This document shows positions 1-64,000 of a stretch of 64,000 nt of DNA, piece by piece. The position numbers and the translations under genes are program-made. Source of the stretch: a marine actinobacterium MedAcidi-G1 (GTDB lineage Bacteria > Actinomycetota > Acidimicrobiia > Acidimicrobiales > MedAcidi-G1); NCBI GenBank assembly GCA_000817085.1, contig JUEM01000009.1:1-64000 (forward strand), written 5' to 3'. The notes under the pieces are model-generated. The model searched no databases. It was not told the DNA's origin and saw only the letters and a list, made by a program, of their open reading frames with translations. The first letter of the stretch is position 1. Each line of letters opens with the position of its first letter.

Positions 1-797
1 TACTTCATGGCCCTCTAGGTGAAGATGGAACTATTCAAGGGCTGCTCGAAATAATAGATGTGCCATATATAGGAAGTGGAGTTTTAGGGTCTGCACTAGC
101 TATGGACAAAATCGCTACTAAGGAAATCCTGACGCATCATAAAATCCCACAAGCACTTTATAGAAATGTGCATTCCAAACAGTTTGAAGAGTTAGATAGC
201 GAAGGCATGGAGTCACTATTTTCTATGCTGTTAAAGGAACTCGGATCTATAGTTTTTGTCAAGCCTGCAAATTTAGGTTCTTCTATAGGAGTTTCTAGGG
301 CCCATGACCACGATTCGTTAAAAGAAGCTATAGAAAAAGCTTTCACTTACGACGAATGGATAGTTGTTGAAGAAGCTATAGAGGGAAGAGAGATTGAGTT
401 ATCGGTTCTGGGTGACTTAGTTCCTCAAGTTTCACCTCCAGGCGAAATAAAACCCATGGGCGATTTCTATGATTACGCTGAAAAATACGAAAATGACAGC
501 GCCGAACTAGTTGACGAACCGAACATTGAAGCAAACCTAGTTGTAAACCTGCAACAAATGGCAGCTCGTTCTTTTCTGGCCTTACGCTGCTCCGGAATGG
601 CAAGAGTAGATTTCTTCCTCCACCCTGAAAGAGGTCCGATACTTAACGAAGTGAACACCATCCCAGGATTTACACCCATATCTATGTACCCAAGACTATG
701 GCAAAAAGCTGGACTTTCTTACTCTGGGCTCGTTGACCGTCTTGCAGACATTGCGGAGCAAAGATTTTCACGAAAGCGACGCAACACTGTTATTTAG
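1..797 (+). CDS. ddl: D-alanine--D-alanine ligase, C-terminal part (5' end outside window)
   Basis: The enzyme joins two D-Ala using ATP for peptidoglycan precursors in the cytosol. The reading frame is open from base 3 and reads LHGPLGEDGTIQGLLE, then PYIGSGVLGSALAMDK, both hallmark Ddl segments, so the gene starts upstream of the window. The ATP-grasp part follows: VFVKPANLGSSIGVS, EEAIEGREIELSVLG, and the Mg-binding end ARVDFFL...LNEVNTIPGFT. The internal GTG at base 60 is not the true start. The 3' end overlaps the convergent TetR gene by 8 bp. Family assignment is confident; the N-terminal domain is not visible. Confidence 0.95.
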   Translation, partial: LHGPLGEDGTIQGLLEIIDVPYIGSGVLGSALAMDKIATKEILTHHKIPQALYRNVHSKQFEELDSEGMESLFSMLLKELGSIVFVKPANLGSSIGVSRAHDHDSLKEAIEKAFTYDEWIVVEEAIEGREIELSVLGDLVPQVSPPGEIKPMGDFYDYAEKYENDSAELVDEPNIEANLVVNLQQMAARSFLALRCSGMARVDFFLHPERGPILNEVNTIPGFTPISMYPRLWQKAGLSYSGLVDRLADIAEQRFSRKRRNTVI

Positions 798-1407
798 ATT
801 GCAAATAATTAGGGTCTAAAGAAACTCTCAAAAATCTCATCAATTCACGCCGCCTTATAGTCACCGGACGCAGTGCCTGTTCTATACCAGCTGCTCTCAA
901 AACTTCAATTTCTGTAGCTAATCCAACAACAGTTGAGTAGGCACTTAAAATAACTAACCTTGGGTTTGTTCGGCGCATTCTCCCAACATTCATCTCTGAC
1001 TGCATCCACAAAGTTGCTCTGTCCATAAGTGGAGTCATCAATGTCTTTAATCTTTCTGAACCAACGGACCCAGGCCTGCTCACTTCTCTTAAAAGGCCGA
1101 GCAATAATGGCTCACGTAAGGCAAGTCGAAAAATCATTCTTGCTAAGGCTTCTATTCTTTCCCATCCTTTTAGCTGACTACTTAAAACTTCTTCGATTGA
1201 GCTGATTAGATTTTCGGCTGCTCTCTCAACTACTGCATTTAATAAACCTTTTTTAGTTGTGAAGTGGTAGAGAATAGTTTGTTTCCTTATTCCTAAAGAC
1301 CGCGCTACTGCGTCTAAAGAAGTTGCATCGAAGCCTGATGTACTAAAAGATTCCAATGCAGCATCGAGAATTTTTTCTTTAGTCCCAGATTTTTCGTACT
1401 TTTCCAT
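790..1407 (-). CDS. TetR/AcrR family transcriptional regulator
   Basis: A 205-residue ligand-responsive repressor candidate. The N-terminal HTH is clear: KEKILDAALESFSTSGFDAT, then SLDAVARSLGIRKQTILYHF, the canonical TetR recognition helix ending in YHF. The C-terminal ligand domain is helical and not diagnostic. It is divergent from the reductase operon starting at 1469, with 61 bp between the start codons, and two perfect palindromes lie in that gap. I infer that it autoregulates and controls the lipid-type operon. The inducer is unknown; a fatty acyl-CoA would fit the target genes. Confidence 0.9.
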   Translation of the reverse strand: MEKYEKSGTKEKILDAALESFSTSGFDATSLDAVARSLGIRKQTILYHFTTKKGLLNAVVERAAENLISSIEEVLSSQLKGWERIEALARMIFRLALREPLLLGLLREVSRPGSVGSERLKTLMTPLMDRATLWMQSEMNVGRMRRTNPRLVILSAYSTVVGLATEIEVLRAAGIEQALRPVTIRRRELMRFLRVSLDPNYLQSK

Positions 1408-1427
1408 CAGATGTCGTTTCTTATTCC

Positions 1428-1441
1428 TTACCGTTTGGTAA
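1428..1441. promoter_or_regulatory. TetR operator half-site pair A (palindrome)
   Basis: The 14-base sequence TTACCGTTTGGTAA is a perfect palindrome with arms TTACC/GGTAA and a 4-base spacer. It lies between the divergent TetR gene and the reductase operon, 21 bp centre to centre from a second copy. This spacing is two helical turns, which would place two dimers on the same DNA face. Assignment to the adjacent TetR protein is inference from position. Confidence 0.7.
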
Positions 1442-1448
1442 GTTTAAC

Positions 1449-1462
1449 TTACCAATTGGTAA
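1449..1462. promoter_or_regulatory. TetR operator half-site pair B (palindrome)
   Basis: The sequence TTACCAATTGGTAA is a perfect palindrome sharing the TTACC/GGTAA arms with the copy at 1428-1441. It ends 6 bp before the ATG at 1469, so a bound repressor would block the promoter or ribosome access of the reductase operon. No clear Shine-Dalgarno is left between it and the ATG, so the operon may be leaderless or start at the second ATG (1472). Confidence 0.7.
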
Positions 1463-1468
1463 ATAATA

Positions 1469-3787
1469 ATGATGATAAAACAAAATTTATCCGGAAAACG
1501 GATAGCAATTACTGGAGCAACTGGCTTTCTTGGCACTGCTTTAGTCGAACGCTTATTGAGTTCCATACCAGACTGTGAACTCCTCCTACTCGTACGTCCA
1601 GGTAGAAGAGGCGCGGAAAAGCGGGCAGAAAGAGAGATACTTCGCAACGATGCATTCGATAATCTGCGCGAAAAACTAGGTAAAGACGGCTTTGAGGAAT
1701 TATGTAAAAAAAGAATCACAGCAATATCAGGAGATGTAGGCGTAGACGGTTTAGGACTTGACGAAAACGGTCTACTCGAACTCGCTAAATGTGACTTATT
1801 TATTCATTCCGCTGCAGTAGTAAGTTTTGATTCACCTTTGGATCAAGCAGTGGAAGTTAACCTTCTTGGACCAGTTCGCATCGCTAAAACTCTAAATGAA
1901 CTCGCTGTTTCACCACACCTTGTTTCTATCTCTACTTGTTATGTGGCCGGAAGTAGAAGAGGAGCAGCACCCGAAGAACCAGTAGACGCCAGTCCATTCT
2001 TTGTTGCCGTTGATTGGAAAATTGAAGTCGACGCTGCAAGAAGAACAAGACAAGAAACCGAAACCGCTAGTAGAACCCCTGAAAGGCTGGAAGAATTTCG
2101 CAAAAAAGCCCGTGAAGAGCTCGGGGCCGCTGGTGTCCCTGCACTTGCATCAAAAACTGAACAACTACGCTCACGTTGGGTTGATGATCGAATGGCTGAA
2201 GCTGGCCGTTCACGTGCCCATTCATTGGGTTTTCCAGATGCTTACGCCTACACAAAAGCGTTAGGAGAAATTGCCCTTCGCGAAACCGCACTCTCCATCC
2301 CTATAAGCATCGTCAGACCCTCAATCATTGAATCAGCTTTAGCAGAACCCTTTCCCGGTTGGATAAGGGGTTTTCGAATGGCCGAACCTGTAATTATTTC
2401 CTATGCAAGAGGACTGCTAAAAGACTTTCCAGGTATTCCTGAAGGGACGATTGACGTAATACCTGTAGATCTGGTCACAGCCGCTATTTGTGCAGTTGCC
2501 GCAAGAGGTCCGGTCGAGCAGCCCGACATTATTCAAATAGCATCAGGCAGCATAAACCCTCTCAGATACGGACATCTCTTTGATCTGGTCCGCGCATGGT
2601 TCACACAGCACCCTGTGTATGACGAATTGGGCCAACCAATTACTGTGCCAGGTTGGGATTTTCCCGGCATCGGTAAAGTTAGGAAGCAACTTGAAAGAGG
2701 GCAAACACTTTTAAACAAAACACAAAAAGCTTTTGACCAGCTCCCGATTAGAGGTTCCAGAGCAGACGTAATTGCCAAACTAGAAGAACAGCGAGATCAG
2801 ATCGAAAAAGCACTCGGTTACGTGGATCTATATGGAGCCTACGTCGAATGTCAAGCTATATATGGACTGGAAAGACTATTAGAACTTTGGAACTCTCTAG
2901 ACGAAGAAGATAAAAACGATTTCTGTTTTGATCCAAGAATAATCGACTGGAACCAATACGCAAACGAGATTCACCTACCCTCGGTGGTTAAAGCAGGCAG
3001 AGTTCCCATGACTCCCCCTTCGAAGAAAGGACAAGATAGAGAAACACGTTTAAGAGGCCAAATACTCTCACCAGATCGCCACATTGCCGCTTTCGATTTG
3101 GAAAATACTCTTATCGCTTCAAACGTGGTTGCTTCTTTCACTTGGTTAGCGAGTAGAAGATTGAGCAGTGCTGAACGTTTTCGTCTAATTATAAAAACCT
3201 TGGCAGAAGCACCCCAACTTCTTTCTTTAGACAAACAAGATCGAGGTGATTTCTTACGTCATTTCTATAGACGTTATGAAGGGGCTCCAATTTCTCAAAT
3301 TTCTGAAGATTCAGCTGAACAATTTAGCGACCTAATACTTTCAAAATCTTTTCCTGAGGGAATCCGCAGAGTTAGAGAGCATAAAAATTTAGGGCATAGA
3401 ACTGTTCTCATAACAGGTGCCTTAGATTTCGTAGTTGAACCGCTTAAACCTCTTTTCGATGACATAATTTGCCCAAAGCTGGGACACGACGGTGAATCTT
3501 ATGATGGCCGATTAGTTGACGTGCCCCCTACTGGGGAATCTAGATACCAAGCATTAGCAGACTATGCATCTGCAAATAAACTTGATCTACGGGAGTCAGT
3601 CGCATATGCCGATTCCGCCAGCGATCTTCCAATGCTGGAGGCAGTTGGTTTTCCAGTTGCGGTAAACCCAGAAGTGCGCTTAGCTAGCATCGCCAGAAAA
3701 CGCGGATGGCTAGTTGAAAATTTCAATAAGTCTCCCGGAATAAGTAACAAAATTTTACCATTAGCCCCCTACAGAAGGAGCAAGTAA
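1469..3787 (+). CDS. Fatty acyl-CoA reductase-like (NAD_binding_4) / HAD-IB hydrolase fusion
   Basis: A 772-residue two-domain protein. Residues ~8-370 are an extended SDR of the 'male sterility' reductase type: Rossmann motif GATGFLGTALVERLL, catalytic YAYTK, then IVRPSIIES and EPFPGWIRG, which are typical of fatty acyl-CoA reductases. A charged helical insert lies near residues 180-250. Residues ~535-745 are a HAD-IB phosphatase-like domain: motif I FDLENTL, motif II TGALDF, and AYADSASDLPMLEAVG. In motif I the usual DxDxT is DxExT, so phosphatase activity is uncertain. Expected chemistry is reduction of an acyl thioester to aldehyde or alcohol. It is the first gene of a coupled operon and shares one base with the next ATG (TAATG). 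Specific substrate unknown. Confidence 0.85.
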   Translation: MMIKQNLSGKRIAITGATGFLGTALVERLLSSIPDCELLLLVRPGRRGAEKRAEREILRNDAFDNLREKLGKDGFEELCKKRITAISGDVGVDGLGLDENGLLELAKCDLFIHSAAVVSFDSPLDQAVEVNLLGPVRIAKTLNELAVSPHLVSISTCYVAGSRRGAAPEEPVDASPFFVAVDWKIEVDAARRTRQETETASRTPERLEEFRKKAREELGAAGVPALASKTEQLRSRWVDDRMAEAGRSRAHSLGFPDAYAYTKALGEIALRETALSIPISIVRPSIIESALAEPFPGWIRGFRMAEPVIISYARGLLKDFPGIPEGTIDVIPVDLVTAAICAVAARGPVEQPDIIQIASGSINPLRYGHLFDLVRAWFTQHPVYDELGQPITVPGWDFPGIGKVRKQLERGQTLLNKTQKAFDQLPIRGSRADVIAKLEEQRDQIEKALGYVDLYGAYVECQAIYGLERLLELWNSLDEEDKNDFCFDPRIIDWNQYANEIHLPSVVKAGRVPMTPPSKKGQDRETRLRGQILSPDRHIAAFDLENTLIASNVVASFTWLASRRLSSAERFRLIIKTLAEAPQLLSLDKQDRGDFLRHFYRRYEGAPISQISEDSAEQFSDLILSKSFPEGIRRVREHKNLGHRTVLITGALDFVVEPLKPLFDDIICPKLGHDGESYDGRLVDVPPTGESRYQALADYASANKLDLRESVAYADSASDLPMLEAVGFPVAVNPEVRLASIARKRGWLVENFNKSPGISNKILPLAPYRRSK

Positions 3788-5007
3788 TGAAAGCGCTCCG
3801 ATTCAAAAGAAATCTTCCAAGATACGCAGCAGCCAAAATTGCCGGCAATATAAAGCCCGGTTCTGGAGCAAGTTTTGGACCTATCGACCTAATCCAAGAG
3901 GAAAGCCCTGAAGCACCAGGAGAAGAATGGGTAAGGGTTCGACCTAGACTTTCGGGAATTTGCGGTTCAGACCTAGCTACAGTCGACGGAAAATCAGCTC
4001 GATATTTTGAACCTCTGGTTTCTTTTCCTTTTACACCGGGCCACGAGGTGGTGGGCAATCTTGATGATGACAGTCGAGTTGTACTTGAACCGGTTCTTAG
4101 CTGCACAAGTAGAAACATTTCACCAACCTGCAACCCATGTAGTCAGGGAAAAATAGGGAACTGTGAAAATGTAACCCTTGGAGAAATTTCCCCTGGCATT
4201 CAAACCGGGTCATGTCACGACACGGGAGGAGGTTGGGCTACCGAATTTTATGCGCACCCTAGCCAGCTACATTCTGTGCCCGACGAATTCTCTGATGAAG
4301 CAGCAGTAATGGTAGAACCAACTGCATGTGGGGTTCACGCAGCCCTAGCTGCAGAATTACCAAATGAAGGAGTAGTGGTAATTTTAGGAAGTGGAACTCT
4401 GGGGCAAGTAACTATTTCAGCATTAAGACATCTCACAAACCCAAAAACGATTATCTCAACTGCACGTTACCCAGAGCAAAAACGACTAGCTGCTGAACTA
4501 GGGTCTGATATTGTTGTAAGCCCTGATGAGATCCATCGTGCAGTCAGAAGAGCTTGTGGAACGAGAGCAATCACAAATGTTCCCGAAAAGAGCCCTGATG
4601 GCCGTGTCGACCGTTTAACTGGCGGCGCGGATGTAGTAATCGATTGCGTTGGAACGTCAAAAAGCATAAGTGACGCTTTGTCTATAACAAAACCAAAAGG
4701 GAAAATTGTACTCGTTGGAATGCCTTCGATCGTCGAAGTGGAGCTAACACCACTATGGCATCGAGAATTGCAGCTAATCGGCGCCTATACCTATGGGACT
4801 GAAAAACTTACCAGTGGAGATGTAGTAAACACTTTTGATCTCGCCTTTGAACTGGTAAAAAACGCAAAACTTGAGAAACTTGTCTCAGCTTGCTACTCAC
4901 TTAACAACTATCAAGAAGCATTAAAACACGCTGCTAATGCAGGAGCGAGAGGTTCTTTCAAAATTGTTTTTGATCTTCGAGATGAACGGGAGCGTAACAT
5001 TAAATGA
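3787..5007 (+). CDS. Zinc-dependent MDR-family alcohol dehydrogenase
   Basis: A 406-residue medium-chain dehydrogenase. Catalytic zinc ligands are visible in GICGSDLATVDGK (Cys) and PGHEVVG (His-Glu). A structural-zinc cysteine set follows (C...CNPC...NC). The nucleotide-binding motif is ILGSGTLGQVTISALR, and VDVVIDCVG-type sequence (GADVVIDCVGTS) follows. It begins on the TAATG overlap of the upstream reductase gene and ends by ATGA overlap with the LarA-like gene, so translation is probably coupled. In context it could interconvert the aldehyde and alcohol made by the upstream reductase. Substrate is inference. Confidence 0.88.
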   Translation: MKALRFKRNLPRYAAAKIAGNIKPGSGASFGPIDLIQEESPEAPGEEWVRVRPRLSGICGSDLATVDGKSARYFEPLVSFPFTPGHEVVGNLDDDSRVVLEPVLSCTSRNISPTCNPCSQGKIGNCENVTLGEISPGIQTGSCHDTGGGWATEFYAHPSQLHSVPDEFSDEAAVMVEPTACGVHAALAAELPNEGVVVILGSGTLGQVTISALRHLTNPKTIISTARYPEQKRLAAELGSDIVVSPDEIHRAVRRACGTRAITNVPEKSPDGRVDRLTGGADVVIDCVGTSKSISDALSITKPKGKIVLVGMPSIVEVELTPLWHRELQLIGAYTYGTEKLTSGDVVNTFDLAFELVKNAKLEKLVSACYSLNNYQEALKHAANAGARGSFKIVFDLRDERERNIK

Positions 5008-6632
5008 ACAGCGAAAATAAAGAAACTTCACGTCCTGCCCCTAGACCAGGGTTTGTGTTGGATGTCGATAGAAACACTCCACCAATTGTTTTTCACCACG
5101 GTGAGAACTTTCGTTTGGAGAAATTACCTGCTGGACGGTCAAGAGTTGTCTATCCGTCTGAGCCCTTAGAGGGACTTTCAGATCCAGAAGGTGCAATAAA
5201 AGACGCTCTTTTGAACCCTCTCGGTGATTCCGACCCACTTCCTTCTCTTCTGAAGCCAGGAATGAAGCTCACAATCGCCTTTGACGACATTTCACTTCCA
5301 CTTCCACCAATGCGTAAACCAGACATTAGACAACGCATAATCGAAGCTGTATTAGATATGGCTGCAGAAGCGGGTGTTGACGATGTGCATCTCATTGCCG
5401 CTCTTGCTTTGCACAGAAGAATGACTGAAGACGAGCTTCGTCATGCTGTTGGAGATCGCGTGTATGACTCTTTCGCTCCAAAAGGGCTGTTGTACAACCT
5501 TGATGCGGAAGATCCCGAAGGAATGGTTGTTCTCGGCCAAACTCCCCAAGGGGAAGACGTGCATTTCTGTCGAAGGGCTGCAGAGAGTGACCTACTCATA
5601 TACGTAAATATAAATCTAGTTTCCATGGATGGTGGTCACAAAAGTACAGCAACCGGACTGGCCGGATACACAGGTCTGCGTCATCATCACAATGTCCACA
5701 CCTTAAGAAATTCAAAATCGATAATGGATAAAGACAATTCTGCCTTACACGCCTCAAATTGGCGGATGGGAGACGTAATAAAAGACGCAGGAGTGAAAAT
5801 TTTTCAAATAGAAACAACTGTAAATAACAACACTTTCGGCCGAGAAGGGCCTCTAGCACTTCTTCAAAAACGCGAATGGGAGTGGAGTGCTAGAGACAGG
5901 GGTCAGTTCATCGCCATGCAACGCGGTTTAGACCTGTTGCCAGTTAAAACAAAAAGGCGTATTTTTGGAGGCTGGCAATCACCCTACGAGTTAACCTCAG
6001 TTCAAGCTGGCGAAGTTGAAGCCGTTCACGAGAAAACTATTGAAAATGTATATGCGCAACAACTCGTAACCGTTGAAGGCCAAACCGACATACTCACAAT
6101 GGGTCTTCCATACATCTGTCCGTACAACGTTAATTCGATAATGAATCCAATTTTAGTAATGTGTCTTGGACTTGGGTACTTCTTCAATCTTTATAAAGGG
6201 AAACCTTTAGTTCGCGAAGGTGGCGTTCTCATAATGAGTCACCCGACACCCTGGGAGTTTCACCCTGTTCACCATCCTAGTTACATAGATTTTTTCGAAC
6301 AGGTTTTAATCGAGACTACCGATCCAATAGAAATTGAAGAAAAATATGAAAAGCAATTTGCGGAAGACGAGTGGTACATCCATCTTTATCGAAACTCATA
6401 CGCCTATCACGGAGTACATCCGTTTTACATGTGGTATTGGGGTAGCCATGCAATGCAGCATCTAGGAAGAATCATAATTGTTGGTGGAGATCAAAAAGCA
6501 GTTCGTCGTTTAGGTTTCCAATCCGCGTCAACTCTTCAAGATGCACTCGAAATAGCTACCGATGTGGTGGGACCTCAACCAACCATTACCCATCTAAAAA
6601 ATCCTCCGCTTGTTATGGCCGATGTGATCTAA
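5004..6632 (+). CDS. LarA-like (DUF2088) nickel-pincer racemase family protein
   Basis: A 542-residue protein related to lactate racemase LarA, longer than the usual ~420. Family hallmarks are DDISLPLPPM (~94-103), IAALALHRRMTEDELR with the HR pair at 137-138, and GGHKSTATGLAGY with Lys213 at the position that in LarA carries the nickel-pincer (NPTMN) cofactor. A His cluster (227-229) follows at the LarA NHxL position. The LarA second catalytic His, ten residues before that Lys, is absent (NINLVSMD occupies the site). So a hydride-transfer epimerase or dehydrogenase on a hydroxyl substrate is possible, but plain lactate racemase is unlikely. It overlaps its upstream neighbour by ATGA and abuts the acyltransferase. 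No larB, larC or larE lies in the window. Confidence 0.8.
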   Translation: MNSENKETSRPAPRPGFVLDVDRNTPPIVFHHGENFRLEKLPAGRSRVVYPSEPLEGLSDPEGAIKDALLNPLGDSDPLPSLLKPGMKLTIAFDDISLPLPPMRKPDIRQRIIEAVLDMAAEAGVDDVHLIAALALHRRMTEDELRHAVGDRVYDSFAPKGLLYNLDAEDPEGMVVLGQTPQGEDVHFCRRAAESDLLIYVNINLVSMDGGHKSTATGLAGYTGLRHHHNVHTLRNSKSIMDKDNSALHASNWRMGDVIKDAGVKIFQIETTVNNNTFGREGPLALLQKREWEWSARDRGQFIAMQRGLDLLPVKTKRRIFGGWQSPYELTSVQAGEVEAVHEKTIENVYAQQLVTVEGQTDILTMGLPYICPYNVNSIMNPILVMCLGLGYFFNLYKGKPLVREGGVLIMSHPTPWEFHPVHHPSYIDFFEQVLIETTDPIEIEEKYEKQFAEDEWYIHLYRNSYAYHGVHPFYMWYWGSHAMQHLGRIIIVGGDQKAVRRLGFQSASTLQDALEIATDVVGPQPTITHLKNPPLVMADVI

Positions 6633-7562
6633 ATGAAATCTGTTTACGCGATTGCTAATAGTTTCAAAAATAAATTTTTGAGACTTGGCTTTCCATGGGT
6701 ATCAGCCTCAGCTCCTGCAGGTGTTGATTCAATAGTAAAAGAAAACTCGCTTGGCGCAAGCTATGACACTGAGTGGGCACGTCGCCCCGCCGCTCGTCTA
6801 GCCAGAGCGCTCATTGTGGAAACTTTGATGAGACCCGTAATGTCTTTTCTGGCTATGCCTACACGCAAGGGGTTAGACCGTCTCGAAAATCTTAAAGGAC
6901 CAGCAATATTTGCCGCCAACCACCAAAGTCATGCTGACACTCCTTTACTAATTACTTCAATTCCCGAGCCATGGCGACATGAACTTATAATTGGTGCCGC
7001 AGCTGATTATTTCTTTAACACAAAGACAACCAGCGCGATTTCGGCATTAGCTATAGGAGCAGTTCCCATAGATCGAACCAAAGTCAGTAGACAATCAGGT
7101 GACATGATCTCAGAATTGATAGGAAAAGGATGGAGTCTGCTGATATACCCCGAAGGAGGTCGCAGTCCAGACGGATGGGGTCAACCATTTAGAGGCGGTG
7201 CTGCTTATCTGGCTATCCGTTGTGATGTCCCTGTTGTACCAATACACGTAACCGGAACGGGAAAAATCTTACGAAAAGGAAGAAACCTTCCGAGACGCTC
7301 TAAAAGCACCGTAACTTTCGGTTACCCAATGAAACCCGAAAATGATGAGAGTGCTAGATCTTTTAGTACCCGTATTGAAAAAGAGGTTAGAAGTCTTGCC
7401 GATGAAACAGCTTCCACCTGGTGGGATGCCAGACAACGGTCATACGAAAATTCCTCACCGTCTCTTACAGGACCTGAAATTGGAGCTTGGAGAAGGTCTT
7501 GGTCGTTAAGTGATAACGATGGGAAAACGAAAAAGCGCCGGCGCCGTTGGCCCGTGCTCTAA
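6633..7562 (+). CDS. PlsC-family 1-acyl-glycerol-3-phosphate acyltransferase-like
   Basis: A 309-residue acyltransferase that would transfer an acyl group from acyl-CoA or ACP to a lysolipid or alcohol at the membrane. The catalytic NHxxxxD motif is NHQSHAD (~res 95-101). The glycerol-phosphate binding motif is YPEGGRSPDGWGQPFRGGAA, and VPVVPIHVTGTG follows. The C-terminus is basic (KKRRRRWP). It starts on the base after the stop of the LarA-like gene and is last in the operon. Together with the acyl reductase it points to lipid synthesis, but which lipid cannot be read from sequence. Confidence 0.87.
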   Translation: MKSVYAIANSFKNKFLRLGFPWVSASAPAGVDSIVKENSLGASYDTEWARRPAARLARALIVETLMRPVMSFLAMPTRKGLDRLENLKGPAIFAANHQSHADTPLLITSIPEPWRHELIIGAAADYFFNTKTTSAISALAIGAVPIDRTKVSRQSGDMISELIGKGWSLLIYPEGGRSPDGWGQPFRGGAAYLAIRCDVPVVPIHVTGTGKILRKGRNLPRRSKSTVTFGYPMKPENDESARSFSTRIEKEVRSLADETASTWWDARQRSYENSSPSLTGPEIGAWRRSWSLSDNDGKTKKRRRRWPVL

Positions 7563-7618
7563 TAGCCAAGTTTGTCACATTATAAGTCCGCTAAAATCAA
7601 TCTGGTAGAGTGAAATCT

Positions 7619-9898
7619 ATGACAGTTCAATCCCAGACTCCAATAGAACTCGTAAAGAGTGTTTACTCAAATCTTGAAGATCGCTTATCTTCCGGCAGAA
7701 AAGCTTTAGGTAGGCCTTTAACACTCGCAGAAAAAATACTGATCAATCACTTGGAAAATCCAACTTCTACAGAAATGAACCGCGGAGTCTCATATGTTGA
7801 TCTTCATCCTGACCGAGTAGCAATGCAAGACGCCACCGCTCAAATGGCTTGGTTGCAGTTTATGACCGCAGGTCTTGAAGAAGTTCAGGTTCCTACAACC
7901 ACTCACTGTGACCATTTAATTCAAGCCCGTATAGACGGTGATACTGACCTGAGCGTTGCAGTTGACAATAATTCCGAGGTGTATGACTTCCTTGAATCGG
8001 TTTGCGCAAAATACGGAGCGGGTTTCTGGAAACCCGGCTCCGGTATCATTCACCAAGTCATTCTCGAACAATATGCTTTTCCGGGTGGAATGATGATCGG
8101 TACCGATAGCCACACTCCAAATGCAGGAGGTTTAGGAATGATTGCTATCGGTGTGGGTGGAGCTGATGCAGTCGACGTAATGACAGGGTTCCCATTTAAC
8201 ATCAAATGGCCAAAAATAATCGGCGTTCGTTTGACAGGAGAACTTAGTGGATGGACATCATCTAAAGATGTGATTCTAAAAGTTGCGGAAATTCTTACTG
8301 TTAAAGGCGGTACCGGTGCAATAGTGGAGTATCTCGGGCCTGGAGCGCGAACACTTTCAGCAACAGGCAAGGGGACGATCTGTAACATGGGTGCAGAAAT
8401 TGGTGCTACTACATCTCTTTTCCCTTACGACGAAGCCATCTCTCGCTACCTAAATGCAACTAATCGTGAAAAGACCGCTGAAGCAGCTGACTCTGTCAGC
8501 AATGACTTACAAGCAGATCCAGAAGTGGAAGAAGACCCCTACAGTTTTTTTGATCGTGTTATTGAGATAAATCTTTCCGACTTGCAACCTCACATAAACG
8601 GTCCTCATACTCCTGATTTAGCTCGACCGGTTGGCGATCTCAGAGAAGAAGCAACTACGAATGGGTGGCCACTGGAGGTAAGTGCTGGCTTAATTGGGTC
8701 ATGCACCAATTCGAGTTACGAAGATATAACTAGAGCCGCTGGAATAGCGCGAGATGCTCTTTCTAAGGGGTTGAAATCAAAAATACCTTTATTAGTTACT
8801 CCCGGATCTGAACAAGTGCGAGCAACAATCGAAAGAGATGGTCTCCTAGCCGATCTTGAAGCTATAGGAGCTACAGTCCTTGCGAATGCTTGCGGTCCAT
8901 GCATAGGTCAATGGGATCGACAGGATCTAGACGATGGCGTGCCCAACAGTATTGTCACTAGCTATAACCGTAACTTTCCAAAAAGAAATGACGGATACGC
9001 TTCCACATTTGCTTTTGTCACTTCGCCTGAAACAGTTGTTGCTTTAAGTATTGCCGGGAAGCTAGATTTTGACCCCGCAGTTGACTCATTAACTGCAGAA
9101 AATGGTCAAGAGGTAAAACTTTCTGTCACTGTTGGAGAGGAACTTCCAGCTAAAGGTTTTGATTCTGGGGAAAAAGGTTTATTTAAGCCTCCTCCGTCTG
9201 AAAATTCTGAAATTAACATTTCCATACTCCCAGAAAGCGAGAGGCTTCAATCTCTCGTACCTTTTGCCCCTTGGGATGGAAATGATTTGGAAGATTTGCC
9301 TGTCCTGATGAAAGCAAAAGGCAAGTGCACCACTGATCATATTTCAATGGCAGGTACTTGGTTGAAATACAGAGGCCATTTAGAAAATATTTCAGGAAAC
9401 CTATATTTAGGAGTAGTCAACTCTTTTACAGGGGAAATTGGAACCGGAATAGACATCACAGACAATGAAACCCGATCTTTTCCTGAAGTAGCAAAACGCT
9501 ACCATGAAGCAGGAATCGAGTGGGTTGCAATCGGTGATGAAAATATCGGTGAAGGATCTTCTAGGGAACATGCTGCTATGGAACCAAGATTCAGAGGATG
9601 TCGTGTAGTAATAGCACGATCATTTGCCCGAATACACGAAACTAACTTGAAAAAACAAGGGATCCTAGCTTTAACTTTTACCAACCATAACGACTATGAC
9701 TTGATCGGAGAGCAAGACAGAATTTCAGTAATTGGCCTCGAAAGCCTAGGTGCGAATAAACCTGTACAAGTAGTGATTACTAATCCCGAAGGTGAAGCCG
9801 TAAATATAGAAACAAACCACTCAATGTCAGAAGATCAAATCGAATGGTTCAAAGCTGGTAGTGCTCTTAACTTGATACGTCAAAAAACTAACAGTTAA
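7619..9898 (+). CDS. acn: Aconitate hydratase (mitochondrial-type)
   Basis: Isomerises citrate to isocitrate in the TCA cycle using a [4Fe-4S] cluster. About 759 residues, the length of the mitochondrial-type aconitase rather than the ~900-residue AcnA. Cluster cysteines lie in GLIGSCTNSSYED and NACGPCIGQW. Other signatures are GTDSHTPNAGGLG, CTTDHISMAGTW and GEGSSREHAAMEPR. I chose ATG 7619 because GGTAGAG sits 8 bases upstream; an in-frame GTG at 7610 would overlap that ribosome site. It stands alone 47-57 bp after the lipid operon. Confidence 0.95.
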   Translation: MTVQSQTPIELVKSVYSNLEDRLSSGRKALGRPLTLAEKILINHLENPTSTEMNRGVSYVDLHPDRVAMQDATAQMAWLQFMTAGLEEVQVPTTTHCDHLIQARIDGDTDLSVAVDNNSEVYDFLESVCAKYGAGFWKPGSGIIHQVILEQYAFPGGMMIGTDSHTPNAGGLGMIAIGVGGADAVDVMTGFPFNIKWPKIIGVRLTGELSGWTSSKDVILKVAEILTVKGGTGAIVEYLGPGARTLSATGKGTICNMGAEIGATTSLFPYDEAISRYLNATNREKTAEAADSVSNDLQADPEVEEDPYSFFDRVIEINLSDLQPHINGPHTPDLARPVGDLREEATTNGWPLEVSAGLIGSCTNSSYEDITRAAGIARDALSKGLKSKIPLLVTPGSEQVRATIERDGLLADLEAIGATVLANACGPCIGQWDRQDLDDGVPNSIVTSYNRNFPKRNDGYASTFAFVTSPETVVALSIAGKLDFDPAVDSLTAENGQEVKLSVTVGEELPAKGFDSGEKGLFKPPPSENSEINISILPESERLQSLVPFAPWDGNDLEDLPVLMKAKGKCTTDHISMAGTWLKYRGHLENISGNLYLGVVNSFTGEIGTGIDITDNETRSFPEVAKRYHEAGIEWVAIGDENIGEGSSREHAAMEPRFRGCRVVIARSFARIHETNLKKQGILALTFTNHNDYDLIGEQDRISVIGLESLGANKPVQVVITNPEGEAVNIETNHSMSEDQIEWFKAGSALNLIRQKTNS

Positions 9899-9899
9899 A

Positions 9900-10103
9900 T
9901 TAAATTTTTCTGAGTCGATATCCGCGATTACGAGCTTCGGCAAGTGTGTCGGGGGCAAAACAAACAAAGGTTTCACTCTCAACAAGCTCATCAATCCGAA
10001 CCTGTATTGATTCACTTTCGTCTAGCTCATCAAGGTCGTAGACCTCTTGAGTTCTCTTATCACCTATAAACCTATTATGAACGAAAGTAGGCAGCCTTTC
10101 CAT
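9900..10103 (-). CDS. Small conserved-looking hypothetical protein
   Basis: A 67-77 residue acidic protein containing FVHNRFIGDKRTQEVYDLD and, near the end, FAPDTLAEARNRGYRLRK. No domain is recognised. The distinctive ends and sensible composition argue for a real gene. ATG 10103 has AGGAG just upstream, but only one base away; an alternative in-frame ATG is at 10133. It is convergent with aconitase, one base between stops. Function unknown. Confidence 0.6.
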   Translation of the reverse strand: MERLPTFVHNRFIGDKRTQEVYDLDELDESESIQVRIDELVESETFVCFAPDTLAEARNRGYRLRKI

Positions 10104-10204
10104 ACTCCTAGAATAACAGGCAATGACAAACATACATTAGGTTTTCGAATCAAGATGATTCCAAAGTCATTCAAGCAAATATTCTCATTTTCGAATGATT
10201 ATTG

Positions 10205-10445
10205 GTAACTAAAATAATCTGGGGATGCACTTTATGTGCATCCCCAGAGTTTAAAATATTGGAACTATTTCTGGATTTCTCAGATAGATCTCTTCGCCAA
10301 CTGGGACCAGAATTGGCAATCAAACCTGAGGGTGGCTGGCGTAATTTCGCCAGATGGTCCAGAACCGCCTAGCGGCCACCCACCTCCGAAGTCCCATAAC
10401 GTTTACTACTAATCTGGACCACCTCCTCTCCTCGGTGATACCGAC
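10205..10445 (-). ncRNA. Candidate structured non-coding RNA or long structured 3' UTR
   Basis: The 364-base stretch 10134-10497 has no credible gene but is rich in perfect inverted repeats. From the minus-strand 5' side these are a TCGGT/ACCGA hairpin (10432-10444), a 9-bp long-range pair TGGTCCAGA/TCTGGACCA (10413-10421 with 10355-10363), a 6-bp hairpin CTGGCG/CGCCAG (10336-10353), a nested GCCAA/TTGGC hairpin (10296-10317), and the terminator at 10219-10247. The order fits a minus-strand RNA of roughly 240 nt. It does not show RNase P, SRP, 6S or T-box signature sequences that I know. It may instead be the rnhA 3' UTR. Confidence 0.4.
10219..10247 (-). terminator. Strong hairpin, probable intrinsic terminator
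   Basis: Twelve perfectly paired bases, CTGGGGATGCAC and GTGCATCCCCAG, flank a five-base loop. Read on the minus strand it is followed by ATTATTTTAG, a moderately U-rich tail. On the plus strand the tail is AGTTTAAAAT, which is weaker. I therefore assign it to leftward transcription coming from rnhA and/or the candidate ncRNA. Confidence 0.65.
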
Positions 10446-10497
10446 TATAGACGCGAAAAAAGAACAGATCATTAATTTACTCAATCTTTCTAATTTA

Positions 10498-10953
10498 TTA
10501 AAAAGAAAGATCTCCCTTAATGGAAACCTGTTCAGCACCTGCCTGCACAGCTAAACGATCCGCTTCATCATTCCACCTGTCACCAGAGTGGCCTTTAACC
10601 CAACTGAAAGAAATATTGTCACGTTCTCGATAAATTTCAATTAGCGGTTCCCAAAGGTCACGATTCTTAACAGGTTTTTTGGCAGAATTTACCCAGCCTC
10701 TCCGCAACCATCCTTCCCACCAACGGTCACGAAAACAATTCACGACGTAAGTCGAATCACTGAAAATGATAATTTCACCTTGAAATGCTTTAACAGCTTC
10801 CAAAGCAGCCTTTAGCTCCATACGTTGATTAGTTGTTGCCAAATCACTTCCAGCTGCAAATTCTCCATCTGGCACCACCCAAGCCCACCCTCCAGGACCT
10901 GGATTACCGGAGCAAGCTCCATCGGTATAAACAGTTGTAATTCCACTATTCAT
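10498..10953 (-). CDS. rnhA: Ribonuclease HI
   Basis: Cleaves RNA in RNA:DNA hybrids during replication. 151 residues, the normal length. The catalytic acidic residues are visible: YTDGACSGNPGPGGWAW (Asp10), NQRMELKAALEA (Glu), IFSDSTYVVNC (Asp) and GHSGDRWNDEADRLA (His and Asp). It is transcribed alone leftward, with the structured region and terminator beyond its stop. Confidence 0.95.
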   Translation of the reverse strand: MNSGITTVYTDGACSGNPGPGGWAWVVPDGEFAAGSDLATTNQRMELKAALEAVKAFQGEIIIFSDSTYVVNCFRDRWWEGWLRRGWVNSAKKPVKNRDLWEPLIEIYRERDNISFSWVKGHSGDRWNDEADRLAVQAGAEQVSIKGDLSF

Positions 10954-11062
10954 TTCTAAACCCTAATCTGGGCCTCACATCAAACGGTTCGCTAAGTTCT
11001 CTTTTTTTCTAATTAGAAAAAACTAATTTCAAAATTCTATCTTTCGAACTACTCTTCTAAAT

Positions 11063-11650
11063 ATGACATCTAAATTTTCAGGCGATCTTGCAGTTACCGG
11101 CAGCGACGAAGCGGACCAACTTCTAAACAAAAACCCCCTTGCCCTCTTGTTAGGAATGCTTCTTGACCAACAGATACCGATGGAATGGGCTTTTAAAAGT
11201 CCCTACACACTTTTGGGAAGGCTAGGGGAACTAAACGCTTCACAAATAGCTTCTATGGATCCCACAAAGTTTGAATCGATCTGCAAAGAAAAACCAGCTA
11301 TACACCGTTTCCCTTCTTCAATGGCAGGTCGAATTCAAGACCTTTGTGAACATTTAGTGGAAAATTATAACGGTGAAGCTGAGCAACTTTGGGCTAGTGC
11401 AGATTCTGGTGAAACCCTGTATAACCGTCTGATAGACCTACCAGGCTTTGGGTCTGAAAAGTCGATGATATTTACAGCTCTTTTAGCTAAACGAATGGGT
11501 TGCTCTCCTCCAGGTTGGCAAAAATGTGCCGGCCCATTTGCAGACAAAACACCTAGATCAGTGGCCGATATAAACAGTCCTGAATCGTTAACAAAAGTTA
11601 GGGCATGGAAAAAAGCACAAAAAGCGGCTGGTAAATCAAAACAAGAATAA
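11063..11650 (+). CDS. HhH-GPD-type base-excision repair protein
   Basis: A 195-residue protein of the endonuclease III / HhH-GPD superfamily, actinobacterial short type. It opens with LALLLGMLLDQQIPMEWAF, a segment typical of this uncharacterised group. A helix-hairpin-helix follows, LPGFGSEKSMIFTALLAKRM. The classic catalytic Lys/Asp arrangement of EndoIII is not clear (PPGWQK carries a Lys) and no Fe-S cysteine set is present. A DNA glycosylase role is therefore family-based inference. Confidence 0.85.
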   Translation: MTSKFSGDLAVTGSDEADQLLNKNPLALLLGMLLDQQIPMEWAFKSPYTLLGRLGELNASQIASMDPTKFESICKEKPAIHRFPSSMAGRIQDLCEHLVENYNGEAEQLWASADSGETLYNRLIDLPGFGSEKSMIFTALLAKRMGCSPPGWQKCAGPFADKTPRSVADINSPESLTKVRAWKKAQKAAGKSKQE

Positions 11651-11654
11651 TAAT

Positions 11655-12605
11655 TTATTCTCTTACTTCGCCTCTTGCCTTAGCAGCACAGAACCAGTCA
11701 TAGGTGCTTGACAGACCCTCCTCTAATGGAACTTCTGATTTCCAGCCCAATTCTGTCAATTTTGAAACATTCAGTACTTTTCTAGGCATTCCATCGGGCT
11801 TAGAGGTATCGAATACGAGTTCTACTTCGGGATAAATTAAATCTCTTACAATTTCTGCCAACTCTTGAATACTGTGATCTATCCCCGTACCTACATTTAT
11901 ATGTCCTAAATCAGAGTAATTATCCATTAAAAATAAACAGGCATCGGCGAGATCATCCACATGCAAGAATTCACGTTTAGCCTGTCCACTCCCCCAAACT
12001 TCGACAGTTGCCTGTTGCATGTCTTTAGCTTCATGAAAACGCCTCATCAAACTTGGCAGGACATGCCCATTCATTTCATCAAAATTGTCTCCCGGCCCAT
12101 ACAAGTTAGTAGGCATAGCAGAAATAAAGTCATCGCCGTATTGTCTTCTGTAACCCTCACAAAGTTTTATTCCAGCAATTTTTGCTAGAGCGTAGCTTTC
12201 ATTTGTAGGTTCCAAGGGACCAGTTAATAATGAATCTTCAGTTATTGGCTGACTAGCCTCACGCGGATAGATACATGAACTACCCAAGTAAATTAACTTC
12301 TCTACACCTACCCTATGACTGGCATGCACAACGGTCCCATGTATCATCAAGTTGTCATAAATGAAATCTGCTGGGCGAGTGCTGTTAGCCATTATTCCAC
12401 CGACTGTTCCAGCAACAAGAAACACATACTTAGGCCTCTCACTCTCAAACCATGCATTCACTGCAGACTGGTCACGCAAATCTAGGTCTTTTCTTTCCGC
12501 TATTCTTACATCTGAAAACCCCTCAGACTTTAATCTACGTAAAATTGCGGAACCGACAAGTCCTTTATGACCTGCAACGAAAACTGAACTTTGACGATCA
12601 ATCAT
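11655..12605 (-). CDS. fcl: GDP-L-fucose synthase
   Basis: Epimerises and reduces GDP-4-keto-6-deoxymannose to GDP-fucose for surface polysaccharide. 316 residues, normal length. The Rossmann motif is VAGHKGLVGSAILRRL. The catalytic Ser and YxxxK lie in LGSSCIYPR and SYALAKIAG. TNLYGPGDNFDEMNGHVLP is characteristic of the family. The partner GDP-mannose dehydratase is not in the window. It lies 9 bp downstream of a small membrane protein gene on the same strand. Confidence 0.93.
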   Translation of the reverse strand: MIDRQSSVFVAGHKGLVGSAILRRLKSEGFSDVRIAERKDLDLRDQSAVNAWFESERPKYVFLVAGTVGGIMANSTRPADFIYDNLMIHGTVVHASHRVGVEKLIYLGSSCIYPREASQPITEDSLLTGPLEPTNESYALAKIAGIKLCEGYRRQYGDDFISAMPTNLYGPGDNFDEMNGHVLPSLMRRFHEAKDMQQATVEVWGSGQAKREFLHVDDLADACLFLMDNYSDLGHINVGTGIDHSIQELAEIVRDLIYPEVELVFDTSKPDGMPRKVLNVSKLTELGWKSEVPLEEGLSSTYDWFCAAKARGEVRE

Positions 12606-12614
12606 GTATTGAAG

Positions 12615-13070
12615 CTACCCCTGTTCTGTGGGTTGACTACCAATCGCACCTGTCTCAGTCAAATAAACAATTAAGAGATCAAGCACTACAACTACCGCCA
12701 CCTCATTTAAGGGTTCTGTGTCTCCTAGAGCTCTGGCCACAACTTCATCCACTGCGATATCAAGATCAGCAATTGATTCTGCGTTATTATTTTTTGCTCT
12801 GCCTTCTCCTATTTCTTGTCCATGTTCTGATGTCAAACCTGCTGAGTCAAGCGAGTCAAGCCACCAACCAATTATTTTAAAGACCTCATCTTTTCGTAGT
12901 TGTGAAGCTACTTCTTCGGGAAGTCTCTCTGAGATCCACTCAACCGCGTCATCTACTTCGAGAACAGAGGGAAAAGAAATCCCACTTAAATTTCGAACCG
13001 TAAGAGCTACAGATATAAAGGCAATTAAAACAACTAACAATGATCCGAAAATCGCGAATAATAAAATCAC
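12615..13070 (-). CDS. Hypothetical membrane-anchored acidic protein
   Basis: 151 residues: one N-terminal membrane segment (residues ~1-25, LLFAIFGSLLVVLIAFISVA) and an acidic soluble domain with EVDDAVEWISERLPEEV and FKIIGWWLDSLDS. A hydrophobic stretch VVVVLDLLIVYL lies near the end. No family is recognised. It precedes fcl by 9 bp, so the two may be co-transcribed. Open frames on the other strand here look like shadows. Confidence 0.6.
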   Translation of the reverse strand: MILLFAIFGSLLVVLIAFISVALTVRNLSGISFPSVLEVDDAVEWISERLPEEVASQLRKDEVFKIIGWWLDSLDSAGLTSEHGQEIGEGRAKNNNAESIADLDIAVDEVVARALGDTEPLNEVAVVVVLDLLIVYLTETGAIGSQPTEQG

Positions 13071-13197
13071 ACTTCGGTTATAGCAACATCTGGGTTAAGT
13101 CACTCATGCTTTGAAAAAATTCTGCTTATATTCACAATTAGAACAATTGTTACAAAACCTATTTATCACAAATAAAAATTATGTGGCTGAACGCTTT

Positions 13198-14313
13198 TTA
13201 GATTCCAATTCTTTGCGCTAAAAGTTCTCTGTGATAAGTCGGATCTCCAAACAACAACTCGGAACTTTTCGCTCTTTTGAAATATAGATGTGCAGGATGC
13301 TCCCAAGTGAAACCTATACCTCCATGAATTTGAATATTTTCAGCTGTCGTATTGAAATAAGCTTCAGAGCAATAAGCCTTTGCCAAGCTAGCTACCGAAG
13401 GTAGTTCTTCATTAAGTTCGGCAGCACACCAACCGGCATAATAGGCAGCTGACTTAGCGGACTCAACTTCTAATAGCATGTCCGCACACTTATGTTTGAT
13501 CGCTTGGAAACTGCCTATTGGGCGACCAAACTGAACCCTGTCTTTCGCATATTGAACTGCTGTATCAAGGCACTGTTGAGCTCCCCCTACTTGTTCAGCT
13601 GCGAGTGCAACAGCAGCTAAATCAAGGACCCTTTCAAGAGTGGCCCAGCCTTCTCCATCTTCGCCTATAAGAGTTGCTTTAACATTTTCAAAATCTAGAC
13701 GTGACTGTTTTCTGGTCATATCCATAGTTGCTAACTGCGTGCGAGATAGTCCATCAGAATCACCATCAACTTTGAATAATGAAATTCCTTTGTCAGTGCA
13801 AGCAGCAACAATAATTAAAGAAGCTAAATTTCCATCAAGAACATACATTTTTGTTCCACTAAGTTCCCAGCCATCACCCGAAGAAGTAGCAAGCATTGAT
13901 ATGCCATCACTTCCCCATTTTCCACTTTCTTCTGTGAAAGCCAGAGTGGCAATCGTCTCTCCACTTGCTATTCCAGGTAAAAATTCTGATTTAGCGGCAT
14001 CATCGCCTGAATGAATGAGAGTATTGGCCGCAAGGACAACAGTCGAGAAGAAAGGCGAGCACAACAAAGCTCTTCCCATTTCTTCCAAAACCACTACTAA
14101 TTCAACATATCCAAAGCCCTGTCCCCCATACTCTTCAGGAATTATCAGACTTTGAAGACCTAATTGTTCAGCCATCAATGACCATGTATCTGAGTCATAG
14201 CCAAGATCAGTCTCCATTAACTCTCTGACTTTGGCTTCCGGCGAATAACTCTCCATGAACTGATTAACAAATTCTCTTAACTGTTCCTGTTCCTCTGTAA
14301 AGGCAAAATTCAC
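13198..14313 (-). CDS. Acyl-CoA dehydrogenase family protein
   Basis: A 371-residue flavoenzyme that introduces an alpha-beta double bond in acyl-CoAs. It begins MNFAFTEEQEQLREFV. It has LGLQSLIIPEEYGGQGFGYVE and, near the C-terminus, QIHGGIGFTWEHPAHLYFKR, the FAD/CoA-binding signature. The middle domain shows LAFTEESGKWG in place of the usual AxTEPxxGSD motif, so this is the divergent smaller subfamily often paired with a second subunit. It stands alone. Confidence 0.9.
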   Translation of the reverse strand: MNFAFTEEQEQLREFVNQFMESYSPEAKVRELMETDLGYDSDTWSLMAEQLGLQSLIIPEEYGGQGFGYVELVVVLEEMGRALLCSPFFSTVVLAANTLIHSGDDAAKSEFLPGIASGETIATLAFTEESGKWGSDGISMLATSSGDGWELSGTKMYVLDGNLASLIIVAACTDKGISLFKVDGDSDGLSRTQLATMDMTRKQSRLDFENVKATLIGEDGEGWATLERVLDLAAVALAAEQVGGAQQCLDTAVQYAKDRVQFGRPIGSFQAIKHKCADMLLEVESAKSAAYYAGWCAAELNEELPSVASLAKAYCSEAYFNTTAENIQIHGGIGFTWEHPAHLYFKRAKSSELLFGDPTYHRELLAQRIGI

Positions 14314-14424
14314 TTTTTGGCTCCTTAAATCTACTCTCAGGAAATATATACTTATTTGGATTTCAATACTCGACGATATCGGGGTGGAACCACTCTTGGT
14401 CCCTCATTGCTAACATGATTCTTA

Positions 14425-15126
14425 ATGGATAATAACGAAAACTCAGAGCAAATGCCCTCTTCACCCTTTTCTTCGCCTTGTTCCCATGCAGACCACCCTA
14501 AAACTGGGGTTCCTGGTGTTTCATTGCATTATTGTGACACTCAGTCTGAAATTCACAGAATCGTCGTTGGTGATTTGGATAATAACGTTTTTTTCCTGCG
14601 TTGCCGTGAAACAGGCGAAAGCGTCCTTATTGATGCTGCGAATGAACACGATAAATTACTTGATTTATGTAAGGCTCTAAATGTTAAAACCGTTCTAGAG
14701 ACTCACGGGCACTGGGATCATATACAAGCTGTTCCGGCGATAAGAGAAGCAGGTTATGAAGTTGGCGTAACTAGTGCCGATGCAGGAATGTTACCAAGCT
14801 ACGACTACCTTCTTGAAGATCAATCTGTCATCGAAATAGGGCGACTACGACTTCATACAATCATGACCCCCGGTCATACACCAGGGTCCATCTGTTTTAA
14901 ACTGGAAAACTCTCCTATTCTTTTTTCAGGTGACACACTTTTCCCCGGAGGACCGGGAACTACTGAATTCGAAGGAGGCGATTTTGAACAAATAATTCGA
15001 TCCATAGAAAATCGACTCTTCAGTCAACTTTCTCCAGAAACTTTAGTCTTTCCTGGACATGGGACTGACACAACTATTGCAAACGAGAGCCCTTCCCTAG
15101 ATGAATGGGCAGCTCGAGGCTGGTGA
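14425..15126 (+). CDS. Metallo-beta-lactamase fold hydrolase
   Basis: 233 residues. The dinuclear metal motif HxHxDH is ETHGHWDHIQAV. Further metal ligands lie in MTPGHTPGSICFKL, FSGDTLFPGGPGTT and LVFPGHGTDT. This is the glyoxalase II-like branch, so it probably hydrolyses a thioester or ester; the substrate is unknown. Residues 1-45 hold an extra Ser/Pro-rich segment before the fold. It is coupled by GTGA overlap to the next gene. Confidence 0.88.
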   Translation: MDNNENSEQMPSSPFSSPCSHADHPKTGVPGVSLHYCDTQSEIHRIVVGDLDNNVFFLRCRETGESVLIDAANEHDKLLDLCKALNVKTVLETHGHWDHIQAVPAIREAGYEVGVTSADAGMLPSYDYLLEDQSVIEIGRLRLHTIMTPGHTPGSICFKLENSPILFSGDTLFPGGPGTTEFEGGDFEQIIRSIENRLFSQLSPETLVFPGHGTDTTIANESPSLDEWAARGW

Positions 15127-15509
15127 ATCAAAAACCGTTGGCACTCCCAGCTGACGATCGACCTTTTGACTACACACCTGTTCACACTTGGGAACTGCCT
15201 GACACTCCTTTAAGAGACAAAAACATAGCTGCAGAAGCATGGGTGGAAGCACCAAAAGGTCTTTTATCATCCGGAGATGATTTAGGGTCAGTAAAAATTG
15301 CCTATAAACGAAGAATAGGCAATTGGTCACTCTGGCGTGCCGGGCCTGCCCGTCGGAGTGATGCCAGATACGTAGCAGTTTCTCTTAGTGAAGAGCAAGA
15401 AATTTGTACATTTAGACTTTTTCCAGATGGAACAGGAAATGGCGTAGGAGCAGATGGTGAAAGTCATGAAAATTTCCGAGCTTGGAAAATATCACTTAAA
15501 AATAGGTGA
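15123..15509 (+). CDS. Conserved-looking hypothetical, coupled to MBL hydrolase
   Basis: About 128 residues, starting at GTG 15123, which overlaps the upstream stop as GTGA; an ATG at 15105 is also in frame. It contains IAYKRRIGNWSLWRAGPA, DARYVAVSL and TFRLFPDGTGNG, and looks like a compact beta-rich domain. I recognise no named family. Coupling suggests it works with, or on the same substrate as, the MBL hydrolase. Confidence 0.68.
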   Translation: MNQKPLALPADDRPFDYTPVHTWELPDTPLRDKNIAAEAWVEAPKGLLSSGDDLGSVKIAYKRRIGNWSLWRAGPARRSDARYVAVSLSEEQEICTFRLFPDGTGNGVGADGESHENFRAWKISLKNR

Positions 15510-15564
15510 CATAATTAACCCTATGCTGATAGTGGTAATTGAAAGCTCTCAATAGACTTGTAAC

Positions 15565-16332
15565 GTGTCGAAATCTAGCCCAGTATTATTCGAAATTACT
15601 GATTTACATGCCTCTGCTGAAGACGGCACACTTATTCTAAACGGAATAAACATGACCATTAATGAAGGGGAAGTTCACGCTTTAATGGGTCCAAATGGTT
15701 CGGGTAAATCAACCTTAGCTTCAGTATTACTGGGTAGCCCTGAGTACTCGGTGACCGGTGGTTCGATTAAATTCCGCGGTGAAGATATAACAGATTGGTC
15801 AGCAGAAATGCGAGGAAAGTCAGGTATTTTTTTAGCATTCCAGTATCCGCACGAAGTCGCTGGAGTATCAGTTATTAATTTTTTACGACAAGCACTTTCG
15901 GCACGTAAAGATATGCAAATGTCAGTTTTAGAATTACGACTTTCTATTATGGATTGGCTAGAAAGACTCAACATGGATCCTTCTTTCGCAGAGCGCTACC
16001 TAAATGAAGGCTTTTCAGGTGGTGAGAAAAAAAGAAATGAAATTCTCCAAATGGCTATTCTTGAACCTGAGATAGCAATTCTTGATGAAACAGATTCTGG
16101 TCTTGATATCGATGCCTTAGGTGTAGTAGCTGATGGTGTTGCAAAAGTTAGGGAAAAGAACTCTGATCTAGGAGTGCTAACGATCACCCACTATCAAAGG
16201 CTTTTGGATCACCTGAATCCAGATTTCGTTCACGTCATTATAGATGGACGAATTGTTGCAAGAGGTGGAAATGAAATAGTTGAAAAGCTTGAATCTTCTG
16301 GCTATGAATCTTTTCGAGATACCAACTTATGA
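15565..16332 (+). CDS. sufC: SUF Fe-S assembly ATPase SufC, copy 1
   Basis: An ABC-type ATPase that energises the SufBC2D scaffold for Fe-S cluster assembly. 255 residues. Walker A GPNGSGKST, the SufC-specific FLAFQYPHEVAGVS, signature EGFSGGEKKRNEILQM, Walker B IAILDETDSGLDIDAL and ITHYQRLLDHL are all present. It uses a GTG start and overlaps sufS by ATGA. A second, diverged SufC lies on the opposite strand at 18339-19082. This copy is the more canonical of the two. Confidence 0.95.
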   Translation: MSKSSPVLFEITDLHASAEDGTLILNGINMTINEGEVHALMGPNGSGKSTLASVLLGSPEYSVTGGSIKFRGEDITDWSAEMRGKSGIFLAFQYPHEVAGVSVINFLRQALSARKDMQMSVLELRLSIMDWLERLNMDPSFAERYLNEGFSGGEKKRNEILQMAILEPEIAILDETDSGLDIDALGVVADGVAKVREKNSDLGVLTITHYQRLLDHLNPDFVHVIIDGRIVARGGNEIVEKLESSGYESFRDTNL

Positions 16333-17567
16333 GTAAATCTAATTTCGACTCCAAAGTTATCAAAAAAGGTTTCCCCCTCTTAGAGCGCTCAGTCAATGGC
16401 AGTCCAATTGTTTATCTTGACTCTGCTGCTACCTCTCAAAAACCAATCGAAGTAATCGAACGGATGAATGATTATTACAAAGAAATAAATGCAAATGTCC
16501 ACAGAGGCGCCTACCACATTGCAGAACTTGCGACTGCAGAGGTTGAAGAAACACGCCAGAAGCTGCATCGTTTCATTAACTCTTCCTCTACAAAAGAAAT
16601 AATTTTCACAAAAAACGCTACCGAAGCAATAAATCTGGTTGCCTATAGTTGGGGACGCAGCGAACTAAATGAAGGTGACGTGATTCTTTTAAGCTCGCTA
16701 GAACACCACTCGAATATAGTTCCATGGCAGCAGCTCTCTAGCGAACGAAATATAGAAATCCGTTGGATTCCCATAACTCACGATGGGAGACTTGATTTAG
16801 AAAATATTGACGAATTGCTAAAAGGGGTAAAACTTCTTTGCGTAACTTCCGTTTCTAACGCCTTGGGCACTATAAACCCTGTAAAAGAACTTATTGAGGC
16901 AGCCCACAAAGTAGGTGCGCTCTGCCTTGTTGATGCGTGTCAGTCAGCACCCCATTTTGAAACTGATGTAACCGACCTAGATGCTGATTTTATAGCTTTT
17001 AGCGGACACAAAATGTGTGGGCCTACCGGCATTGGTGTTCTTTGGGGACGCTTGGAAATACTTGAAAATATGCCTCCTTTTCTTGGTGGAGGTGAAATGA
17101 TTTTGAACGTCACCTCTGATGGTTTCACCCCTAATGAGCTTCCTTGGAAATTTGAAGCAGGAACTCCACCCATTGCTGAGATAATCGGTCTTGGCGTCGC
17201 CATTAGTTACCTAGAAAAAATCGGGATGGGGGCAATTCGGGAGCACGAGCAAAAACTCACTTCTTATGCTTTGCAAATGTTAAATGACAGATTTGGCAAT
17301 GATTTAGTCATACACGGCCCCGAGAGCTCACTTGAGAGGTCAGGTGTTCTTTCTTTATCTTACCGTGATGTACATCCTCATGATTTGAGTCAAGTTCTAG
17401 ATCAACATGGCGTTTGCGTACGGGCTGGACATCATTGTTGCAAACCTTTGATGAAACTTATGGGACTGCCTGCCACAGCTAGAGCTTCCTTATATATTTA
17501 TAACGACGAGTCTGACATAGACGTTTTAGCCGATGCTATAAATGAAGCTGGGAAAATTTTTGCTTAA
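16329..17567 (+). CDS. sufS: Cysteine desulfurase SufS
   Basis: A PLP enzyme that takes sulfur from cysteine as a persulfide for Fe-S assembly. 412 residues. LDSAATSQKP, LEHHSNIVPWQ and the PLP-lysine motif AFSGHKMCGPTGIGVLWG are present. The catalytic Cys loop VRAGHHCCKPLM is that of group II (SufS) desulfurases. It follows sufC with a 4-bp overlap and precedes sufU by 18 bp. Confidence 0.96.
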   Translation: MSKSNFDSKVIKKGFPLLERSVNGSPIVYLDSAATSQKPIEVIERMNDYYKEINANVHRGAYHIAELATAEVEETRQKLHRFINSSSTKEIIFTKNATEAINLVAYSWGRSELNEGDVILLSSLEHHSNIVPWQQLSSERNIEIRWIPITHDGRLDLENIDELLKGVKLLCVTSVSNALGTINPVKELIEAAHKVGALCLVDACQSAPHFETDVTDLDADFIAFSGHKMCGPTGIGVLWGRLEILENMPPFLGGGEMILNVTSDGFTPNELPWKFEAGTPPIAEIIGLGVAISYLEKIGMGAIREHEQKLTSYALQMLNDRFGNDLVIHGPESSLERSGVLSLSYRDVHPHDLSQVLDQHGVCVRAGHHCCKPLMKLMGLPATARASLYIYNDESDIDVLADAINEAGKIFA

Positions 17568-17585
17568 AACTGATTTGGAGAAATC

Positions 17586-18050
17586 ATGACTGGGCTTGAA
17601 GATTTATACAAAGAGGTAATTCTCGATCACTATCGGAGTCCTAGGAATAAAGGTGAACTACCAACGCCTCCAGCAATTATGGAAGAGGGTTTTAATCCTC
17701 TTTGTGGAGATGATGTGAAAGTCTATGTACTTCTTGAGGGCAAAGTGATAAAAGAAATTCGCATAGGTGGACAAGGATGTTCTATAAGCCAAGCTTCCGC
17801 TTCAATGATGACAGAATCTGTCATTGGGAAGACTTTGGATGAAGCAAAAGGTGTGTTTGAACGATTTAAAGAAATGATGTCCATCCATGAAAATGATTTA
17901 AATTCAGAAGAAAATAGCTCAGACGGAGCACCATCTTCTTTAGGGGACCTGGAGGCCTTAAAAGGTGTGGTTAAATACCCAGTAAGAATTAAATGTGCAA
18001 CCCTCGGGTGGAACACTTTTGATCAGATACTTAGTTCAGTGGAGAATTAA
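17586..18050 (+). CDS. sufU: SufU zinc-dependent sulfurtransferase / scaffold
   Basis: Accepts sulfur from SufS through a zinc-bound cysteine in the Gram-positive SUF system. 154 residues. It has LYKEVILDHYRSPRNKG, the metal-binding NPLCGDDV, GQGCSISQASASMM, and RIKCATLGWNTF, giving the Cys-Asp-Cys-Cys ligand set. The long spacer before the last Cys is typical of SufU rather than IscU. It ends 4 bp inside the convergent pterin dehydratase gene. Confidence 0.95.
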   Translation: MTGLEDLYKEVILDHYRSPRNKGELPTPPAIMEEGFNPLCGDDVKVYVLLEGKVIKEIRIGGQGCSISQASASMMTESVIGKTLDEAKGVFERFKEMMSIHENDLNSEENSSDGAPSSLGDLEALKGVVKYPVRIKCATLGWNTFDQILSSVEN

Positions 18051-18337
18051 AGATCTGAAAGAGTCTCCACTTTTTCTACAAATTTAAGGTCAAGGGCGGT
18101 TAGTCCGCCTGCGGAATGAGTAGAAATTGAAATAGATACTTTGTTCCAAGAGTTTGACCAATCGGGGTGATGGTCAATACTCTCAGCTATCTCAGCTACC
18201 TGGACCATAAATTCAAATGCTTCACGAAAGTCGCCAAACGTAAACTCTTGTTTCAAACTATCTTCTCGGTACTCCCATTTTGGGAACTTTTTAATTAGTG
18301 CTTCTAACTCTGCTGTATCTAGTAATCGCTCTTGCAA
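18047..18337 (-). CDS. Pterin-4a-carbinolamine dehydratase family protein
   Basis: 96 residues, the usual length. It has FPKWEYREDSLKQEFTFGDF, FMVQVAEIAESIDHHPDWSN with the catalytic double His, and VSISISTHSAGGLTALD with the later His. The family recycles tetrahydropterin cofactor, but in bacteria without aromatic hydroxylase its role is often moonlighting (cofactor repair or dimerisation). It ends the minus-strand SUF arm, one base after sufC copy 2. Confidence 0.92.
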   Translation of the reverse strand: MQERLLDTAELEALIKKFPKWEYREDSLKQEFTFGDFREAFEFMVQVAEIAESIDHHPDWSNSWNKVSISISTHSAGGLTALDLKFVEKVETLSDL

Positions 18338-18338
18338 C

Positions 18339-19082
18339 TTAAACCTTCTTTAAAAACTTTTGATAACCCTCTTCTTCTAATTGAACCGCCAGCTCTGCTG
18401 AACCAGTTTCGACTATCTGGCCATCTACAAGAACGTGAATTTTGTCAGGTTCGAGAATCTCTAACAATCGGCTGAAGTGTGTTATAGCCAGCACACCCAA
18501 TTGACTGTCTTCCGTTGCTTTTTGTATTCGTTTTGAGATTAAAACAAGAGAATCTATGTCTAAACCAGAATCAATTTCATCCAGTATCGCGTAACTTGGT
18601 TTAGAGACTAGGAGCTGAAGTGTTTCATTTCTTTTTTTCTCGCCGCCTGATAAATCAACATTTAATTCTCTATCGACAAAGTTTTCGTCAATTCGCAAAT
18701 TCTTTGCTTCCTCATGAAGCAAAGAAAGCGATTCTTTAGGGTCAAGACCAGATCTGACAGCTCTTTCAGTAATCAAATCTGTTATTTTTACACCCGGCAC
18801 TTCAATCGGCTGCTGCATTGCTATAAACATTCCGGCCTGTGCTCTCTCCCATGTTTTAAGAGGGAGAATATCAATCCCATCAACTGTAATTGAACCGGAG
18901 GTTACTTTATAACCAGGCCGGCCCATCAAAACATGCGCAAGAGTTGATTTGCCTGAGCCATTTGGACCCATAACCGCATGTACTTCAGAAGGCCGTATTT
19001 GAATATCAACCCCTTTCAATACCTCTTTACTCCCTGCATTGGCACAAAGCCCTTCGATGATAAGAAGTTTTTCGTTCGTCAT
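18339..19082 (-). CDS. sufC: SUF Fe-S assembly ATPase SufC, copy 2 (diverged)
   Basis: 247 residues. Walker A GPNGSGKSTLAHVLMG, SufC-type FIAMQQPIEVPGVKITDL, signature VDLSGGEKKRNETLQL, and Walker B AILDEIDSGLDIDSL are present, so it should be active. Identity with copy 1 is clearly partial, pointing to an old duplication or a different origin rather than a recent copy. It overlaps the Rieske-like gene by 4 bp and is in an operon with sufD, so it may form a distinct SufD-SufC complex. Confidence 0.93.
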   Translation of the reverse strand: MTNEKLLIIEGLCANAGSKEVLKGVDIQIRPSEVHAVMGPNGSGKSTLAHVLMGRPGYKVTSGSITVDGIDILPLKTWERAQAGMFIAMQQPIEVPGVKITDLITERAVRSGLDPKESLSLLHEEAKNLRIDENFVDRELNVDLSGGEKKRNETLQLLVSKPSYAILDEIDSGLDIDSLVLISKRIQKATEDSQLGVLAITHFSRLLEILEPDKIHVLVDGQIVETGSAELAVQLEEEGYQKFLKKV

Positions 19083-19393
19083 TCGCCCACCAACACAACA
19101 TCTTTACCAATAACTCGAATCTCGTAGGTTTTTACACTTTTAATAGCTGGAAGGCTCAAAGCTTCACCCGTCTTTAGTGAAAAAAGGCTCCCATGTTTCC
19201 AACATTCCAAAGCGCATTCCTCTATATCCACTTCACCTTCAGAAAGAGCTACATCTTCATGGCTGCAATTATCTTCTATGGCGTAGACTTTTCCATCCAC
19301 TAAGACCAAAGCTAGTTTTTCTTCTTCTAGCTCTACGCGTCGGGGAATTGCTTCTTCAAGTTCTGTTAGTTCGCAAATCTTTAGTTCTTTCAT
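19079..19393 (-). CDS. Rieske-type [2Fe-2S] ferredoxin of the SUF operon
   Basis: A 104-residue single Rieske domain. The cluster motif is CSHEDVALSEGEV...CWKHGS, that is CxH and CxxH. Such non-haem ferredoxins sit between sufD and sufC in many actinobacterial SUF operons and may supply electrons for cluster assembly (family knowledge). It overlaps sufD and sufC by 4 bp each, so the three are coupled. Confidence 0.92.
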   Translation of the reverse strand: MKELKICELTELEEAIPRRVELEEEKLALVLVDGKVYAIEDNCSHEDVALSEGEVDIEECALECWKHGSLFSLKTGEALSLPAIKSVKTYEIRVIGKDVVLVGE

Positions 19394-20664
19394 TGTATAT
19401 CTCGAGACTCAGACCGATTTTGTAGTGCTTTAGTCAAAATAGAAGTAGCTTCTTCAACCAGCAGGGAATCAAAAACTTTAGAAATAACCTCATCAAAGAA
19501 TCCTGCAATAATTAAACGCTCCGCCACTGAAGTCTCTACACCTTTGCTTTCCAAGTAAAAAAGTTGCTCTTCGTCAATTCCTGAAACAGTTGATGCATGG
19601 TTGCAAACCACATCGTTAGTCTCTATTTCGAGGTTAGGAACGCTTTCGGCCCAAGCATTTTCAGAAAGTTTTATATTTCTATTCGTCTGTTGAGCTTTTG
19701 TTCGAATTGCTTCTGGTAAGACTTTTATTAATCCTGAATAAATTGACCGAGAATCTTCATCTAAAGCTCCCTTGAAAAGTAGCTTGCTTGTAGTATCGGG
19801 AGCTTCGTGTTTTTGGAAAGTGCGAAAATCTAAAGTCTGCTCTTTAGTACCAAAATACGCGGCTGCCGAATAAGCTTCTGAGCCTCTCCCCTTTAGATTG
19901 CAACGTATTTCGCTCCTAGCGTAATCACCTCCGAAAGCAGCCGTGAACATTTCAACATAGGAATTTTTTTCAAGTTCAAAATTCTGTTTGGAGACCTGCC
20001 ATGTTTCTTCTCCTAAATCCTGTATCACACAATGTTTCAAACGGCTGTTCTGACCAACATGCACATCCAAAACCGGGACTGAAAGAGATACAGCGTTACC
20101 TGACAAATGATGTTCTACTATTTTCACTTCAGAGTTTTCACCTAAATTAACTACAATTCTTGGACAGGCGACCAAACCTGAAGTAACAGATTGAATTTTT
20201 ATGTATATGGGGGATTCGTGTCTCACTCCATCTGGAACATGTATCACCAAAGTCTCAGGGTTATAAGCACGATTTAAGCAATCGAAGAAGTCTTTCGGCT
20301 TATCAAAATTTTCTTCGATATGAGATAACTCATTACCCATGTTTGCTAAAGACCCTAAATATCCTTGGGAGGAATCTAAAAAGTCACCGCTTTTTGGGTT
20401 CCCTAACCACCCATCATTGATCGAAATCAAGCCCGAATCTTTTATGTCCAAGAAACTTGGCTCAGTTTTTTTGTCATCAGGACTATTAAAAGAGGGATTA
20501 AGAGATTCTAAATCAAGATTGAAAATTTTCGAATATTTCCATATCTCTTGTTGAGGACTTGGGAATTCAGTTTCTGAAAGTTGTTCTAACGCTGAATTAC
20601 GCGCTTTACCGATCGAAACGGTGTCTGGAAAAACATCCTTAATTTGGTTAGAAAAAGGGTTCAA
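19390..20664 (-). CDS. sufD: Fe-S assembly scaffold subunit SufD
   Basis: 424 residues. N-terminal SufD segment FPSPQQEIWKYSKIF matches the 'TPR-EEWRYT' region of the family. The C-terminal core has SAAYFGTKEQTLDFRTFQKH, NVVCNHAS-type DVVCNHASTVSGID, and QLFYLESKGVETSVAERLII, all SufD hallmarks. It lacks the SufB signature. It heads the sufD-Rieske-sufC-PCD operon. The usual partner SufB is not in the window, although sufB normally lies directly upstream of sufD. Confidence 0.93.
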   Translation of the reverse strand: MNPFSNQIKDVFPDTVSIGKARNSALEQLSETEFPSPQQEIWKYSKIFNLDLESLNPSFNSPDDKKTEPSFLDIKDSGLISINDGWLGNPKSGDFLDSSQGYLGSLANMGNELSHIEENFDKPKDFFDCLNRAYNPETLVIHVPDGVRHESPIYIKIQSVTSGLVACPRIVVNLGENSEVKIVEHHLSGNAVSLSVPVLDVHVGQNSRLKHCVIQDLGEETWQVSKQNFELEKNSYVEMFTAAFGGDYARSEIRCNLKGRGSEAYSAAAYFGTKEQTLDFRTFQKHEAPDTTSKLLFKGALDEDSRSIYSGLIKVLPEAIRTKAQQTNRNIKLSENAWAESVPNLEIETNDVVCNHASTVSGIDEEQLFYLESKGVETSVAERLIIAGFFDEVISKVFDSLLVEEATSILTKALQNRSESRDIQ

Positions 20665-20752
20665 TGAAAACCTGCTGGGTATATTTTCGAAAATTCTTAT
20701 ATGAATTTACCCTATCTGTATAGGAATAATTGGGTTTACGCAGGGTATTTAG

Positions 20753-20983
20753 TCACTCTTGAATTAAATGAGATAAAGACCCTGGTTGTATCAGGCAGGT
20801 TCTTTCAAAATCTTCCAATTCACTTTCTTTTAGTCTTATCACTCTTCCCATTCGGTATGCGGGTAAACGGCCTTCATCTATGAACCTGTACAAAGTGGCT
20901 GTCGTAACACCAAGACGTTGAGCAGCTTCATTACTGCTCATCCATTGAACCTTTATATTTGAATTGATTGAGCCATCATCCAT
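20753..20983 (-). CDS. BldC-like / excisionase-family HTH DNA-binding protein
   Basis: 76 residues. A MerR-type winged helix begins with WMSSNEAAQRLGVTTATLYR, then FIDEGRLPAYRMGRVIRLKE, close to the BldC/excisionase pattern. It is probably a small transcriptional regulator rather than a phage excisionase, since no integrase is nearby. It lies 88 bp upstream of sufD on the same strand, in the place where actinobacterial SUF operons carry SufR and SufB; a regulatory link is inference. Confidence 0.87.
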   Translation of the reverse strand: MDDGSINSNIKVQWMSSNEAAQRLGVTTATLYRFIDEGRLPAYRMGRVIRLKESELEDFERTCLIQPGSLSHLIQE

Positions 20984-21114
20984 TTTTGAATATTAGACCA
21001 TCTTAAAATCGATGCTATGCATGCTTATTTCATTTTCTATTCATTAAAAATTTTGTGATTGTGTCTTCAAGACGTATGGTTTGCATGTCGGCAAATGTCT
21101 ATTTATAAGAAAAA

Positions 21115-21570
21115 ATGAACGAAAGTCTGAAAAAAGAATCTGAGACAAGTGAGATTTCTGCCTTAGTTGGGGAATTACCAACATGGTCAACAAAAAAGAC
21201 AGTGTTTCAAATATGCACCTTGTTGCTTCTCTTAGGTTTAATAGTCTATTTCACTATTTTTAGTGACAATGAAAAAGCAGAACGTGTCATTGATCAACCC
21301 ATTACTGTCTCAGAAGATGGTCCGATCATTGAACACTTAGGGTACCGATACCAATTCGGTGAACCAGGAGATGTTGTGGTGGTACGTGAATGCAACGGAA
21401 CCAAATTGCCTTGGTTGTTACGTGTTTCAACCGGAGAGCTTTTCCGTTTTGACAGTTGGGCGACAGTCAATACAAAAGAAGCGTCCTTAGTGCGTCTGAT
21501 AGATAGAGCATCTGGTATAACCGTTATGAAGGACCCAGTATGCGATCAACTACCCATTAATTCTTGCTAA
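21115..21570 (+). CDS. Hypothetical single-pass membrane protein
   Basis: 151 residues. A cytoplasmic N-terminus is followed by one membrane helix (~33-50, ICTLLLLLGLIVYFTIF) and a beta-rich exterior domain: YRYQFGEPGDVVVVRECNG, LLRVSTGELFRFDSWA. Two cysteines near the end (DPVCDQL, NSC) and one in RECNG could form a disulfide. No family is recognised. It is expressed alone, convergent with the GNAT gene. Confidence 0.65.
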   Translation: MNESLKKESETSEISALVGELPTWSTKKTVFQICTLLLLLGLIVYFTIFSDNEKAERVIDQPITVSEDGPIIEHLGYRYQFGEPGDVVVVRECNGTKLPWLLRVSTGELFRFDSWATVNTKEASLVRLIDRASGITVMKDPVCDQLPINSC

Positions 21571-21580
21571 CTAAGTGCAG

Positions 21581-22108
21581 CTAGTTTCTGTTTAATACCC
21601 AAATTCCATGGGGCAATTCTGGAAAAAATGCCAAAATCTTTTCTTCCAAAAATTCAAAACCAAGCCTCTTTGCTACAGCCTGTGACCGATAGTTTTCTGG
21701 CAAAATGCAACTGAATAGTTTGTTTACTTTAAGCTCATCGAATCCGTAGTGCACTGCTGCTTGTCCTGCCTCAGTGGCATAACCTCGTCCCCAATAGTCT
21801 GGGTGGAGTGCCCAGCCAACCTCCACACCTGGCCAGTCATGACGTTCAGGTTTATGTAACCCTGCCCGTCCGACAAATTTTCCTGATCTCTTCTCTTCAA
21901 GTGCCCAGTGCCCCGTGCCGCGCAACTCCCACTGGCCAAGCCATGCTGTCATAGCGTGAAACGCCTCAGAAAGACCATACTCATCTGAAACATGCAAAGC
22001 TTCACGAACTTCACGACTGTCCATCATCGAGAAAAAGTCATTTATATCTCCATCCTTAAATGGTCTCAATATGAGATTTTCTGTCTCTAAAGTCGGACAA
22101 GCTGACAT
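21581..22108 (-). CDS. GNAT-family N-acetyltransferase (RimJ-like)
   Basis: 175 residues of the Acetyltransf_3 type. It starts LETENLILRPFKDGDINDFF, and the acetyl-CoA loop region is EVGWALHPDYWGRGYATEAG, followed by NYRSQAVAKRLGFEF. Such proteins acetylate ribosomal protein N-termini or small amines; the substrate is unknown. It is divergent from the biotin-carrier gene. Confidence 0.9.
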   Translation of the reverse strand: MSACPTLETENLILRPFKDGDINDFFSMMDSREVREALHVSDEYGLSEAFHAMTAWLGQWELRGTGHWALEEKRSGKFVGRAGLHKPERHDWPGVEVGWALHPDYWGRGYATEAGQAAVHYGFDELKVNKLFSCILPENYRSQAVAKRLGFEFLEEKILAFFPELPHGIWVLNRN

Positions 22109-22181
22109 ACCAAGACCCTATACAGAGGAATATTTGATATCCAATATTGCCCTCCAACCAACTTGGTGCTCAAATCTAGAT

Positions 22182-22406
22182 ATGGATGAGATGCAACTAG
22201 AAACACCCGTGCAAGGGACAGTTTGGAAAGTTGTAGCAAAAGTAGGTCAGACCGTTCAAGTAGGAGAAACGGTTCTAATTATTGAGTCGATGAAGATGGA
22301 GATTCCCATCGAATCACCTAGAACAGGAATAGTGCGAAAACTTCTAATCACTGAAGGAGACCAAGTGGAGCAAGACAGTGTCGTCGCCATTTTGGAAGTT
22401 ATTTAG
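22182..22406 (+). CDS. Biotin carboxyl carrier (biotinyl-domain) protein
   Basis: A 74-residue stand-alone biotinyl domain. The modified lysine lies in LIIESMKMEIPIESP, the canonical MKM motif. I chose ATG 22182 because the upstream open frame overlaps the GNAT gene; ATG 22191 is also possible. It is convergent with a carboxyltransferase gene 15 bp away, with which it may form an acyl-CoA carboxylase. A biotin carboxylase subunit is not in the window. Confidence 0.88.
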   Translation: MDEMQLETPVQGTVWKVVAKVGQTVQVGETVLIIESMKMEIPIESPRTGIVRKLLITEGDQVEQDSVVAILEVI

Positions 22407-22421
22407 CGTCTATAGAGAATT

Positions 22422-24020
22422 TTAAGGCCTATATCCAAAACCGGAGGAAGATCTGCCTCTAAGTGGTGCTGCTAGGTTAGCGAATTCGCACAAAAGTGGT
22501 CTGGTTTTAGCGGGTTCTATGATCTCTTCAACCAAAAATGCCTCTGCCGTTCTAAAGGGTGAACGAACCTTATTCAATCTTTCTGTTATCTCTTCAAGTA
22601 GTTGTTCCGGGTTTTCAGAATTTTTCAACTCAGCACTGTAGGCAGCTGCAACTCCTCCTTCAACAGGAAGAGATCCCCAGTCGCCTGACGGCCATGCATA
22701 ACGATATTGGAATCTTTGACCAGGGGAATGAGCTGCACCTGCCACGCCAAAGGCTTTACGTACAAGAATCGAACACCAAGGGACACTTGCTTGATATATA
22801 GCTGCTAAAGCTCGTGCACCATGACGGATCGTTGCCTGTTTTTCAGACTCTGTTCCGATAACGAAACCTGGGTTGTCTACTAAGTGGACAACAGGTAAAT
22901 GAAAAGTTTCAGCGAGGTCGACGAAACGAACAACTTTTTGTGCAGCATCTGCTGTCCAGCCTCCGCCATAGTGATAAGGGTCTCCAGCCAATACAGCCAC
23001 GGGCCAGCCATCTAATCGGGCTAACCCCGTGATTGCAGAACGTCCAAAAGATGATGACATTTCAAAGAAGGAATGCACGTCGAAAACCGACTCTATTATG
23101 TTCCTCATTCTGTAGACTTTTCGCCTATCCCTAGGAATTATGTCATTTAAGTTGGGATCCGTTCGTGACGTGGAGTCCTCCGTTGATAATTTTTCTGAGT
23201 TTTCGAACGTAGAAGATGGCAGATACGAGAGAAACTTTCGCGCGGCTGCAAATGCTTCTTCCTCGGATTCAACTTCATCATCTATCGAACCGTTTCGAGT
23301 TTGGATTTGACTACCTCCCAGACTCTCTTTGTCTACCTCCTCTATTCCTAATGCGTTTACAACTGGTGGCCCTGCTACGAAAAGTTGAGAGAGGTCTTTT
23401 ACCATCACCGAATAGTGGCTTGATACTGCTCGGGCAGCTCCCAATCCCGCCACTGGACCTAAACATAAAGAGACTGTGGGTACCGTCGCGAGATTTGAAA
23501 TCACGTACTCCCATCCAGGGTTTAAAGGCACATAGGTTCTAGCACCTCTTCCATAAGTATTGGCGCTAATTGAGCCCTTGGAATGCTCATTAGGATCGAG
23601 CGTCTTGACAGAACCGCCTCCACCCGTTCCATCAATTAACCTGATTATTGGAAGGTTTAATTCATTGGCCATTTGTTCAGCAGCAACCTGCTTTGTGATT
23701 ATCGATGCATCTGCTGCTCCACCTCTAACTGTGAAGTCGTCTCCTGCTATGACAACCGTTCGGTCGTCAATCCGCCCTCTGCCGAAAATGAAATTTGAAG
23801 CCTGAAGATCAAGTAGGTCTCCATTCTCGTCATATGTGGCTTTACCGGCAATTTTCCCAATTTCATGAAAAGAATCTTCGTCCAGCAAAAGTGCGATTCT
23901 CTCTCTTATATTTAATTTGCCTCTTTCATTCTGGCGTTCAACTTTTTCGCTGCCGCCCATTTTTTCTGCCAAGGATTCACGGAACTTTAATTCTTCTAAT
24001 TCAGGTTCCCATTCTGACAT
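22422..24020 (-). CDS. Acyl-CoA carboxylase carboxyltransferase subunit
   Basis: A 532-residue carboxyltransferase of the AccD/PccB/MccB type that moves CO2 from carboxybiotin to an acyl-CoA. Both crotonase-fold halves are seen: the N-terminal part with LLDEDSFHEIGKIAG, VVIAGDDFTVRGG and LIDGTGGGGSVK, and the C-terminal part with VAVLAGDPYHYGGGWTADAA, HLVDNPGFVIG and FGVAGAAH. Acyl specificity cannot be read. It is followed on the same strand by fatty-acid or aromatic catabolism genes. Confidence 0.92.
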   Translation of the reverse strand: MSEWEPELEELKFRESLAEKMGGSEKVERQNERGKLNIRERIALLLDEDSFHEIGKIAGKATYDENGDLLDLQASNFIFGRGRIDDRTVVIAGDDFTVRGGAADASIITKQVAAEQMANELNLPIIRLIDGTGGGGSVKTLDPNEHSKGSISANTYGRGARTYVPLNPGWEYVISNLATVPTVSLCLGPVAGLGAARAVSSHYSVMVKDLSQLFVAGPPVVNALGIEEVDKESLGGSQIQTRNGSIDDEVESEEEAFAAARKFLSYLPSSTFENSEKLSTEDSTSRTDPNLNDIIPRDRRKVYRMRNIIESVFDVHSFFEMSSSFGRSAITGLARLDGWPVAVLAGDPYHYGGGWTADAAQKVVRFVDLAETFHLPVVHLVDNPGFVIGTESEKQATIRHGARALAAIYQASVPWCSILVRKAFGVAGAAHSPGQRFQYRYAWPSGDWGSLPVEGGVAAAYSAELKNSENPEQLLEEITERLNKVRSPFRTAEAFLVEEIIEPAKTRPLLCEFANLAAPLRGRSSSGFGYRP

Positions 24021-24039
24021 GATTGACTACTTTTACTTG

Positions 24040-25224
24040 CTAGAGGCTTCTGGGGACATTCAAGTACCGCGTGTTATCTCTCATTACAAGCTGCAAATCA
24101 CCATCATTTAAGTCATTGACCTCCTCTAAGTAATCGAGAGGGGTTGGCATACCTTCAATGTGGGGCCAGTCGGAGCCAAAGATGACATGGTCAGCACCCA
24201 TTAATTCAATAATCTCATAAACGTTGTCTTCCCAAAATGGATTCATCCATACATGTTGACGAAAGAGTTCGACTGGATCTTCATCAAACCAGCTGGGAGA
24301 TTTCTTTGCTTGTTGTTTAAGTTTTCTAAAAAGCATGTCTAAATAATCTGCGCCATTTTCGACTGACGCTATGCGTAAATTTGGAAAACGCGTGTACATG
24401 CGTTCCATCGACATCGTAATTAACCAGTCATGTGCGGCTCTTTCAATACTGAAAGCTTTTATTGATGGTCGGTATCGTCCAGTCATGCTGCTCCCAAAGG
24501 CGTCTTCTGCGTAACCTTGGGAGGAATATCCGCTGTCACCCGCATGGATAACAGTTGTGATCCCCGCTTCATTAACACGTGACCAAAACGGATCAAAGAC
24601 TGGGTCTCCGGGAGACAGCTGACTCTCTTGGGTCCAAACCGGTGCTGGCCTCATCACAATAGTTCGCGCTCCTTTTTCTAAACACCATTCCAACTCTGAT
24701 ACTGCTTGATCTATATCCATCAAAGAGATATAAGGTGAAGCAAATATTTTCTCTTTGTAATCGAACCCCCAGTCTTCTTCAATCCACCTATTGAATCCCT
24801 TCATCAGCGCTACAACAGCCTGTGTATCATCTTTTAACAGTTCTTCATAGAGGACTCCTAGTGTTGGAAATAACCATATTGATTCAAGATTTTGAGTCTC
24901 CATGATCTCTAATCTTGCATCTCTATCTATATAAGCTGCCGGAAGGGGCTCTCTGTCTTTTAGGTACTCCATGGGATTTTTACCCTCAGGGTTTCCACGA
25001 AAATATTTATGTAAAGCACCGGGTTTTGCTATTGGATTCCAAGTCGGATTCGTTACAGCCTTGCTTAATTTACCTCCCACCACGTGATACTTTCTGCCGT
25101 CTACTTCTGCCCACTGAACCACTCGGGCCTGCATTTCTTCTGGAACATGGCGAATAAAAGCGTCTTCGCCTTCGTAATAATGGTTGTCACAGTCAAAAGG
25201 TTCGAAAGTTAATTCCCTACTCAT
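24040..25224 (-). CDS. Amidohydrolase_2 family metal-dependent hydrolase/decarboxylase
   Basis: About 394 residues. The metal site begins with FDCDNHYYE (DxDxH-like), VIHAGD holds the barrel His, and IFGSDWPHIEGMPTPLDYLE is the C-terminal Asp motif of the ACMS-decarboxylase-like amidohydrolases. These act on aromatic or cyclic acids by hydrolysis or decarboxylation. Start 25224 was chosen since GGAG lies 5 bases upstream; an in-frame ATG at 25263 lacks a ribosome site. It is in tandem with the carboxyltransferase. Confidence 0.9.
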   Translation of the reverse strand: MSRELTFEPFDCDNHYYEGEDAFIRHVPEEMQARVVQWAEVDGRKYHVVGGKLSKAVTNPTWNPIAKPGALHKYFRGNPEGKNPMEYLKDREPLPAAYIDRDARLEIMETQNLESIWLFPTLGVLYEELLKDDTQAVVALMKGFNRWIEEDWGFDYKEKIFASPYISLMDIDQAVSELEWCLEKGARTIVMRPAPVWTQESQLSPGDPVFDPFWSRVNEAGITTVIHAGDSGYSSQGYAEDAFGSSMTGRYRPSIKAFSIERAAHDWLITMSMERMYTRFPNLRIASVENGADYLDMLFRKLKQQAKKSPSWFDEDPVELFRQHVWMNPFWEDNVYEIIELMGADHVIFGSDWPHIEGMPTPLDYLEEVNDLNDGDLQLVMRDNTRYLNVPRSL

Positions 25225-25345
25225 AATGTCTCCATTTGTGATGGTTACATAAAGGTTACCCACGATGAACTATTCTGGGTTACTGGGAGTGCTTAGATTC
25301 GAATATCATCGTAAAAGGTCACTGCCTTACAAATTGGAGTCTTTT

Positions 25346-26158
25346 ATGAACAAATACAAAACTCTCATATACGAAGAGAGTGATTCTGTTGCTTGGGTAA
25401 CAATCAATCGACCTGACGCCCATAATTCTTTTACTTCTGAGATGCAAGAGGAGTTTCGCTCTTTATGGCTATCTCTACGATCTAATGATGAAGTCAACGT
25501 AATTGTTCTCACAGGTTCAGGCGAAAAAGCATTCTGTGTTGGAATCGACAGGAATGAACCTTTTACAGCTATTGACCAGGAAAAAGGACTTTATGGGACT
25601 TCTAATAACTTCATGTATGACGACCCAGGTGACTGGCTGGGTCCGAAGTCTAATGATCTTTGGAAGCCAGTTATAGGCGCGGTGAATGGCATGGCATGCG
25701 GTGGTGCGTTTTACTTCCTTGGCGAATGTGACATTTTAATTGCTGCAGAACACGCTACTTTTTTTGACCCTCACGTATCTTACGGAATGCCGGCAATCTA
25801 TGAGCCAATGAGCATGTTGAACAAAATGCCTTTTGGTGAGGTTATGCGAATGTCATTGACAGGAAACTCTGAACGAATTTCCGCAGAAACAGCTTTAAGA
25901 ATCGGTCTAGTAACCGAAGTTGTGCCTTCATCTGATCTGAGATCTAAAGCGAATGAGTTAGCTCTATCAATCGCAGCATCACCTCCGTCTGCAGTTCAGG
26001 GAACTCTTAGGGCAATTTGGGCTGCGCAAGATCTAGGAAGATTAGGTGGCAGATCTATAGCATCGTCACTACTTTCCACTGCAATGGACGGAGAAGCTTT
26101 GCAAGAAGGCGCAGAAAATTTTTCCACTGGAGAGCGAACAGAACCTAGATTACGTTAA
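25346..26158 (+). CDS. Enoyl-CoA hydratase/isomerase family protein
   Basis: About 270 residues of the crotonase fold. WVTINRPDAHNSF is the first CoA-binding strand. The oxyanion-hole segments are KAFCVGIDRNE and GMACGGAFYFLGECDILIAA. The usual catalytic Glu pair is only partly matched, so the reaction is open. ATG 25346 has GGAG at a good distance; the longer frame from 25265 is less likely. It is convergent with the kinase-like gene, overlapping 4 bp at the stops. Confidence 0.9.
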   Translation: MNKYKTLIYEESDSVAWVTINRPDAHNSFTSEMQEEFRSLWLSLRSNDEVNVIVLTGSGEKAFCVGIDRNEPFTAIDQEKGLYGTSNNFMYDDPGDWLGPKSNDLWKPVIGAVNGMACGGAFYFLGECDILIAAEHATFFDPHVSYGMPAIYEPMSMLNKMPFGEVMRMSLTGNSERISAETALRIGLVTEVVPSSDLRSKANELALSIAASPPSAVQGTLRAIWAAQDLGRLGGRSIASSLLSTAMDGEALQEGAENFSTGERTEPRLR

Positions 26159-27375
26159 ACAGCAACGACTTGCTCCAGAAGAGGGCTTGTAGAAGGAAGC
26201 AGGCCTGTCAATCTTTCTGACCAAATTTTAACCAAAGAACTTTCACCGTAGTCAGCTTCATAGTGTGCCGCTGCCAGAACCAATAGGTACGCCTGAAGCG
26301 CCAAACAGACTTGCATATCATTTTCATACTGAGCTTTTGAATAGTCTTTTACCCCTTTTGAAACAAGAGATTCGTGGTAAAAGTCTGAGAGTTGCTGATA
26401 AATACTTAATGATCCAGGACCTGGTTCTATGCATGAAGAAAGCAGATTAGCCACATCACAACTAGGCCTACCAGAGCTAAAACTACCGAAATCGACCATG
26501 ACCAAACCCTCATCTGTAAATAGCATGTTGTCAGTACGGGTGTCCCCTCTTAAAAGAGTCATTTTGTCATTTAAAAAAGCAACAGCATCAACAACATTGT
26601 CCGAAAACCAGTCTGTTAAACGAACCATATTTGAATTGAAAAGTTCTGGATTCTTTTCAATCACACGATCTCTTGAACCTCTGTAGAGACCGTTCATTAG
26701 CTTTGGAGTATGTGTTACGGTTGGCCACGCAATTCCCTCTTTGTCATCATCTAGCAATTGGTGTCCCCACCAATAAGAATGCACGACTGCTAAAGAATCT
26801 AGTATTTCAAGCAAATCTTTCTCTGGGGCAAGATTTTCAGTCGTCGTGGTGCGAGCACCCTCGATGTATTCAGTAATTAATGCATATCTTCGACCTGATG
26901 GACGAATGAACCTTCTGGCGTTTCCTCCTAAAAACTTAGACGCACCATTTGGAAGTGACTCTATTTTCTTATTTAATTTCCGTCGTGACTCAATATCCGA
27001 ACTTGGATCACGAACTGAGTAGAGAAGTTTTGGCACCCTTACAGGGAATCGATCTGAAAAACGCTCATAAAAATCAAACTCTCTGTCATAAGCGCCATCG
27101 CGCTCGATTAGCGCACGATTCTTAAGGTCCGTAGAGGGAAATTTAATTAGTATCGCCTTGGGTATTCCTTCTTCAAAATCGTCCCACTCCAAATCAACTC
27201 TTAAAGTTAAACCTGAAAAACCCTCACCGCTTTCAGGTTCCCTAGAGGAAAATGAAATAACGCTTGCAGTATTAGCAATTCCAGATTCTCTAAAGCACTC
27301 CGTTAACCACTCAACTGTCATCTCCTCTTCTGTTTGAGGAATGAACTTCTTCAGCTTCCTAGTCACAACATACAA
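26155..27375 (-). CDS. Phosphotransferase (APH / EcKinase-like) family protein
   Basis: A 406-residue small-molecule kinase-like protein. Early ATP-binding sequence includes GFSGLTLRVDL and AILIKFPS with the Lys. The catalytic loop is LLRGDTRTDNMLF, where the usual HGD is RGD, and the Mg motif is VMVDFGSFSSGRPSCDVANLL, with DFG. Families of this type phosphorylate alcohols or act in steroid/acyl degradation neighbourhoods. The R for H change is seen in some divergent members and does not by itself exclude activity. Confidence 0.85.
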   Translation of the reverse strand: MYVVTRKLKKFIPQTEEEMTVEWLTECFRESGIANTASVISFSSREPESGEGFSGLTLRVDLEWDDFEEGIPKAILIKFPSTDLKNRALIERDGAYDREFDFYERFSDRFPVRVPKLLYSVRDPSSDIESRRKLNKKIESLPNGASKFLGGNARRFIRPSGRRYALITEYIEGARTTTTENLAPEKDLLEILDSLAVVHSYWWGHQLLDDDKEGIAWPTVTHTPKLMNGLYRGSRDRVIEKNPELFNSNMVRLTDWFSDNVVDAVAFLNDKMTLLRGDTRTDNMLFTDEGLVMVDFGSFSSGRPSCDVANLLSSCIEPGPGSLSIYQQLSDFYHESLVSKGVKDYSKAQYENDMQVCLALQAYLLVLAAAHYEADYGESSLVKIWSERLTGLLPSTSPLLEQVVAV

Positions 27376-27381
27376 AGTAGT

Positions 27382-28416
27382 TTATTTTTGTCGATTAGAC
27401 AATCTAATCAAACCACTCCCAGAATGCATGCGTCCTATCACGGCAGCATCGTGTCCTGTTTCGATTAACTTTTTAAGAGCTGTTTCCACTTTTTCAGGTT
27501 GAACACCAAATACTAGACCCCCTGAGGTCTGCGCATCCGCCAGGAGATGAACATCGATATCTTCTACAGAACTAGCATCTACCCGGTCTTCAATCCACTC
27601 AAGGTTCCTTTGGCTTCCGCCTGGTAAATTCCCTGCTAAAGCCAACTTTCTCGCATCGGGCAATAGAGGAACTTCTGAAACATCTATCTCTATGTTGACT
27701 TTAGATTCCTGCGCTGCTCTCCCTAGATGTCCTAATAATCCAAATCCAGTTATGTCGGTAGCCCCAGTTGCCCCAACTTCAATCGCTATTTTTGCTGCCT
27801 GATCGTTGAGTCTGAGCATTGAGGTAATTGCTGCTTCTGTAGCCTCTTGAGTTGATTCTTGCTTTTTTATTGCTGTGGTTATGACTCCTATGCCAAGCTT
27901 TTTAGTCAGGATGACTAAGTCATTTTCACGGAACTCAGAATTCTTCAAAAGGTTTTTAGGGTTCACTTCACCGACAATAGCGAGCCCAAATTTTGGCTCC
28001 GGATCTTCAACTGTGTGTCCACCAGCTATTACAAAACCTGCTTCTTCGGCAACCTGATTAGCACCTTCCAAAACTTCAGAAAGTAGTTCTATTGGAAGTT
28101 CTTCAGAATTCCAGCCGACTAAATTAATAGCCATTAGCGGTTTTGCTCCCATGGCATAAACATCTGAAACAGCATTAGTTGCAGCTACTTTCCCCCAAGT
28201 TAGGGCGTCATCGATCACCGGAGTTATAAAATCAGCTGTCATTACCAGCGCCCTGTCATCATCTAACTGCCAAACTGCAGCATCATCACCCGTCGATGAC
28301 CCGACGATTAAGTTTTTTGATTTTTGTGGTTTAAGTCGGTGCAGAACCTGCTCCAGGTCACTCGGAGAGAGTTTGCAGCCTCAACCAGCGCCATGGCTGA
28401 ATTGTGTCAGTCTCAT
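27382..28416 (-). CDS. selD: Selenide, water dikinase SelD, selenocysteine-containing
   Basis: Makes selenophosphate from selenide and ATP for selenocysteine synthesis. The frame must be read through an in-frame TGA at 28381-28383. From ATG 28416 it runs MRLTQFSHGAGUGCKLSP, exactly the SelD active-site region where many bacteria have Cys or Sec. A perfect AAGGAGGT lies at 28421-28428, 4-5 bases before this ATG, whereas the first start after the TGA (28242) has none. Downstream come STGDDAAVW, TPVIDDALTWGKVAATNA and DVYAMGAKP, AGGHTVEDPEPKFGLA, TDITGFGLLGHLGRAA, and ADAQTSGGLVFGV. Total 344 residues, normal for SelD. A normal gene caller would truncate it by 58 residues. Confidence 0.95.
28345..28359 (-). 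promoter_or_regulatory. Probable bacterial SECIS hairpin of selD
   Basis: On the minus strand, 21 nt after the UGA, GACCUG and CAGGUU pair (five Watson-Crick pairs plus one G-U) around a GAG loop. Bacterial SECIS elements are small hairpins shortly downstream of the UGA with a G in the apical loop, bound by SelB, so distance and loop fit. Species-specific SelB recognition cannot be judged from sequence. Confidence 0.6.
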
Positions 28417-28477
28417 GCAAACCTCCTTACTTAATAAGTTTAGAGTAGGCGACTACTCGTAAATTTTCAGGCTTTTT

Positions 28478-29638
28478 TCAAATTAATGAAACTACCTCTA
28501 AGAGCCGATCAACGTCTTTATCATCAATGTAAATACAAACACCCGCTCGAACCGCTCCTTTTTCACCAAGACCTAAGGGGTTCATAGCTTCAACCGCATA
28601 ATTATGACCATCCCAAACCGCTATTTTAGCTAGGGCAATTTCTTTAGCTATTTCTTCTGGTTCTTTTCCATCTATAAGAAACATCAATGTCGGCGCCCTG
28701 TCAGTATTGTCTTGAGGTCCTAGCACTCTAACTTTTGGGATATCTATAAGACCTGAAAGTAGTCGTTCAAACCTCGCAGATTCATGTTCAATTATCGACT
28801 CAAAACCTACACTCAGTAAGAAGTTTGCAGCTTCTTTTATCCCAGCCAAAGTCTCCCATGGCGGTGTTCCATATTGGAATCGGCCAGCTCCTTTTTCTGG
28901 CGATGGGCGAACTTTGTACACCGATAAATCATTCAATACTTCCGGTTCGATCCACATAATTCCTGCATGTGGCCCGTACCACTTATATGAAGAAGTCGCA
29001 TAAACATCGCAGCCTATTTCACCAATGTCAACTTTTCTGTGCGGCGTTAAATGCACTCCGTCTATAGCCACTTTTGCACCCACCTTATGTGCAGCCCTTG
29101 TTATAGAAGTTACGTCTGGAATTGAGCCAATAACATTTGATGATCCGGTTACCGCAATCCATCGCGTTCGCTGGCTTATCAAATCAATAACAGCATCTGC
29201 TTCGAGTCGCCCAGTGTCGGAATCGAATTCTGCCATCCGAATTGTGGAACCTGAATCACGGGCAGCCAACATCCATGGTGCAACATTTGCATCATGGTCA
29301 AGGGTGGTACAAATAATCTCATCTTCCGGTTTCAGGTCAACAGCAATAGCTCTTGTCAACGCCATCATGTTGGCGGTCGTACTCGGTCCAAAAGTCATTC
29401 CTTCAGGATCTGCAGAAAGAAGCTCCCCCATCGTCTTACTGGTCTCCTCGACAAGATCATCGCAAGCTTGTGCGGCGGGGAAAGCTCCGTGACTATTTGC
29501 ATTCCTTCCACTGCGTTGCCAGTCACTCATGGCTTCAATCGCTGTGTCAACTACTTGAGTCCCTGCAGGTCCATCAAATCGGGACCAGCCATCAGATAAA
29601 GCTGGAAATCGTGTCTGAATGTCGGTTAAATCGTTCAT
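28478..29638 (-). CDS. Cysteine desulfurase-like protein (class V aminotransferase, VC1184-like)
   Basis: A 386-residue PLP enzyme of the Csd-like branch. Opening sequence FDGPAGTQVVD is typical. The PLP site reads AIDGVHLTPHRKVDI and YATSSYKWYGPHAGIMW with the Schiff-base Lys. No clear catalytic cysteine loop of SufS/IscS type is present. I chose ATG 29638, six bases after AGGGTG; GTG 29647 is an alternative. It lies upstream of selD on the same strand, 61 bp away, so a role in selenium or sulfur delivery is possible but unproven. Confidence 0.85.
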   Translation of the reverse strand: MNDLTDIQTRFPALSDGWSRFDGPAGTQVVDTAIEAMSDWQRSGRNANSHGAFPAAQACDDLVEETSKTMGELLSADPEGMTFGPSTTANMMALTRAIAVDLKPEDEIICTTLDHDANVAPWMLAARDSGSTIRMAEFDSDTGRLEADAVIDLISQRTRWIAVTGSSNVIGSIPDVTSITRAAHKVGAKVAIDGVHLTPHRKVDIGEIGCDVYATSSYKWYGPHAGIMWIEPEVLNDLSVYKVRPSPEKGAGRFQYGTPPWETLAGIKEAANFLLSVGFESIIEHESARFERLLSGLIDIPKVRVLGPQDNTDRAPTLMFLIDGKEPEEIAKEIALAKIAVWDGHNYAVEAMNPLGLGEKGAVRAGVCIYIDDKDVDRLLEVVSLI

Positions 29639-29656
29639 TGAAGGCACCCTAGATAT

Positions 29657-30106
29657 ATGGAATTATGGCAATTAGAAGCTTATGCGGAAATTCGTGATCT
29701 CATATCCGCTTATAACTCTTTCGGCGATCGGGGTCGTTTCGACCAGCTGCTAGAACTTTTTGCTGAGACGGCTGTAATGGACATCAACGACGGACGTATA
29801 TATGAAGGCGCCGATCAGATAAAAACTGTATTTACAGACAGCAGCGATTCTTTGTCAAAAGACGATTCTCCTTCGTACATTCAACACCACACTTCCTCTA
29901 CTCACATCGAATTTGAAGGAGATAAAAAAGCAAACTCCAAAAGTTACTTCTCCGTTTTCCTTTCAAACGGTATAGATCATTGGGGCCGCTACGAAGACAA
30001 ATTCGAAAACATCAATGGAAAATGGTTATTTGTTTACCGTCGTGTAAAAACAGATGGATACCTTCCTGAAGGTTGGGCTGCTAAACGTTTGGGCGAAAAA
30101 AATTGA
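29657..30106 (+). CDS. SnoaL-like (NTF2 superfamily) protein
   Basis: 149 residues. The start ELWQLEAYAEIRDLISAYNS, then DRGRFDQLLELFAETAVMDI, and the end VYRRVKTDGYLPEGWAAKR fit the SnoaL_4 group of cone-shaped alpha+beta barrels, which hold small hydrophobic ligands and may be isomerases or hydrolases. Function cannot be assigned. Its TGA overlaps the TTG start of aceK. Confidence 0.82.
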   Translation: MELWQLEAYAEIRDLISAYNSFGDRGRFDQLLELFAETAVMDINDGRIYEGADQIKTVFTDSSDSLSKDDSPSYIQHHTSSTHIEFEGDKKANSKSYFSVFLSNGIDHWGRYEDKFENINGKWLFVYRRVKTDGYLPEGWAAKRLGEKN

Positions 30107-31905
30107 CTTTTCTTTCAAAACTTCAAAAAAGCTCTATTTCTGACAATAAGACAAATAGAGATGATATTGCGATAGAGATGTCAGAAATAATTTTCTCATC
30201 TTTTATTTCCTACATGCAGTCAGTGCAAGAAGTGTCTCAAAAAGCAGGTCAGCACTTTGCTTTAAAACAGTGGTCAATGAACGAAATAAACGCCAGCGAA
30301 CGTCTGAACCTTCACCAGCTAAAGGTTTTGGAGGTAGTCCCACGGATTCAAGACTTGCTTGATCAGGTAATTGACAAGCGGGGAAAATGGCGTAACTCTC
30401 GCGAAATATATCAGGAACTTGTAGCCAGAAGGCCCGATCAGGGCCTAGCTGAAACTTTTTTTAATTCAGTGGCCAGACGTGTTTTTACGACAATTGGAAT
30501 TGATAACGATGTAGAAATCAGGTGGTTCGGTGCGACAACAATTCCCCGAGGAGAATCTAAGACCGAGGTGTTTAGCACCTGGACGCGTAGTGGTGATTCA
30601 GCTGCATTAGTTGATTCTCTCTTATCTTCTTATGAGATGGACGTTAAATGGGAAGACCGTTCACGCGATGTAAAACTCGTAGCCGGGCGTTTAGATTCTT
30701 TTCTGATGAACTCATGGGGAGGTCTGAAGCTGGACGGAATAGACATGCTTAAACCTGTGTTTTACAGAAATCGGGGTGCTTATCTAATAGGAAGAGTTAG
30801 ATTCCTAAATCGAGTAACACCATTTATTCTCCCGATTCTTCATGGACCCAACGGGTTGGTCGTAGATACAGTTTTACTAACAGAAGATTTAGGTAGTCGT
30901 CTTTTTGGATTCACTAGATCATACTTTTTCGTGGACTGGCCGAATCCTTCAGAAGTGGTCGGTTTCCTGAAGTCTTTACTCCCTACCAAATCACTACACC
31001 AGATCTACACTGCGCTCGGTTATCCGCAGCATGGTAAAAGCAGCCTCTATAGGTCCTTATACCGCCACTTGCAAACCTCTAATGACAAATTTGTGAAAGC
31101 TCGTGGAACACCTGGAATGGTTATGGCTGTTTTCACTTTGGTTTCTTTTAACGTTGTTTTCAAAATCATCAAAGATCACTTTGACCCTCCCAAGAACACC
31201 ACTAGAGATGCAGTAAAACGTCGCTATGACCTCGTTTATAGTCGCGACAGAGTTGGGAGAATGGTAGACACCCAAGAATTCGAAAATCTTTCTTTTAACC
31301 GCGACCGTTTCGATCCAGAACTACTTTCGGAACTGCTAGACGATGCGAGCGAATCTGTATTTGTAGACGGGGACAAAGTAATTATCAGACACGCCTACAC
31401 AGAACGCCATGTCTACCCCTTGAATCTTTACCTACAAGAGATGTCTCAAGAAAAAGCAGAAGCCGCTGCTATTGACTGGGGTTACGCGATCAAAGACCTA
31501 GCGGCTGCAAATGTCTGGCCGGGTGATTTGTTCACAAAAAACTTTGGTGTTACTAGACACGGAACCGTAGTTTTCTACGACTATGACGAACTTGCACTGC
31601 TTGAAGAATGCCGATTTAGGAGTATCCCCGACACTAACGACTATGAAGATGAGATGCGATCTCAACCTTGGTTCGCTATTCAGGAAGGAGATGCTTTTCC
31701 CGAACAATTTGAAACATTTATGAGTTTTCCAAAAACTGTTCCCCAAGAAATTTGGGAAACCTTCAAAAAATCACATAAAGATCTTTTTACAGTCACATTT
31801 TGGCAAAGAGTTCAAAATCAGTTAGCCGAAGGTGATTTACCAGAATTCTTCCCTTATCCGGAAGATCTTAGATTTAGACATGATCTAAGCTCTCATTCCG
31901 TCTAA
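30103..31905 (+). CDS. aceK: Isocitrate dehydrogenase kinase/phosphatase
   Basis: Bifunctional enzyme that phosphorylates and dephosphorylates NADP-isocitrate dehydrogenase, routing carbon between the TCA cycle and glyoxylate bypass. 600 residues, near the ~580 of E. coli AceK. Matching segments are ETFFNSVARRVFTTIGID, LFYRN-type PVFYRNRGAYLIGR, FGFTRSYFFVDWP, GMVMAVFTLVSFNVVFKIIK, RVGRMVDTQEFENL, FTKNFGVTRHGTVVFYDYDE and FPEQFETFM. It uses a TTG start overlapping the SnoaL gene stop. Neither icd nor glyoxylate-cycle genes are in the window. AceK is best known from Proteobacteria, so its presence here is notable. Confidence 0.95.
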   Translation: MTFLSKLQKSSISDNKTNRDDIAIEMSEIIFSSFISYMQSVQEVSQKAGQHFALKQWSMNEINASERLNLHQLKVLEVVPRIQDLLDQVIDKRGKWRNSREIYQELVARRPDQGLAETFFNSVARRVFTTIGIDNDVEIRWFGATTIPRGESKTEVFSTWTRSGDSAALVDSLLSSYEMDVKWEDRSRDVKLVAGRLDSFLMNSWGGLKLDGIDMLKPVFYRNRGAYLIGRVRFLNRVTPFILPILHGPNGLVVDTVLLTEDLGSRLFGFTRSYFFVDWPNPSEVVGFLKSLLPTKSLHQIYTALGYPQHGKSSLYRSLYRHLQTSNDKFVKARGTPGMVMAVFTLVSFNVVFKIIKDHFDPPKNTTRDAVKRRYDLVYSRDRVGRMVDTQEFENLSFNRDRFDPELLSELLDDASESVFVDGDKVIIRHAYTERHVYPLNLYLQEMSQEKAEAAAIDWGYAIKDLAAANVWPGDLFTKNFGVTRHGTVVFYDYDELALLEECRFRSIPDTNDYEDEMRSQPWFAIQEGDAFPEQFETFMSFPKTVPQEIWETFKKSHKDLFTVTFWQRVQNQLAEGDLPEFFPYPEDLRFRHDLSSHSV

Positions 31906-31915
31906 TATCTATGTT

Positions 31916-32587
31916 GTGAAGAAACCAATTGCTATTGCCCCGTCCGTTTTACCTGCAGACTTTTCCCGTCTAGGCGAGGAATGTGTAGCTTTAGAAGAAG
32001 CAGGCGTGGATCGAATTCAGTTTGACGTAATGGACGGAGTTTTTGTCCCAAATTTAACTTTCGGGCCGGACGTTATTAAATCAATCCGACCCCTCGTCAA
32101 GGTCCCTTTTGAGGCACATCTAATGGTCGTTGAGCCAGACAATCTGATCGATCGGTATATAGATGCCGGTTGTGAGATAGTTATTGTTCATGCTGAAGCA
32201 TGCTTACACTTGCACCGAACTCTAAACTACATCGCAGATGCCGGTGCTGTCGCAGGAGTTGCGCTCAACCCTCACACTCCACCTGAACTTATAAATGAGG
32301 TAAAAGATCTTCTTGGTTTAGCTTTGGTAATGACTGTAAATCCTGGTTTCGGAGGCCAAAAGTATATTTCGTCAATGGAACCAAAAATTAAACGTGTTGC
32401 AGAGATACTCAATGGATTAGATTGCGATATTGAAGTTGATGGTGGAATCAACATTGAAACAATTTCCGGCGCAGTTCAAGCTGGGGCGAACGTTTTAGTT
32501 TCCGGAAGCGCTCTCTACAAAGATCCTAAGGGTCTTGGAAATGCCGTAAAAGAATTAAGAAGTAAAGCAGAAGCATCTCAATCTTGA
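31916..32587 (+). CDS. rpe: Ribulose-phosphate 3-epimerase
   Basis: Interconverts ribulose- and xylulose-5-phosphate in the pentose-phosphate pathway. 223 residues, normal. IAPSVLPADFSRLGEE, QFDVMDGVFVPNLTFGPDV, FEAHLMVVEPDNLI, VMTVNPGFGGQKYI and IEVDGGINIETI carry the metal-binding His/Asp residues. GTG start at 31916, 10 bp after aceK. Confidence 0.96.
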   Translation: MKKPIAIAPSVLPADFSRLGEECVALEEAGVDRIQFDVMDGVFVPNLTFGPDVIKSIRPLVKVPFEAHLMVVEPDNLIDRYIDAGCEIVIVHAEACLHLHRTLNYIADAGAVAGVALNPHTPPELINEVKDLLGLALVMTVNPGFGGQKYISSMEPKIKRVAEILNGLDCDIEVDGGINIETISGAVQAGANVLVSGSALYKDPKGLGNAVKELRSKAEASQS

Positions 32588-32623
32588 CCTTCACAGGCCT
32601 CCGTGCCGATAACCTGCATAATA

Positions 32624-33235
32624 ATGAATGAAACACCACCAAACCAAACAACCAAAATGTCAAATGAAATAGATCGATTGGATTTAAATCGATTAGATGT
32701 ATTTCAGAGACTCCTAAAAGATCGAATAGTTTTTTTAGGTACCGCCGTAGACGACGAAGTTGCTAACTTCATTATCGCCCAAATGCTTTTTCTGGAGGCA
32801 CAGGACCAAGAAAAACCCATCTGGCTTTATATAAACTCGCCAGGAGGTTCAGTCACATCAGGCATGGCTATTTATGACACTATGCAATTTGTGGAGCCCG
32901 AGGTGGGAACAATATGTATGGGACTGGGAGCTTCAATGGGCCAGTTTTTACTCTGTGCAGGAGCAAAAGGTAAACGATTCGCTTTGCCTCATGCTCGCAT
33001 CTTGATGCACCAGCCTCTAGGTGGTGTGCGCGGTGATGCAACCGATATAGCTATTCAAGCTGAGCAAATGGCTTTTACAAAGCAAATACTTCAGCAACGA
33101 ATTGCAGAACATACAGGTCAATCAATTGAGACAATAGAAACTGATAGTGACCGTGATCGTTGGTTTACAGCTGAAGAAGCTAGCGATTATGGAATAATTG
33201 ACAAAGTAATCGTCCGACGGGGCGAAATGCACTGA
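32624..33235 (+). CDS. clpP: ATP-dependent Clp protease proteolytic subunit
   Basis: A serine peptidase forming the tetradecameric Clp chamber. Catalytic Ser lies in [17 protein letters not shown], His in [11 protein letters not shown], and the Asp further on. [20 protein letters not shown] is the substrate-binding strand. The start is uncertain: ATG 32624, GTG 32603 and ATG 32657 are all in frame, and no strong ribosome site decides. clpX, its frequent neighbour, is absent here; a tRNA gene follows 18 bp later. Confidence 0.95.
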
Positions 33236-33253
33236 CCAACTAATAGCTGGTCT

Positions 33254-33335
33254 GCGGACGTGGCGGAATTGGCAGACGCACCAGCCTTAGGAGCTGGCGC
33301 CGCAAGGCGTGGGGGTTCGAGTCCCCCCGTCCGCA
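33254..33335 (+). tRNA. tRNA-Leu, anticodon UAG
   Basis: 82 nt with acceptor arms GCGGACG/CGTCCGC and discriminator A. The anticodon stem is CCAGC/GCTGG with loop CTTAGGA, so the anticodon is TAG (reads CUA). There is a long variable arm (CGCCGCAAGGCG) as for Leu, and a T arm GGGGG-TTCGAGT-CCCCC. CCA is not encoded. It lies 1 nt from the GTG of the next gene. Confidence 0.97.
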
Positions 33336-33336
33336 C

Positions 33337-35784
33337 GTGAATAATCAAGGTGACTCAACGTCCAAAATGCAAGTTTTGGAAGATCTAATTGCAGCTGCTC
33401 CGACTGCCATGATCCACTTGAGTCCAGATGCTTCTGCTATTCAAATCAACTCTCAATGGGCTTTATCTACAGGACAAGCCAGCGAATCCGGTCTTGAATT
33501 TGGCTGGATGGAAATGCTAGACGAAGAAAGCCGAGAAGACTTCCTGACTGATTTGAATGATTCTCTAAAAAATGGCTCTTCCATCCGAGGACGGCTGAAA
33601 CTTAGAAATATTTCTGGTCAGACAAGATGGGTAGATGTCGCAACTATCCCTCTAAGAGATTCTTCTGATACCCCTAAAGGAAGCGTGATGCTGCTTTCAG
33701 ATATTTCTGAAGAAATGGAGGAAGCAAAGAGAGCAAAAGAGTTAACTCGAGTTCTGGAAGCAAGCCCAGATCTTGTGGCAATACTTGATCCATTAGGTCG
33801 AGAAATAACTTGGGCTAACGATGCAATTGCCAGTCATCTAAATCTAAAATCTAATGAACAACTTTTAAACTCTTTAGATAGTTGGTCACAAGCTCAATAT
33901 GCGACCGTTGCTCTGCCTACTGTTAGGTCTGCAGGAATCTGGAGAGGGGAACTGAGGCTATCGACTTCACAAGATCAAATTCTGCCTATATCAACGCTTT
34001 TGGTAGCTCATCGGAACGAAGAAAACCAAATAGAAGCAATTTCTATGGTTGCTCGAGATCTATCTGAGCTAAAAGCAGCCGAACAACGCGTAGAGGCATC
34101 TGAAATACGATTAGCTGCACTTGTAGAGCACGCTTCGGACCTTGTGTGTGTTGCAGATGATGTAGGTCGAGTTATCTATGCTAGCCCTGCAGTAGCACGG
34201 GTGTTAAATCTGAGTGCTTCTGAATTAGAGGGAACGCCAGTTTTTGATCTTGTCCACCCAGACGACAGAGAAAACCTAATGGGAAGAATGGAAGAGATAG
34301 TTAATACACCTGGGATTTCGCCATCGCTTGAAGCTCGTGTAGCACATGCAGATGGTGGATGGAGACATATGGAAGTTGTGACTACCAACCTTCTTAATAA
34401 CCCTGCCGTTTCAGGGATTGTTATTAATGCTAGGGATATTACTGAACGCGTTGAAGTTGCAGCACAACTAGAAGAAAAAGCATTTCATGATGAATTAACC
34501 GGATTACCGAATCGCTCATTACTACTGGAGCGTCTAGCCGATGCTTTACATAGAGCTTCTAGACACGATCGTATGGTAGGAGTTTTATTTCTTGATCTTG
34601 ATCGTTTCAAAGTTGTTAATGATTCCTTGGGTCACGGCGTAGGAGATGAACTTCTAAGCGAAACAGCACGAAGACTCGAACAAACAATCAGACCAGACGA
34701 TACCGTCGCCCGTCTAGGTGGTGACGAATTTGTAGTTGTAATAGGCAATATGGTCAGAACTACCGATGCACTCGTCGCTGCTGAAAGAGTTCGGTCAGCA
34801 GTTGCTCAACCTGTAACTCTTGGCAACGAATCTACTGTGGTTACCACAAGTGTCGGTATAGCGATCGCTTTTGGAGATGAATCGCCAGCTGAACTTTTAC
34901 AAGATGCCGACACCGCAATGTACAGAGCCAAAGATGGCGGCAGGGACAGAGCAGAAATGTTTGACGATCATCTCCGAGCCCAAGCTGTTCGTAGACACTC
35001 CATAGAACAAATCTTGAGGTCTGCTTTAGAAAATAAAAGAGTTGAAGTTCATTTCCAGCCTGTAGTCAGGATTTCTGATGGTTCCGTCGTGGGAGCTGAA
35101 GCTTTAGCTCGTATTCGCACACCGGAAGGTGAGCTTCTCCAACCTGTTGAATTTATTGATATAGCTGAAGACAGCGGATTGATAGCAGATCTTGGCAGTC
35201 AAGTATTGACGCTCGCTTTCCAACGAGTTGCTCGATGGAGTAAAGACGCCAACAAGTCATTTTCTATGGCAGTAAACGTTTCAGCACGACAATTGGCTGA
35301 TCCAGCCTTTCCAGGCCTGGTAAGCGAAGCTCTAGAGACTAACAACTTGGAACCACAACAAGTAGCTCTTGAGTTCACCGAAAGTGCTCTTATAGCTGCT
35401 AATCCAGTTACCGAACAGGTTCTAGGAGAGCTAACAGAATTAGGTATACGTATGGGACTTGACGATTTTGGAACCGGTTTCTCTTCGATGACTTACCTTA
35501 AAAGATTCCCAATAAACTTTTTGAAAATTGACAGAACTTTCGTTGCTGGTCTTGACAGCAACGATGATGATACCGCTATTGTTACCGGCACTGTCGCTCT
35601 TGCACACAGCCTAGGTCTTCAGGTTGTGGCTGAGGGAGTTGAAACAGAGCCACAACTACAACAGTTGCAAAAACTTCAATGTGATTTAGCTCAAGGTTTT
35701 CATTTTTCAGAGCCTGTAACTGATGCTGAATTCGACAGGTTCTTAAATCACTCTTGGAATCCAAGCTCTATTTCGAGTAATTAA
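33337..35784 (+). CDS. PAS-PAS-PAS-GGDEF-EAL cyclic-di-GMP protein
   Basis: 815 residues. Three PAS-like sensor domains span ~10-130, 135-250 and 255-372 (e.g. VCVADDVGRVIYASPAVARV). A diguanylate cyclase domain follows, HDELTGLPNRSLLLERL with LFLDLDRFKVVNDSLGHGVG and catalytic RLGGDEFVV; RPDD five residues upstream matches the inhibitory RxxD site. An EAL phosphodiesterase domain closes it: VGAEALARI, NVSARQL, LDDFGTGFSSMTYL, KIDRTFV, VAEGVET. No membrane segment. Both activities look intact, so net function cannot be predicted. The start is GTG 33337 or ATG 33367. Confidence 0.93.
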   Translation: MNNQGDSTSKMQVLEDLIAAAPTAMIHLSPDASAIQINSQWALSTGQASESGLEFGWMEMLDEESREDFLTDLNDSLKNGSSIRGRLKLRNISGQTRWVDVATIPLRDSSDTPKGSVMLLSDISEEMEEAKRAKELTRVLEASPDLVAILDPLGREITWANDAIASHLNLKSNEQLLNSLDSWSQAQYATVALPTVRSAGIWRGELRLSTSQDQILPISTLLVAHRNEENQIEAISMVARDLSELKAAEQRVEASEIRLAALVEHASDLVCVADDVGRVIYASPAVARVLNLSASELEGTPVFDLVHPDDRENLMGRMEEIVNTPGISPSLEARVAHADGGWRHMEVVTTNLLNNPAVSGIVINARDITERVEVAAQLEEKAFHDELTGLPNRSLLLERLADALHRASRHDRMVGVLFLDLDRFKVVNDSLGHGVGDELLSETARRLEQTIRPDDTVARLGGDEFVVVIGNMVRTTDALVAAERVRSAVAQPVTLGNESTVVTTSVGIAIAFGDESPAELLQDADTAMYRAKDGGRDRAEMFDDHLRAQAVRRHSIEQILRSALENKRVEVHFQPVVRISDGSVVGAEALARIRTPEGELLQPVEFIDIAEDSGLIADLGSQVLTLAFQRVARWSKDANKSFSMAVNVSARQLADPAFPGLVSEALETNNLEPQQVALEFTESALIAANPVTEQVLGELTELGIRMGLDDFGTGFSSMTYLKRFPINFLKIDRTFVAGLDSNDDDTAIVTGTVALAHSLGLQVVAEGVETEPQLQQLQKLQCDLAQGFHFSEPVTDAEFDRFLNHSWNPSSISSN

Positions 35785-35788
35785 TCTT

Positions 35789-36379
35789 CTAGTTACTGGC
35801 CAAAATGTATCCAAGGTTACGAAATGCCCTTCCCCTATGGGAAAATCTGTGCTTTTCTTTACCCATCTGAGCGAAAGTAGATCCATCGCCTTCTACCGGA
35901 ACAAATATCGGATCGTAACCAAACCCTCTCTCCCCTGAAGGGCTTTGGGCTATGTGTCCTTCCACAGTTCCTTTTGCTATCAATTCTTTTCCATCTGGAT
36001 AGCGAACAATAGCTACAGTTTTAAACCTCGCCGTTCTTTGACCTATTGGAACACCGTCGAGTTCAGTGAGAACTTTTTCTACGTTCTGTTGGTATGTGGC
36101 ATCACTACCTGCAAACCGTGCTGAGTGGACTCCAGGTGCACCGTTCAATGCATCGATCTCAAGTCCAGTGTCATCAGCTACTGCAGATTTACCGGCGAAT
36201 TCACATACCGCTGCTGCCTTTAGCCTTGCATTATCTTCTAAGTCGTCACCATCTTCAACAACATCCGGCATACCTTCAGGTCTGGGAATTAAAATCGCTA
36301 ACTTTTCTAAAACAATGCCTATCTCAGCTACTTTGTCAGGATTGGCACTTGCTATTACTAATTCCGGAGTTGGCATCAA
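35789..36379 (-). CDS. rdgB: XTP/dITP diphosphohydrolase (RdgB/HAM1)
   Basis: Removes non-canonical purine triphosphates. 196 residues. LVIASANPDKVAEI, KSAVADDTGLEIDALNGAPG and GERGFGYDPIFVP are the family motifs. Its ATG overlaps the stop of rph (ATGA), the common rph-rdgB pairing. Confidence 0.96.
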   Translation of the reverse strand: MMPTPELVIASANPDKVAEIGIVLEKLAILIPRPEGMPDVVEDGDDLEDNARLKAAAVCEFAGKSAVADDTGLEIDALNGAPGVHSARFAGSDATYQQNVEKVLTELDGVPIGQRTARFKTVAIVRYPDGKELIAKGTVEGHIAQSPSGERGFGYDPIFVPVEGDGSTFAQMGKEKHRFSHRGRAFRNLGYILASN

Positions 36380-37098
36380 TTAGCACGTTCAACTGGTGGG
36401 GTCGATAAAAGACTTCGCTGAGCTTCAGTGATTTCTGTGATTCCAACTGCAGCAGCGTCAAGCATTTCTTCCAAACTTTTACGTTCGAACGGTCCGTCTT
36501 CAGCTGTTCCCTGCACCTCGACAAATTTTCCAGAGCTTGTCATGACCACGTTCAAATCAACTTCTGCTGTTGAATCTTCAACATATGGGAGATCTAAACA
36601 AACTTCCCCATCAACTACCCCCACTGAGACAGCGGCTAATTCTTCTTCAATAGGGTGATTCGCCATTTTTCCCGCAGAGATCATTCGTGTAAACGCATCA
36701 TGCAATGCAATGAATCCTCCACATATAGAAGCTGTTCGTGTCCCTCCGTCAGCTTGAATGACATCACAATCAACTGTTACTTGACGTTCAGGTATAGCCG
36801 ATAAATCAACTGCCGCCCTCAAAGAGCGTCCAATTAACCTTTGAATTTCTTGACTTCTGCCTGAGTTCTTCCTCCTGACCCTTTCTGGGCTTGAGCCCGG
36901 CAACATTGAATACTCTGCTGTTACCCAGCCCTTGCCTGTGTCTCTGAGCCAACGCGGCACTTCTTCATCAACTGAAGCCGTACAAAGCACTCGAGTTTTA
37001 CCGAAAGTAACCAAACAGGAGCCATTAGCCATTTCTGTAAAATCACGTTCAAACTCAAATGGTCTTAATTCGTTATGTTTTCGCCCGTCAACTCTCAC
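36376..37098 (-). CDS. rph: Ribonuclease PH
   Basis: Phosphorolytic 3'-5' exonuclease for tRNA 3'-end maturation. 240 residues. RVDGRKHNELRPFEFERDF, GKTRVLCTASVDEEVPRWL, GWVTAEYSMLPGS and SGRSQEIQRLIGRSLRAAVD are diagnostic. It is divergent from smpB, and coupled to rdgB. Confidence 0.96.
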   Translation of the reverse strand: MRVDGRKHNELRPFEFERDFTEMANGSCLVTFGKTRVLCTASVDEEVPRWLRDTGKGWVTAEYSMLPGSSPERVRRKNSGRSQEIQRLIGRSLRAAVDLSAIPERQVTVDCDVIQADGGTRTASICGGFIALHDAFTRMISAGKMANHPIEEELAAVSVGVVDGEVCLDLPYVEDSTAEVDLNVVMTSSGKFVEVQGTAEDGPFERKSLEEMLDAAAVGITEITEAQRSLLSTPPVERAN

Positions 37099-37173
37099 AA
37101 GGCCTCCTAATTGAAATAAATAATCTTTCCTTTTAGGGTAACCGCACTTCAGTGTCTACTACGCTCATGTTCT

Positions 37174-37653
37174 GTGGTTGATATAAACGATAAGACTGTC
37201 GCTACGAACCGTCGAGCCCGTCATGAGTATGACATTCTCGATACTTGGGAAGCGGGTCTCGTGCTTCAAGGGAGCGAAGTTAAGTCTCTAAGAGAATCTA
37301 AAGTTCAGATAGCCGAATCTTATGTTCGATCAGAAGGCTCAGAACTCTGGCTCATAGGGCTTTATATAAATCCCTATTCAAAAACTGGCAACCTAGCAAC
37401 CGGACACGAACCAGACCAACCGAGAAAACTCCTCATGCATCGAAAAGAAATTAACCAGATTATTGATCGAATTGACAGAGATGGTTTGACGGTTATTCCC
37501 TTGAAGCTCTATTTCTCTAAGGGTCGTGCAAAAATTGAAATTGCCCTAGCGCGTGGTCGTAGACTTCACGACAAGAGACAGGCGATCGCTAAGCGTGAAT
37601 CTCAAAGAGAAGCTGAGCGGTCTCTAGCTAGAAACCAAAGAAAGAGCAGCTAA
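37174..37653 (+). CDS. smpB: SsrA-binding protein SmpB
   Basis: Binds tmRNA for trans-translation. 159 residues, starting at GTG 37174. RRARHEYDILDTWEAGLVL, QGSEVKSLRESKVQIAESY, NPYSKTGNLATGHEPDQPRK and the basic tail RGRRLHDKRQAIAKRESQRE are typical. The tmRNA gene is 103 bp downstream on the same strand. Confidence 0.97.
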   Translation: MVDINDKTVATNRRARHEYDILDTWEAGLVLQGSEVKSLRESKVQIAESYVRSEGSELWLIGLYINPYSKTGNLATGHEPDQPRKLLMHRKEINQIIDRIDRDGLTVIPLKLYFSKGRAKIEIALARGRRLHDKRQAIAKRESQREAERSLARNQRKSS

Positions 37654-37756
37654 TTGCGACCTGGGGAAAGTGTCCCTAGCCAGAGCTATCATAGTTAATG
37701 CTCTTCCAGAGCTTTTGATAACTTAATAGCGAACATGAAAAATTATTTCACCTAAC

Positions 37757-38138
37757 GGGGCTGATCGGTTTCGACGCCGGTGACAGTAGCCGTTTTGTGC
37801 GACCAGAGTTGCTCAGACTCTTTAAACGGGGCTTAAAAAGAGACTCCAACACGGATGATCTCGCTCTCGCAGCCTGACCTAGTCAAGTTGTAGAGAGTCA
37901 TCGCGACCGGTAACGGCACGCGGGGCCGATCCACCGCAGCCTGGCAACAGAAGCGGAGGAGACCGCAGGGATAGACCGCTGACGGCGCGAAAGAACGCTG
38001 ACTTCAGGGAAAGACCTTTAGGCGAGCTTTGTGCTAACTGATCCGGCAGTGTGACAGCCTAAAGACACAACCACGGGAATGGTCGTATCGCAAGCGGTTG
38101 CACTCCGACGGACGGGGGTTCGATTCCCCCCAGCTCCA
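37757..38138 (+). ncRNA. ssrA: Transfer-messenger RNA
   Basis: The start GGGGCTGATCGGTTTCGAC is the universal tmRNA 5' end. The 3' end GGGGGTTCGATTCCCCC with AGCTCCA is the tRNA-Ala-like half, and GGGGCTG pairs with CAGCTCC. The tag frame ends TCCAACACGGATGATCTC..., reading RDSNTDDLALAA then TGA (~37840-37880), so the degron is ALAA, as in Actinobacteria. The resume codon is not obvious, since no GCN codon lies in frame directly upstream (GGC TTA AAA AGA). CCA is not encoded. Confidence 0.97.
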
Positions 38139-38158
38139 CTGTTAAGTAAAGAAGTTAA

Positions 38159-38452
38159 TTATGAGTTCAATTCTTGACGTTGTGTAATCATGTCGACGTA
38201 ATCATCAACTGGTTGTATCTTTGCAGTTCCGATAGGAATGATCGGAAATAGGCCTGCAAAAATTTGCGACGTGTTGTCTGCATCTACCACAATGAAAAAA
38301 TCATGACCTGGTCCATCGACCCAAGCACCTATGACCTCATTTACATTTTCTTTTAGCGAATCGAGAACGATACCAAAAGTTTTCCCGGCGACTTCGTCAT
38401 TGTGTGCCGGACATGTCGCCTCTGTGTGATGGTGTGTTATGTGAAAAAGCAT
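38159..38452 (-). CDS. DUF3303-like small protein
   Basis: 97 residues. It begins MLFHITHHHTEATC and has GAWVDGPGHDFFIVVDADNT and PVDDYVDMI, matching the small dimeric ferredoxin-like-fold DUF3303 pattern (ML-V-W...GRW..GRGF.IVEA.D). No catalytic function is known. It converges on tmRNA, with 20 bp between. Confidence 0.75.
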   Translation of the reverse strand: MLFHITHHHTEATCPAHNDEVAGKTFGIVLDSLKENVNEVIGAWVDGPGHDFFIVVDADNTSQIFAGLFPIIPIGTAKIQPVDDYVDMITQRQELNS

Positions 38453-38571
38453 TTAAGACCCCTTATCTTCCAACTTGAAACAAATTCTATTAGAGAATTG
38501 CAATCAAATTCTTGACTAGGTCAATATTTCTAATATTGGACATTAAAAAATTTCGAATCTAAGGTGCTTCT

Positions 38572-38990
38572 ATGAGTAAAGGCCAATATATACCTAGTAC
38601 ATATGATGTAGCTGCTGACCACGTGGAACGCTATCTCGCTACAGATGGGGCAGATGGTTACGACTTTCACGGTGCTGTATGTGTAATTTTGACCACTGTG
38701 CAATCCGACGCAGTCCAATTGTCCGAGTGCGTGATGGGGGTCGCTATCTAGCTGTTGCTTCCATGGGTGGTGCTCCTAAGCATCCGCTGTGGTACTTAAA
38801 CCTTCTAGCTGATCCTGAGGTAACTATCCAAGATAAAGGTGAAGTCCACCATTTGATTGCTCGCACTGCTACTCCCGCTGAGAAAGAAGAGTTGTGGCCT
38901 GTTGCAGTCGCTGAATGGCCTGACTATGAGAATTATCAGCTGCGTACCGAGAGAGACATACCGCTAGTGATTTGTGAATATCCTTCTTAA
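38572..38990 (+). pseudogene. Deazaflavin (F420)-dependent nitroreductase family (Ddn/DUF385), frameshifted
   Basis: The gene reads in two frames. From ATG 38572 (AAGGTG upstream) the frame is MSKGQYIPSTYDVAADHVER, then AVCVILTT. After ~38697 the family sequence continues in a different frame as RRSPIVRVRDGGRYLAVASMGG and PLWYLNLLADPEV, ending at 38990. The GAxSGK loop normally lying between is missing. I estimate ~16 bases are lost relative to family members, which breaks the frame. The F420 contact region is therefore destroyed, so the gene looks non-functional unless this is an assembly error. Confidence 0.8.
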
Positions 38991-39637
38991 TCAAACGGAT
39001 TCTTAAGAGGGACGCGAAGAAGACAGTCAAATTCTTTTCCAAAATCAACTGAGACCCTGCCATGGACTCTTCCCTGCCTAGTGAAAAAACGTGCACTTCC
39101 ACTAATAGGAAAAACTCCTTCATGCCAGACTCCAGGGAGTAGACATATCCCAAAAGTTCCATCGCAATAAATGGCTTTAGCTTTATCAATTTCGGGCTCT
39201 TCTCCCACAGGAATTACAGGAATGATAAACGGAACTTGATCTGTGGAGTAGAAAAGTTGACCGCCATCGGGATGGTGATTCATATGCCATAAGTCAACTG
39301 CTTTTGGGAGCGACTCATTTCCTTCAACGGCAAAACCTATTACGTACTCACCTGCAACTGCTTCATTTTTTCCTACAAGCCTTCCTTCTGACCATTCTGA
39401 AGAGAACCAGCCTTCAGTAGTCCCAGCACAAATACCTGTTTCAGGATCAAGGGGTCTGCGTCCAGATACTGGCCATGGGACTATAGGAACTTGGAATTCT
39501 TCCGGATTACTTTCAACTATGAGTGCAAATTCAGAAATGTCTTCTGAACGCGCATCGACTATGGGAACCTCAATTATTTCGAGTCCATCAGCGACTTCGG
39601 GATTCATGAGTTCGTAATCTGAAATACCTATTCGCAT
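38987..39637 (-). CDS. Ureidoglycolate lyase (AllA)-like protein
   Basis: 216 residues from ATG 39637, which has GAGGAGGT upstream; the frame extends further but without a ribosome site. A cupin-like AllA pattern is present: HHPDGGQLFYSTDQVPFIIP and LLPGVWHEGVFPI. It is longer than AllA (~165) with an N-terminal extension. Allantoin-pathway neighbours are missing, so the true substrate may be another ureido or ester compound. Confidence 0.72.
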   Translation of the reverse strand: MRIGISDYELMNPEVADGLEIIEVPIVDARSEDISEFALIVESNPEEFQVPIVPWPVSGRRPLDPETGICAGTTEGWFSSEWSEGRLVGKNEAVAGEYVIGFAVEGNESLPKAVDLWHMNHHPDGGQLFYSTDQVPFIIPVIPVGEEPEIDKAKAIYCDGTFGICLLPGVWHEGVFPISGSARFFTRQGRVHGRVSVDFGKEFDCLLRVPLKNPFD

Positions 39638-39662
39638 GAAATTAAACCTCCTCGTAAGAGTC

Positions 39663-40400
39663 TTATTCGTTTGCTTCTTCCCAGTCAGATGGGCCATAAA
39701 CGGTTCCTGGCAGTGGAGTCATTAATTGGGTATCTCCACTTACCACGTAAGAAGCCAAAAGTTTTTGGTTCTCTACGAGCCTTTCGTCGGCCACACCTGT
39801 GTCATCGAGATCTCTTGTTGTATCAAGATTTTTACGCATAGTCGTCCAATCACATACAGTAGTTGCCCACACCATCACTACTTCATGGGTGTTAGTCGTT
39901 ACTTCCCATAACCCAGTAGGAAAAACTTTGTAATCTTCCATCACCGGAACCCTCTTATCAACAACAGCGTTGAGGAAACTAAGTTGTTCTCCGGGTTGCA
40001 CATTAAAAACCTCGTTAATAAAAAGCGATCCTTTTATACCTTTTTTAGTTATTTCTGCTGTCGACGGAGAACCTTGAACCCCCGCGCAGACACGGTCATA
40101 ACCACCTGTTCTCCATTGGGAGGCTTCATCCCACCAATCTCTGTAAAAAGTATTTCTTCTCTTCAAATTCAGACGATCAAGGTTTCGGCTCCAACCTTCC
40201 CAACCATCATCTCCGCAGTCCCATATATTCACCACTTGAGGCCATCTCCCCCCTCCAAATCCGAGAATAAAAAATGATCCTTGGAGAGAGGTCATGCCTG
40301 GCATAAAATTTGTAGGTTCTTTGGAAACATGTTCCATGTACTCGTATTGACCTTGTCCGACTATGTCTATTGTTTCGTGCACAAATACAGATCGTGGCAT
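39663..40400 (-). CDS. NIPSNAP-like ferredoxin-fold protein
   Basis: 245 residues. Begins SVFVHETIDIVGQGQYEYME and contains two repeated alpha/beta units (FFILGFGGGRWPQVVNIWD and FPTGLWEVTTNTHEVVMVWA), like NIPSNAP/dimeric alpha-beta barrel proteins. No catalytic residues can be assigned. It is followed by the AllA-like gene on the same strand, 26 bp away, suggesting an operon. Confidence 0.68.
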   Translation of the reverse strand: MPRSVFVHETIDIVGQGQYEYMEHVSKEPTNFMPGMTSLQGSFFILGFGGGRWPQVVNIWDCGDDGWEGWSRNLDRLNLKRRNTFYRDWWDEASQWRTGGYDRVCAGVQGSPSTAEITKKGIKGSLFINEVFNVQPGEQLSFLNAVVDKRVPVMEDYKVFPTGLWEVTTNTHEVVMVWATTVCDWTTMRKNLDTTRDLDDTGVADERLVENQKLLASYVVSGDTQLMTPLPGTVYGPSDWEEANE

Positions 40401-40511
40401 GCCTTATCTTCGCTCAATTGCCTTTTACTTGACCACTTGAATGAAGTCTTCCTCACTAGTTGTCGATAGATTCATGTGACACTTCGGATAAAACGAGATA
40501 ACTTTCTTTAT

Positions 40512-42080
40512 ATGAAAGAACTTATTTACGCACGTTTATATCTACCCGCTATTCAAAAGTATGGGGAAAACACAGGAATCATTGATGGGTCCTATCAAAG
40601 TGACTGGGACACCCACCATGACCGTGTTCTACGCTTATGCAACAGCCTTTCCTCTGAACTTAATGTGAGCAAGAGTGACAGGTTTGCAGTTATGGCATTA
40701 AATAGCCATCAATTTTTAGAACTCTGGCATGCCGCATTTTTAGGAGCCGGAGTCATAAATCCTCTAAACCTTCGCCTAGCCCCTAAAGAACTTGCTTACA
40801 TTCTGAAGGATTCCGGAACTGAAGTTATTTTCACCGACCAGTTTTTTGCTCCATTGATTACAGCTGCTCGTGAAGAGTTAGGAGATGAAGACCCAATCAG
40901 ACACGTAGTTTTGATTGGTGAAGGCGATGTTCAGCACGATTTAAAATACGAAGAACTACTGGGAACCTCTTCACCTTCTCTACCAGAAGAGCCCGAAGAA
41001 GATGACCCAGTCGTGCTTATGTACACGGGCGGAACTACGGGTCTTCCAAAAGGTGTGCTAATAACTCAAAGAGCTCAAGTTTTGAATCTTTACCATGGTC
41101 TTATAGCTCTTGGAGGCTTTGAGGTTTCCTCATATCTAATGCAAACACCAATGTTCCATGCCGCTTCAATGACCGGTGTTCTCGCTCCCCCCTATTCAGG
41201 AGGGAATGTTGTTTTCATTCCAATGTTTGATCCCGAAGGGGCAATGGCCCTAATAGAAGCTCACGAAGTTGAGCAAACACTCATGGTTCCGACAATGATT
41301 GGCATGTGTCTAGCTGCAGAAGGTTACGACCCTTCTCGTCTTAAATCCCTTAAACAACTTATTTACGGAGCGTCTCCTATGCCTAGGCAAATTTTAGAGA
41401 AACTCTTTACTGACCTGCCTGATCTTGAATTAGTCCAGGGTTATGGAATGACTGAAAGCTCTTCGACCTTGACGATATTGGGAGCTGAAGACCACTTTTT
41501 GGAAAGCAAAAAACTTTCTAGCGTTGGTAAACCAGTTATAGGAACAGTTGTCTCAATTCAAGATGAGGAAGGCAATGAGCTGCCTCAAGGAGAAATTGGT
41601 GAAGTTTGCGCCCGAGGCGGCAACTTCATGACCGAATATTGGAATAAATCTGACGCAACTGAAGAAGTTTTTGCGAACGGGTGGTACCACACTGGTGATG
41701 CAGGATATTTCGATGAAGATGGCTACTTGTTTCTAGTCGACAGAGTCAAAGACATGATTGTCTCTGGCGGAGAAAATGTTTATTCTTCTGAAGTTGAAAA
41801 TGCTATTTCTAGTCATCCCGATGTAGCACAAGTAGCTGCTATAGGAATTCCTGATGACACATGGGGCGAAGCCGTTCACGCAATAGTCGTTCTCGAAGCT
41901 GGTTGCAGTGCGAGTGAAGAGGATCTCATTGAGCATGCGCGAGACTCTATCGCAGGATACAAAGTTCCTAAAAGTATAGAGTTCAGAGAGGAACCTCTAC
42001 CTCTTAGCGGGGCAATGAAAGTCCTCAAAAGAGAGCTGCGAGCACCCTATTGGGAAGGTAAAGAACGAGGAATCAACTAA
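40512..42080 (+). CDS. Acyl-CoA synthetase (AMP-forming)
   Basis: Activates a carboxylic acid as acyl-AMP then acyl-CoA. About 522 residues. The P-loop-like motif is VVLMYTGGTTGLPKGVLI. It also has QGYGMTESSSTLTIL, GWYHTGDAGYFDEDGYLFLVD, RVKDMIVSGGENVYSSEVE and the C-terminal catalytic Lys region (LSGAMKVLKRELR). Chain-length specificity is open. ATG 40512 opens a natural start (MKELIYARLYLPA); GTG 40476 is also in frame. Confidence 0.94.
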   Translation: MKELIYARLYLPAIQKYGENTGIIDGSYQSDWDTHHDRVLRLCNSLSSELNVSKSDRFAVMALNSHQFLELWHAAFLGAGVINPLNLRLAPKELAYILKDSGTEVIFTDQFFAPLITAAREELGDEDPIRHVVLIGEGDVQHDLKYEELLGTSSPSLPEEPEEDDPVVLMYTGGTTGLPKGVLITQRAQVLNLYHGLIALGGFEVSSYLMQTPMFHAASMTGVLAPPYSGGNVVFIPMFDPEGAMALIEAHEVEQTLMVPTMIGMCLAAEGYDPSRLKSLKQLIYGASPMPRQILEKLFTDLPDLELVQGYGMTESSSTLTILGAEDHFLESKKLSSVGKPVIGTVVSIQDEEGNELPQGEIGEVCARGGNFMTEYWNKSDATEEVFANGWYHTGDAGYFDEDGYLFLVDRVKDMIVSGGENVYSSEVENAISSHPDVAQVAAIGIPDDTWGEAVHAIVVLEAGCSASEEDLIEHARDSIAGYKVPKSIEFREEPLPLSGAMKVLKRELRAPYWEGKERGIN

Positions 42081-42083
42081 GCC

Positions 42084-43193
42084 TTAATCGACTGTTAGGA
42101 CCATAGCTCCTACATGTTGTTTTTTGGAAAATTCTTCTTGTGCGTGTCTGATCTCTTCCAATCTGAAGACTCCTCCAATGATTGGTTTGACTCTTTCATT
42201 TTCTATATATTCGACCAGTAGTTTAAAAACTGCGGGATCATAGACCGTGCACCCATGCATCTCTATGTCGTTTAGATACAGAGTTCTCAAATCTAAATCA
42301 ACTATTGGTCCTGCTATAGCTCCAGATGTTACGTAGCATCCACCTTTTGCTATCGACTCGAACAGTTGAACAAAATTGTTCCCACCCGCAACGTCAGCTA
42401 ACACATCAACAGGTCCTTGTGCTAGTTCAATGATGTTGCTTTTGAGCTCTTTTTCATTGCGGTCTAAAAGTAAATCAGCTCCACAGTCCTTGACTGAGTC
42501 AAATTTTTCTGAACTTGTAACTGCTATCACATTGGCTTCACGTAGTTTGGCTAGCTGTATTAATGCAGTACCTACCCCCCCTGAGGCCCCTGTAACAACA
42601 AGTGTCTGGCCTTTCCTAAGACGTGACCTAGTAAGCATGTGTTCAGCGGTAGCCCATGAGCAAGGAAAAGAGGCAAGTTCTATATCTGTCATTTCTGAAT
42701 TGATTGGGTATGTGTTTCTTAACGGGACTGCACAATATTGAGCGAATGCACCATTTATTTCACTTCCAAGATATCTAGCGTTATCTCTCCAGTTACCTGG
42801 CTTGGGGTTCCGCACGCAAGGATCCACCAGAACTCGTCGGCCGATTAAACTAGCGTCTGCGTTGTTTCCGACATCGACAACAATTCCACAAACATCCGCC
42901 CCTTGGATCCGTGGAAAAGAAAATTTATTCCCTCCCCATGTTTGTTTATCTTCAATTTCTCCAAAACCTTTACTGGATGTCGCAGCTGTAACTGATTTTG
43001 AATACCACCCAACTCGCGTATTTATATCCGTGTTGTTTACCCCACATGCTTTGACTCTTATCAACACTTCGTCTTCACCTATATCCGGAACTCGAATATC
43101 GTGCAGAACAGCAAGTTTTTCTGGCCCACCATTACCAGTCAATTGAACTGCCATCATTACTTTTGGAATCGCTTCCAATTGATTCTCGCTCAT
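42084..43193 (-). CDS. MDR-family zinc-less quinone oxidoreductase-like dehydrogenase
   Basis: 369 residues. GHE-type zinc ligands are replaced (IQGADVCGIVVDVG), but the nucleotide motif VVTGASGGVGTALIQLAKL is clear. DVLADVAGGNNFVQLFESIA follows. It overlaps the neighbouring 3-hydroxyisobutyrate-type dehydrogenase gene by 4 bp. Substrate unknown. Confidence 0.88.
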   Translation of the reverse strand: MSENQLEAIPKVMMAVQLTGNGGPEKLAVLHDIRVPDIGEDEVLIRVKACGVNNTDINTRVGWYSKSVTAATSSKGFGEIEDKQTWGGNKFSFPRIQGADVCGIVVDVGNNADASLIGRRVLVDPCVRNPKPGNWRDNARYLGSEINGAFAQYCAVPLRNTYPINSEMTDIELASFPCSWATAEHMLTRSRLRKGQTLVVTGASGGVGTALIQLAKLREANVIAVTSSEKFDSVKDCGADLLLDRNEKELKSNIIELAQGPVDVLADVAGGNNFVQLFESIAKGGCYVTSGAIAGPIVDLDLRTLYLNDIEMHGCTVYDPAVFKLLVEYIENERVKPIIGGVFRLEEIRHAQEEFSKKQHVGAMVLTVD

Positions 43194-44143
43194 CGAGTCG
43201 GAGTTACTTCTTGGCCCTTAACTTCTTCTTCATCGCAGGTTATCTCGTCAGGAAACCCTGGCGCCCTGACATCTAGTGAAGTTGCATCTTCGAGTCTTCT
43301 AATAATGTTTGAAGACCATTCCCTTTCACCGTATCGCTCCATCCCATCTTTGAAAATTTCCACCAACATTGGTGAAAGCTCCAGAGAAACTCCATGTTTT
43401 TGTGCGATCTGATCAAAAAGGCTCACATCTTTTAGAACTAAATCCATTGTGAAATTTATGTTCCGGCTTCCATTGAGTATGACCTGACTTTCCGTTTCGT
43501 GCACGAAGGAGTTACCGGAAGAAATCCTGATTGCTTCATAGGTCGTATTCAGATCCATTCCCGCTGCTGAGGCAGTGGTTAATGCTTCAGCCAGAGAAAC
43601 CAGATTCGCGCTCGCTAGATAATTAGTCAAAACTTTTAAAACTGAAGCTGACCCTAGTGGACCTGTGTGCAGTATGTTTCTGCCCATAGCAGTTAAAATT
43701 GGGAAAATTTTCTCAAAAGCTTCTCTTTCTCCTCCGACAAAAATTGAGATGTTGCCTGTTGCCGCTCTGTGACATCCACCCGACACAGGACAATCAACAG
43801 CGTAAGCTCCAACTTCTTTCACTAACTTTCCTATACGTCGAACTTCAGTTTCATCCGTAGTGCTCATTTCCATCCATACTTTTCCTTCTGATAGTCCGGC
43901 TAAAACACCATCAGGAGCTTCCATAACCTCCTTGCAAGCAGCAGGAGATGGCAAGCAGGTAATAATTACCTCGCAAGATTCTGCTACTTGTTTGGGAGAC
44001 TCTGCCCAAGTCGCTCCTTCATCCAATAACGATTGAGCCGTGTTTATATCTAGATCTCTGACCACCAGATCAAAACCATTTCTAAGCAAACTATAAGAAA
44101 GTTTTCCACCTACATTTCCGCAACCTATGAACCCAATTTTCAT
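43190..44143 (-). CDS. 3-hydroxyisobutyrate dehydrogenase-family oxidoreductase
   Basis: 317 residues. Rossmann IGFIGCGNVGGKLSYSLLRN, VDCPVSGGCHRAATGNISIF, and LLKVLTNYLA-type SVLKVLTNYLASANLVSLAE match the beta-hydroxyacid dehydrogenase family, including the catalytic Lys. It could act in valine catabolism or on other beta-hydroxy acids. It heads the two-gene minus operon. Confidence 0.92.
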   Translation of the reverse strand: MKIGFIGCGNVGGKLSYSLLRNGFDLVVRDLDINTAQSLLDEGATWAESPKQVAESCEVIITCLPSPAACKEVMEAPDGVLAGLSEGKVWMEMSTTDETEVRRIGKLVKEVGAYAVDCPVSGGCHRAATGNISIFVGGEREAFEKIFPILTAMGRNILHTGPLGSASVLKVLTNYLASANLVSLAEALTTASAAGMDLNTTYEAIRISSGNSFVHETESQVILNGSRNINFTMDLVLKDVSLFDQIAQKHGVSLELSPMLVEIFKDGMERYGEREWSSNIIRRLEDATSLDVRAPGFPDEITCDEEEVKGQEVTPTR

Positions 44144-44251
44144 CTTTTTACCTTCTGTTTAAGAAATCTTGCTGTGAACAAAACATTAATATTTGCAACT
44201 TACTCGCTTAGAGGCATTTGTAAATGCTTACTACTGCGTAGCCTTAAACAC

Positions 44252-45544
44252 ATGGTTGAACCAGATGCTCACAAATTCGACACTAAGTCCCTGCACGCTG
44301 GCCAAAGACCTGATCCTGTCACAGGCTCAAGAGCTGTTCCTATACATCAAACCACTTCATACGTTTTTGATTCCGTTGATGAAGCAGCGGCACTTTATAA
44401 TCTTGAAGTTGGAGGCCATATTTATTCCAGAATTTCAAATCCGACGGTGGCGGTCTTAGAGGAAAGAATCGCAGCTTTGGAGGGTGGTGTTGGGGCAGTC
44501 TGCACTTCTAGTGGAATGGCTGCTTTTCATTTAGCAGTTGCGACTCTTTTAAATACTGGTGACCACATAGTTTCAAGTCAGAATCTTTACGGGGGAAGTC
44601 ATAACATGATGACTTTCACAATGCCCCGATTTGGGATCTCAACCACTTTCGTTGATCCGCACGAACCCCAAAGTTTTCTTGATGCGGCAAATGAAAATAC
44701 GAAGTTGTTCTATGCGGAAGTACTAGGAAACCCTGGAATAGAAGTTTTAGATATTGAAGCAATTGCGGATGCCGCTCACAGTATTGGGGTACCTCTTGTA
44801 GTCGATGCAACTTTTGCAACCCCTTACCTCATTCGCCCCATAGAGCATGGTGCAGATGTCGTGATTCATTCTCTGACTAAATTTTTGGGAGGTCACGGTA
44901 TAGCTATAGGGGGAGCCGTTGTTGATGGAGGCCGCTTTGATTGGGCTGCATCAGGAAAATTTCCAACTCTTTCCGAGCCCTATGATGGTTACCACGGCAT
45001 AGTTTTTACTGACGAATTTGGACCACAAGCTCTTTCAATGCGAGCTAGAGCTGAAGGATTAAAAGATTTTGGAGCTTGTATGAGCCCCTCTAATGCCTTC
45101 TATCTTCTTCAAGGAATCGAAACTCTTCCTCTTCGTATGCAGAAACATGTTTCTAACACTCATAGCGTCCTCGATCTTTTGGATAGACATGATGCCGTTG
45201 AGTGGATCCGTCACCCTGATCATCCAAGTCACCCTGATCATGAACTGGCAAAACGTTTATACACAAAAGGTTCAGGTGCAATACTTAGTTTTGGAATTTC
45301 TGGCGGCCGTGAAGCGGGCAAAAAATTTATCGAATCGGTTGAACTTGCATCTCATTTAGCAAATGTTGGCGACGCTAAAACATTAGTTATTCATCCTGCT
45401 TCGACCACACACCAGCAAATGAGTGCTGAAGATCTATTGACTGCTGGAATCGGTGAAGATCTTATTCGAATTTCTGTTGGTCTTGAAGACCCAGCTGATA
45501 TATGTGCTGATCTAGATCGAGCTCTTAAAGCTTCACAACGGTGA
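44252..45544 (+). CDS. metY: O-acetylhomoserine sulfhydrylase / aminocarboxypropyltransferase
   Basis: A PLP enzyme making homocysteine from O-acetylhomoserine and sulfide. About 430 residues. It has TKSLHAGQRPDPVTGSRAVP, SYVFDSVDEAAALYN, YSRISNPTVAVLEERIAALE, and the PLP Lys in VIHSLTKFLGGHG. The C-terminus has HPASTTHQQMS. ATG 44252 is chosen from family length; the frame opens at 44174. No SAM-riboswitch-like sequence was seen in the 100 bases upstream. Confidence 0.94.
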   Translation: MVEPDAHKFDTKSLHAGQRPDPVTGSRAVPIHQTTSYVFDSVDEAAALYNLEVGGHIYSRISNPTVAVLEERIAALEGGVGAVCTSSGMAAFHLAVATLLNTGDHIVSSQNLYGGSHNMMTFTMPRFGISTTFVDPHEPQSFLDAANENTKLFYAEVLGNPGIEVLDIEAIADAAHSIGVPLVVDATFATPYLIRPIEHGADVVIHSLTKFLGGHGIAIGGAVVDGGRFDWAASGKFPTLSEPYDGYHGIVFTDEFGPQALSMRARAEGLKDFGACMSPSNAFYLLQGIETLPLRMQKHVSNTHSVLDLLDRHDAVEWIRHPDHPSHPDHELAKRLYTKGSGAILSFGISGGREAGKKFIESVELASHLANVGDAKTLVIHPASTTHQQMSAEDLLTAGIGEDLIRISVGLEDPADICADLDRALKASQR

Positions 45545-45550
45545 ACAATC

Positions 45551-46354
45551 ATGCTTATTAATCTTGCAGATAGTTATTTCAGTGCAGCCAACGGTGGCAT
45601 TGATTTAGAGGAAATGAATGAAAACGACCCTTTAGTTGTTTTAATTCATGGTGCTGGCATGGATAGAACCGTATGGTTCCAGCAAACACGGTTCCTGTCA
45701 CACCATGGTTACAGATGTTTTGCTGTGGATCTCCCAGCACATGGAGGTACTGAAGGACCTCCTTTGGAAACAATTAATGAAATGGCTGACTGGATTTCTT
45801 CTATTATCGAACGGCTTGGAGGACCCGCTCATATTGTTGGACATTCAATGGGTTCATTTATAGCTTTGGCAACTGCAGCGAACCACCCTGATTCTGTTCT
45901 ATCAGCGACACTGATCGCTGTGGCTGAAGGAATGCCCGTGCATCCTGACTTACAAACAGCTGCTGACGAAAACCTGCCCAAAGGGGCTAGTTTTATAGCC
46001 GGTTGGGGTCATGGTCCAGATCAACACATAGGCGGGAACCCAACCCCTGGACTTTGGATGATCGGAGGAGCTACTGCTGTGGTAGAGAACTCTAAACCAG
46101 GAATATTGAGCCTCGACCTTTCAATCTGTTCTAGCTATGACGAAACTCTTCTACAAGCCCAATCCGTTAAATGTCCAACAACTTTAATTCTTGGCTCCCG
46201 CGACAAAATGACCCCAAGACGTGCTGCTCAGCCTCTTATTGACGCTCTACCGAACCCGACGGTTGTTGATTTAGAAGGGGTGGGACATATGTCAATGACA
46301 GAAGCCCCTGAAGAGGTTCGTCAAGTGTTAGTTAGTAACTTTTCAAATATTTAA
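45551..46354 (+). CDS. Alpha/beta hydrolase
   Basis: 267 residues. Nucleophile elbow GHSMGSFIALA, oxyanion region HGAGMDRTVWFQQT, acid residue in LGSRDKMTP and catalytic His in EGVGHMSMTEAPEEV make a full triad. It is too short and lacks the GGSMGG motif of homoserine acetyltransferase, despite lying 6 bp after metY. Substrate unknown. Confidence 0.92.
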   Translation: MLINLADSYFSAANGGIDLEEMNENDPLVVLIHGAGMDRTVWFQQTRFLSHHGYRCFAVDLPAHGGTEGPPLETINEMADWISSIIERLGGPAHIVGHSMGSFIALATAANHPDSVLSATLIAVAEGMPVHPDLQTAADENLPKGASFIAGWGHGPDQHIGGNPTPGLWMIGGATAVVENSKPGILSLDLSICSSYDETLLQAQSVKCPTTLILGSRDKMTPRRAAQPLIDALPNPTVVDLEGVGHMSMTEAPEEVRQVLVSNFSNI

Positions 46355-46361
46355 AACAAAA

Positions 46362-47624
46362 TCAGTTTTGTAGCAACTCTTTGAAAGGTGTCTCTTTATT
46401 CGGACCGGGCTCTTTTGGAAGACCTAGAACTCTTTCCCCAACTATGTTTCTTTGAACCTGATCAGTGCCACCATAAATTGAAGGAGCAGGACTAAAAATT
46501 GTTGCTTCCTGCACTCTGCCATCAAACGAACTTGCGGAGCTACTTAGCATCCCGTCGGCACCGATGATCAAATTTCCTACATCCCTGCTTCTACGCACGA
46601 GTTCACTCATAGCTAATTTCGCCAGATTACCTTCAGCTCCTGTTTTGCTTCCCCCTGCTTTGGCTCGAAGCATATTTAGTCGATTTACTTCTCCCAATAT
46701 ATGTAATTTTACTATTTCTTGCCTAACTACTGGATCGTTTGCTGATCCAATCTTTTGAGCTAAATCTGAAAGCCATCTGACATCTAAGCCACGACCGCCA
46801 TCACTTTCCATTCTGCCATCGTCAGGTAACACGTGGTCACCAACTTTCGTGCCCAAACGATTGCCCAATAGTTTTCCTGCTTTAACCCCTGCTGGCACCG
46901 ATACAGGCTGTGGCCCTCCACTTCCGAGACTTGACCTCTCAACCATTAGGGTCGTGTTGGCAACCGCCCAACCATTGCCAATGCCGCCAATTAAATCAGC
47001 GTTTGAAACTCTTGCCTCATCAATGAATACTTCGTTAAACAAAGCACGGCCAGTCATTTCTCTTAGAGGTCTTACCTCAACGCCTGGTTGGTCCATATCG
47101 AAAGCAAAATATGTGATCCCTTGATGCTTTGGAGCGTCAACATCAGTTCTAGCGATAAGCATTCCTTTTTCAGCAATATGCCCACCAGATGTCCAAACTT
47201 TTTGTCCAGTTATTATCCATTCATCTCCATCTTTAACTGCTCGAGTTTGGAGTCCCGCTAAATCTGACCCGGCACCCGGTTCTGAAAATAACTGACACCA
47301 AGCGACCGAGCCATCAAGAATAGGAGGTATTAATCTTTCTATTTGATCCTCATTTCCGTGAATCGCAATTGTGGGAGCTGCAAGCATCACTCCCAGTCCC
47401 GTAGGTGGACCAACAACATCGTGTGCGAACAATGTCGACATTACGGCCGCGGACTGCACGCGACTCCACCCTCTTCCACCTGCCTCTACAGGTAAAGAGG
47501 TTGCTGACCAACTTCCATCAGAGAGACGCTTCCACCACTCCGAAACAGTGACATCTGGATCCCAGTTCTCTTGAATCCATTCAGACAGTTCAACTTTAAT
47601 TTCTTCAATATTAATTTCACTCAT
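46362..47624 (-). CDS. Acyl-CoA dehydrogenase family protein (long form)
   Basis: 420 residues. ACAD motifs are FSEPGAGSDLAGLQTRA, VWTSGGHIAEKGMLIART and APSIYGGTDQVQRNIVGERV. The latter is the FadE-type C-terminus; the flavin base is likely in that region. An inserted stretch (~250-275, VGDHVLPDDGRMESDGGRG) is unusual and suggests a sub-family. It is the last gene of the catabolic block. Confidence 0.92.
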   Translation of the reverse strand: MSEINIEEIKVELSEWIQENWDPDVTVSEWWKRLSDGSWSATSLPVEAGGRGWSRVQSAAVMSTLFAHDVVGPPTGLGVMLAAPTIAIHGNEDQIERLIPPILDGSVAWCQLFSEPGAGSDLAGLQTRAVKDGDEWIITGQKVWTSGGHIAEKGMLIARTDVDAPKHQGITYFAFDMDQPGVEVRPLREMTGRALFNEVFIDEARVSNADLIGGIGNGWAVANTTLMVERSSLGSGGPQPVSVPAGVKAGKLLGNRLGTKVGDHVLPDDGRMESDGGRGLDVRWLSDLAQKIGSANDPVVRQEIVKLHILGEVNRLNMLRAKAGGSKTGAEGNLAKLAMSELVRRSRDVGNLIIGADGMLSSSASSFDGRVQEATIFSPAPSIYGGTDQVQRNIVGERVLGLPKEPGPNKETPFKELLQN

Positions 47625-47716
47625 ATATTGATTCTGTCAGCTATATAACAATTCAACTACGTCGAGTGAAATCATCTAAGCTATTGCATAAGAAAAACTC
47701 ATAAGAAAGTTAACCA

Positions 47717-49438
47717 TTGCGTTGGACATCCCTTTTTATACCTACTCTTCGTGAAGCCCCAGCTGAAGCGGAAGCAGTCAGTCACCAATTGTTGGTTCGT
47801 GGTGGTTTCATAAGACAATTACAATCTGGACATTATTCGATGCTTCCTCTTGCATGGAAAGTCAATAAAAAGATTGTAAATATCCTCCGTGAAGAGATGG
47901 ATTTGATAGGCGCTCAGGAAGTTATGCTTCCCGCCATACACCCTGCAAACATTTGGAAAAAATCAGGTCGATGGGATGCAATTGGGGATGACATGTTCCG
48001 ATTCGTTGATCGTAAAGATGCAGACCAGGTTTTGGCTATGACTAACGAAGAAGTTGTGGCAACTGTCGCTCTTGAATTGTCTTCCTATCGGGATCTCCCG
48101 CAAATGTGGTATCAGATACAAACAAAATTTAGAGACGAACCGAGACCTAAATCGGGACTTCTTAGAGTTAGAGAATTCGATATGAAAGATTCTTACTCAA
48201 TAGATTTTGATGATGCTGGTTTAGACAAATCATTCAACCTTCATCATCAAGCCTATGAACGCATTTTTACCCGTTTAGGTCTGCATGCAATTCCTGTTGA
48301 AGCATCTTCGGGCGCAATGGGTGGGAGTGACTCTGTCGAGTTCATGGTTGAGTCTCCTGCTGGAGAAGACGATGTAGCTGTGTGCAGTTCATGTGGCTAT
48401 TCAGCAAATGTTGAACGCGCCACTTCAATTATTCCCAAGGTTAATAATCGTTTAGAAAATGAGACTCTTGAAAAATTTGATACGCCTGATATTCGCACGA
48501 TCGAAGCCCTTTCGGATGCAGGACATCCTCCTGAACATCAGATAAAAACTCTTGTCTACATGGTAGACGGTGAGCTTTCGCTAATTTTATTGCGCGGTGA
48601 TCATCAGTTCCAAGAACAAAAGTTTCGTGATGCCACCTCTTCCATAGAAATAGTACCTGCTGAAGAAGATGCGATTAAAAAAGCTTTAGGGGCTTCGCCT
48701 GGCAGTCTTGGTGCTGTTGGAATAGAAGGAATACCAACTTTTGCTGACCCTTCTTTGAAAGATCGCTCTGGTATGACTACCGGTGCCAACGAAGACAATT
48801 TTCACTTATTAGGTGTAAATGTTGAAAGGGACATAAAAGTTGACCAGTGGGTTGATGTGAGGTCAATAGCTGATGGTGAAGGATGCCCTTCTTGTTCGGG
48901 CTCGCTTAGAGTCGTCCGTTGCATAGAAGCAGGCCATATTTTTAAACTGGGTCGCAAATATTGCGAAGCAATGGGTGTAACAGTCCTCGACTCGGAAGGT
49001 AACTCACAAATTCCCACTATGGGTTCATATGGAATAGGTGTCGGCCGTGCTATGGCTGCTATAGCGGAGACATACTGCGATGACTCGGGATTAATATGGC
49101 CTATCAGTGTTGCCCCTTACGAAGTTGTTATAACTGTTGTGAAAACTGACGACGAAAACTCAATGAAAATTGCGGAGAGCATCTACGCAGATTTGAGAAC
49201 TAATGGTGTAGACGTTTTGTTAGACGATCGCAAGGAGAGACCCGGTGTCAAATTTGCTGATGCAGAATTAATAGGTATACCTCTTCGACTGACTATAGGA
49301 CCCCGTGGTTTAGAAAATGGAGTAGTCGAGTTTTTAGATCGTTCTGATCCAGAAAAAATACAAACAGAGTTAGGTATTGAAGGAGTTAAAGATTTTCTAT
49401 TGGAAAAAATTTCTTCACAACGCGATTTAACCGCATGA
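47717..49438 (+). CDS. proS: Prolyl-tRNA synthetase, bacterial type
   Basis: Charges tRNA-Pro. 573 residues with the bacterial editing insert between motifs 2 and 3. Motif 1 region RQLQSGHYSMLPLAWKV, motif 2 FRDEPRPKSGLLRVREFDMK, editing VPAEEDAIKKALGASPGSLG-like sequence, motif 3 GSYGIGVGRAMAAIAE, and anticodon-binding DLRTNGVDVLLDDRKERPGV are all visible. The start codon is TTG 47717. tRNA-Pro is at 53935. Confidence 0.97.
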   Translation: MRWTSLFIPTLREAPAEAEAVSHQLLVRGGFIRQLQSGHYSMLPLAWKVNKKIVNILREEMDLIGAQEVMLPAIHPANIWKKSGRWDAIGDDMFRFVDRKDADQVLAMTNEEVVATVALELSSYRDLPQMWYQIQTKFRDEPRPKSGLLRVREFDMKDSYSIDFDDAGLDKSFNLHHQAYERIFTRLGLHAIPVEASSGAMGGSDSVEFMVESPAGEDDVAVCSSCGYSANVERATSIIPKVNNRLENETLEKFDTPDIRTIEALSDAGHPPEHQIKTLVYMVDGELSLILLRGDHQFQEQKFRDATSSIEIVPAEEDAIKKALGASPGSLGAVGIEGIPTFADPSLKDRSGMTTGANEDNFHLLGVNVERDIKVDQWVDVRSIADGEGCPSCSGSLRVVRCIEAGHIFKLGRKYCEAMGVTVLDSEGNSQIPTMGSYGIGVGRAMAAIAETYCDDSGLIWPISVAPYEVVITVVKTDDENSMKIAESIYADLRTNGVDVLLDDRKERPGVKFADAELIGIPLRLTIGPRGLENGVVEFLDRSDPEKIQTELGIEGVKDFLLEKISSQRDLTA

Positions 49439-49500
49439 GGAGATAATTTTTAGAATAAGGTTTCGTCTTAAGAGTTCGAAAATTACTGGAAGTAGAAGAC

Positions 49501-49857
49501 TTGAATCCTCTAAAACGGAAACAGAAAGTTGTAGCGACAATAGATCTCCCTGGTGTTCCTGAAGGAACAGAAGGGAAAATTCTCGTTTCAAACGGGATCG
49601 AATGGTTTCGTTACTGGGTTGATTTCGATAACGGGGCAAAACTGGGTCGTGTGGATCATGAAGACGTAGTGAAAGTCGAAGATTGGGAACAATTCCAAAT
49701 TGACCGAATGAACGCCGAAAATGAACCTGAAGCAACTGATGAGTCAGTGGCAGAAGAGGACACCGCGGACACGGGTTCCAGTGGTGGAAACGAACACGGT
49801 GTTCCTGAGCATCTTCTAGAACGTAGTAAAGCAGCTAGAGAACGTTTAGGTGCTTAA
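49501..49857 (+). CDS. Small acidic hypothetical between proS and carD
   Basis: 118 residues. The N-terminal half forms a beta-rich domain (KVVATIDLPGVPEGTEGKIL and WFRYWVDFDNGAKLGRVDHE), resembling an SH3-like or KOW-like strand set. The tail is acidic and ends PEHLLERSKAARERLGA, a motif I know from many actinobacterial proteins of unknown function. TTG start with GGAAG upstream. Function unknown. Confidence 0.7.
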   Translation: MNPLKRKQKVVATIDLPGVPEGTEGKILVSNGIEWFRYWVDFDNGAKLGRVDHEDVVKVEDWEQFQIDRMNAENEPEATDESVAEEDTADTGSSGGNEHGVPEHLLERSKAARERLGA

Positions 49858-49935
49858 CTAATTTTTAAAATTAGCTACCATTGCAGTCCCAGATAGGTAT
49901 CCTACAACTCTGATCTACCGCTTTCGGAGGCCAAA

Positions 49936-50418
49936 TTGACATTCAAGCCCGGTGACAAAGTTGTTTACCCACATCATGGTGCCGCAGTAATTGAAAAAAA
50001 GGAAAAGCGAAAAGCTTTCGGTAAAACTACTGAATACCTAATTTTGCATATGGCTCATGGGGATATGGTTCTTTCTGTCCCGTCTGAAAAAGCTGAGGAA
50101 GTGGGAATGCGTTGGCCAATTGCGAAACGCGATGTTCCTGACTTGTTTGAAGTTCTTGAAAAAAGAGATGTGAGAGAACCGGCTAACTGGTCTCGCCGCT
50201 TTAAAAATCATCAGGAAAAACTGAAAAGTGGCGATGTCTATCAAGTGGCAGAAGTAGTAAGAAACTTAGCTTTACGTGATGAAGATAAGGGGCTTTCCGC
50301 TGGAGAAAAGACTCTTTACAACAAGGCTCTCAATATTCTTGTATCAGAACTCGCATTTGCATTAAACCTTTCAGAAGAAAAGGCTCTAGAAAAAGTTGAA
50401 GACGCTCTCTCCAAGTAG
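49936..50418 (+). CDS. carD: CarD-family transcription factor
   Basis: Binds the RNA polymerase beta subunit and stabilises open promoter complexes. 160 residues. The N-terminal Tudor-like RNAP-interaction domain is TFKPGDKVVYPHHGAAVIEK; the C-terminal helical DNA-binding domain has NWSRRFKNHQEKLKSGDVYQ and RDEDKGLSAGEKTLYNKA. TTG start 49936, 5 bases after GGAGG. A weak 5-bp hairpin with a T-rich tail (50430-50447) follows and may terminate. Confidence 0.95.
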   Translation: MTFKPGDKVVYPHHGAAVIEKKEKRKAFGKTTEYLILHMAHGDMVLSVPSEKAEEVGMRWPIAKRDVPDLFEVLEKRDVREPANWSRRFKNHQEKLKSGDVYQVAEVVRNLALRDEDKGLSAGEKTLYNKALNILVSELAFALNLSEEKALEKVEDALSK

Positions 50419-50474
50419 CAAAATGTAGTGACGGCAAAATATCCGTCTTATTTCTGAATCGATTAAGGGGCCAC

Positions 50475-50930
50475 ATGGAGAAAGAGCGTCGAATCGTTGT
50501 AGGCATTGAAGGATCTGGCTATGCCAGAGCTGCTTTAGTTTGGGCTTTAGAGGAAGCGTTGCATCGCGACGCACTAGTCGAAGTTGTGACCTGTTATTCA
50601 CCTACCTATATACCGTCTTCGCCAGATCTCGGATATGTACCTTTTGATGGAACAAACCTAATTACTGAAGTTAAAAAACTCCAGAATGAGGTTGTTGAAT
50701 CCGCTATGAAAATTTCTAAAAATCCAAATGTTCAGATCAAAAAAACAATTGAGAAAGGTAGAGCACCTGAAACTTTAATGTCTATAGCTGAAGGTGCTGA
50801 CATGCTAGTAGTCGGAAACCGCGGGCGAGGGGGTTTCGCTGGACTCAGACTTGGCTCTGTAAGCCAAGCTATTTCTCACCACAGTCCATGTCCACTTGTG
50901 ATAGTTCGTACTGGTCTCATGGATGAATGA
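50475..50930 (+). CDS. Universal stress protein (UspA family)
   Basis: 151 residues. IVVGIEGSGYARAALVWALE opens it and the ATP-binding G-rich loop is VVGNRGRGGFAGLRLGSVSQ. This is the nucleotide-binding UspFG-type variant common in Actinobacteria. Overlaps the Ogt gene by ATGA. Confidence 0.94.
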   Translation: MEKERRIVVGIEGSGYARAALVWALEEALHRDALVEVVTCYSPTYIPSSPDLGYVPFDGTNLITEVKKLQNEVVESAMKISKNPNVQIKKTIEKGRAPETLMSIAEGADMLVVGNRGRGGFAGLRLGSVSQAISHHSPCPLVIVRTGLMDE

Positions 50931-51469
50931 AAACTCAAAAAATTATTACAGGAAAAAAATTTTACCATGTCGGACTTGTAGAGATCCTGGAAGAACCACT
51001 TTGGTTAGCTTTCACTAACTCAGGTATTTGTGCATCTGAATTCAAAAATATGACTTCCCTCAAAGACTTTAAGAAACAACTTAAAGAAAAAACGGGAAAC
51101 AGTTTTTTAAGAGTTAATTCTTTACCCAAAGACATTAAAGAAGGAATAAATCAATGGAAAGCGGGAAGCTGGCCTTCAAAGCTTAAGTTTGAAATTTCTA
51201 GCTACTCACCTTTTCAGCAAAAAGTTTGGAAGAGTTGTTCTCGAATTCCTTTTGGTGAAACTACTACTTACTCGGAGGTGGCCAGAGATGTTAATAACCC
51301 TAAGGCTCAACGCGCCGTCGGATCCGCTCTTGGTGCAAATCCCATTCCTCTAATAATTCCTTGTCACCGAGTTGTCCGAAACGATAGAAGAGTAGGTTCA
51401 TATGCTTATGGAAGTCATCTAAAAGAACTTTTACTCGAAAGGGAAAACTACGCTAAAGTTCTTTACTAA
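50927..51469 (+). CDS. ogt: Methylated-DNA--protein-cysteine methyltransferase
   Basis: Repairs O6-alkylguanine by transfer to its own Cys. 180 residues. Active site IPCHRVVRND, with SSYS-like FQQKVWKSCSRIPFGETTTY (helix before) and RAVGSALGANPIPL. An N-terminal domain of ~95 residues is poorly conserved, typical of Ogt. Coupled to the Usp gene. Confidence 0.94.
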   Translation: MKTQKIITGKKFYHVGLVEILEEPLWLAFTNSGICASEFKNMTSLKDFKKQLKEKTGNSFLRVNSLPKDIKEGINQWKAGSWPSKLKFEISSYSPFQQKVWKSCSRIPFGETTTYSEVARDVNNPKAQRAVGSALGANPIPLIIPCHRVVRNDRRVGSYAYGSHLKELLLERENYAKVLY

Positions 51470-51490
51470 ACGAAAATACAAGGTCTTAAA

Positions 51491-52282
51491 ATGTCTGAAA
51501 ATAATATAGAAGGTGGAATAACGTTAGAAGTAGCGGGACGAGTTCTTTTAATGGGAATCAATAGGCCTTCAAAAATGAACGGCTTCACACCCGAAATGAT
51601 TGATGATCTCAGTGATGCCTATACAAGACTTGACGATGATCCTGAACTGTGGTGCGGAGTTCTTTTCGCCCATGGTGATCATTTCACTGCAGGCCTAGAT
51701 TTACCCAAGTTTCGGGAGAGGATGCAAAAAGGTGAAAGAGGGCGCGGGGAAGGAAAGGTCGACCCAACTGCATTAGGTCGTAAGTGTACTAAACCAATCG
51801 TTTCAGCTGTAAAGGGTGTGACCTACACACTTGGAATCGAACTAATGCTGGCAGGAGACATAGTAGTCGCTGCTGACAACTGTCGATTTTCACAATTAGA
51901 GCCTTTAAGAGGCATACATGCTACAGGTGGTGCAACAATCAGATTTGTTCAACGTTGCGGTTGGGGTAATGCCATGTACCATCTCCTCACCTCCGATGTG
52001 TTTGATTCTGAAGAAGCTTTTCGCGTAGGTCTTGTTCAGGAAGTTGTTCCTTTTGGTTCTGAGCTTGAAAGAGCGATCGAAATCGCAGAAATTATTTGCG
52101 AAGGTGCACCACTGGCTGTGCAGGCAACTAAACGTTCTTCAATGCGATATGTGACAGAAGGAGAGCGGGCAGCTATTGCTGCTATGGGTGGTGATCAAAC
52201 GTTGCTCGCTGAAACGGAAGATGCGGAAGAAGGAGTTAATGCTTTTAAGGAAAGAAGGAAAGGCAACTTCAAAGGTAAGTAA
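51491..52282 (+). CDS. Enoyl-CoA hydratase/isomerase family protein
   Basis: 263 residues. LMGINRPSKMNGFTPEMI, oxyanion region GDHFTAGLDLPKFRERM, VKGVTYTLGIELMLAGDIVV and FSQLEPLRGIHATGGATIRF are crotonase-fold motifs. The second catalytic Glu position carries Leu-Glu (SQLEPLRG), so the reaction is uncertain. It is convergent with the AMP ligase, no gap. Confidence 0.93.
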   Translation: MSENNIEGGITLEVAGRVLLMGINRPSKMNGFTPEMIDDLSDAYTRLDDDPELWCGVLFAHGDHFTAGLDLPKFRERMQKGERGRGEGKVDPTALGRKCTKPIVSAVKGVTYTLGIELMLAGDIVVAADNCRFSQLEPLRGIHATGGATIRFVQRCGWGNAMYHLLTSDVFDSEEAFRVGLVQEVVPFGSELERAIEIAEIICEGAPLAVQATKRSSMRYVTEGERAAIAAMGGDQTLLAETEDAEEGVNAFKERRKGNFKGK

Positions 52283-53842
52283 CTAAGGCCAATCTATTTT
52301 CGAGATCTCATTCCTCAACTGGTATTTGAGTATCTTTAATGTTGGATTTCTTGGCAATAAACCGCCGTAGTTGATTAGCTGCTCTGGAATTTTTTGTTTC
52401 ATCAACCCTTCCGAAGCACAAATTTCAATCATTTCTTTGAAATCTAGAGGATCGCTTCCTTCAGCCAGTTCCACAACTGCGCAGACCCTCTCCCCTCTTT
52501 CTTTGTCTGGGATACCCACAACTGCTACGGCTTTAACTTTTTGATGGGTGTATAAAATGTCTTCTATTTCTTTTGCAGAAATGTTTTCACCTTTTCGAAT
52601 TATTATGTCTTTAACGCGACCTGTCACTGAAACATGGCCATCTTCTCTCATCACTCCTAAGTCGCCTGTGAGGAACCTTCCAAGAGAGTCAAATGCTTCG
52701 TTGTTTAGATCCGGGTCTTTGTAACCTTTAAAAAGTTGGGGACCTCCAACTGCTACTTGCCCTTCTTCTCCTGCTTCACATGCTGAACCATCAGGTCTAA
52801 CTATTGTCACTTCGGCACCAAAAACTGGTTTTCCTTCTGTGTGCGCTAATTGATCCGGATCGTCCTGAGGTGAACCCTGACAAATCATTGGACTTTCTGT
52901 CATGCCATAGCCGTGTGCTACTGGAATACCCATTTCTTGTGAGACTTCATAATAAATCTCAGGTGGTTTTGGAGCACCTCCACCTGAAAGCAATCTAAGA
53001 CTTGGTATTAGAGGTTTCTGAGGTTGCTGACGTTGTGCCCCAAGAAACATCGAATAAAAAGCCGTACTTCCACCCGCCATTGTAACTCCGTGTCGTTTAT
53101 AGGTTTCAATAGTTGATTCAAGATCAAATTTTTCTATTAAAACTGCCGGAAACCCATCTGCGAGCATGCACACGAGATAATCAGGACCTCCTATATGCGC
53201 ATACGGGAAAGCTATAGATCCTATATCTTTTTCACCCATATTTAGAGCTTTCGCTAGACCCACTCCCCCCGCTATCAAAGTTGAATCAGTATGCATTGCG
53301 CCTTTAGGATCTGAAGTAGTACCCGACGTATAATAAATCCATCTAATTGGTTCATCCGGAGCTAGAACAACTTCTTCGGACAGTTCCAGGGGATTACCTT
53401 CAGGGAGGCTGTCATATATCTGAACTATATTGGGAGGGCTCTTCATATCAGCTGTTGAATTTTTCACCATTTCCCGATAATCAAACCCATTCCATTCACC
53501 GGGGACTAGAACTAGTTCCGAACCTGTTTGGCGGACACAAAACCCAACTTCTCTTTCACGATAAATGTGGATAATTGGATTCTGAACCGCACCTATTCTT
53601 GACAAAGCCAAAGAGGCAACTATCGTTTCTATCCGAGTTGGTAAAACCCATGTGACCGGTGTTCCCTCTCTGACTCCAATTTCCATAAAACCTGCAGCCG
53701 TTTTTTCAACTTTTTCTTTTACTTCTGAAAAGGTCAGAGAACGATCATAGTCGTCAATAAGCATCTTTTTTTCACCGCTAAGTTCAACTCGCCTTACAAA
53801 CAACTCCCAGAAAGTTTTGGCATCATAAATTGGTTCATTCAT
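52283..53842 (-). CDS. AMP-dependent acyl-CoA synthetase
   Basis: About 519 residues. P-loop-like IYYTSGTTSDPKGAMHTDST, AHGYGMTESPMICQGS, FLTGDLGVMREDGHVSVTGR and VKDIIIRKGENISAKEIED are present, with the C-terminal catalytic Lys region (NPTLKILKYQLR). Family resembles cyclohexanecarboxylate/fatty acid CoA ligases. Start 53842 (MNEPIYDAKTFW) is chosen over 53911 by alignment sense; neither has a strong ribosome site. Confidence 0.93.
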   Translation of the reverse strand: MNEPIYDAKTFWELFVRRVELSGEKKMLIDDYDRSLTFSEVKEKVEKTAAGFMEIGVREGTPVTWVLPTRIETIVASLALSRIGAVQNPIIHIYREREVGFCVRQTGSELVLVPGEWNGFDYREMVKNSTADMKSPPNIVQIYDSLPEGNPLELSEEVVLAPDEPIRWIYYTSGTTSDPKGAMHTDSTLIAGGVGLAKALNMGEKDIGSIAFPYAHIGGPDYLVCMLADGFPAVLIEKFDLESTIETYKRHGVTMAGGSTAFYSMFLGAQRQQPQKPLIPSLRLLSGGGAPKPPEIYYEVSQEMGIPVAHGYGMTESPMICQGSPQDDPDQLAHTEGKPVFGAEVTIVRPDGSACEAGEEGQVAVGGPQLFKGYKDPDLNNEAFDSLGRFLTGDLGVMREDGHVSVTGRVKDIIIRKGENISAKEIEDILYTHQKVKAVAVVGIPDKERGERVCAVVELAEGSDPLDFKEMIEICASEGLMKQKIPEQLINYGGLLPRNPTLKILKYQLRNEISKIDWP

Positions 53843-53934
53843 CTCTAGAAAATAACCGCTTAAAACACTTTTTATATACTCGCGGATAAATTGCTTCGCT
53901 CCAGAACGCAAATGTGCCTCTACACTGATCTATT

Positions 53935-54011
53935 CGGGATGTGGCGCAGTCTGGCAGCGCACCTGCTTTGGGAGCAGGGGGTCGGGAGTTCAAATCTCCC
54001 CATCCCGACCA
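53935..54011 (+). tRNA. tRNA-Pro, anticodon UGG
   Basis: 77 nt including an encoded CCA. Acceptor CGGGATG/CATCCCG, anticodon stem CCTGC/GCAGG with loop TTTGGGA, giving anticodon TGG (reads CCA). T arm CGGGAG-TTCAAAT-CTCCC. It is divergent from the AMP-ligase gene, and followed by a T-rich stretch (GTTTTTCTGGTTTTG) that may help termination. Confidence 0.96.
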
Positions 54012-54104
54012 GTTTTTCTGGTTTTGTTTGATGCCTGGTAGCCATTCTGTAACCAGACTAAGTTTTCAATGTTCAAAGTCTCAGTGGTACTTAAATTTAT
54101 GAAG

Positions 54105-54953
54105 TTACACAGAAACTTCCTTATTTCTTAGTTTGCGAATGCTGTTAAAAGCTGAGCGACCTCCCAACACAATGAAGAATTGCAGGACGCTAAATCCAGC
54201 CATTGTCGCTCCGCCAGCTGTTCCGTAATAGAAACTTACTAAGAGGCCTAAAAATACAGCGAGTGTCCCAAATAAAACTGAAACCGCCATTATTCCAGAA
54301 ACTCGTTTTACCACTAGAGATGCAGTTGCAGGAGGTGCAACGAGCAGACCAAAGACTAATAATGTTCCAATAGTTTGGAAGCTAGAAACAATACTAAGAG
54401 ATAGAAGTCCGAGTAATGCCGCTTGAGCCAAACGTGGATGCATACCTAATGTTTGAGCTTTCATCTCATTAAAGGTAAGCGCCAGAAATGGCCTGTACAG
54501 AATTATTGTGAAGGCAACCACAACAATCGTAAAAACGAGTTGTTTATAAATATCGCCAGCGCTGATTCCAAGGGCATCGCCAAATAGGAGTGAAGTAAGG
54601 TCTGTTGAAAAAGACTTTGACTTAGAAACAATTACAACTCCTAGTGAGAGCATCCCCACGAACAGCAACCCGATTGCTGTGTCATCACGGACAGTTGTCC
54701 TGTTGGAAACGAATGTGACTAGCCCACTCATAATAAGTGCAGCTACAAACGCTCCAATAGCAGGGTCAAAACCCCACAAAATCGCCAATGCAATCCCGGG
54801 GATGACTCCATGTGCCAGTGCATCCCCAAGAAATGCGAGCCCGCGGAGAACTATCCATGTTCCAACAAGTGATGTTGCTATTACAGCTATCAAACCCCCT
54901 ATTAATGCCCTTTGCATAAAAGCGGGTTCAAAGGCATCAATAAGGAAACTCAT
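54105..54953 (-). CDS. znuB: Metal (Zn/Mn) ABC transporter permease
   Basis: 282 residues, ABC-3 family membrane permease with about eight hydrophobic segments. ALIGGLIAVIATSLVGTWIV, RGLAFLGDALAHGVIPGIAL and AQTLGMHPRLAQAALLGLLS are the family motifs. It lies 9 bp downstream of the solute-binding gene. Zn versus Mn cannot be separated by sequence alone; the His-rich partner and Zur-like box favour zinc. Confidence 0.94.
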   Translation of the reverse strand: MSFLIDAFEPAFMQRALIGGLIAVIATSLVGTWIVLRGLAFLGDALAHGVIPGIALAILWGFDPAIGAFVAALIMSGLVTFVSNRTTVRDDTAIGLLFVGMLSLGVVIVSKSKSFSTDLTSLLFGDALGISAGDIYKQLVFTIVVVAFTIILYRPFLALTFNEMKAQTLGMHPRLAQAALLGLLSLSIVSSFQTIGTLLVFGLLVAPPATASLVVKRVSGIMAVSVLFGTLAVFLGLLVSFYYGTAGGATMAGFSVLQFFIVLGGRSAFNSIRKLRNKEVSV

Positions 54954-54962
54954 AAACTGATT

Positions 54963-56188
54963 CTATCCAGTTAATGCACTAGCTATTAGTTCGCTGTTTG
55001 TCCTTACCATGTCTATGTAAGTTGACCCTGCAGTGTCCTCTGCACCAAGCGACTCGGAGAACAAGCTGACTACTTTGACTCCGTCAACTTCACCTGCAAG
55101 CGCCTCGGCCAGAGCATCTGAGGAAGAAGCATCAACAAATACAGCTGGGACTCCTTCAGCTTTCATCTTTTCAGCAAGATCTACAAGATCTTTGGCACTG
55201 GTATTACTAAGGGTGGAAGAAGAAGGGATTATTGTGCCCAAAATTTCAAACTCATAACTTTCAGCAAAATAAGCGAAAACTTCGTGGTTTGTCACCATAA
55301 CTCTAGAACCCGTGGGTATCGAAGAAAGTGTCTGCATTACTTCACTATCAAGGTCCTCAAGTTTTTTAGAGTAATCCGTCATATGAGATACTAAGTCTTT
55401 CTCATCGATTTCAGGGAAATTAAGAACTAAGAAATCAGAGAGCTGCTTTACTACCTGAGCCATACGCCCTGGGTCTGTAAAGAAATGGGGATCTACACCG
55501 CCGTGATCATGACCGTGGTGGTCGTCATGGCCTTCTTCGTCATGGTCGTCATGGCCTTCTTCTTTGTCATGGTCATCATGGCCTTCTTCGTCATGGTCGT
55601 CATGGCCTTCTTCTTTGTCATGGTCGTCATGGCCTTCTTCTTTGTCATGGTCGTCATGGCCTTCTTCGTCATGGTCGTCATGGCCTTCTCGTCATGGTCG
55701 TCATGGCCTTCTTCTTTGTCATTATCTTCCAGAGGGTCCACAGAATCTATAGCTTCAAAAACTTTGACTCCATCTGATTCGGCTCCTTTAATAACATCAA
55801 GGAGACCTTCTTCAAAGTTTGCTCCATTCACCACGAGGAGATCTGCTTTCATCATTCTGTCAACCTGCTTTGCAGATGCTTGGAAAACATGAGGATCAGC
55901 CCCGGGTGGCATTATTGTCTCAACATCAAAAAGATCACCAACTGCTTTACCCACAACATCACCAAGAATATTTGTTGTTACCACTATCAAAGGTTTTTCT
56001 ACAGGTTCAGGCGCAACGGTTGTAGTAGGGGTAACAGTTGTCGTCGTAGCTAACGCCACAGTGGTAGTTGAAAGAGCCTCTGTAGTATCTGACGAACTGT
56101 CGTCCCCACATCCTGGTACAACCAGCAAGCAGGTTGCAGCTAAAGCTGCAAATAGAACGGTAAACTTTTGTCTAGTTTTGTGAAACAT
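54963..56188 (-). pseudogene. znuA: Metal-binding lipoprotein ZnuA-like with a one-base frameshift in its His-rich loop
   Basis: The solute-binding subunit of the metal importer. It starts at 56188 (GGAG upstream) with a signal peptide and lipobox VVPGC, then VVTTNILGDVVGKAVGDLFD, DPHVFQASAKQVDRMMKADL and a GHDDHDEE repeat loop. Frame is lost near 55690, where CTTCTTCG of the other repeats is CTTCTCG on the plus strand (one T fewer). The shifted frame runs on through the repeat as KAMTTMTK and stops at 55493. In the original frame the rest is intact (GGVDPHFFTDPGRMAQVVKQ, VMVTNHEVFAYFAES, AVFVDASSSD) and ends at 54963. So either phase-variable, decayed or an assembly error. Confidence 0.88.
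55521..55720 (-). repeat. Tandem 24/27-base repeat encoding GHDDHD(K)EE
   Basis: About eight tandem units of 24 or 27 bases, encoding on the minus strand GHDDHDEE or GHDDHDKEE. One unit has a single substitution (CATCAT for CGTCAT) and one has a missing T that breaks the frame. Unit lengths differ by one codon (AAA). The histidine/aspartate-rich loop would bind zinc in the periplasm. Such tandem DNA is prone to slippage. Confidence 0.9.
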
Positions 56189-56204
56189 TCAGTATCTCCT
56201 ATAA

Positions 56205-56219
56205 TAAGAATGATTCTCA
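56205..56219. promoter_or_regulatory. Fur/Zur-like operator
   Basis: TAAGAATGATTCTCA has 7-1-7 dyad symmetry with one mismatch, in the style of Fur-family boxes (TGATAATNATTATCA). It is 16-30 bases upstream of the znuA ATG on the minus strand and also in the promoter region of the divergent ATPase gene (start 56297). A zinc-responsive Zur is the likely binder; MntR or Fur remain possible. Confidence 0.6.
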
Positions 56220-56296
56220 TTATTACTTTTTTACTACCAAATAGAAACAAAAATTAGGAATTTTTAGAATTTTATGGAATTCACCTCTCGACTACT

Positions 56297-57067
56297 ATGA
56301 CAACAATTATTACCAACGAACTTGAAATTCGCTATGGCAAAACCGTGGCATTAACTTGCGTCAATATCGAAATACCAGCTGCTTCACTAGTGTGTGTTAT
56401 CGGCCCTAATGGTGCTGGCAAGTCTGCTTTCCTTAAAGCATTGGCTGGAACAATTGAAATACACAGAGGTAAAGTCGAACTTCAAGGTCCACGTCCTTCT
56501 TTTGTATTGCAATCAACTGACGTTGACCCTTCCCTACCAATTAGCGTTCGCGATGTAGTTTCACTTTCCCGTTACCCAATACGAGGAACCTTCAGGCGTT
56601 TTAAGAGTGAAGACCATAAAGCTATTCAGGAGGCACTTGACCGCCTTGATATCAGAAAACTTGAAAACACCCAATTTCATGAACTGTCGGGAGGACAACG
56701 TCAACGCGTACTCCTCGCACAGGGTTTAGCGCAAGAAAGTGATGTGCTGCTTTTAGACGAACCGATTACCGGTCTTGATGTCATTTCTCGAAATATCATT
56801 CTTGAAATGATAGATGAAGAAGTACAGTCCGGTCGTACGGTCATTTTCTCGTCCCACAACCTTAACGATGCTAATCGCGCAGACCAAGTCCTTCTCCTCA
56901 AAACCATCCCGATCTGTTATGGTCCCCCAGATGAAGTACTAACGGAAATTAATCTTCGCTCGGCGTTTGGTGAACACCACATACGCGTTGGCGAACAGCT
57001 ATTAATTGACGACCCCCATCATGATCACCCACAAACACATGGTGAACAAAAAATAAGAACTTTCTGA
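56297..57067 (+). CDS. znuC: Metal ABC transporter ATP-binding protein
   Basis: 256 residues. Walker A GPNGAGKSAFLKAL (Ser for Thr), signature LSGGQRQRVLLAQGL, Walker B VLLLDEPITGLD, and SSHNLNDA. The C-terminus is His-rich (DDPHHDHPQTHGEQK), suggesting metal sensing. It is divergent from znuA-znuB, with the operator between, so the importer genes are split over two strands but probably co-regulated. Confidence 0.93.
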   Translation: MTTIITNELEIRYGKTVALTCVNIEIPAASLVCVIGPNGAGKSAFLKALAGTIEIHRGKVELQGPRPSFVLQSTDVDPSLPISVRDVVSLSRYPIRGTFRRFKSEDHKAIQEALDRLDIRKLENTQFHELSGGQRQRVLLAQGLAQESDVLLLDEPITGLDVISRNIILEMIDEEVQSGRTVIFSSHNLNDANRADQVLLLKTIPICYGPPDEVLTEINLRSAFGEHHIRVGEQLLIDDPHHDHPQTHGEQKIRTF

Positions 57068-57106
57068 CCAGATGAAAATCTGCAAAAGTAAATATTCTTA
57101 ATTACT

Positions 57107-57126
57107 GCAGATGTAATCACATCTGC
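57107..57126. other. Perfect 8-bp inverted repeat between znuC and PPOX gene
   Basis: Arms GCAGATGT and ACATCTGC flank the four bases AATC. A smaller hairpin (CAGAT-GAAA-ATCTG, 57069-57082) precedes it. No U tract follows, so it is a weak terminator at best. It lies 23-42 bases before the ATG 57149, a position fitting an operator for the PPOX gene. Function is not established. Confidence 0.4.
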
Positions 57127-57148
57127 TTACTGAAAGGAAAGCACACTA

Positions 57149-57550
57149 ATGCATTCGATTCCAAAAAGTCATTTAGATTTGTTCGACATTCCTACCCTTT
57201 GGCATGTGGCCACGATTGGACCTAATGGAGAACCTCATGTTTCCCCCGTATGGGCAGACTTCGATGGAACTCACATCAAGTTTCCTCATAAATTAGGAAG
57301 GCAAAAATGGAAAAATTTGCAAAGTGACACACGTGTTTCTCTGTCGGCTACTGACCCGGAAAATCCAGAACGTTACCTAGAAATACGTGGAAAACTTGTT
57401 GGATGGGAATCAGAAGGGGCTCTTGACTTTCTTGACTCGATGGCTAAAAAATACCGAAATGAAGAACAGTTTCCACGCGAACATGCATCTCCGATTGAAG
57501 ATCGAGTCACAGGAATAATAAAACCAGATAAATGCACATCAATGGGCTAG
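57149..57550 (+). CDS. PPOX-class FMN/F420-binding oxidoreductase
   Basis: 133 residues of the pyridoxamine 5'-phosphate oxidase fold. TLWHVATIGPNGEPHVSPVW, FPHKLGRQKWKNLQSDTRVS and YLEIRGKLVGWE match Rv1155-type split-barrel proteins, which reduce biliverdin or F420-linked substrates. It uses GGAAAG upstream. Co-factor is inference from the family. Confidence 0.9.
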   Translation: MHSIPKSHLDLFDIPTLWHVATIGPNGEPHVSPVWADFDGTHIKFPHKLGRQKWKNLQSDTRVSLSATDPENPERYLEIRGKLVGWESEGALDFLDSMAKKYRNEEQFPREHASPIEDRVTGIIKPDKCTSMG

Positions 57551-57584
57551 CTTTCTCTCTCGTTTTATATTGTAAAATAAAACT

Positions 57585-58529
57585 GTGCAGAATATTTCTA
57601 AAGACATAAACAAACTCCTGCCTTCACCAGTCGACACTCCTACCTGTTCTGAACACAGCCAAACCATTGATTTAGACCCCTGTGGTACTGCTTTAAATAT
57701 CGATGCTGTAGTTCTAATAGAGTTGCCGCTACCTTGGCCTAAACCAGTATTCATGCACCCTGATTTAAAGGGGCTTGAGTCTTTAATGCACACTTCAATG
57801 GGGGTAACTAGAGTTTTGGCCTGCCAACCACGATCTAACGAACAAAACCTCACAGTTACGGTCTTCTGTAAAGAAGATGCAACTTTCGAAAGATGGGTTT
57901 TTGAATTAGAAAGCGATAACTCTCTTATGGAATTAGTCGAAACTCTATTTTTTTCAAAACCTGAAAATATAACTACCGGTAAAAAAATTACCAAGAACAA
58001 GGAAGCAGTCCTACTTTGCGCTCAAGGAAGTCACGACATTTGTTGCGGTAGTAAAGGAAACCGTCTAGCGAACCAAATCGAAGAACAGAATAATAATATT
58101 GATTTATTCAAAGTCAGTCATTTAGGTGGTCACCGCTTCTCCCCAACAGCTATGACGATGCCGGATGGACGAATGTGGGCAGATCTAGATCTAGGAACTC
58201 TAGGTTCTATTCTCGAAAAACAAATCGAAACAGAGAAAATAGCTAAATTTTGTAGAGGCTGGGTAGGCGCTATAAAAGGTCCAGAACAGATAGCTGAAAT
58301 CGAAATTTTTAAACAAATAGGCTGGAGAATAGACGGCGAAAAACGCGACATCAATGTAAGTACTTTAGATAGCGGTTGGTCTGTTGAAGTTCTACTACGT
58401 AATGAAAGATGGAATGTTGACATCACCCCAGGCAGGCAAGTACCCACGATTACTTGCAGATCTGAAGGTGGAATACCTTTTACGACAGAGATTGAGTACA
58501 TAGTCAACTCGGTCAATAAAGCTAATTGA
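57585..58529 (+). CDS. Sucrase/ferredoxin-like (Suc_Fer) family protein
   Basis: 314 residues. The thioredoxin-like ferredoxin region carries LLCAQGSHDICCGSKGNRLA, and HLGGHRFSPTAMTMPDG is the family signature. Three N-terminal half cysteines (TCSEH, LDPCG) add possible [2Fe-2S] ligands. It may be an electron carrier; the name 'sucrase' is historical. GTG start 57585. Confidence 0.86.
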   Translation: MQNISKDINKLLPSPVDTPTCSEHSQTIDLDPCGTALNIDAVVLIELPLPWPKPVFMHPDLKGLESLMHTSMGVTRVLACQPRSNEQNLTVTVFCKEDATFERWVFELESDNSLMELVETLFFSKPENITTGKKITKNKEAVLLCAQGSHDICCGSKGNRLANQIEEQNNNIDLFKVSHLGGHRFSPTAMTMPDGRMWADLDLGTLGSILEKQIETEKIAKFCRGWVGAIKGPEQIAEIEIFKQIGWRIDGEKRDINVSTLDSGWSVEVLLRNERWNVDITPGRQVPTITCRSEGGIPFTTEIEYIVNSVNKAN

Positions 58530-58611
58530 AACTGAAACCGCTTCAACCGTAGGCAAACATTACCTTCAACGAATTACAATACTTTTTAGACTAAAGCAGA
58601 AATGAGGAACA

Positions 58612-59571
58612 ATGGATACAAGTGCTTTCCGAGGCGGAATACCCGCTTTGATGACTCCATGCAACAAAGATCGTTCTCCTGATTTTGATGCCCTAGTTGA
58701 AAAAGCAAAAGAACTACTTTCAAAAGGAATGAATAGTGTTGTTTACTGCGGCTCTATGGGAGACTGGCCTCTTCTCACCGACAAGCAACGTCAAGAAGGA
58801 GTTGCGCGTTTATGCGAAGCTGACGTACCTGTAATTGTCGGCACGGGAGCACAGAATTCGACTATCGCATCAGAACATGCATCTCATGCCCAATCTGTAG
58901 GAGCGAAAGGTCTTATGTTAATTCCGCGTGTTTTGTCACGAGGAATTTCTTCTAGAGCTCAAAGAAACCACTTTTCCGATATTCTCTCCGCTGCGCCAGA
59001 AGTCCCTGCAGTTATCTACAACAGTCCTTACTACGGTTTCGAAACACGCTCTGAGCTATTTTTTGATCTCCTAGAAGATTTTTCGAATCTCGTGGGTTTT
59101 AAAGAATTTGGTGGTGCAGAATCACTGAGCTACGCAGCTGAGAATATTACAAACCAATCAGAATCACTTTTACTGATGGTAGGAGTTGATACTCAGGTTT
59201 TTCATGGTTATGTCAATTGTGGAGCGGAAGGAGCAATTACCGGCATTGGTAATGTTCTACCTGAAGAAGTTCTAACTCTTTTGTCTCTTTGCGCTCTCGC
59301 TCAATCGGGTGATCCGAAAGCAAGACAATACGCTCTAGAACTTGACGATGCTCTGCACGTGCTTTCGACTTTTGATGAAGGCCCTGACCTTGTTCTTTTC
59401 TACAAATACCTACTAGTTCTTAAAGGAGATTCTAAATACGGTCTGCATTTCAACGATTCAGATGAATTGACTGTAAGCCAAGCTAAATATGCTGAGCAGC
59501 AGTTGCTGCTGTTTGAAAACTGGTGGGGGTACTGGGAAGGGAAAAACTACGCAACCCCAGTGAATAGGTGA
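58612..59571 (+). CDS. Dihydrodipicolinate synthase family aldolase
   Basis: 319 residues, TIM-barrel lyase. GGIPALMTPCNKDRSPDFDA, YCGSMGDWPLLTDKQRQEGV, the Tyr in AVIYNSPYYGFETR and the Schiff-base Lys in LVGFKEFGGAESL are all present. The GxxGE of true DapA is GSMGD, so it is probably another pyruvate or keto-acid aldolase rather than DapA. Its stop overlaps a GTG that would start the DUF983 gene. Confidence 0.9.
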   Translation: MDTSAFRGGIPALMTPCNKDRSPDFDALVEKAKELLSKGMNSVVYCGSMGDWPLLTDKQRQEGVARLCEADVPVIVGTGAQNSTIASEHASHAQSVGAKGLMLIPRVLSRGISSRAQRNHFSDILSAAPEVPAVIYNSPYYGFETRSELFFDLLEDFSNLVGFKEFGGAESLSYAAENITNQSESLLLMVGVDTQVFHGYVNCGAEGAITGIGNVLPEEVLTLLSLCALAQSGDPKARQYALELDDALHVLSTFDEGPDLVLFYKYLLVLKGDSKYGLHFNDSDELTVSQAKYAEQQLLLFENWWGYWEGKNYATPVNR

Positions 59572-60001
59572 CGCAATCAAATCAAACCCACTAATTCTCC
59601 TAAGGGGCGCTGTTGGATCTTGCCCTTCATGCGGAGCTAGAAAGTTATTCAGATCAAGGATGCGTCTTTCAGGAAAGTGCCCTTCTTGTCAAATGGATTT
59701 CGATGGCCCTCCCGGACACTGGGTGGGATCTGTAGGTATAAACACTATTCTTTGTGTGATTTTACTTCTTCTAACAATTATCGTTTCTACTTTATTACTT
59801 TGGCCTGATCTAAAGGTAATCCCGATGCTATTACCTGCCCTAATTGTCGGTTTAGTCTCGCCAATCTTGCTTTATCCAATTTCTCAAACGCTATGGACTG
59901 CTATAGATCTATTGATTCGTAAAGAAAATAGGTTTTCAACTGCTAAGAGCGAACATGACAATAGTGATTACGCCAAACACTCCACCTGCCATTTGCAATA
60001 A
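59568..60001 (+). CDS. DUF983 family membrane protein, start disrupted
   Basis: A zinc-ribbon membrane protein. The frame ending at 60001 reads RGAVGSCPSCGARKLFRSRM, then LSGKCPSCQMDF, and two membrane helices (GINTILCVILLLLTIIVST and PALIVGLVSPILLYPISQ). The CxxC pairs begin at ~59621, upstream of the only ATG (59660), and no ATG, GTG or TTG occurs in frame upstream. GTG 59568, in the GTGA overlap with the aldolase, is in another frame and would connect after a one-base change near 59580-59590. So either the start is non-canonical or a base is missing. Confidence 0.75.
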
Positions 60002-60793
60002 TGCGACCTTCTCTTTAAGTAGTTTCCATGCGATAAAAATTGAGACTCCTGGACATAAACAAATCAAAGCAGTTATTACTGCGGCTGAACCTCTCTGATA
60101 AGCAACTGCCGCCAACATAAATGCTGTGGAACTAGTAAAACCTAATAAAAGACCATGACGTAGAACTATCTGATCTGGCTTCACACTGCCAGACGTAAAT
60201 AAAGAAACAATAGGCAAAACTGCAGCACCAACTAGAAGAGTAATAAAAGCGGGAAAAACTCCTGCCCCATCATCGACGAAAGATTGGCATAAACCTGCGA
60301 CTCCAATGCAAGTCCCAACTACAACAGCCATCCCAAGAACAGGACTTCTAAGCACTTCATTTAATTTTGGAACACGTCCTTCACCTGAGAGAAGAACAAC
60401 AGCTGGAACAGCTGCTATCAAACCAAAAATTTCATACATTGTAGGATTCTGATCTACTAGCGGTCCGATTAGGGTCGGCACAACAATTGCTACGAGAGCA
60501 AATGATGGAGAAAAAACAGAAATAGGACCTCTTGCCATGCCTAGGTATAAAAGAGGCCTAGTGGCCGACATCGACAAGCCAGCTAGAACCGACCACCACA
60601 AATCGGATGAATCGACTGACTCCGGAGGCATAAAAAGCATAAATAAGCCGATAACTATTGTTCCGACAATGGTAGCGACGATAGCCATCGACACTGCAGA
60701 CCCGGGACGTCCTGACTTTCTTACTCCTACTCCACCTAATAGATCGCCAATGCCAAAAAATATGGCAGCCAAACCACCCAGTAGAACTGTCAT
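59936..60793 (-). CDS. EamA/DMT-family transporter
   Basis: 285 residues, ten hydrophobic segments in two EamA repeats (GLAAIFFGIGDLLGGVGV start; FIAWKLLKEKVALLQMAGGV end). RhaT/EamA proteins export amino acids or metabolites; substrate unknown. Its 3' end overlaps the convergent DUF983 gene by 66 bp. Confidence 0.92.
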   Translation of the reverse strand: MTVLLGGLAAIFFGIGDLLGGVGVRKSGRPGSAVSMAIVATIVGTIVIGLFMLFMPPESVDSSDLWWSVLAGLSMSATRPLLYLGMARGPISVFSPSFALVAIVVPTLIGPLVDQNPTMYEIFGLIAAVPAVVLLSGEGRVPKLNEVLRSPVLGMAVVVGTCIGVAGLCQSFVDDGAGVFPAFITLLVGAAVLPIVSLFTSGSVKPDQIVLRHGLLLGFTSSTAFMLAAVAYQRGSAAVITALICLCPGVSIFIAWKLLKEKVALLQMAGGVFGVITIVMFALSS

Positions 60794-60921
60794 ATTTTTC
60801 CCTCGTTACTAACTACTCTTCAGATATATAGCTTTAGTTAAATAATAGAACCTCTAATTGCTAGCACATTTAAGCTAATTTCGTGAGACTGTCAGAAATA
60901 TAAAAGGGCTAGGAGCTGAAA

Positions 60922-61209
60922 ATGAGTGACTTTAAAGAAAATATTGAAAAACTGAACATACGTGGAATCATAATGTCATCAGTTATGACCGCATTCGGTC
61001 TAGTTGTTGCTCTTAGTTGGAAAGATGCGATTAATGAGCTTGTAAATTCGATAGTCCCAAATAGTGACAACAGTTCTCTTCTGGGTATGTTTATCACTGC
61101 CTTGGCTGTCACTCTTTTGGTAAGCGCTTTAGCTACATTCGCTCTCAAATTCAACAAAAGACTCGAAAAGCAACTCGACCGTGTAAACGATCTTTTCGAT
61201 AGGGACTAG
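60922..61209 (+). CDS. DUF5654-like small membrane protein
   Basis: 95 residues with two membrane helices (IIMSSVMTAFGLVVALSWKD and FITALAVTLLVSALATFALK) and a charged coiled tail. AFGLVVALSWKDAINEL matches the DUF5654 motif that I know mostly from archaea and some bacteria. No function is known. GAGCTG precedes ATG 60922 weakly. Confidence 0.78.
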   Translation: MSDFKENIEKLNIRGIIMSSVMTAFGLVVALSWKDAINELVNSIVPNSDNSSLLGMFITALAVTLLVSALATFALKFNKRLEKQLDRVNDLFDRD

Positions 61210-61250
61210 CCACTTCTGTCTAAAGAGCAATCTTCGCCTACTCTCTAAAT

Positions 61251-61946
61251 GTGGACATCAACGGTCTTTCTATAACACCTGGTGCTGATCTTGCGGGCGC
61301 GGATCTCTCAGATACTTCCCTAGCTTCAATGGATCTAAGTAAAGCAAGAATGGCTGGAATCGCTCTGGCTAGGTCAGACCTAACACAAGCACGGCTCGTA
61401 GGTGCAGATCTTCGTTACTCAATCTGCCATAAGGCTATTTTTGATAAAGCTGATCTTCATCATGCCAATCTGTGGAACATAGATCTTAGAGGTGTAAGCG
61501 CGAAAGAAACAATTTTCTGCAAATGTTGGTTGGGTAATTCAAATTTAGTTGATGCAGACCTCAGAGGAGCCGATTTTAGTGGTGCATGGATAACTGCAGC
61601 AGATCTGTCAAATTCCCTACTTGCAGCTAGTACGTTAGCTGGAGTTTCATTAGCTAGAGCTTGCATGAAAGAAACCGACCTAACCGGAGCATTCGCTGTA
61701 CGTACTGATTTCCGAAGCGCAATCCTCAATGGTGCTACTATGCGGGCAGCAAATTTGAGCGGAGCAAACTTACGTGGAGCTTCTCTTATTGATGCTGACC
61801 TGAGCCTCTCTGACCTAGTGGGAGCTGACTTGCGAGACGCTCAACTTGATGGAGCTAAACTAAACGGGAGCAGACATGACGGAACGACTCGTTGGCCAGA
61901 AGCATTTAAACCTTTAACATCAGGTGGAATCGACTCACACGAGTAA
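61251..61946 (+). CDS. Pentapeptide repeat protein
   Basis: 231 residues made mostly of A(D/N)LxX repeats forming a right-handed beta helix (e.g. ADLAGADLSDTSLASMDLSK, ANLSGANLRGASLIDADLSL). GTG start 61251. Such proteins can mimic DNA and protect gyrase, but many have no known role, and nothing near it suggests resistance. Confidence 0.93.
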   Translation: MDINGLSITPGADLAGADLSDTSLASMDLSKARMAGIALARSDLTQARLVGADLRYSICHKAIFDKADLHHANLWNIDLRGVSAKETIFCKCWLGNSNLVDADLRGADFSGAWITAADLSNSLLAASTLAGVSLARACMKETDLTGAFAVRTDFRSAILNGATMRAANLSGANLRGASLIDADLSLSDLVGADLRDAQLDGAKLNGSRHDGTTRWPEAFKPLTSGGIDSHE

Positions 61947-61992
61947 TTGCCGTTTGTCTAACTAAACTCATCTGTAATCGGGGAGATAAATC

Positions 61993-64000
61993 TTGAAGGA
62001 AAAAGATCTACAAGAAACTTGGCATAAAACTGCTTGTGTCCTGTGTTCAAGCAACTGTGGTCTTGAAGTCAAATTAGACAAAAACGAAATGATCAGAGTC
62101 CGTGGCAACAAATCTCATGTTGGTTCGAAAGGTTACACCTGTGAAAAAGCTCTAAGAGTAAACTACTACCAAAATTTCCAGGGTCGCATAACTACCCCTT
62201 TGAAAAGACTTCCTGACGGCTCGCATATAGAAGTAGATTGGGATACTGCTATAGCAGAGGTGGCAGAAGGTTTTAAAGAAGTTAACAAAAAATATGGTGA
62301 TGGGAAAATTCTCTACTATGGGGGTGGAGGACAGGGAAACCATTTAGGAGTTGGTTACTCAACTGCAACTAGAAATGCTTTAAATATAACTAGACGCTCG
62401 AATGCTCTGGCTCAAGAGAAAACTGGCGAGGCATGGGTAGAGGGAAGAATGTTTGGGGCTCACACTCATGGCAATTTTCATGATGCAGAAGTAGCTGTTT
62501 TCTTAGGAAAAAATCCTTGGCAGTCTCATGGCTTTGATGAAGCGAGAAGAGTTCTTAAAGAAATTTCTGCAGATGCAAACCGTTCTATGATTGTTATAGA
62601 CCCTCGTCGTACTGAAACAGCTGATTTAGCAGATTTCTGGCTACCCGTCAGACCTGGTTCAGACGCCTTTCTTATCGCTGCCATAATTTCTATAATTATC
62701 GAAGAAGGTCTGACTGCAAAGTCCTGGCTTTCCGAAAATACGGTTGGCTCGGATGAAACAATCAAAGCTTTTTCCAATATACCTGTCGATGATTTCGCTT
62801 CCAGATGTGGCATACCTGAAGAGCAAATTCGTAATGTGGCACGCCGACTAGCTGCAGCCGAAAGTGTCGCCTTTTATGAAGACTTAGGAATTGAAATGGC
62901 CCCACATTCAACTCTGGTCTCATATCTGCAAAGAGTTGTATGGGTTATTTTAGGCAACTACGGAAACCATGGAGGCATGTCGGTGCACTCTTACGCTGCA
63001 CCTCTTTTCAACTATAAAGCATCCGGACATGAACCAACCGACCCTGTTACAGGCAGCTTGGTTATCTCCGATTTTTTTGCATGTAACGAAATAGCCGACG
63101 GCATTCTAAGTGATCATCCTGAAAGAACCAGAGCACTCTTAATCGAAAGTGCCAACCCTGTTCATTCTTTAGCTGAATCAGAGAAATTCAGACAAGCTAT
63201 GCAAGCAGTCGACTTTTCAGTCGTTGTAGATGTAGCACTGACAGAAACAGCGCGAGAAGCTACCTATTTTCTTCCTGCTGCTACCCAGTATGAAAAAGTT
63301 GAAACCACATTTTTTAGTGCCAGCTTTCCAGATAACTGGATATGTGTCAGACCCCCAATATTGACTCCCCCAGATGGTGTTTTGACAGAAGCTGAGATAC
63401 ACACACGAATAATTAGAGAACTGGGCCTTACAGAAGATGCGGACTTTCTGCCTCTACGAGAACTAGCTAAAAAAGGACTCGATGAATTCAGCCAAGGTTT
63501 TATGGAGTTTTTAGCCAATAACCCCGAAGTTGCTGCATTAGGTGCGGTGATAATGTACGAAACACTAGGTGAAGCCCTCCCCGAAGGCATGAAAGGTTCT
63601 GCCGTTCTCTGGTTCACTGCCCAGCAAACAGCCCTTAGATACCCTTCGCAAGTCAAAGCTGCAGGTCATACAGGTGAAGGGCCCTCTCTAGGAAATTCTT
63701 TGTTTGAAGCAATGATTTCTAATCCCGACGGGATAATTTTTACTCGACATGAACAAGATCAGGCATGGGACCTTCTAAATACAAGTGATTCAAAAATAAA
63801 TCTAGCTATCCCTGAAATGTTAGAAGAAGTCAAAAGACTGGCAGATTCCCCTACGAAATATACGAGTGATGAATTCCCATTTGTGCTTGCCGCTGGAGAA
63901 AGAAGAAGTTTCACGGCAAATACAATAATGCGAAATCCTGAATGGCGGAAACGCGATCAAGAAGGAACTCTCCGACTCAGCTTAGAGGATGCGCAAAAAT
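61993..64000 (+). CDS. Molybdopterin (bis-MGD) oxidoreductase, partial (runs off window)
   Basis: The frame is open from TTG 61993 (GGGGAGAT upstream) to the window end, 669 codons so far. N-terminal [4Fe-4S] cysteines are CVLCSSNC (15-22) and Cys50 in GYTCEKALR. Then EVDWDTAIAEVAEGF, VFLGKNPWQSHGFDEARR, VIDPRRTETADLADFWLPV, RPGSDAFLIAAII, and LIESANPVHSLAES are the family pattern. At the place where Mo ligand Cys/Sec/Ser is expected it reads NALAQEKTGEAW, with no such residue, and no in-frame TGA. No signal peptide is seen, so probably cytoplasmic. Substrate unknown. Confidence 0.85.
   Translation, partial: MKEKDLQETWHKTACVLCSSNCGLEVKLDKNEMIRVRGNKSHVGSKGYTCEKALRVNYYQNFQGRITTPLKRLPDGSHIEVDWDTAIAEVAEGFKEVNKKYGDGKILYYGGGGQGNHLGVGYSTATRNALNITRRSNALAQEKTGEAWVEGRMFGAHTHGNFHDAEVAVFLGKNPWQSHGFDEARRVLKEISADANRSMIVIDPRRTETADLADFWLPVRPGSDAFLIAAIISIIIEEGLTAKSWLSENTVGSDETIKAFSNIPVDDFASRCGIPEEQIRNVARRLAAAESVAFYEDLGIEMAPHSTLVSYLQRVVWVILGNYGNHGGMSVHSYAAPLFNYKASGHEPTDPVTGSLVISDFFACNEIADGILSDHPERTRALLIESANPVHSLAESEKFRQAMQAVDFSVVVDVALTETAREATYFLPAATQYEKVETTFFSASFPDNWICVRPPILTPPDGVLTEAEIHTRIIRELGLTEDADFLPLRELAKKGLDEFSQGFMEFLANNPEVAALGAVIMYETLGEALPEGMKGSAVLWFTAQQTALRYPSQVKAAGHTGEGPSLGNSLFEAMISNPDGIIFTRHEQDQAWDLLNTSDSKINLAIPEMLEEVKRLADSPTKYTSDEFPFVLAAGERRSFTANTIMRNPEWRKRDQEGTLRLSLEDAQK

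Follow-up and report, generated by a model that had tools for sequence, protein, structure and literature searches.

A selD gene with a conserved in-frame UGA codon and a covarying downstream hairpin in the marine actinobacterium MedAcidi-G1

The selD locus and its reading frame

The window analysed here, a 64-kb stretch of DNA from MedAcidi-G1, carries on its minus strand (27382-28416) a gene for the selenophosphate synthetase SelD, whose predicted 344-aa product would contain selenocysteine (Sec) at codon 12. The start codon (ATG, 28416-28414) follows a Shine-Dalgarno sequence at 28428-28421, and the 5' region reads AAGGAGGT TTGC ATG AGA CTG ACA CAA TTC AGC CAT GGC GCT GGT TGA GGC TGC AAA CTC TCT CCG. 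Codon 12 (TGA, 28383-28381) lies within a GAG-U-GCK motif, giving the predicted N-terminus MRLTQFSHGAGU, and the frame past it stays open until the stop that ends at 27382. These features bear out the original prediction, made without stating the strand, of an in-frame UGA at the SelD catalytic site (GAGUGCKLSP) behind a Shine-Dalgarno sequence and the true ATG. Automated callers had also been expected to truncate the gene, and the standard-code (table 11) ORF indeed has only 286 aa, beginning at an internal ATG at 28242 (Met59) and losing 58 residues. A purine-rich GGAGG/GGGGG-type motif precedes selD in most relatives.

With TGA translated as Sec, the product matched TIGR00476 over its full length (378 bits, cut-off 125) and NF002098 with 364.5 bits (cut-off 299), and the AIRS domains PF00586 and PF02769 were both recovered. 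The structure 3u0o was colinear with it over residues 1-331 (E 2e-77, 264 bits), with U12 and K15 aligned to Cys17 and Lys20, placing the catalytic Cys at the UGA position. The family-model matches, the catalytic Sec/Cys and Lys and the AIRS domains together identify the product as a member of the SelD family.

Across seven copies from the genus, pN/pS was 0.15 for residues 1-11, 0.09 for residues 13-58 and 0.13 for residues 59-340, which argues for purifying selection upstream as well as downstream of the TGA. A shorter product that begins at Met59 (28242) and would lack the catalytic loop of the enzyme is all that a standard gene caller yields; that it is the true protein is nonetheless highly improbable, since codons 1-58 are conserved to the same degree (0.09-0.15) and contain the catalytic residue and Lys, and since the Shine-Dalgarno sequence sits at the upstream ATG. 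Synonymous change over the same three segments was 0.076, 0.33 and 0.49, and this depression near the TGA is what a constraint on the RNA itself would lead one to expect.

Immediately upstream of selD, and on its strand, lies a class-V, cysteine-desulfurase-like aminotransferase gene (28478-29647; PF00266, 200 bits; TIGR01976, 348.7 bits, just below the cut-off of 352.35). Such a gene adjoins selD in all loci of the MedAcidi-G1 genus and in many of the family, and was undetected within the flanks of most selD loci of genus g4. Cysteine desulfurase-like pfam00266 genes have been named near selD in organisms with an orphan SelD (PMC5029168), so the association was already suspected. Identity as the selenocysteine lyase SclA was not supported, as NF040779 scored 73.5 bits against a cut-off of 525 and many relatives, from several genera, carry Thr or Ser in place of the cysteine of the RAGVC motif, the putative catalytic residue. 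Because this cysteine is not conserved, a role of the enzyme as selenium donor is possible but unproven. On the other side, a gene for an APH/EcKL-type phosphotransferase (26155-27375, minus strand) starts 6 bases after selD; no role in selenium use is known for it. Elsewhere in the window, a tmRNA gene (37757-38141, plus strand) matched Rfam RF00023 with 96.5 bits and was absent from the ARAGORN output.

Selenocysteine machinery and other UGA-containing genes

The assembly from which the window derives comprises 1.68 Mb in 43 contigs and is 84% complete. It contains selB on contig C21 (TIGR00475, 298 bits, cut-off 242) and selA (PF03841, 333 bits), which lie on one strand with 18 bases between them, as well as selC on C12, called by ARAGORN as a tRNA-SeC with anticodon TCA (UCA) and matching the Rfam tRNA-Sec model RF01852 with 64 bits (gathering threshold 47). 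The model of the selenouridine synthase MnmH/YbbB (TIGR03167) had no match in the 84%-complete genome, and the SelD plus MnmH/YbbB pair of the selenouridine trait would appear not to be encoded there.

Three further genes of this genome, which are candidate selenoprotein genes, carry a TGA at a catalytic position, so that SelD as the sole selenoprotein was dropped from consideration. In fdhA (contig C33, L070:1492-3411; TIGR01591, 656 bits) the TGA stands in NRT-U-HAPS, with Sec at codon 80; we take this to be the Sec site of formate dehydrogenase, as in FdhF. A second TGA (codon 631), located past the point where the family match ends, is probably the stop. Downstream follow a NuoE/NuoF fusion and then an iron-sulfur subunit, with fdhD nearby. 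The gene is split (C33, L074:6468-11009), in that the first ~49 profile positions form the end of the separate iron-sulfur subunit two genes downstream. A broken or newly rearranged fdhA was considered and dropped, as the TGA-bearing split form recurs in the order and resembles a published actinobacterial formate dehydrogenase (PMC7176365). The second gene encodes a PrxQ-like peroxiredoxin (C10, L095:1400-1890, minus strand) with TGA at the peroxidatic position (TPG-U-T), and the third a 344-aa AhpC/TSA thioredoxin-fold protein (C26, L098:1114-2148, minus strand) with the motif SSW-U-GC, which resembles the 'Prx-like (UGC)' family of a marine survey (PMC2398784) in its motif only. This selenoproteome is a sample rather than a census, covering the families PF00384 and PF00578 plus SelD; a scan of coding potential, run over the window plus two 17-kb stretches in search of other genes split by TGA, turned up no convincing one. 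The selA, selB and selC genes and the further selenoproteins, a formate dehydrogenase among them, had all been forecast from the selD sequence, and neither of the refuting outcomes named with that forecast came about. Use of Sec in the lineage is supported, though a single sequence did not warrant the accompanying word 'proves'.

UGA might alternatively be read genome-wide as another amino acid such as Trp, or the selD UGA be read through without Sec. Either reading is very hard to reconcile with the genome: among the 43 ORFs in the window that are 200 aa or longer, 16 terminate with TGA, so that UGA acts as a stop and is not reassigned; tRNA-Sec(UCA), SelA and SelB are all encoded; and several unrelated genes have their UGA at a residue that is catalytic or homologous to Cys.

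Conservation of the UGA and of the hairpin that follows it

Searching 81 genomes (MedAcidi-G1 and relatives) while reading through stops, we found SelD in 67, with an in-frame TGA in every match from the same genus and in nearly every match from the family. Where the codon was extracted directly, at 53 selD loci, it was TGA in 51 and Cys in 2 (G059, locus L057, and G066, locus L066). Among the SelD matches listed for the class (295 genomes), TGA-bearing forms were common and in the majority. A second TGA, counted in some matches as an extra in-frame stop, fits the normal terminal stop and was set aside. In a fragmented, 84%-complete assembly one might suspect that the TGA arose by faulty sequencing or assembly, or that it is a nonsense mutation in a gene undergoing decay. 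Both are extremely improbable, given that the same TGA is present in separate assemblies from the genus (that of Acidimicrobiales bacterium AG-414-N20 among them) and in most of the SelD matches listed for the class, and that purifying selection acts on the frame as a whole. The in-frame UGA, the coding conservation on its two sides and the Cys homologs at the same position mark selD as a predicted bacterial selenoprotein gene.

Shortly after the UGA, the transcript can form a hairpin, GG.GCAG-GUU-CUGC.CC (28338-28354, minus strand, loop GUU at 28347-28345), that corresponds to the upper hairpin of a bacterial SECIS and spans 27-43 nt past the UGA, or RNA positions 30-46 counting the U of UGA as 1. 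In an alignment of 20 distinct sequences from the order, its 7-bp stem (30-36/40-46, loop GUN) was paired in 95% of cells, with double changes at 4 of the 7 pairs; pairing surpassed that of shuffled and slid controls, and RNAalifold recovered essentially the same stem unprompted. Across a wider sample (Nitriliruptorales, Chloroflexi/SAR202, Bacillota, Carboxydothermus and Gemmatimonadetes), which aligned free of gaps, 84% of cells paired and double changes occurred at 6 of 7 pairs, with poor pairing at three loci (L140, L145 and L166). G37 and T38 were invariant in both alignments. Because some double changes also alter the protein (His-Val to Gln-Leu; Arg to Gly), they cannot be put down to codon bias alone. 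Counting against the hairpin, pair 32-44 is A.A or A.G in the genus of MedAcidi-G1.

A hairpin had been anticipated after the UGA, and a conserved one exists; the particular GAG-loop hairpin noted at 21 nt (stem ACUC/GAGU) is a separate pairing limited to the genus and out of register outside it. Folded as a single sequence, the selD region did not stand out from its shuffles (z from about -1.2 to +0.1), so a hairpin spotted by eye in one sequence is weak evidence, and an Rfam search at the selD hairpin returned no match. In the Cys-containing SelD ortholog of G059, from the same order and 60% identical to the protein described here, no such fold was found (z +1.0). In the G059 genome this Cys-SelD, which lacks a SECIS-like stem, occurs alongside an FdhA match that still bears a single in-frame TGA; G059 may thus be a Sec user whose SelD has exchanged Sec for Cys. 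Taken together, the alignments point to a SECIS element conserved as a structure shortly after the UGA, with G and U in its loop.

Hairpins also follow the UGA in the other three genes: GUCGUC-GGUCU-GGCGAC after the first TGA of fdhA, GGGGCUCCGUGAUAGGGCCUC in the PrxQ-like gene and CUGCC-AGGUU-GGCAG in the WUGC gene, these three being drawn from single sequences. All four loops, that of selD included, contain GU, which is consistent with one SelB serving all four genes.

A predicted selenium pathway and its known counterparts

We are highly confident that selD encodes a functional selenophosphate synthetase with a catalytic Sec12, that Sec is inserted by way of SelB and the hairpin, and that the enzyme supplies other selenoproteins. 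The sequence itself shows the open frame with its conserved UGA, the covarying hairpin, the three sel genes of the machinery and the further UGA-containing genes. Going by what is known of these families, SelD would make selenophosphate from selenide and ATP, SelA would convert Ser-tRNA with selenophosphate into Sec-tRNA, and SelB, bound to the downstream hairpin, would deliver Sec-tRNA(UCA) at the selD UGA; the same selenophosphate would supply FdhA, the PrxQ-type peroxiredoxin and the WUGC thioredoxin-fold protein. SelD would then depend on its own product, since it makes the selenophosphate needed for its Sec. For this reason it is conceivable, if unlikely, that selenium use in these marine bacteria is switch-like, such that a cell out of SelD would not easily restart, with the PF00266 enzyme as a dedicated donor sustaining the loop.

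Selenium use in marine actinobacteria is easily missed, because standard-code calls shorten selD by 58 residues and break fdhA and two redox genes. A literature search gave nothing relevant on selenocysteine in Acidimicrobi- or on selenoproteins in Actinomarinales, and selenium use of the marine Acidimicrobiales group appears undocumented in the literature searched. For this group, the present analysis adds a SECIS with comparative support, the Sec machinery and part of the selenoproteome; the understanding of selenium biology is unchanged. The selD hairpin holds the same position all the way from Acidimicrobiales to Chloroflexi and Bacillota and is usable as a signature for Sec-SelD in metagenomes.

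Like the SECIS of E. coli fdhF, that of selD is a stem-loop that lies within the coding region and has G and U in its apical loop. Its UGA-to-loop spacing is ~14 nt longer, which counts against the Sec reading of selD, and most relatives have a GUN triloop, unlike fdhF. The E. coli-type SelD 3u0o has Cys for Sec and needs no SECIS, and is otherwise colinear with the protein described here. The split FdhA looks like a known actinobacterial layout, since the sizes of its three subunits (639/595/289 aa) resemble those of the cytoplasmic Sec-containing FDH3 of A. chiangmaiensis DSM 45062 (640/614/316 aa; PMC7176365), a member of a different Actinomycetota class, likened here by subunit sizes. FdhA is the most widespread selenoprotein (PMC1794560), and Sec-SelD is both classic (PMC1794560, PMC4561486, PMC13188914) and abundant in marine samples (PMC2398784). 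The Sec-SelD proteins of Aquifex aeolicus (2yye/2zod) and Pasteurellales belong to the same family and share the Sec/Cys position, the Lys at +3 and a bacterial SECIS just after the UGA. From these the present case differs in host group and not in principle; it is a real instance of a well-known arrangement, in a poorly studied group.
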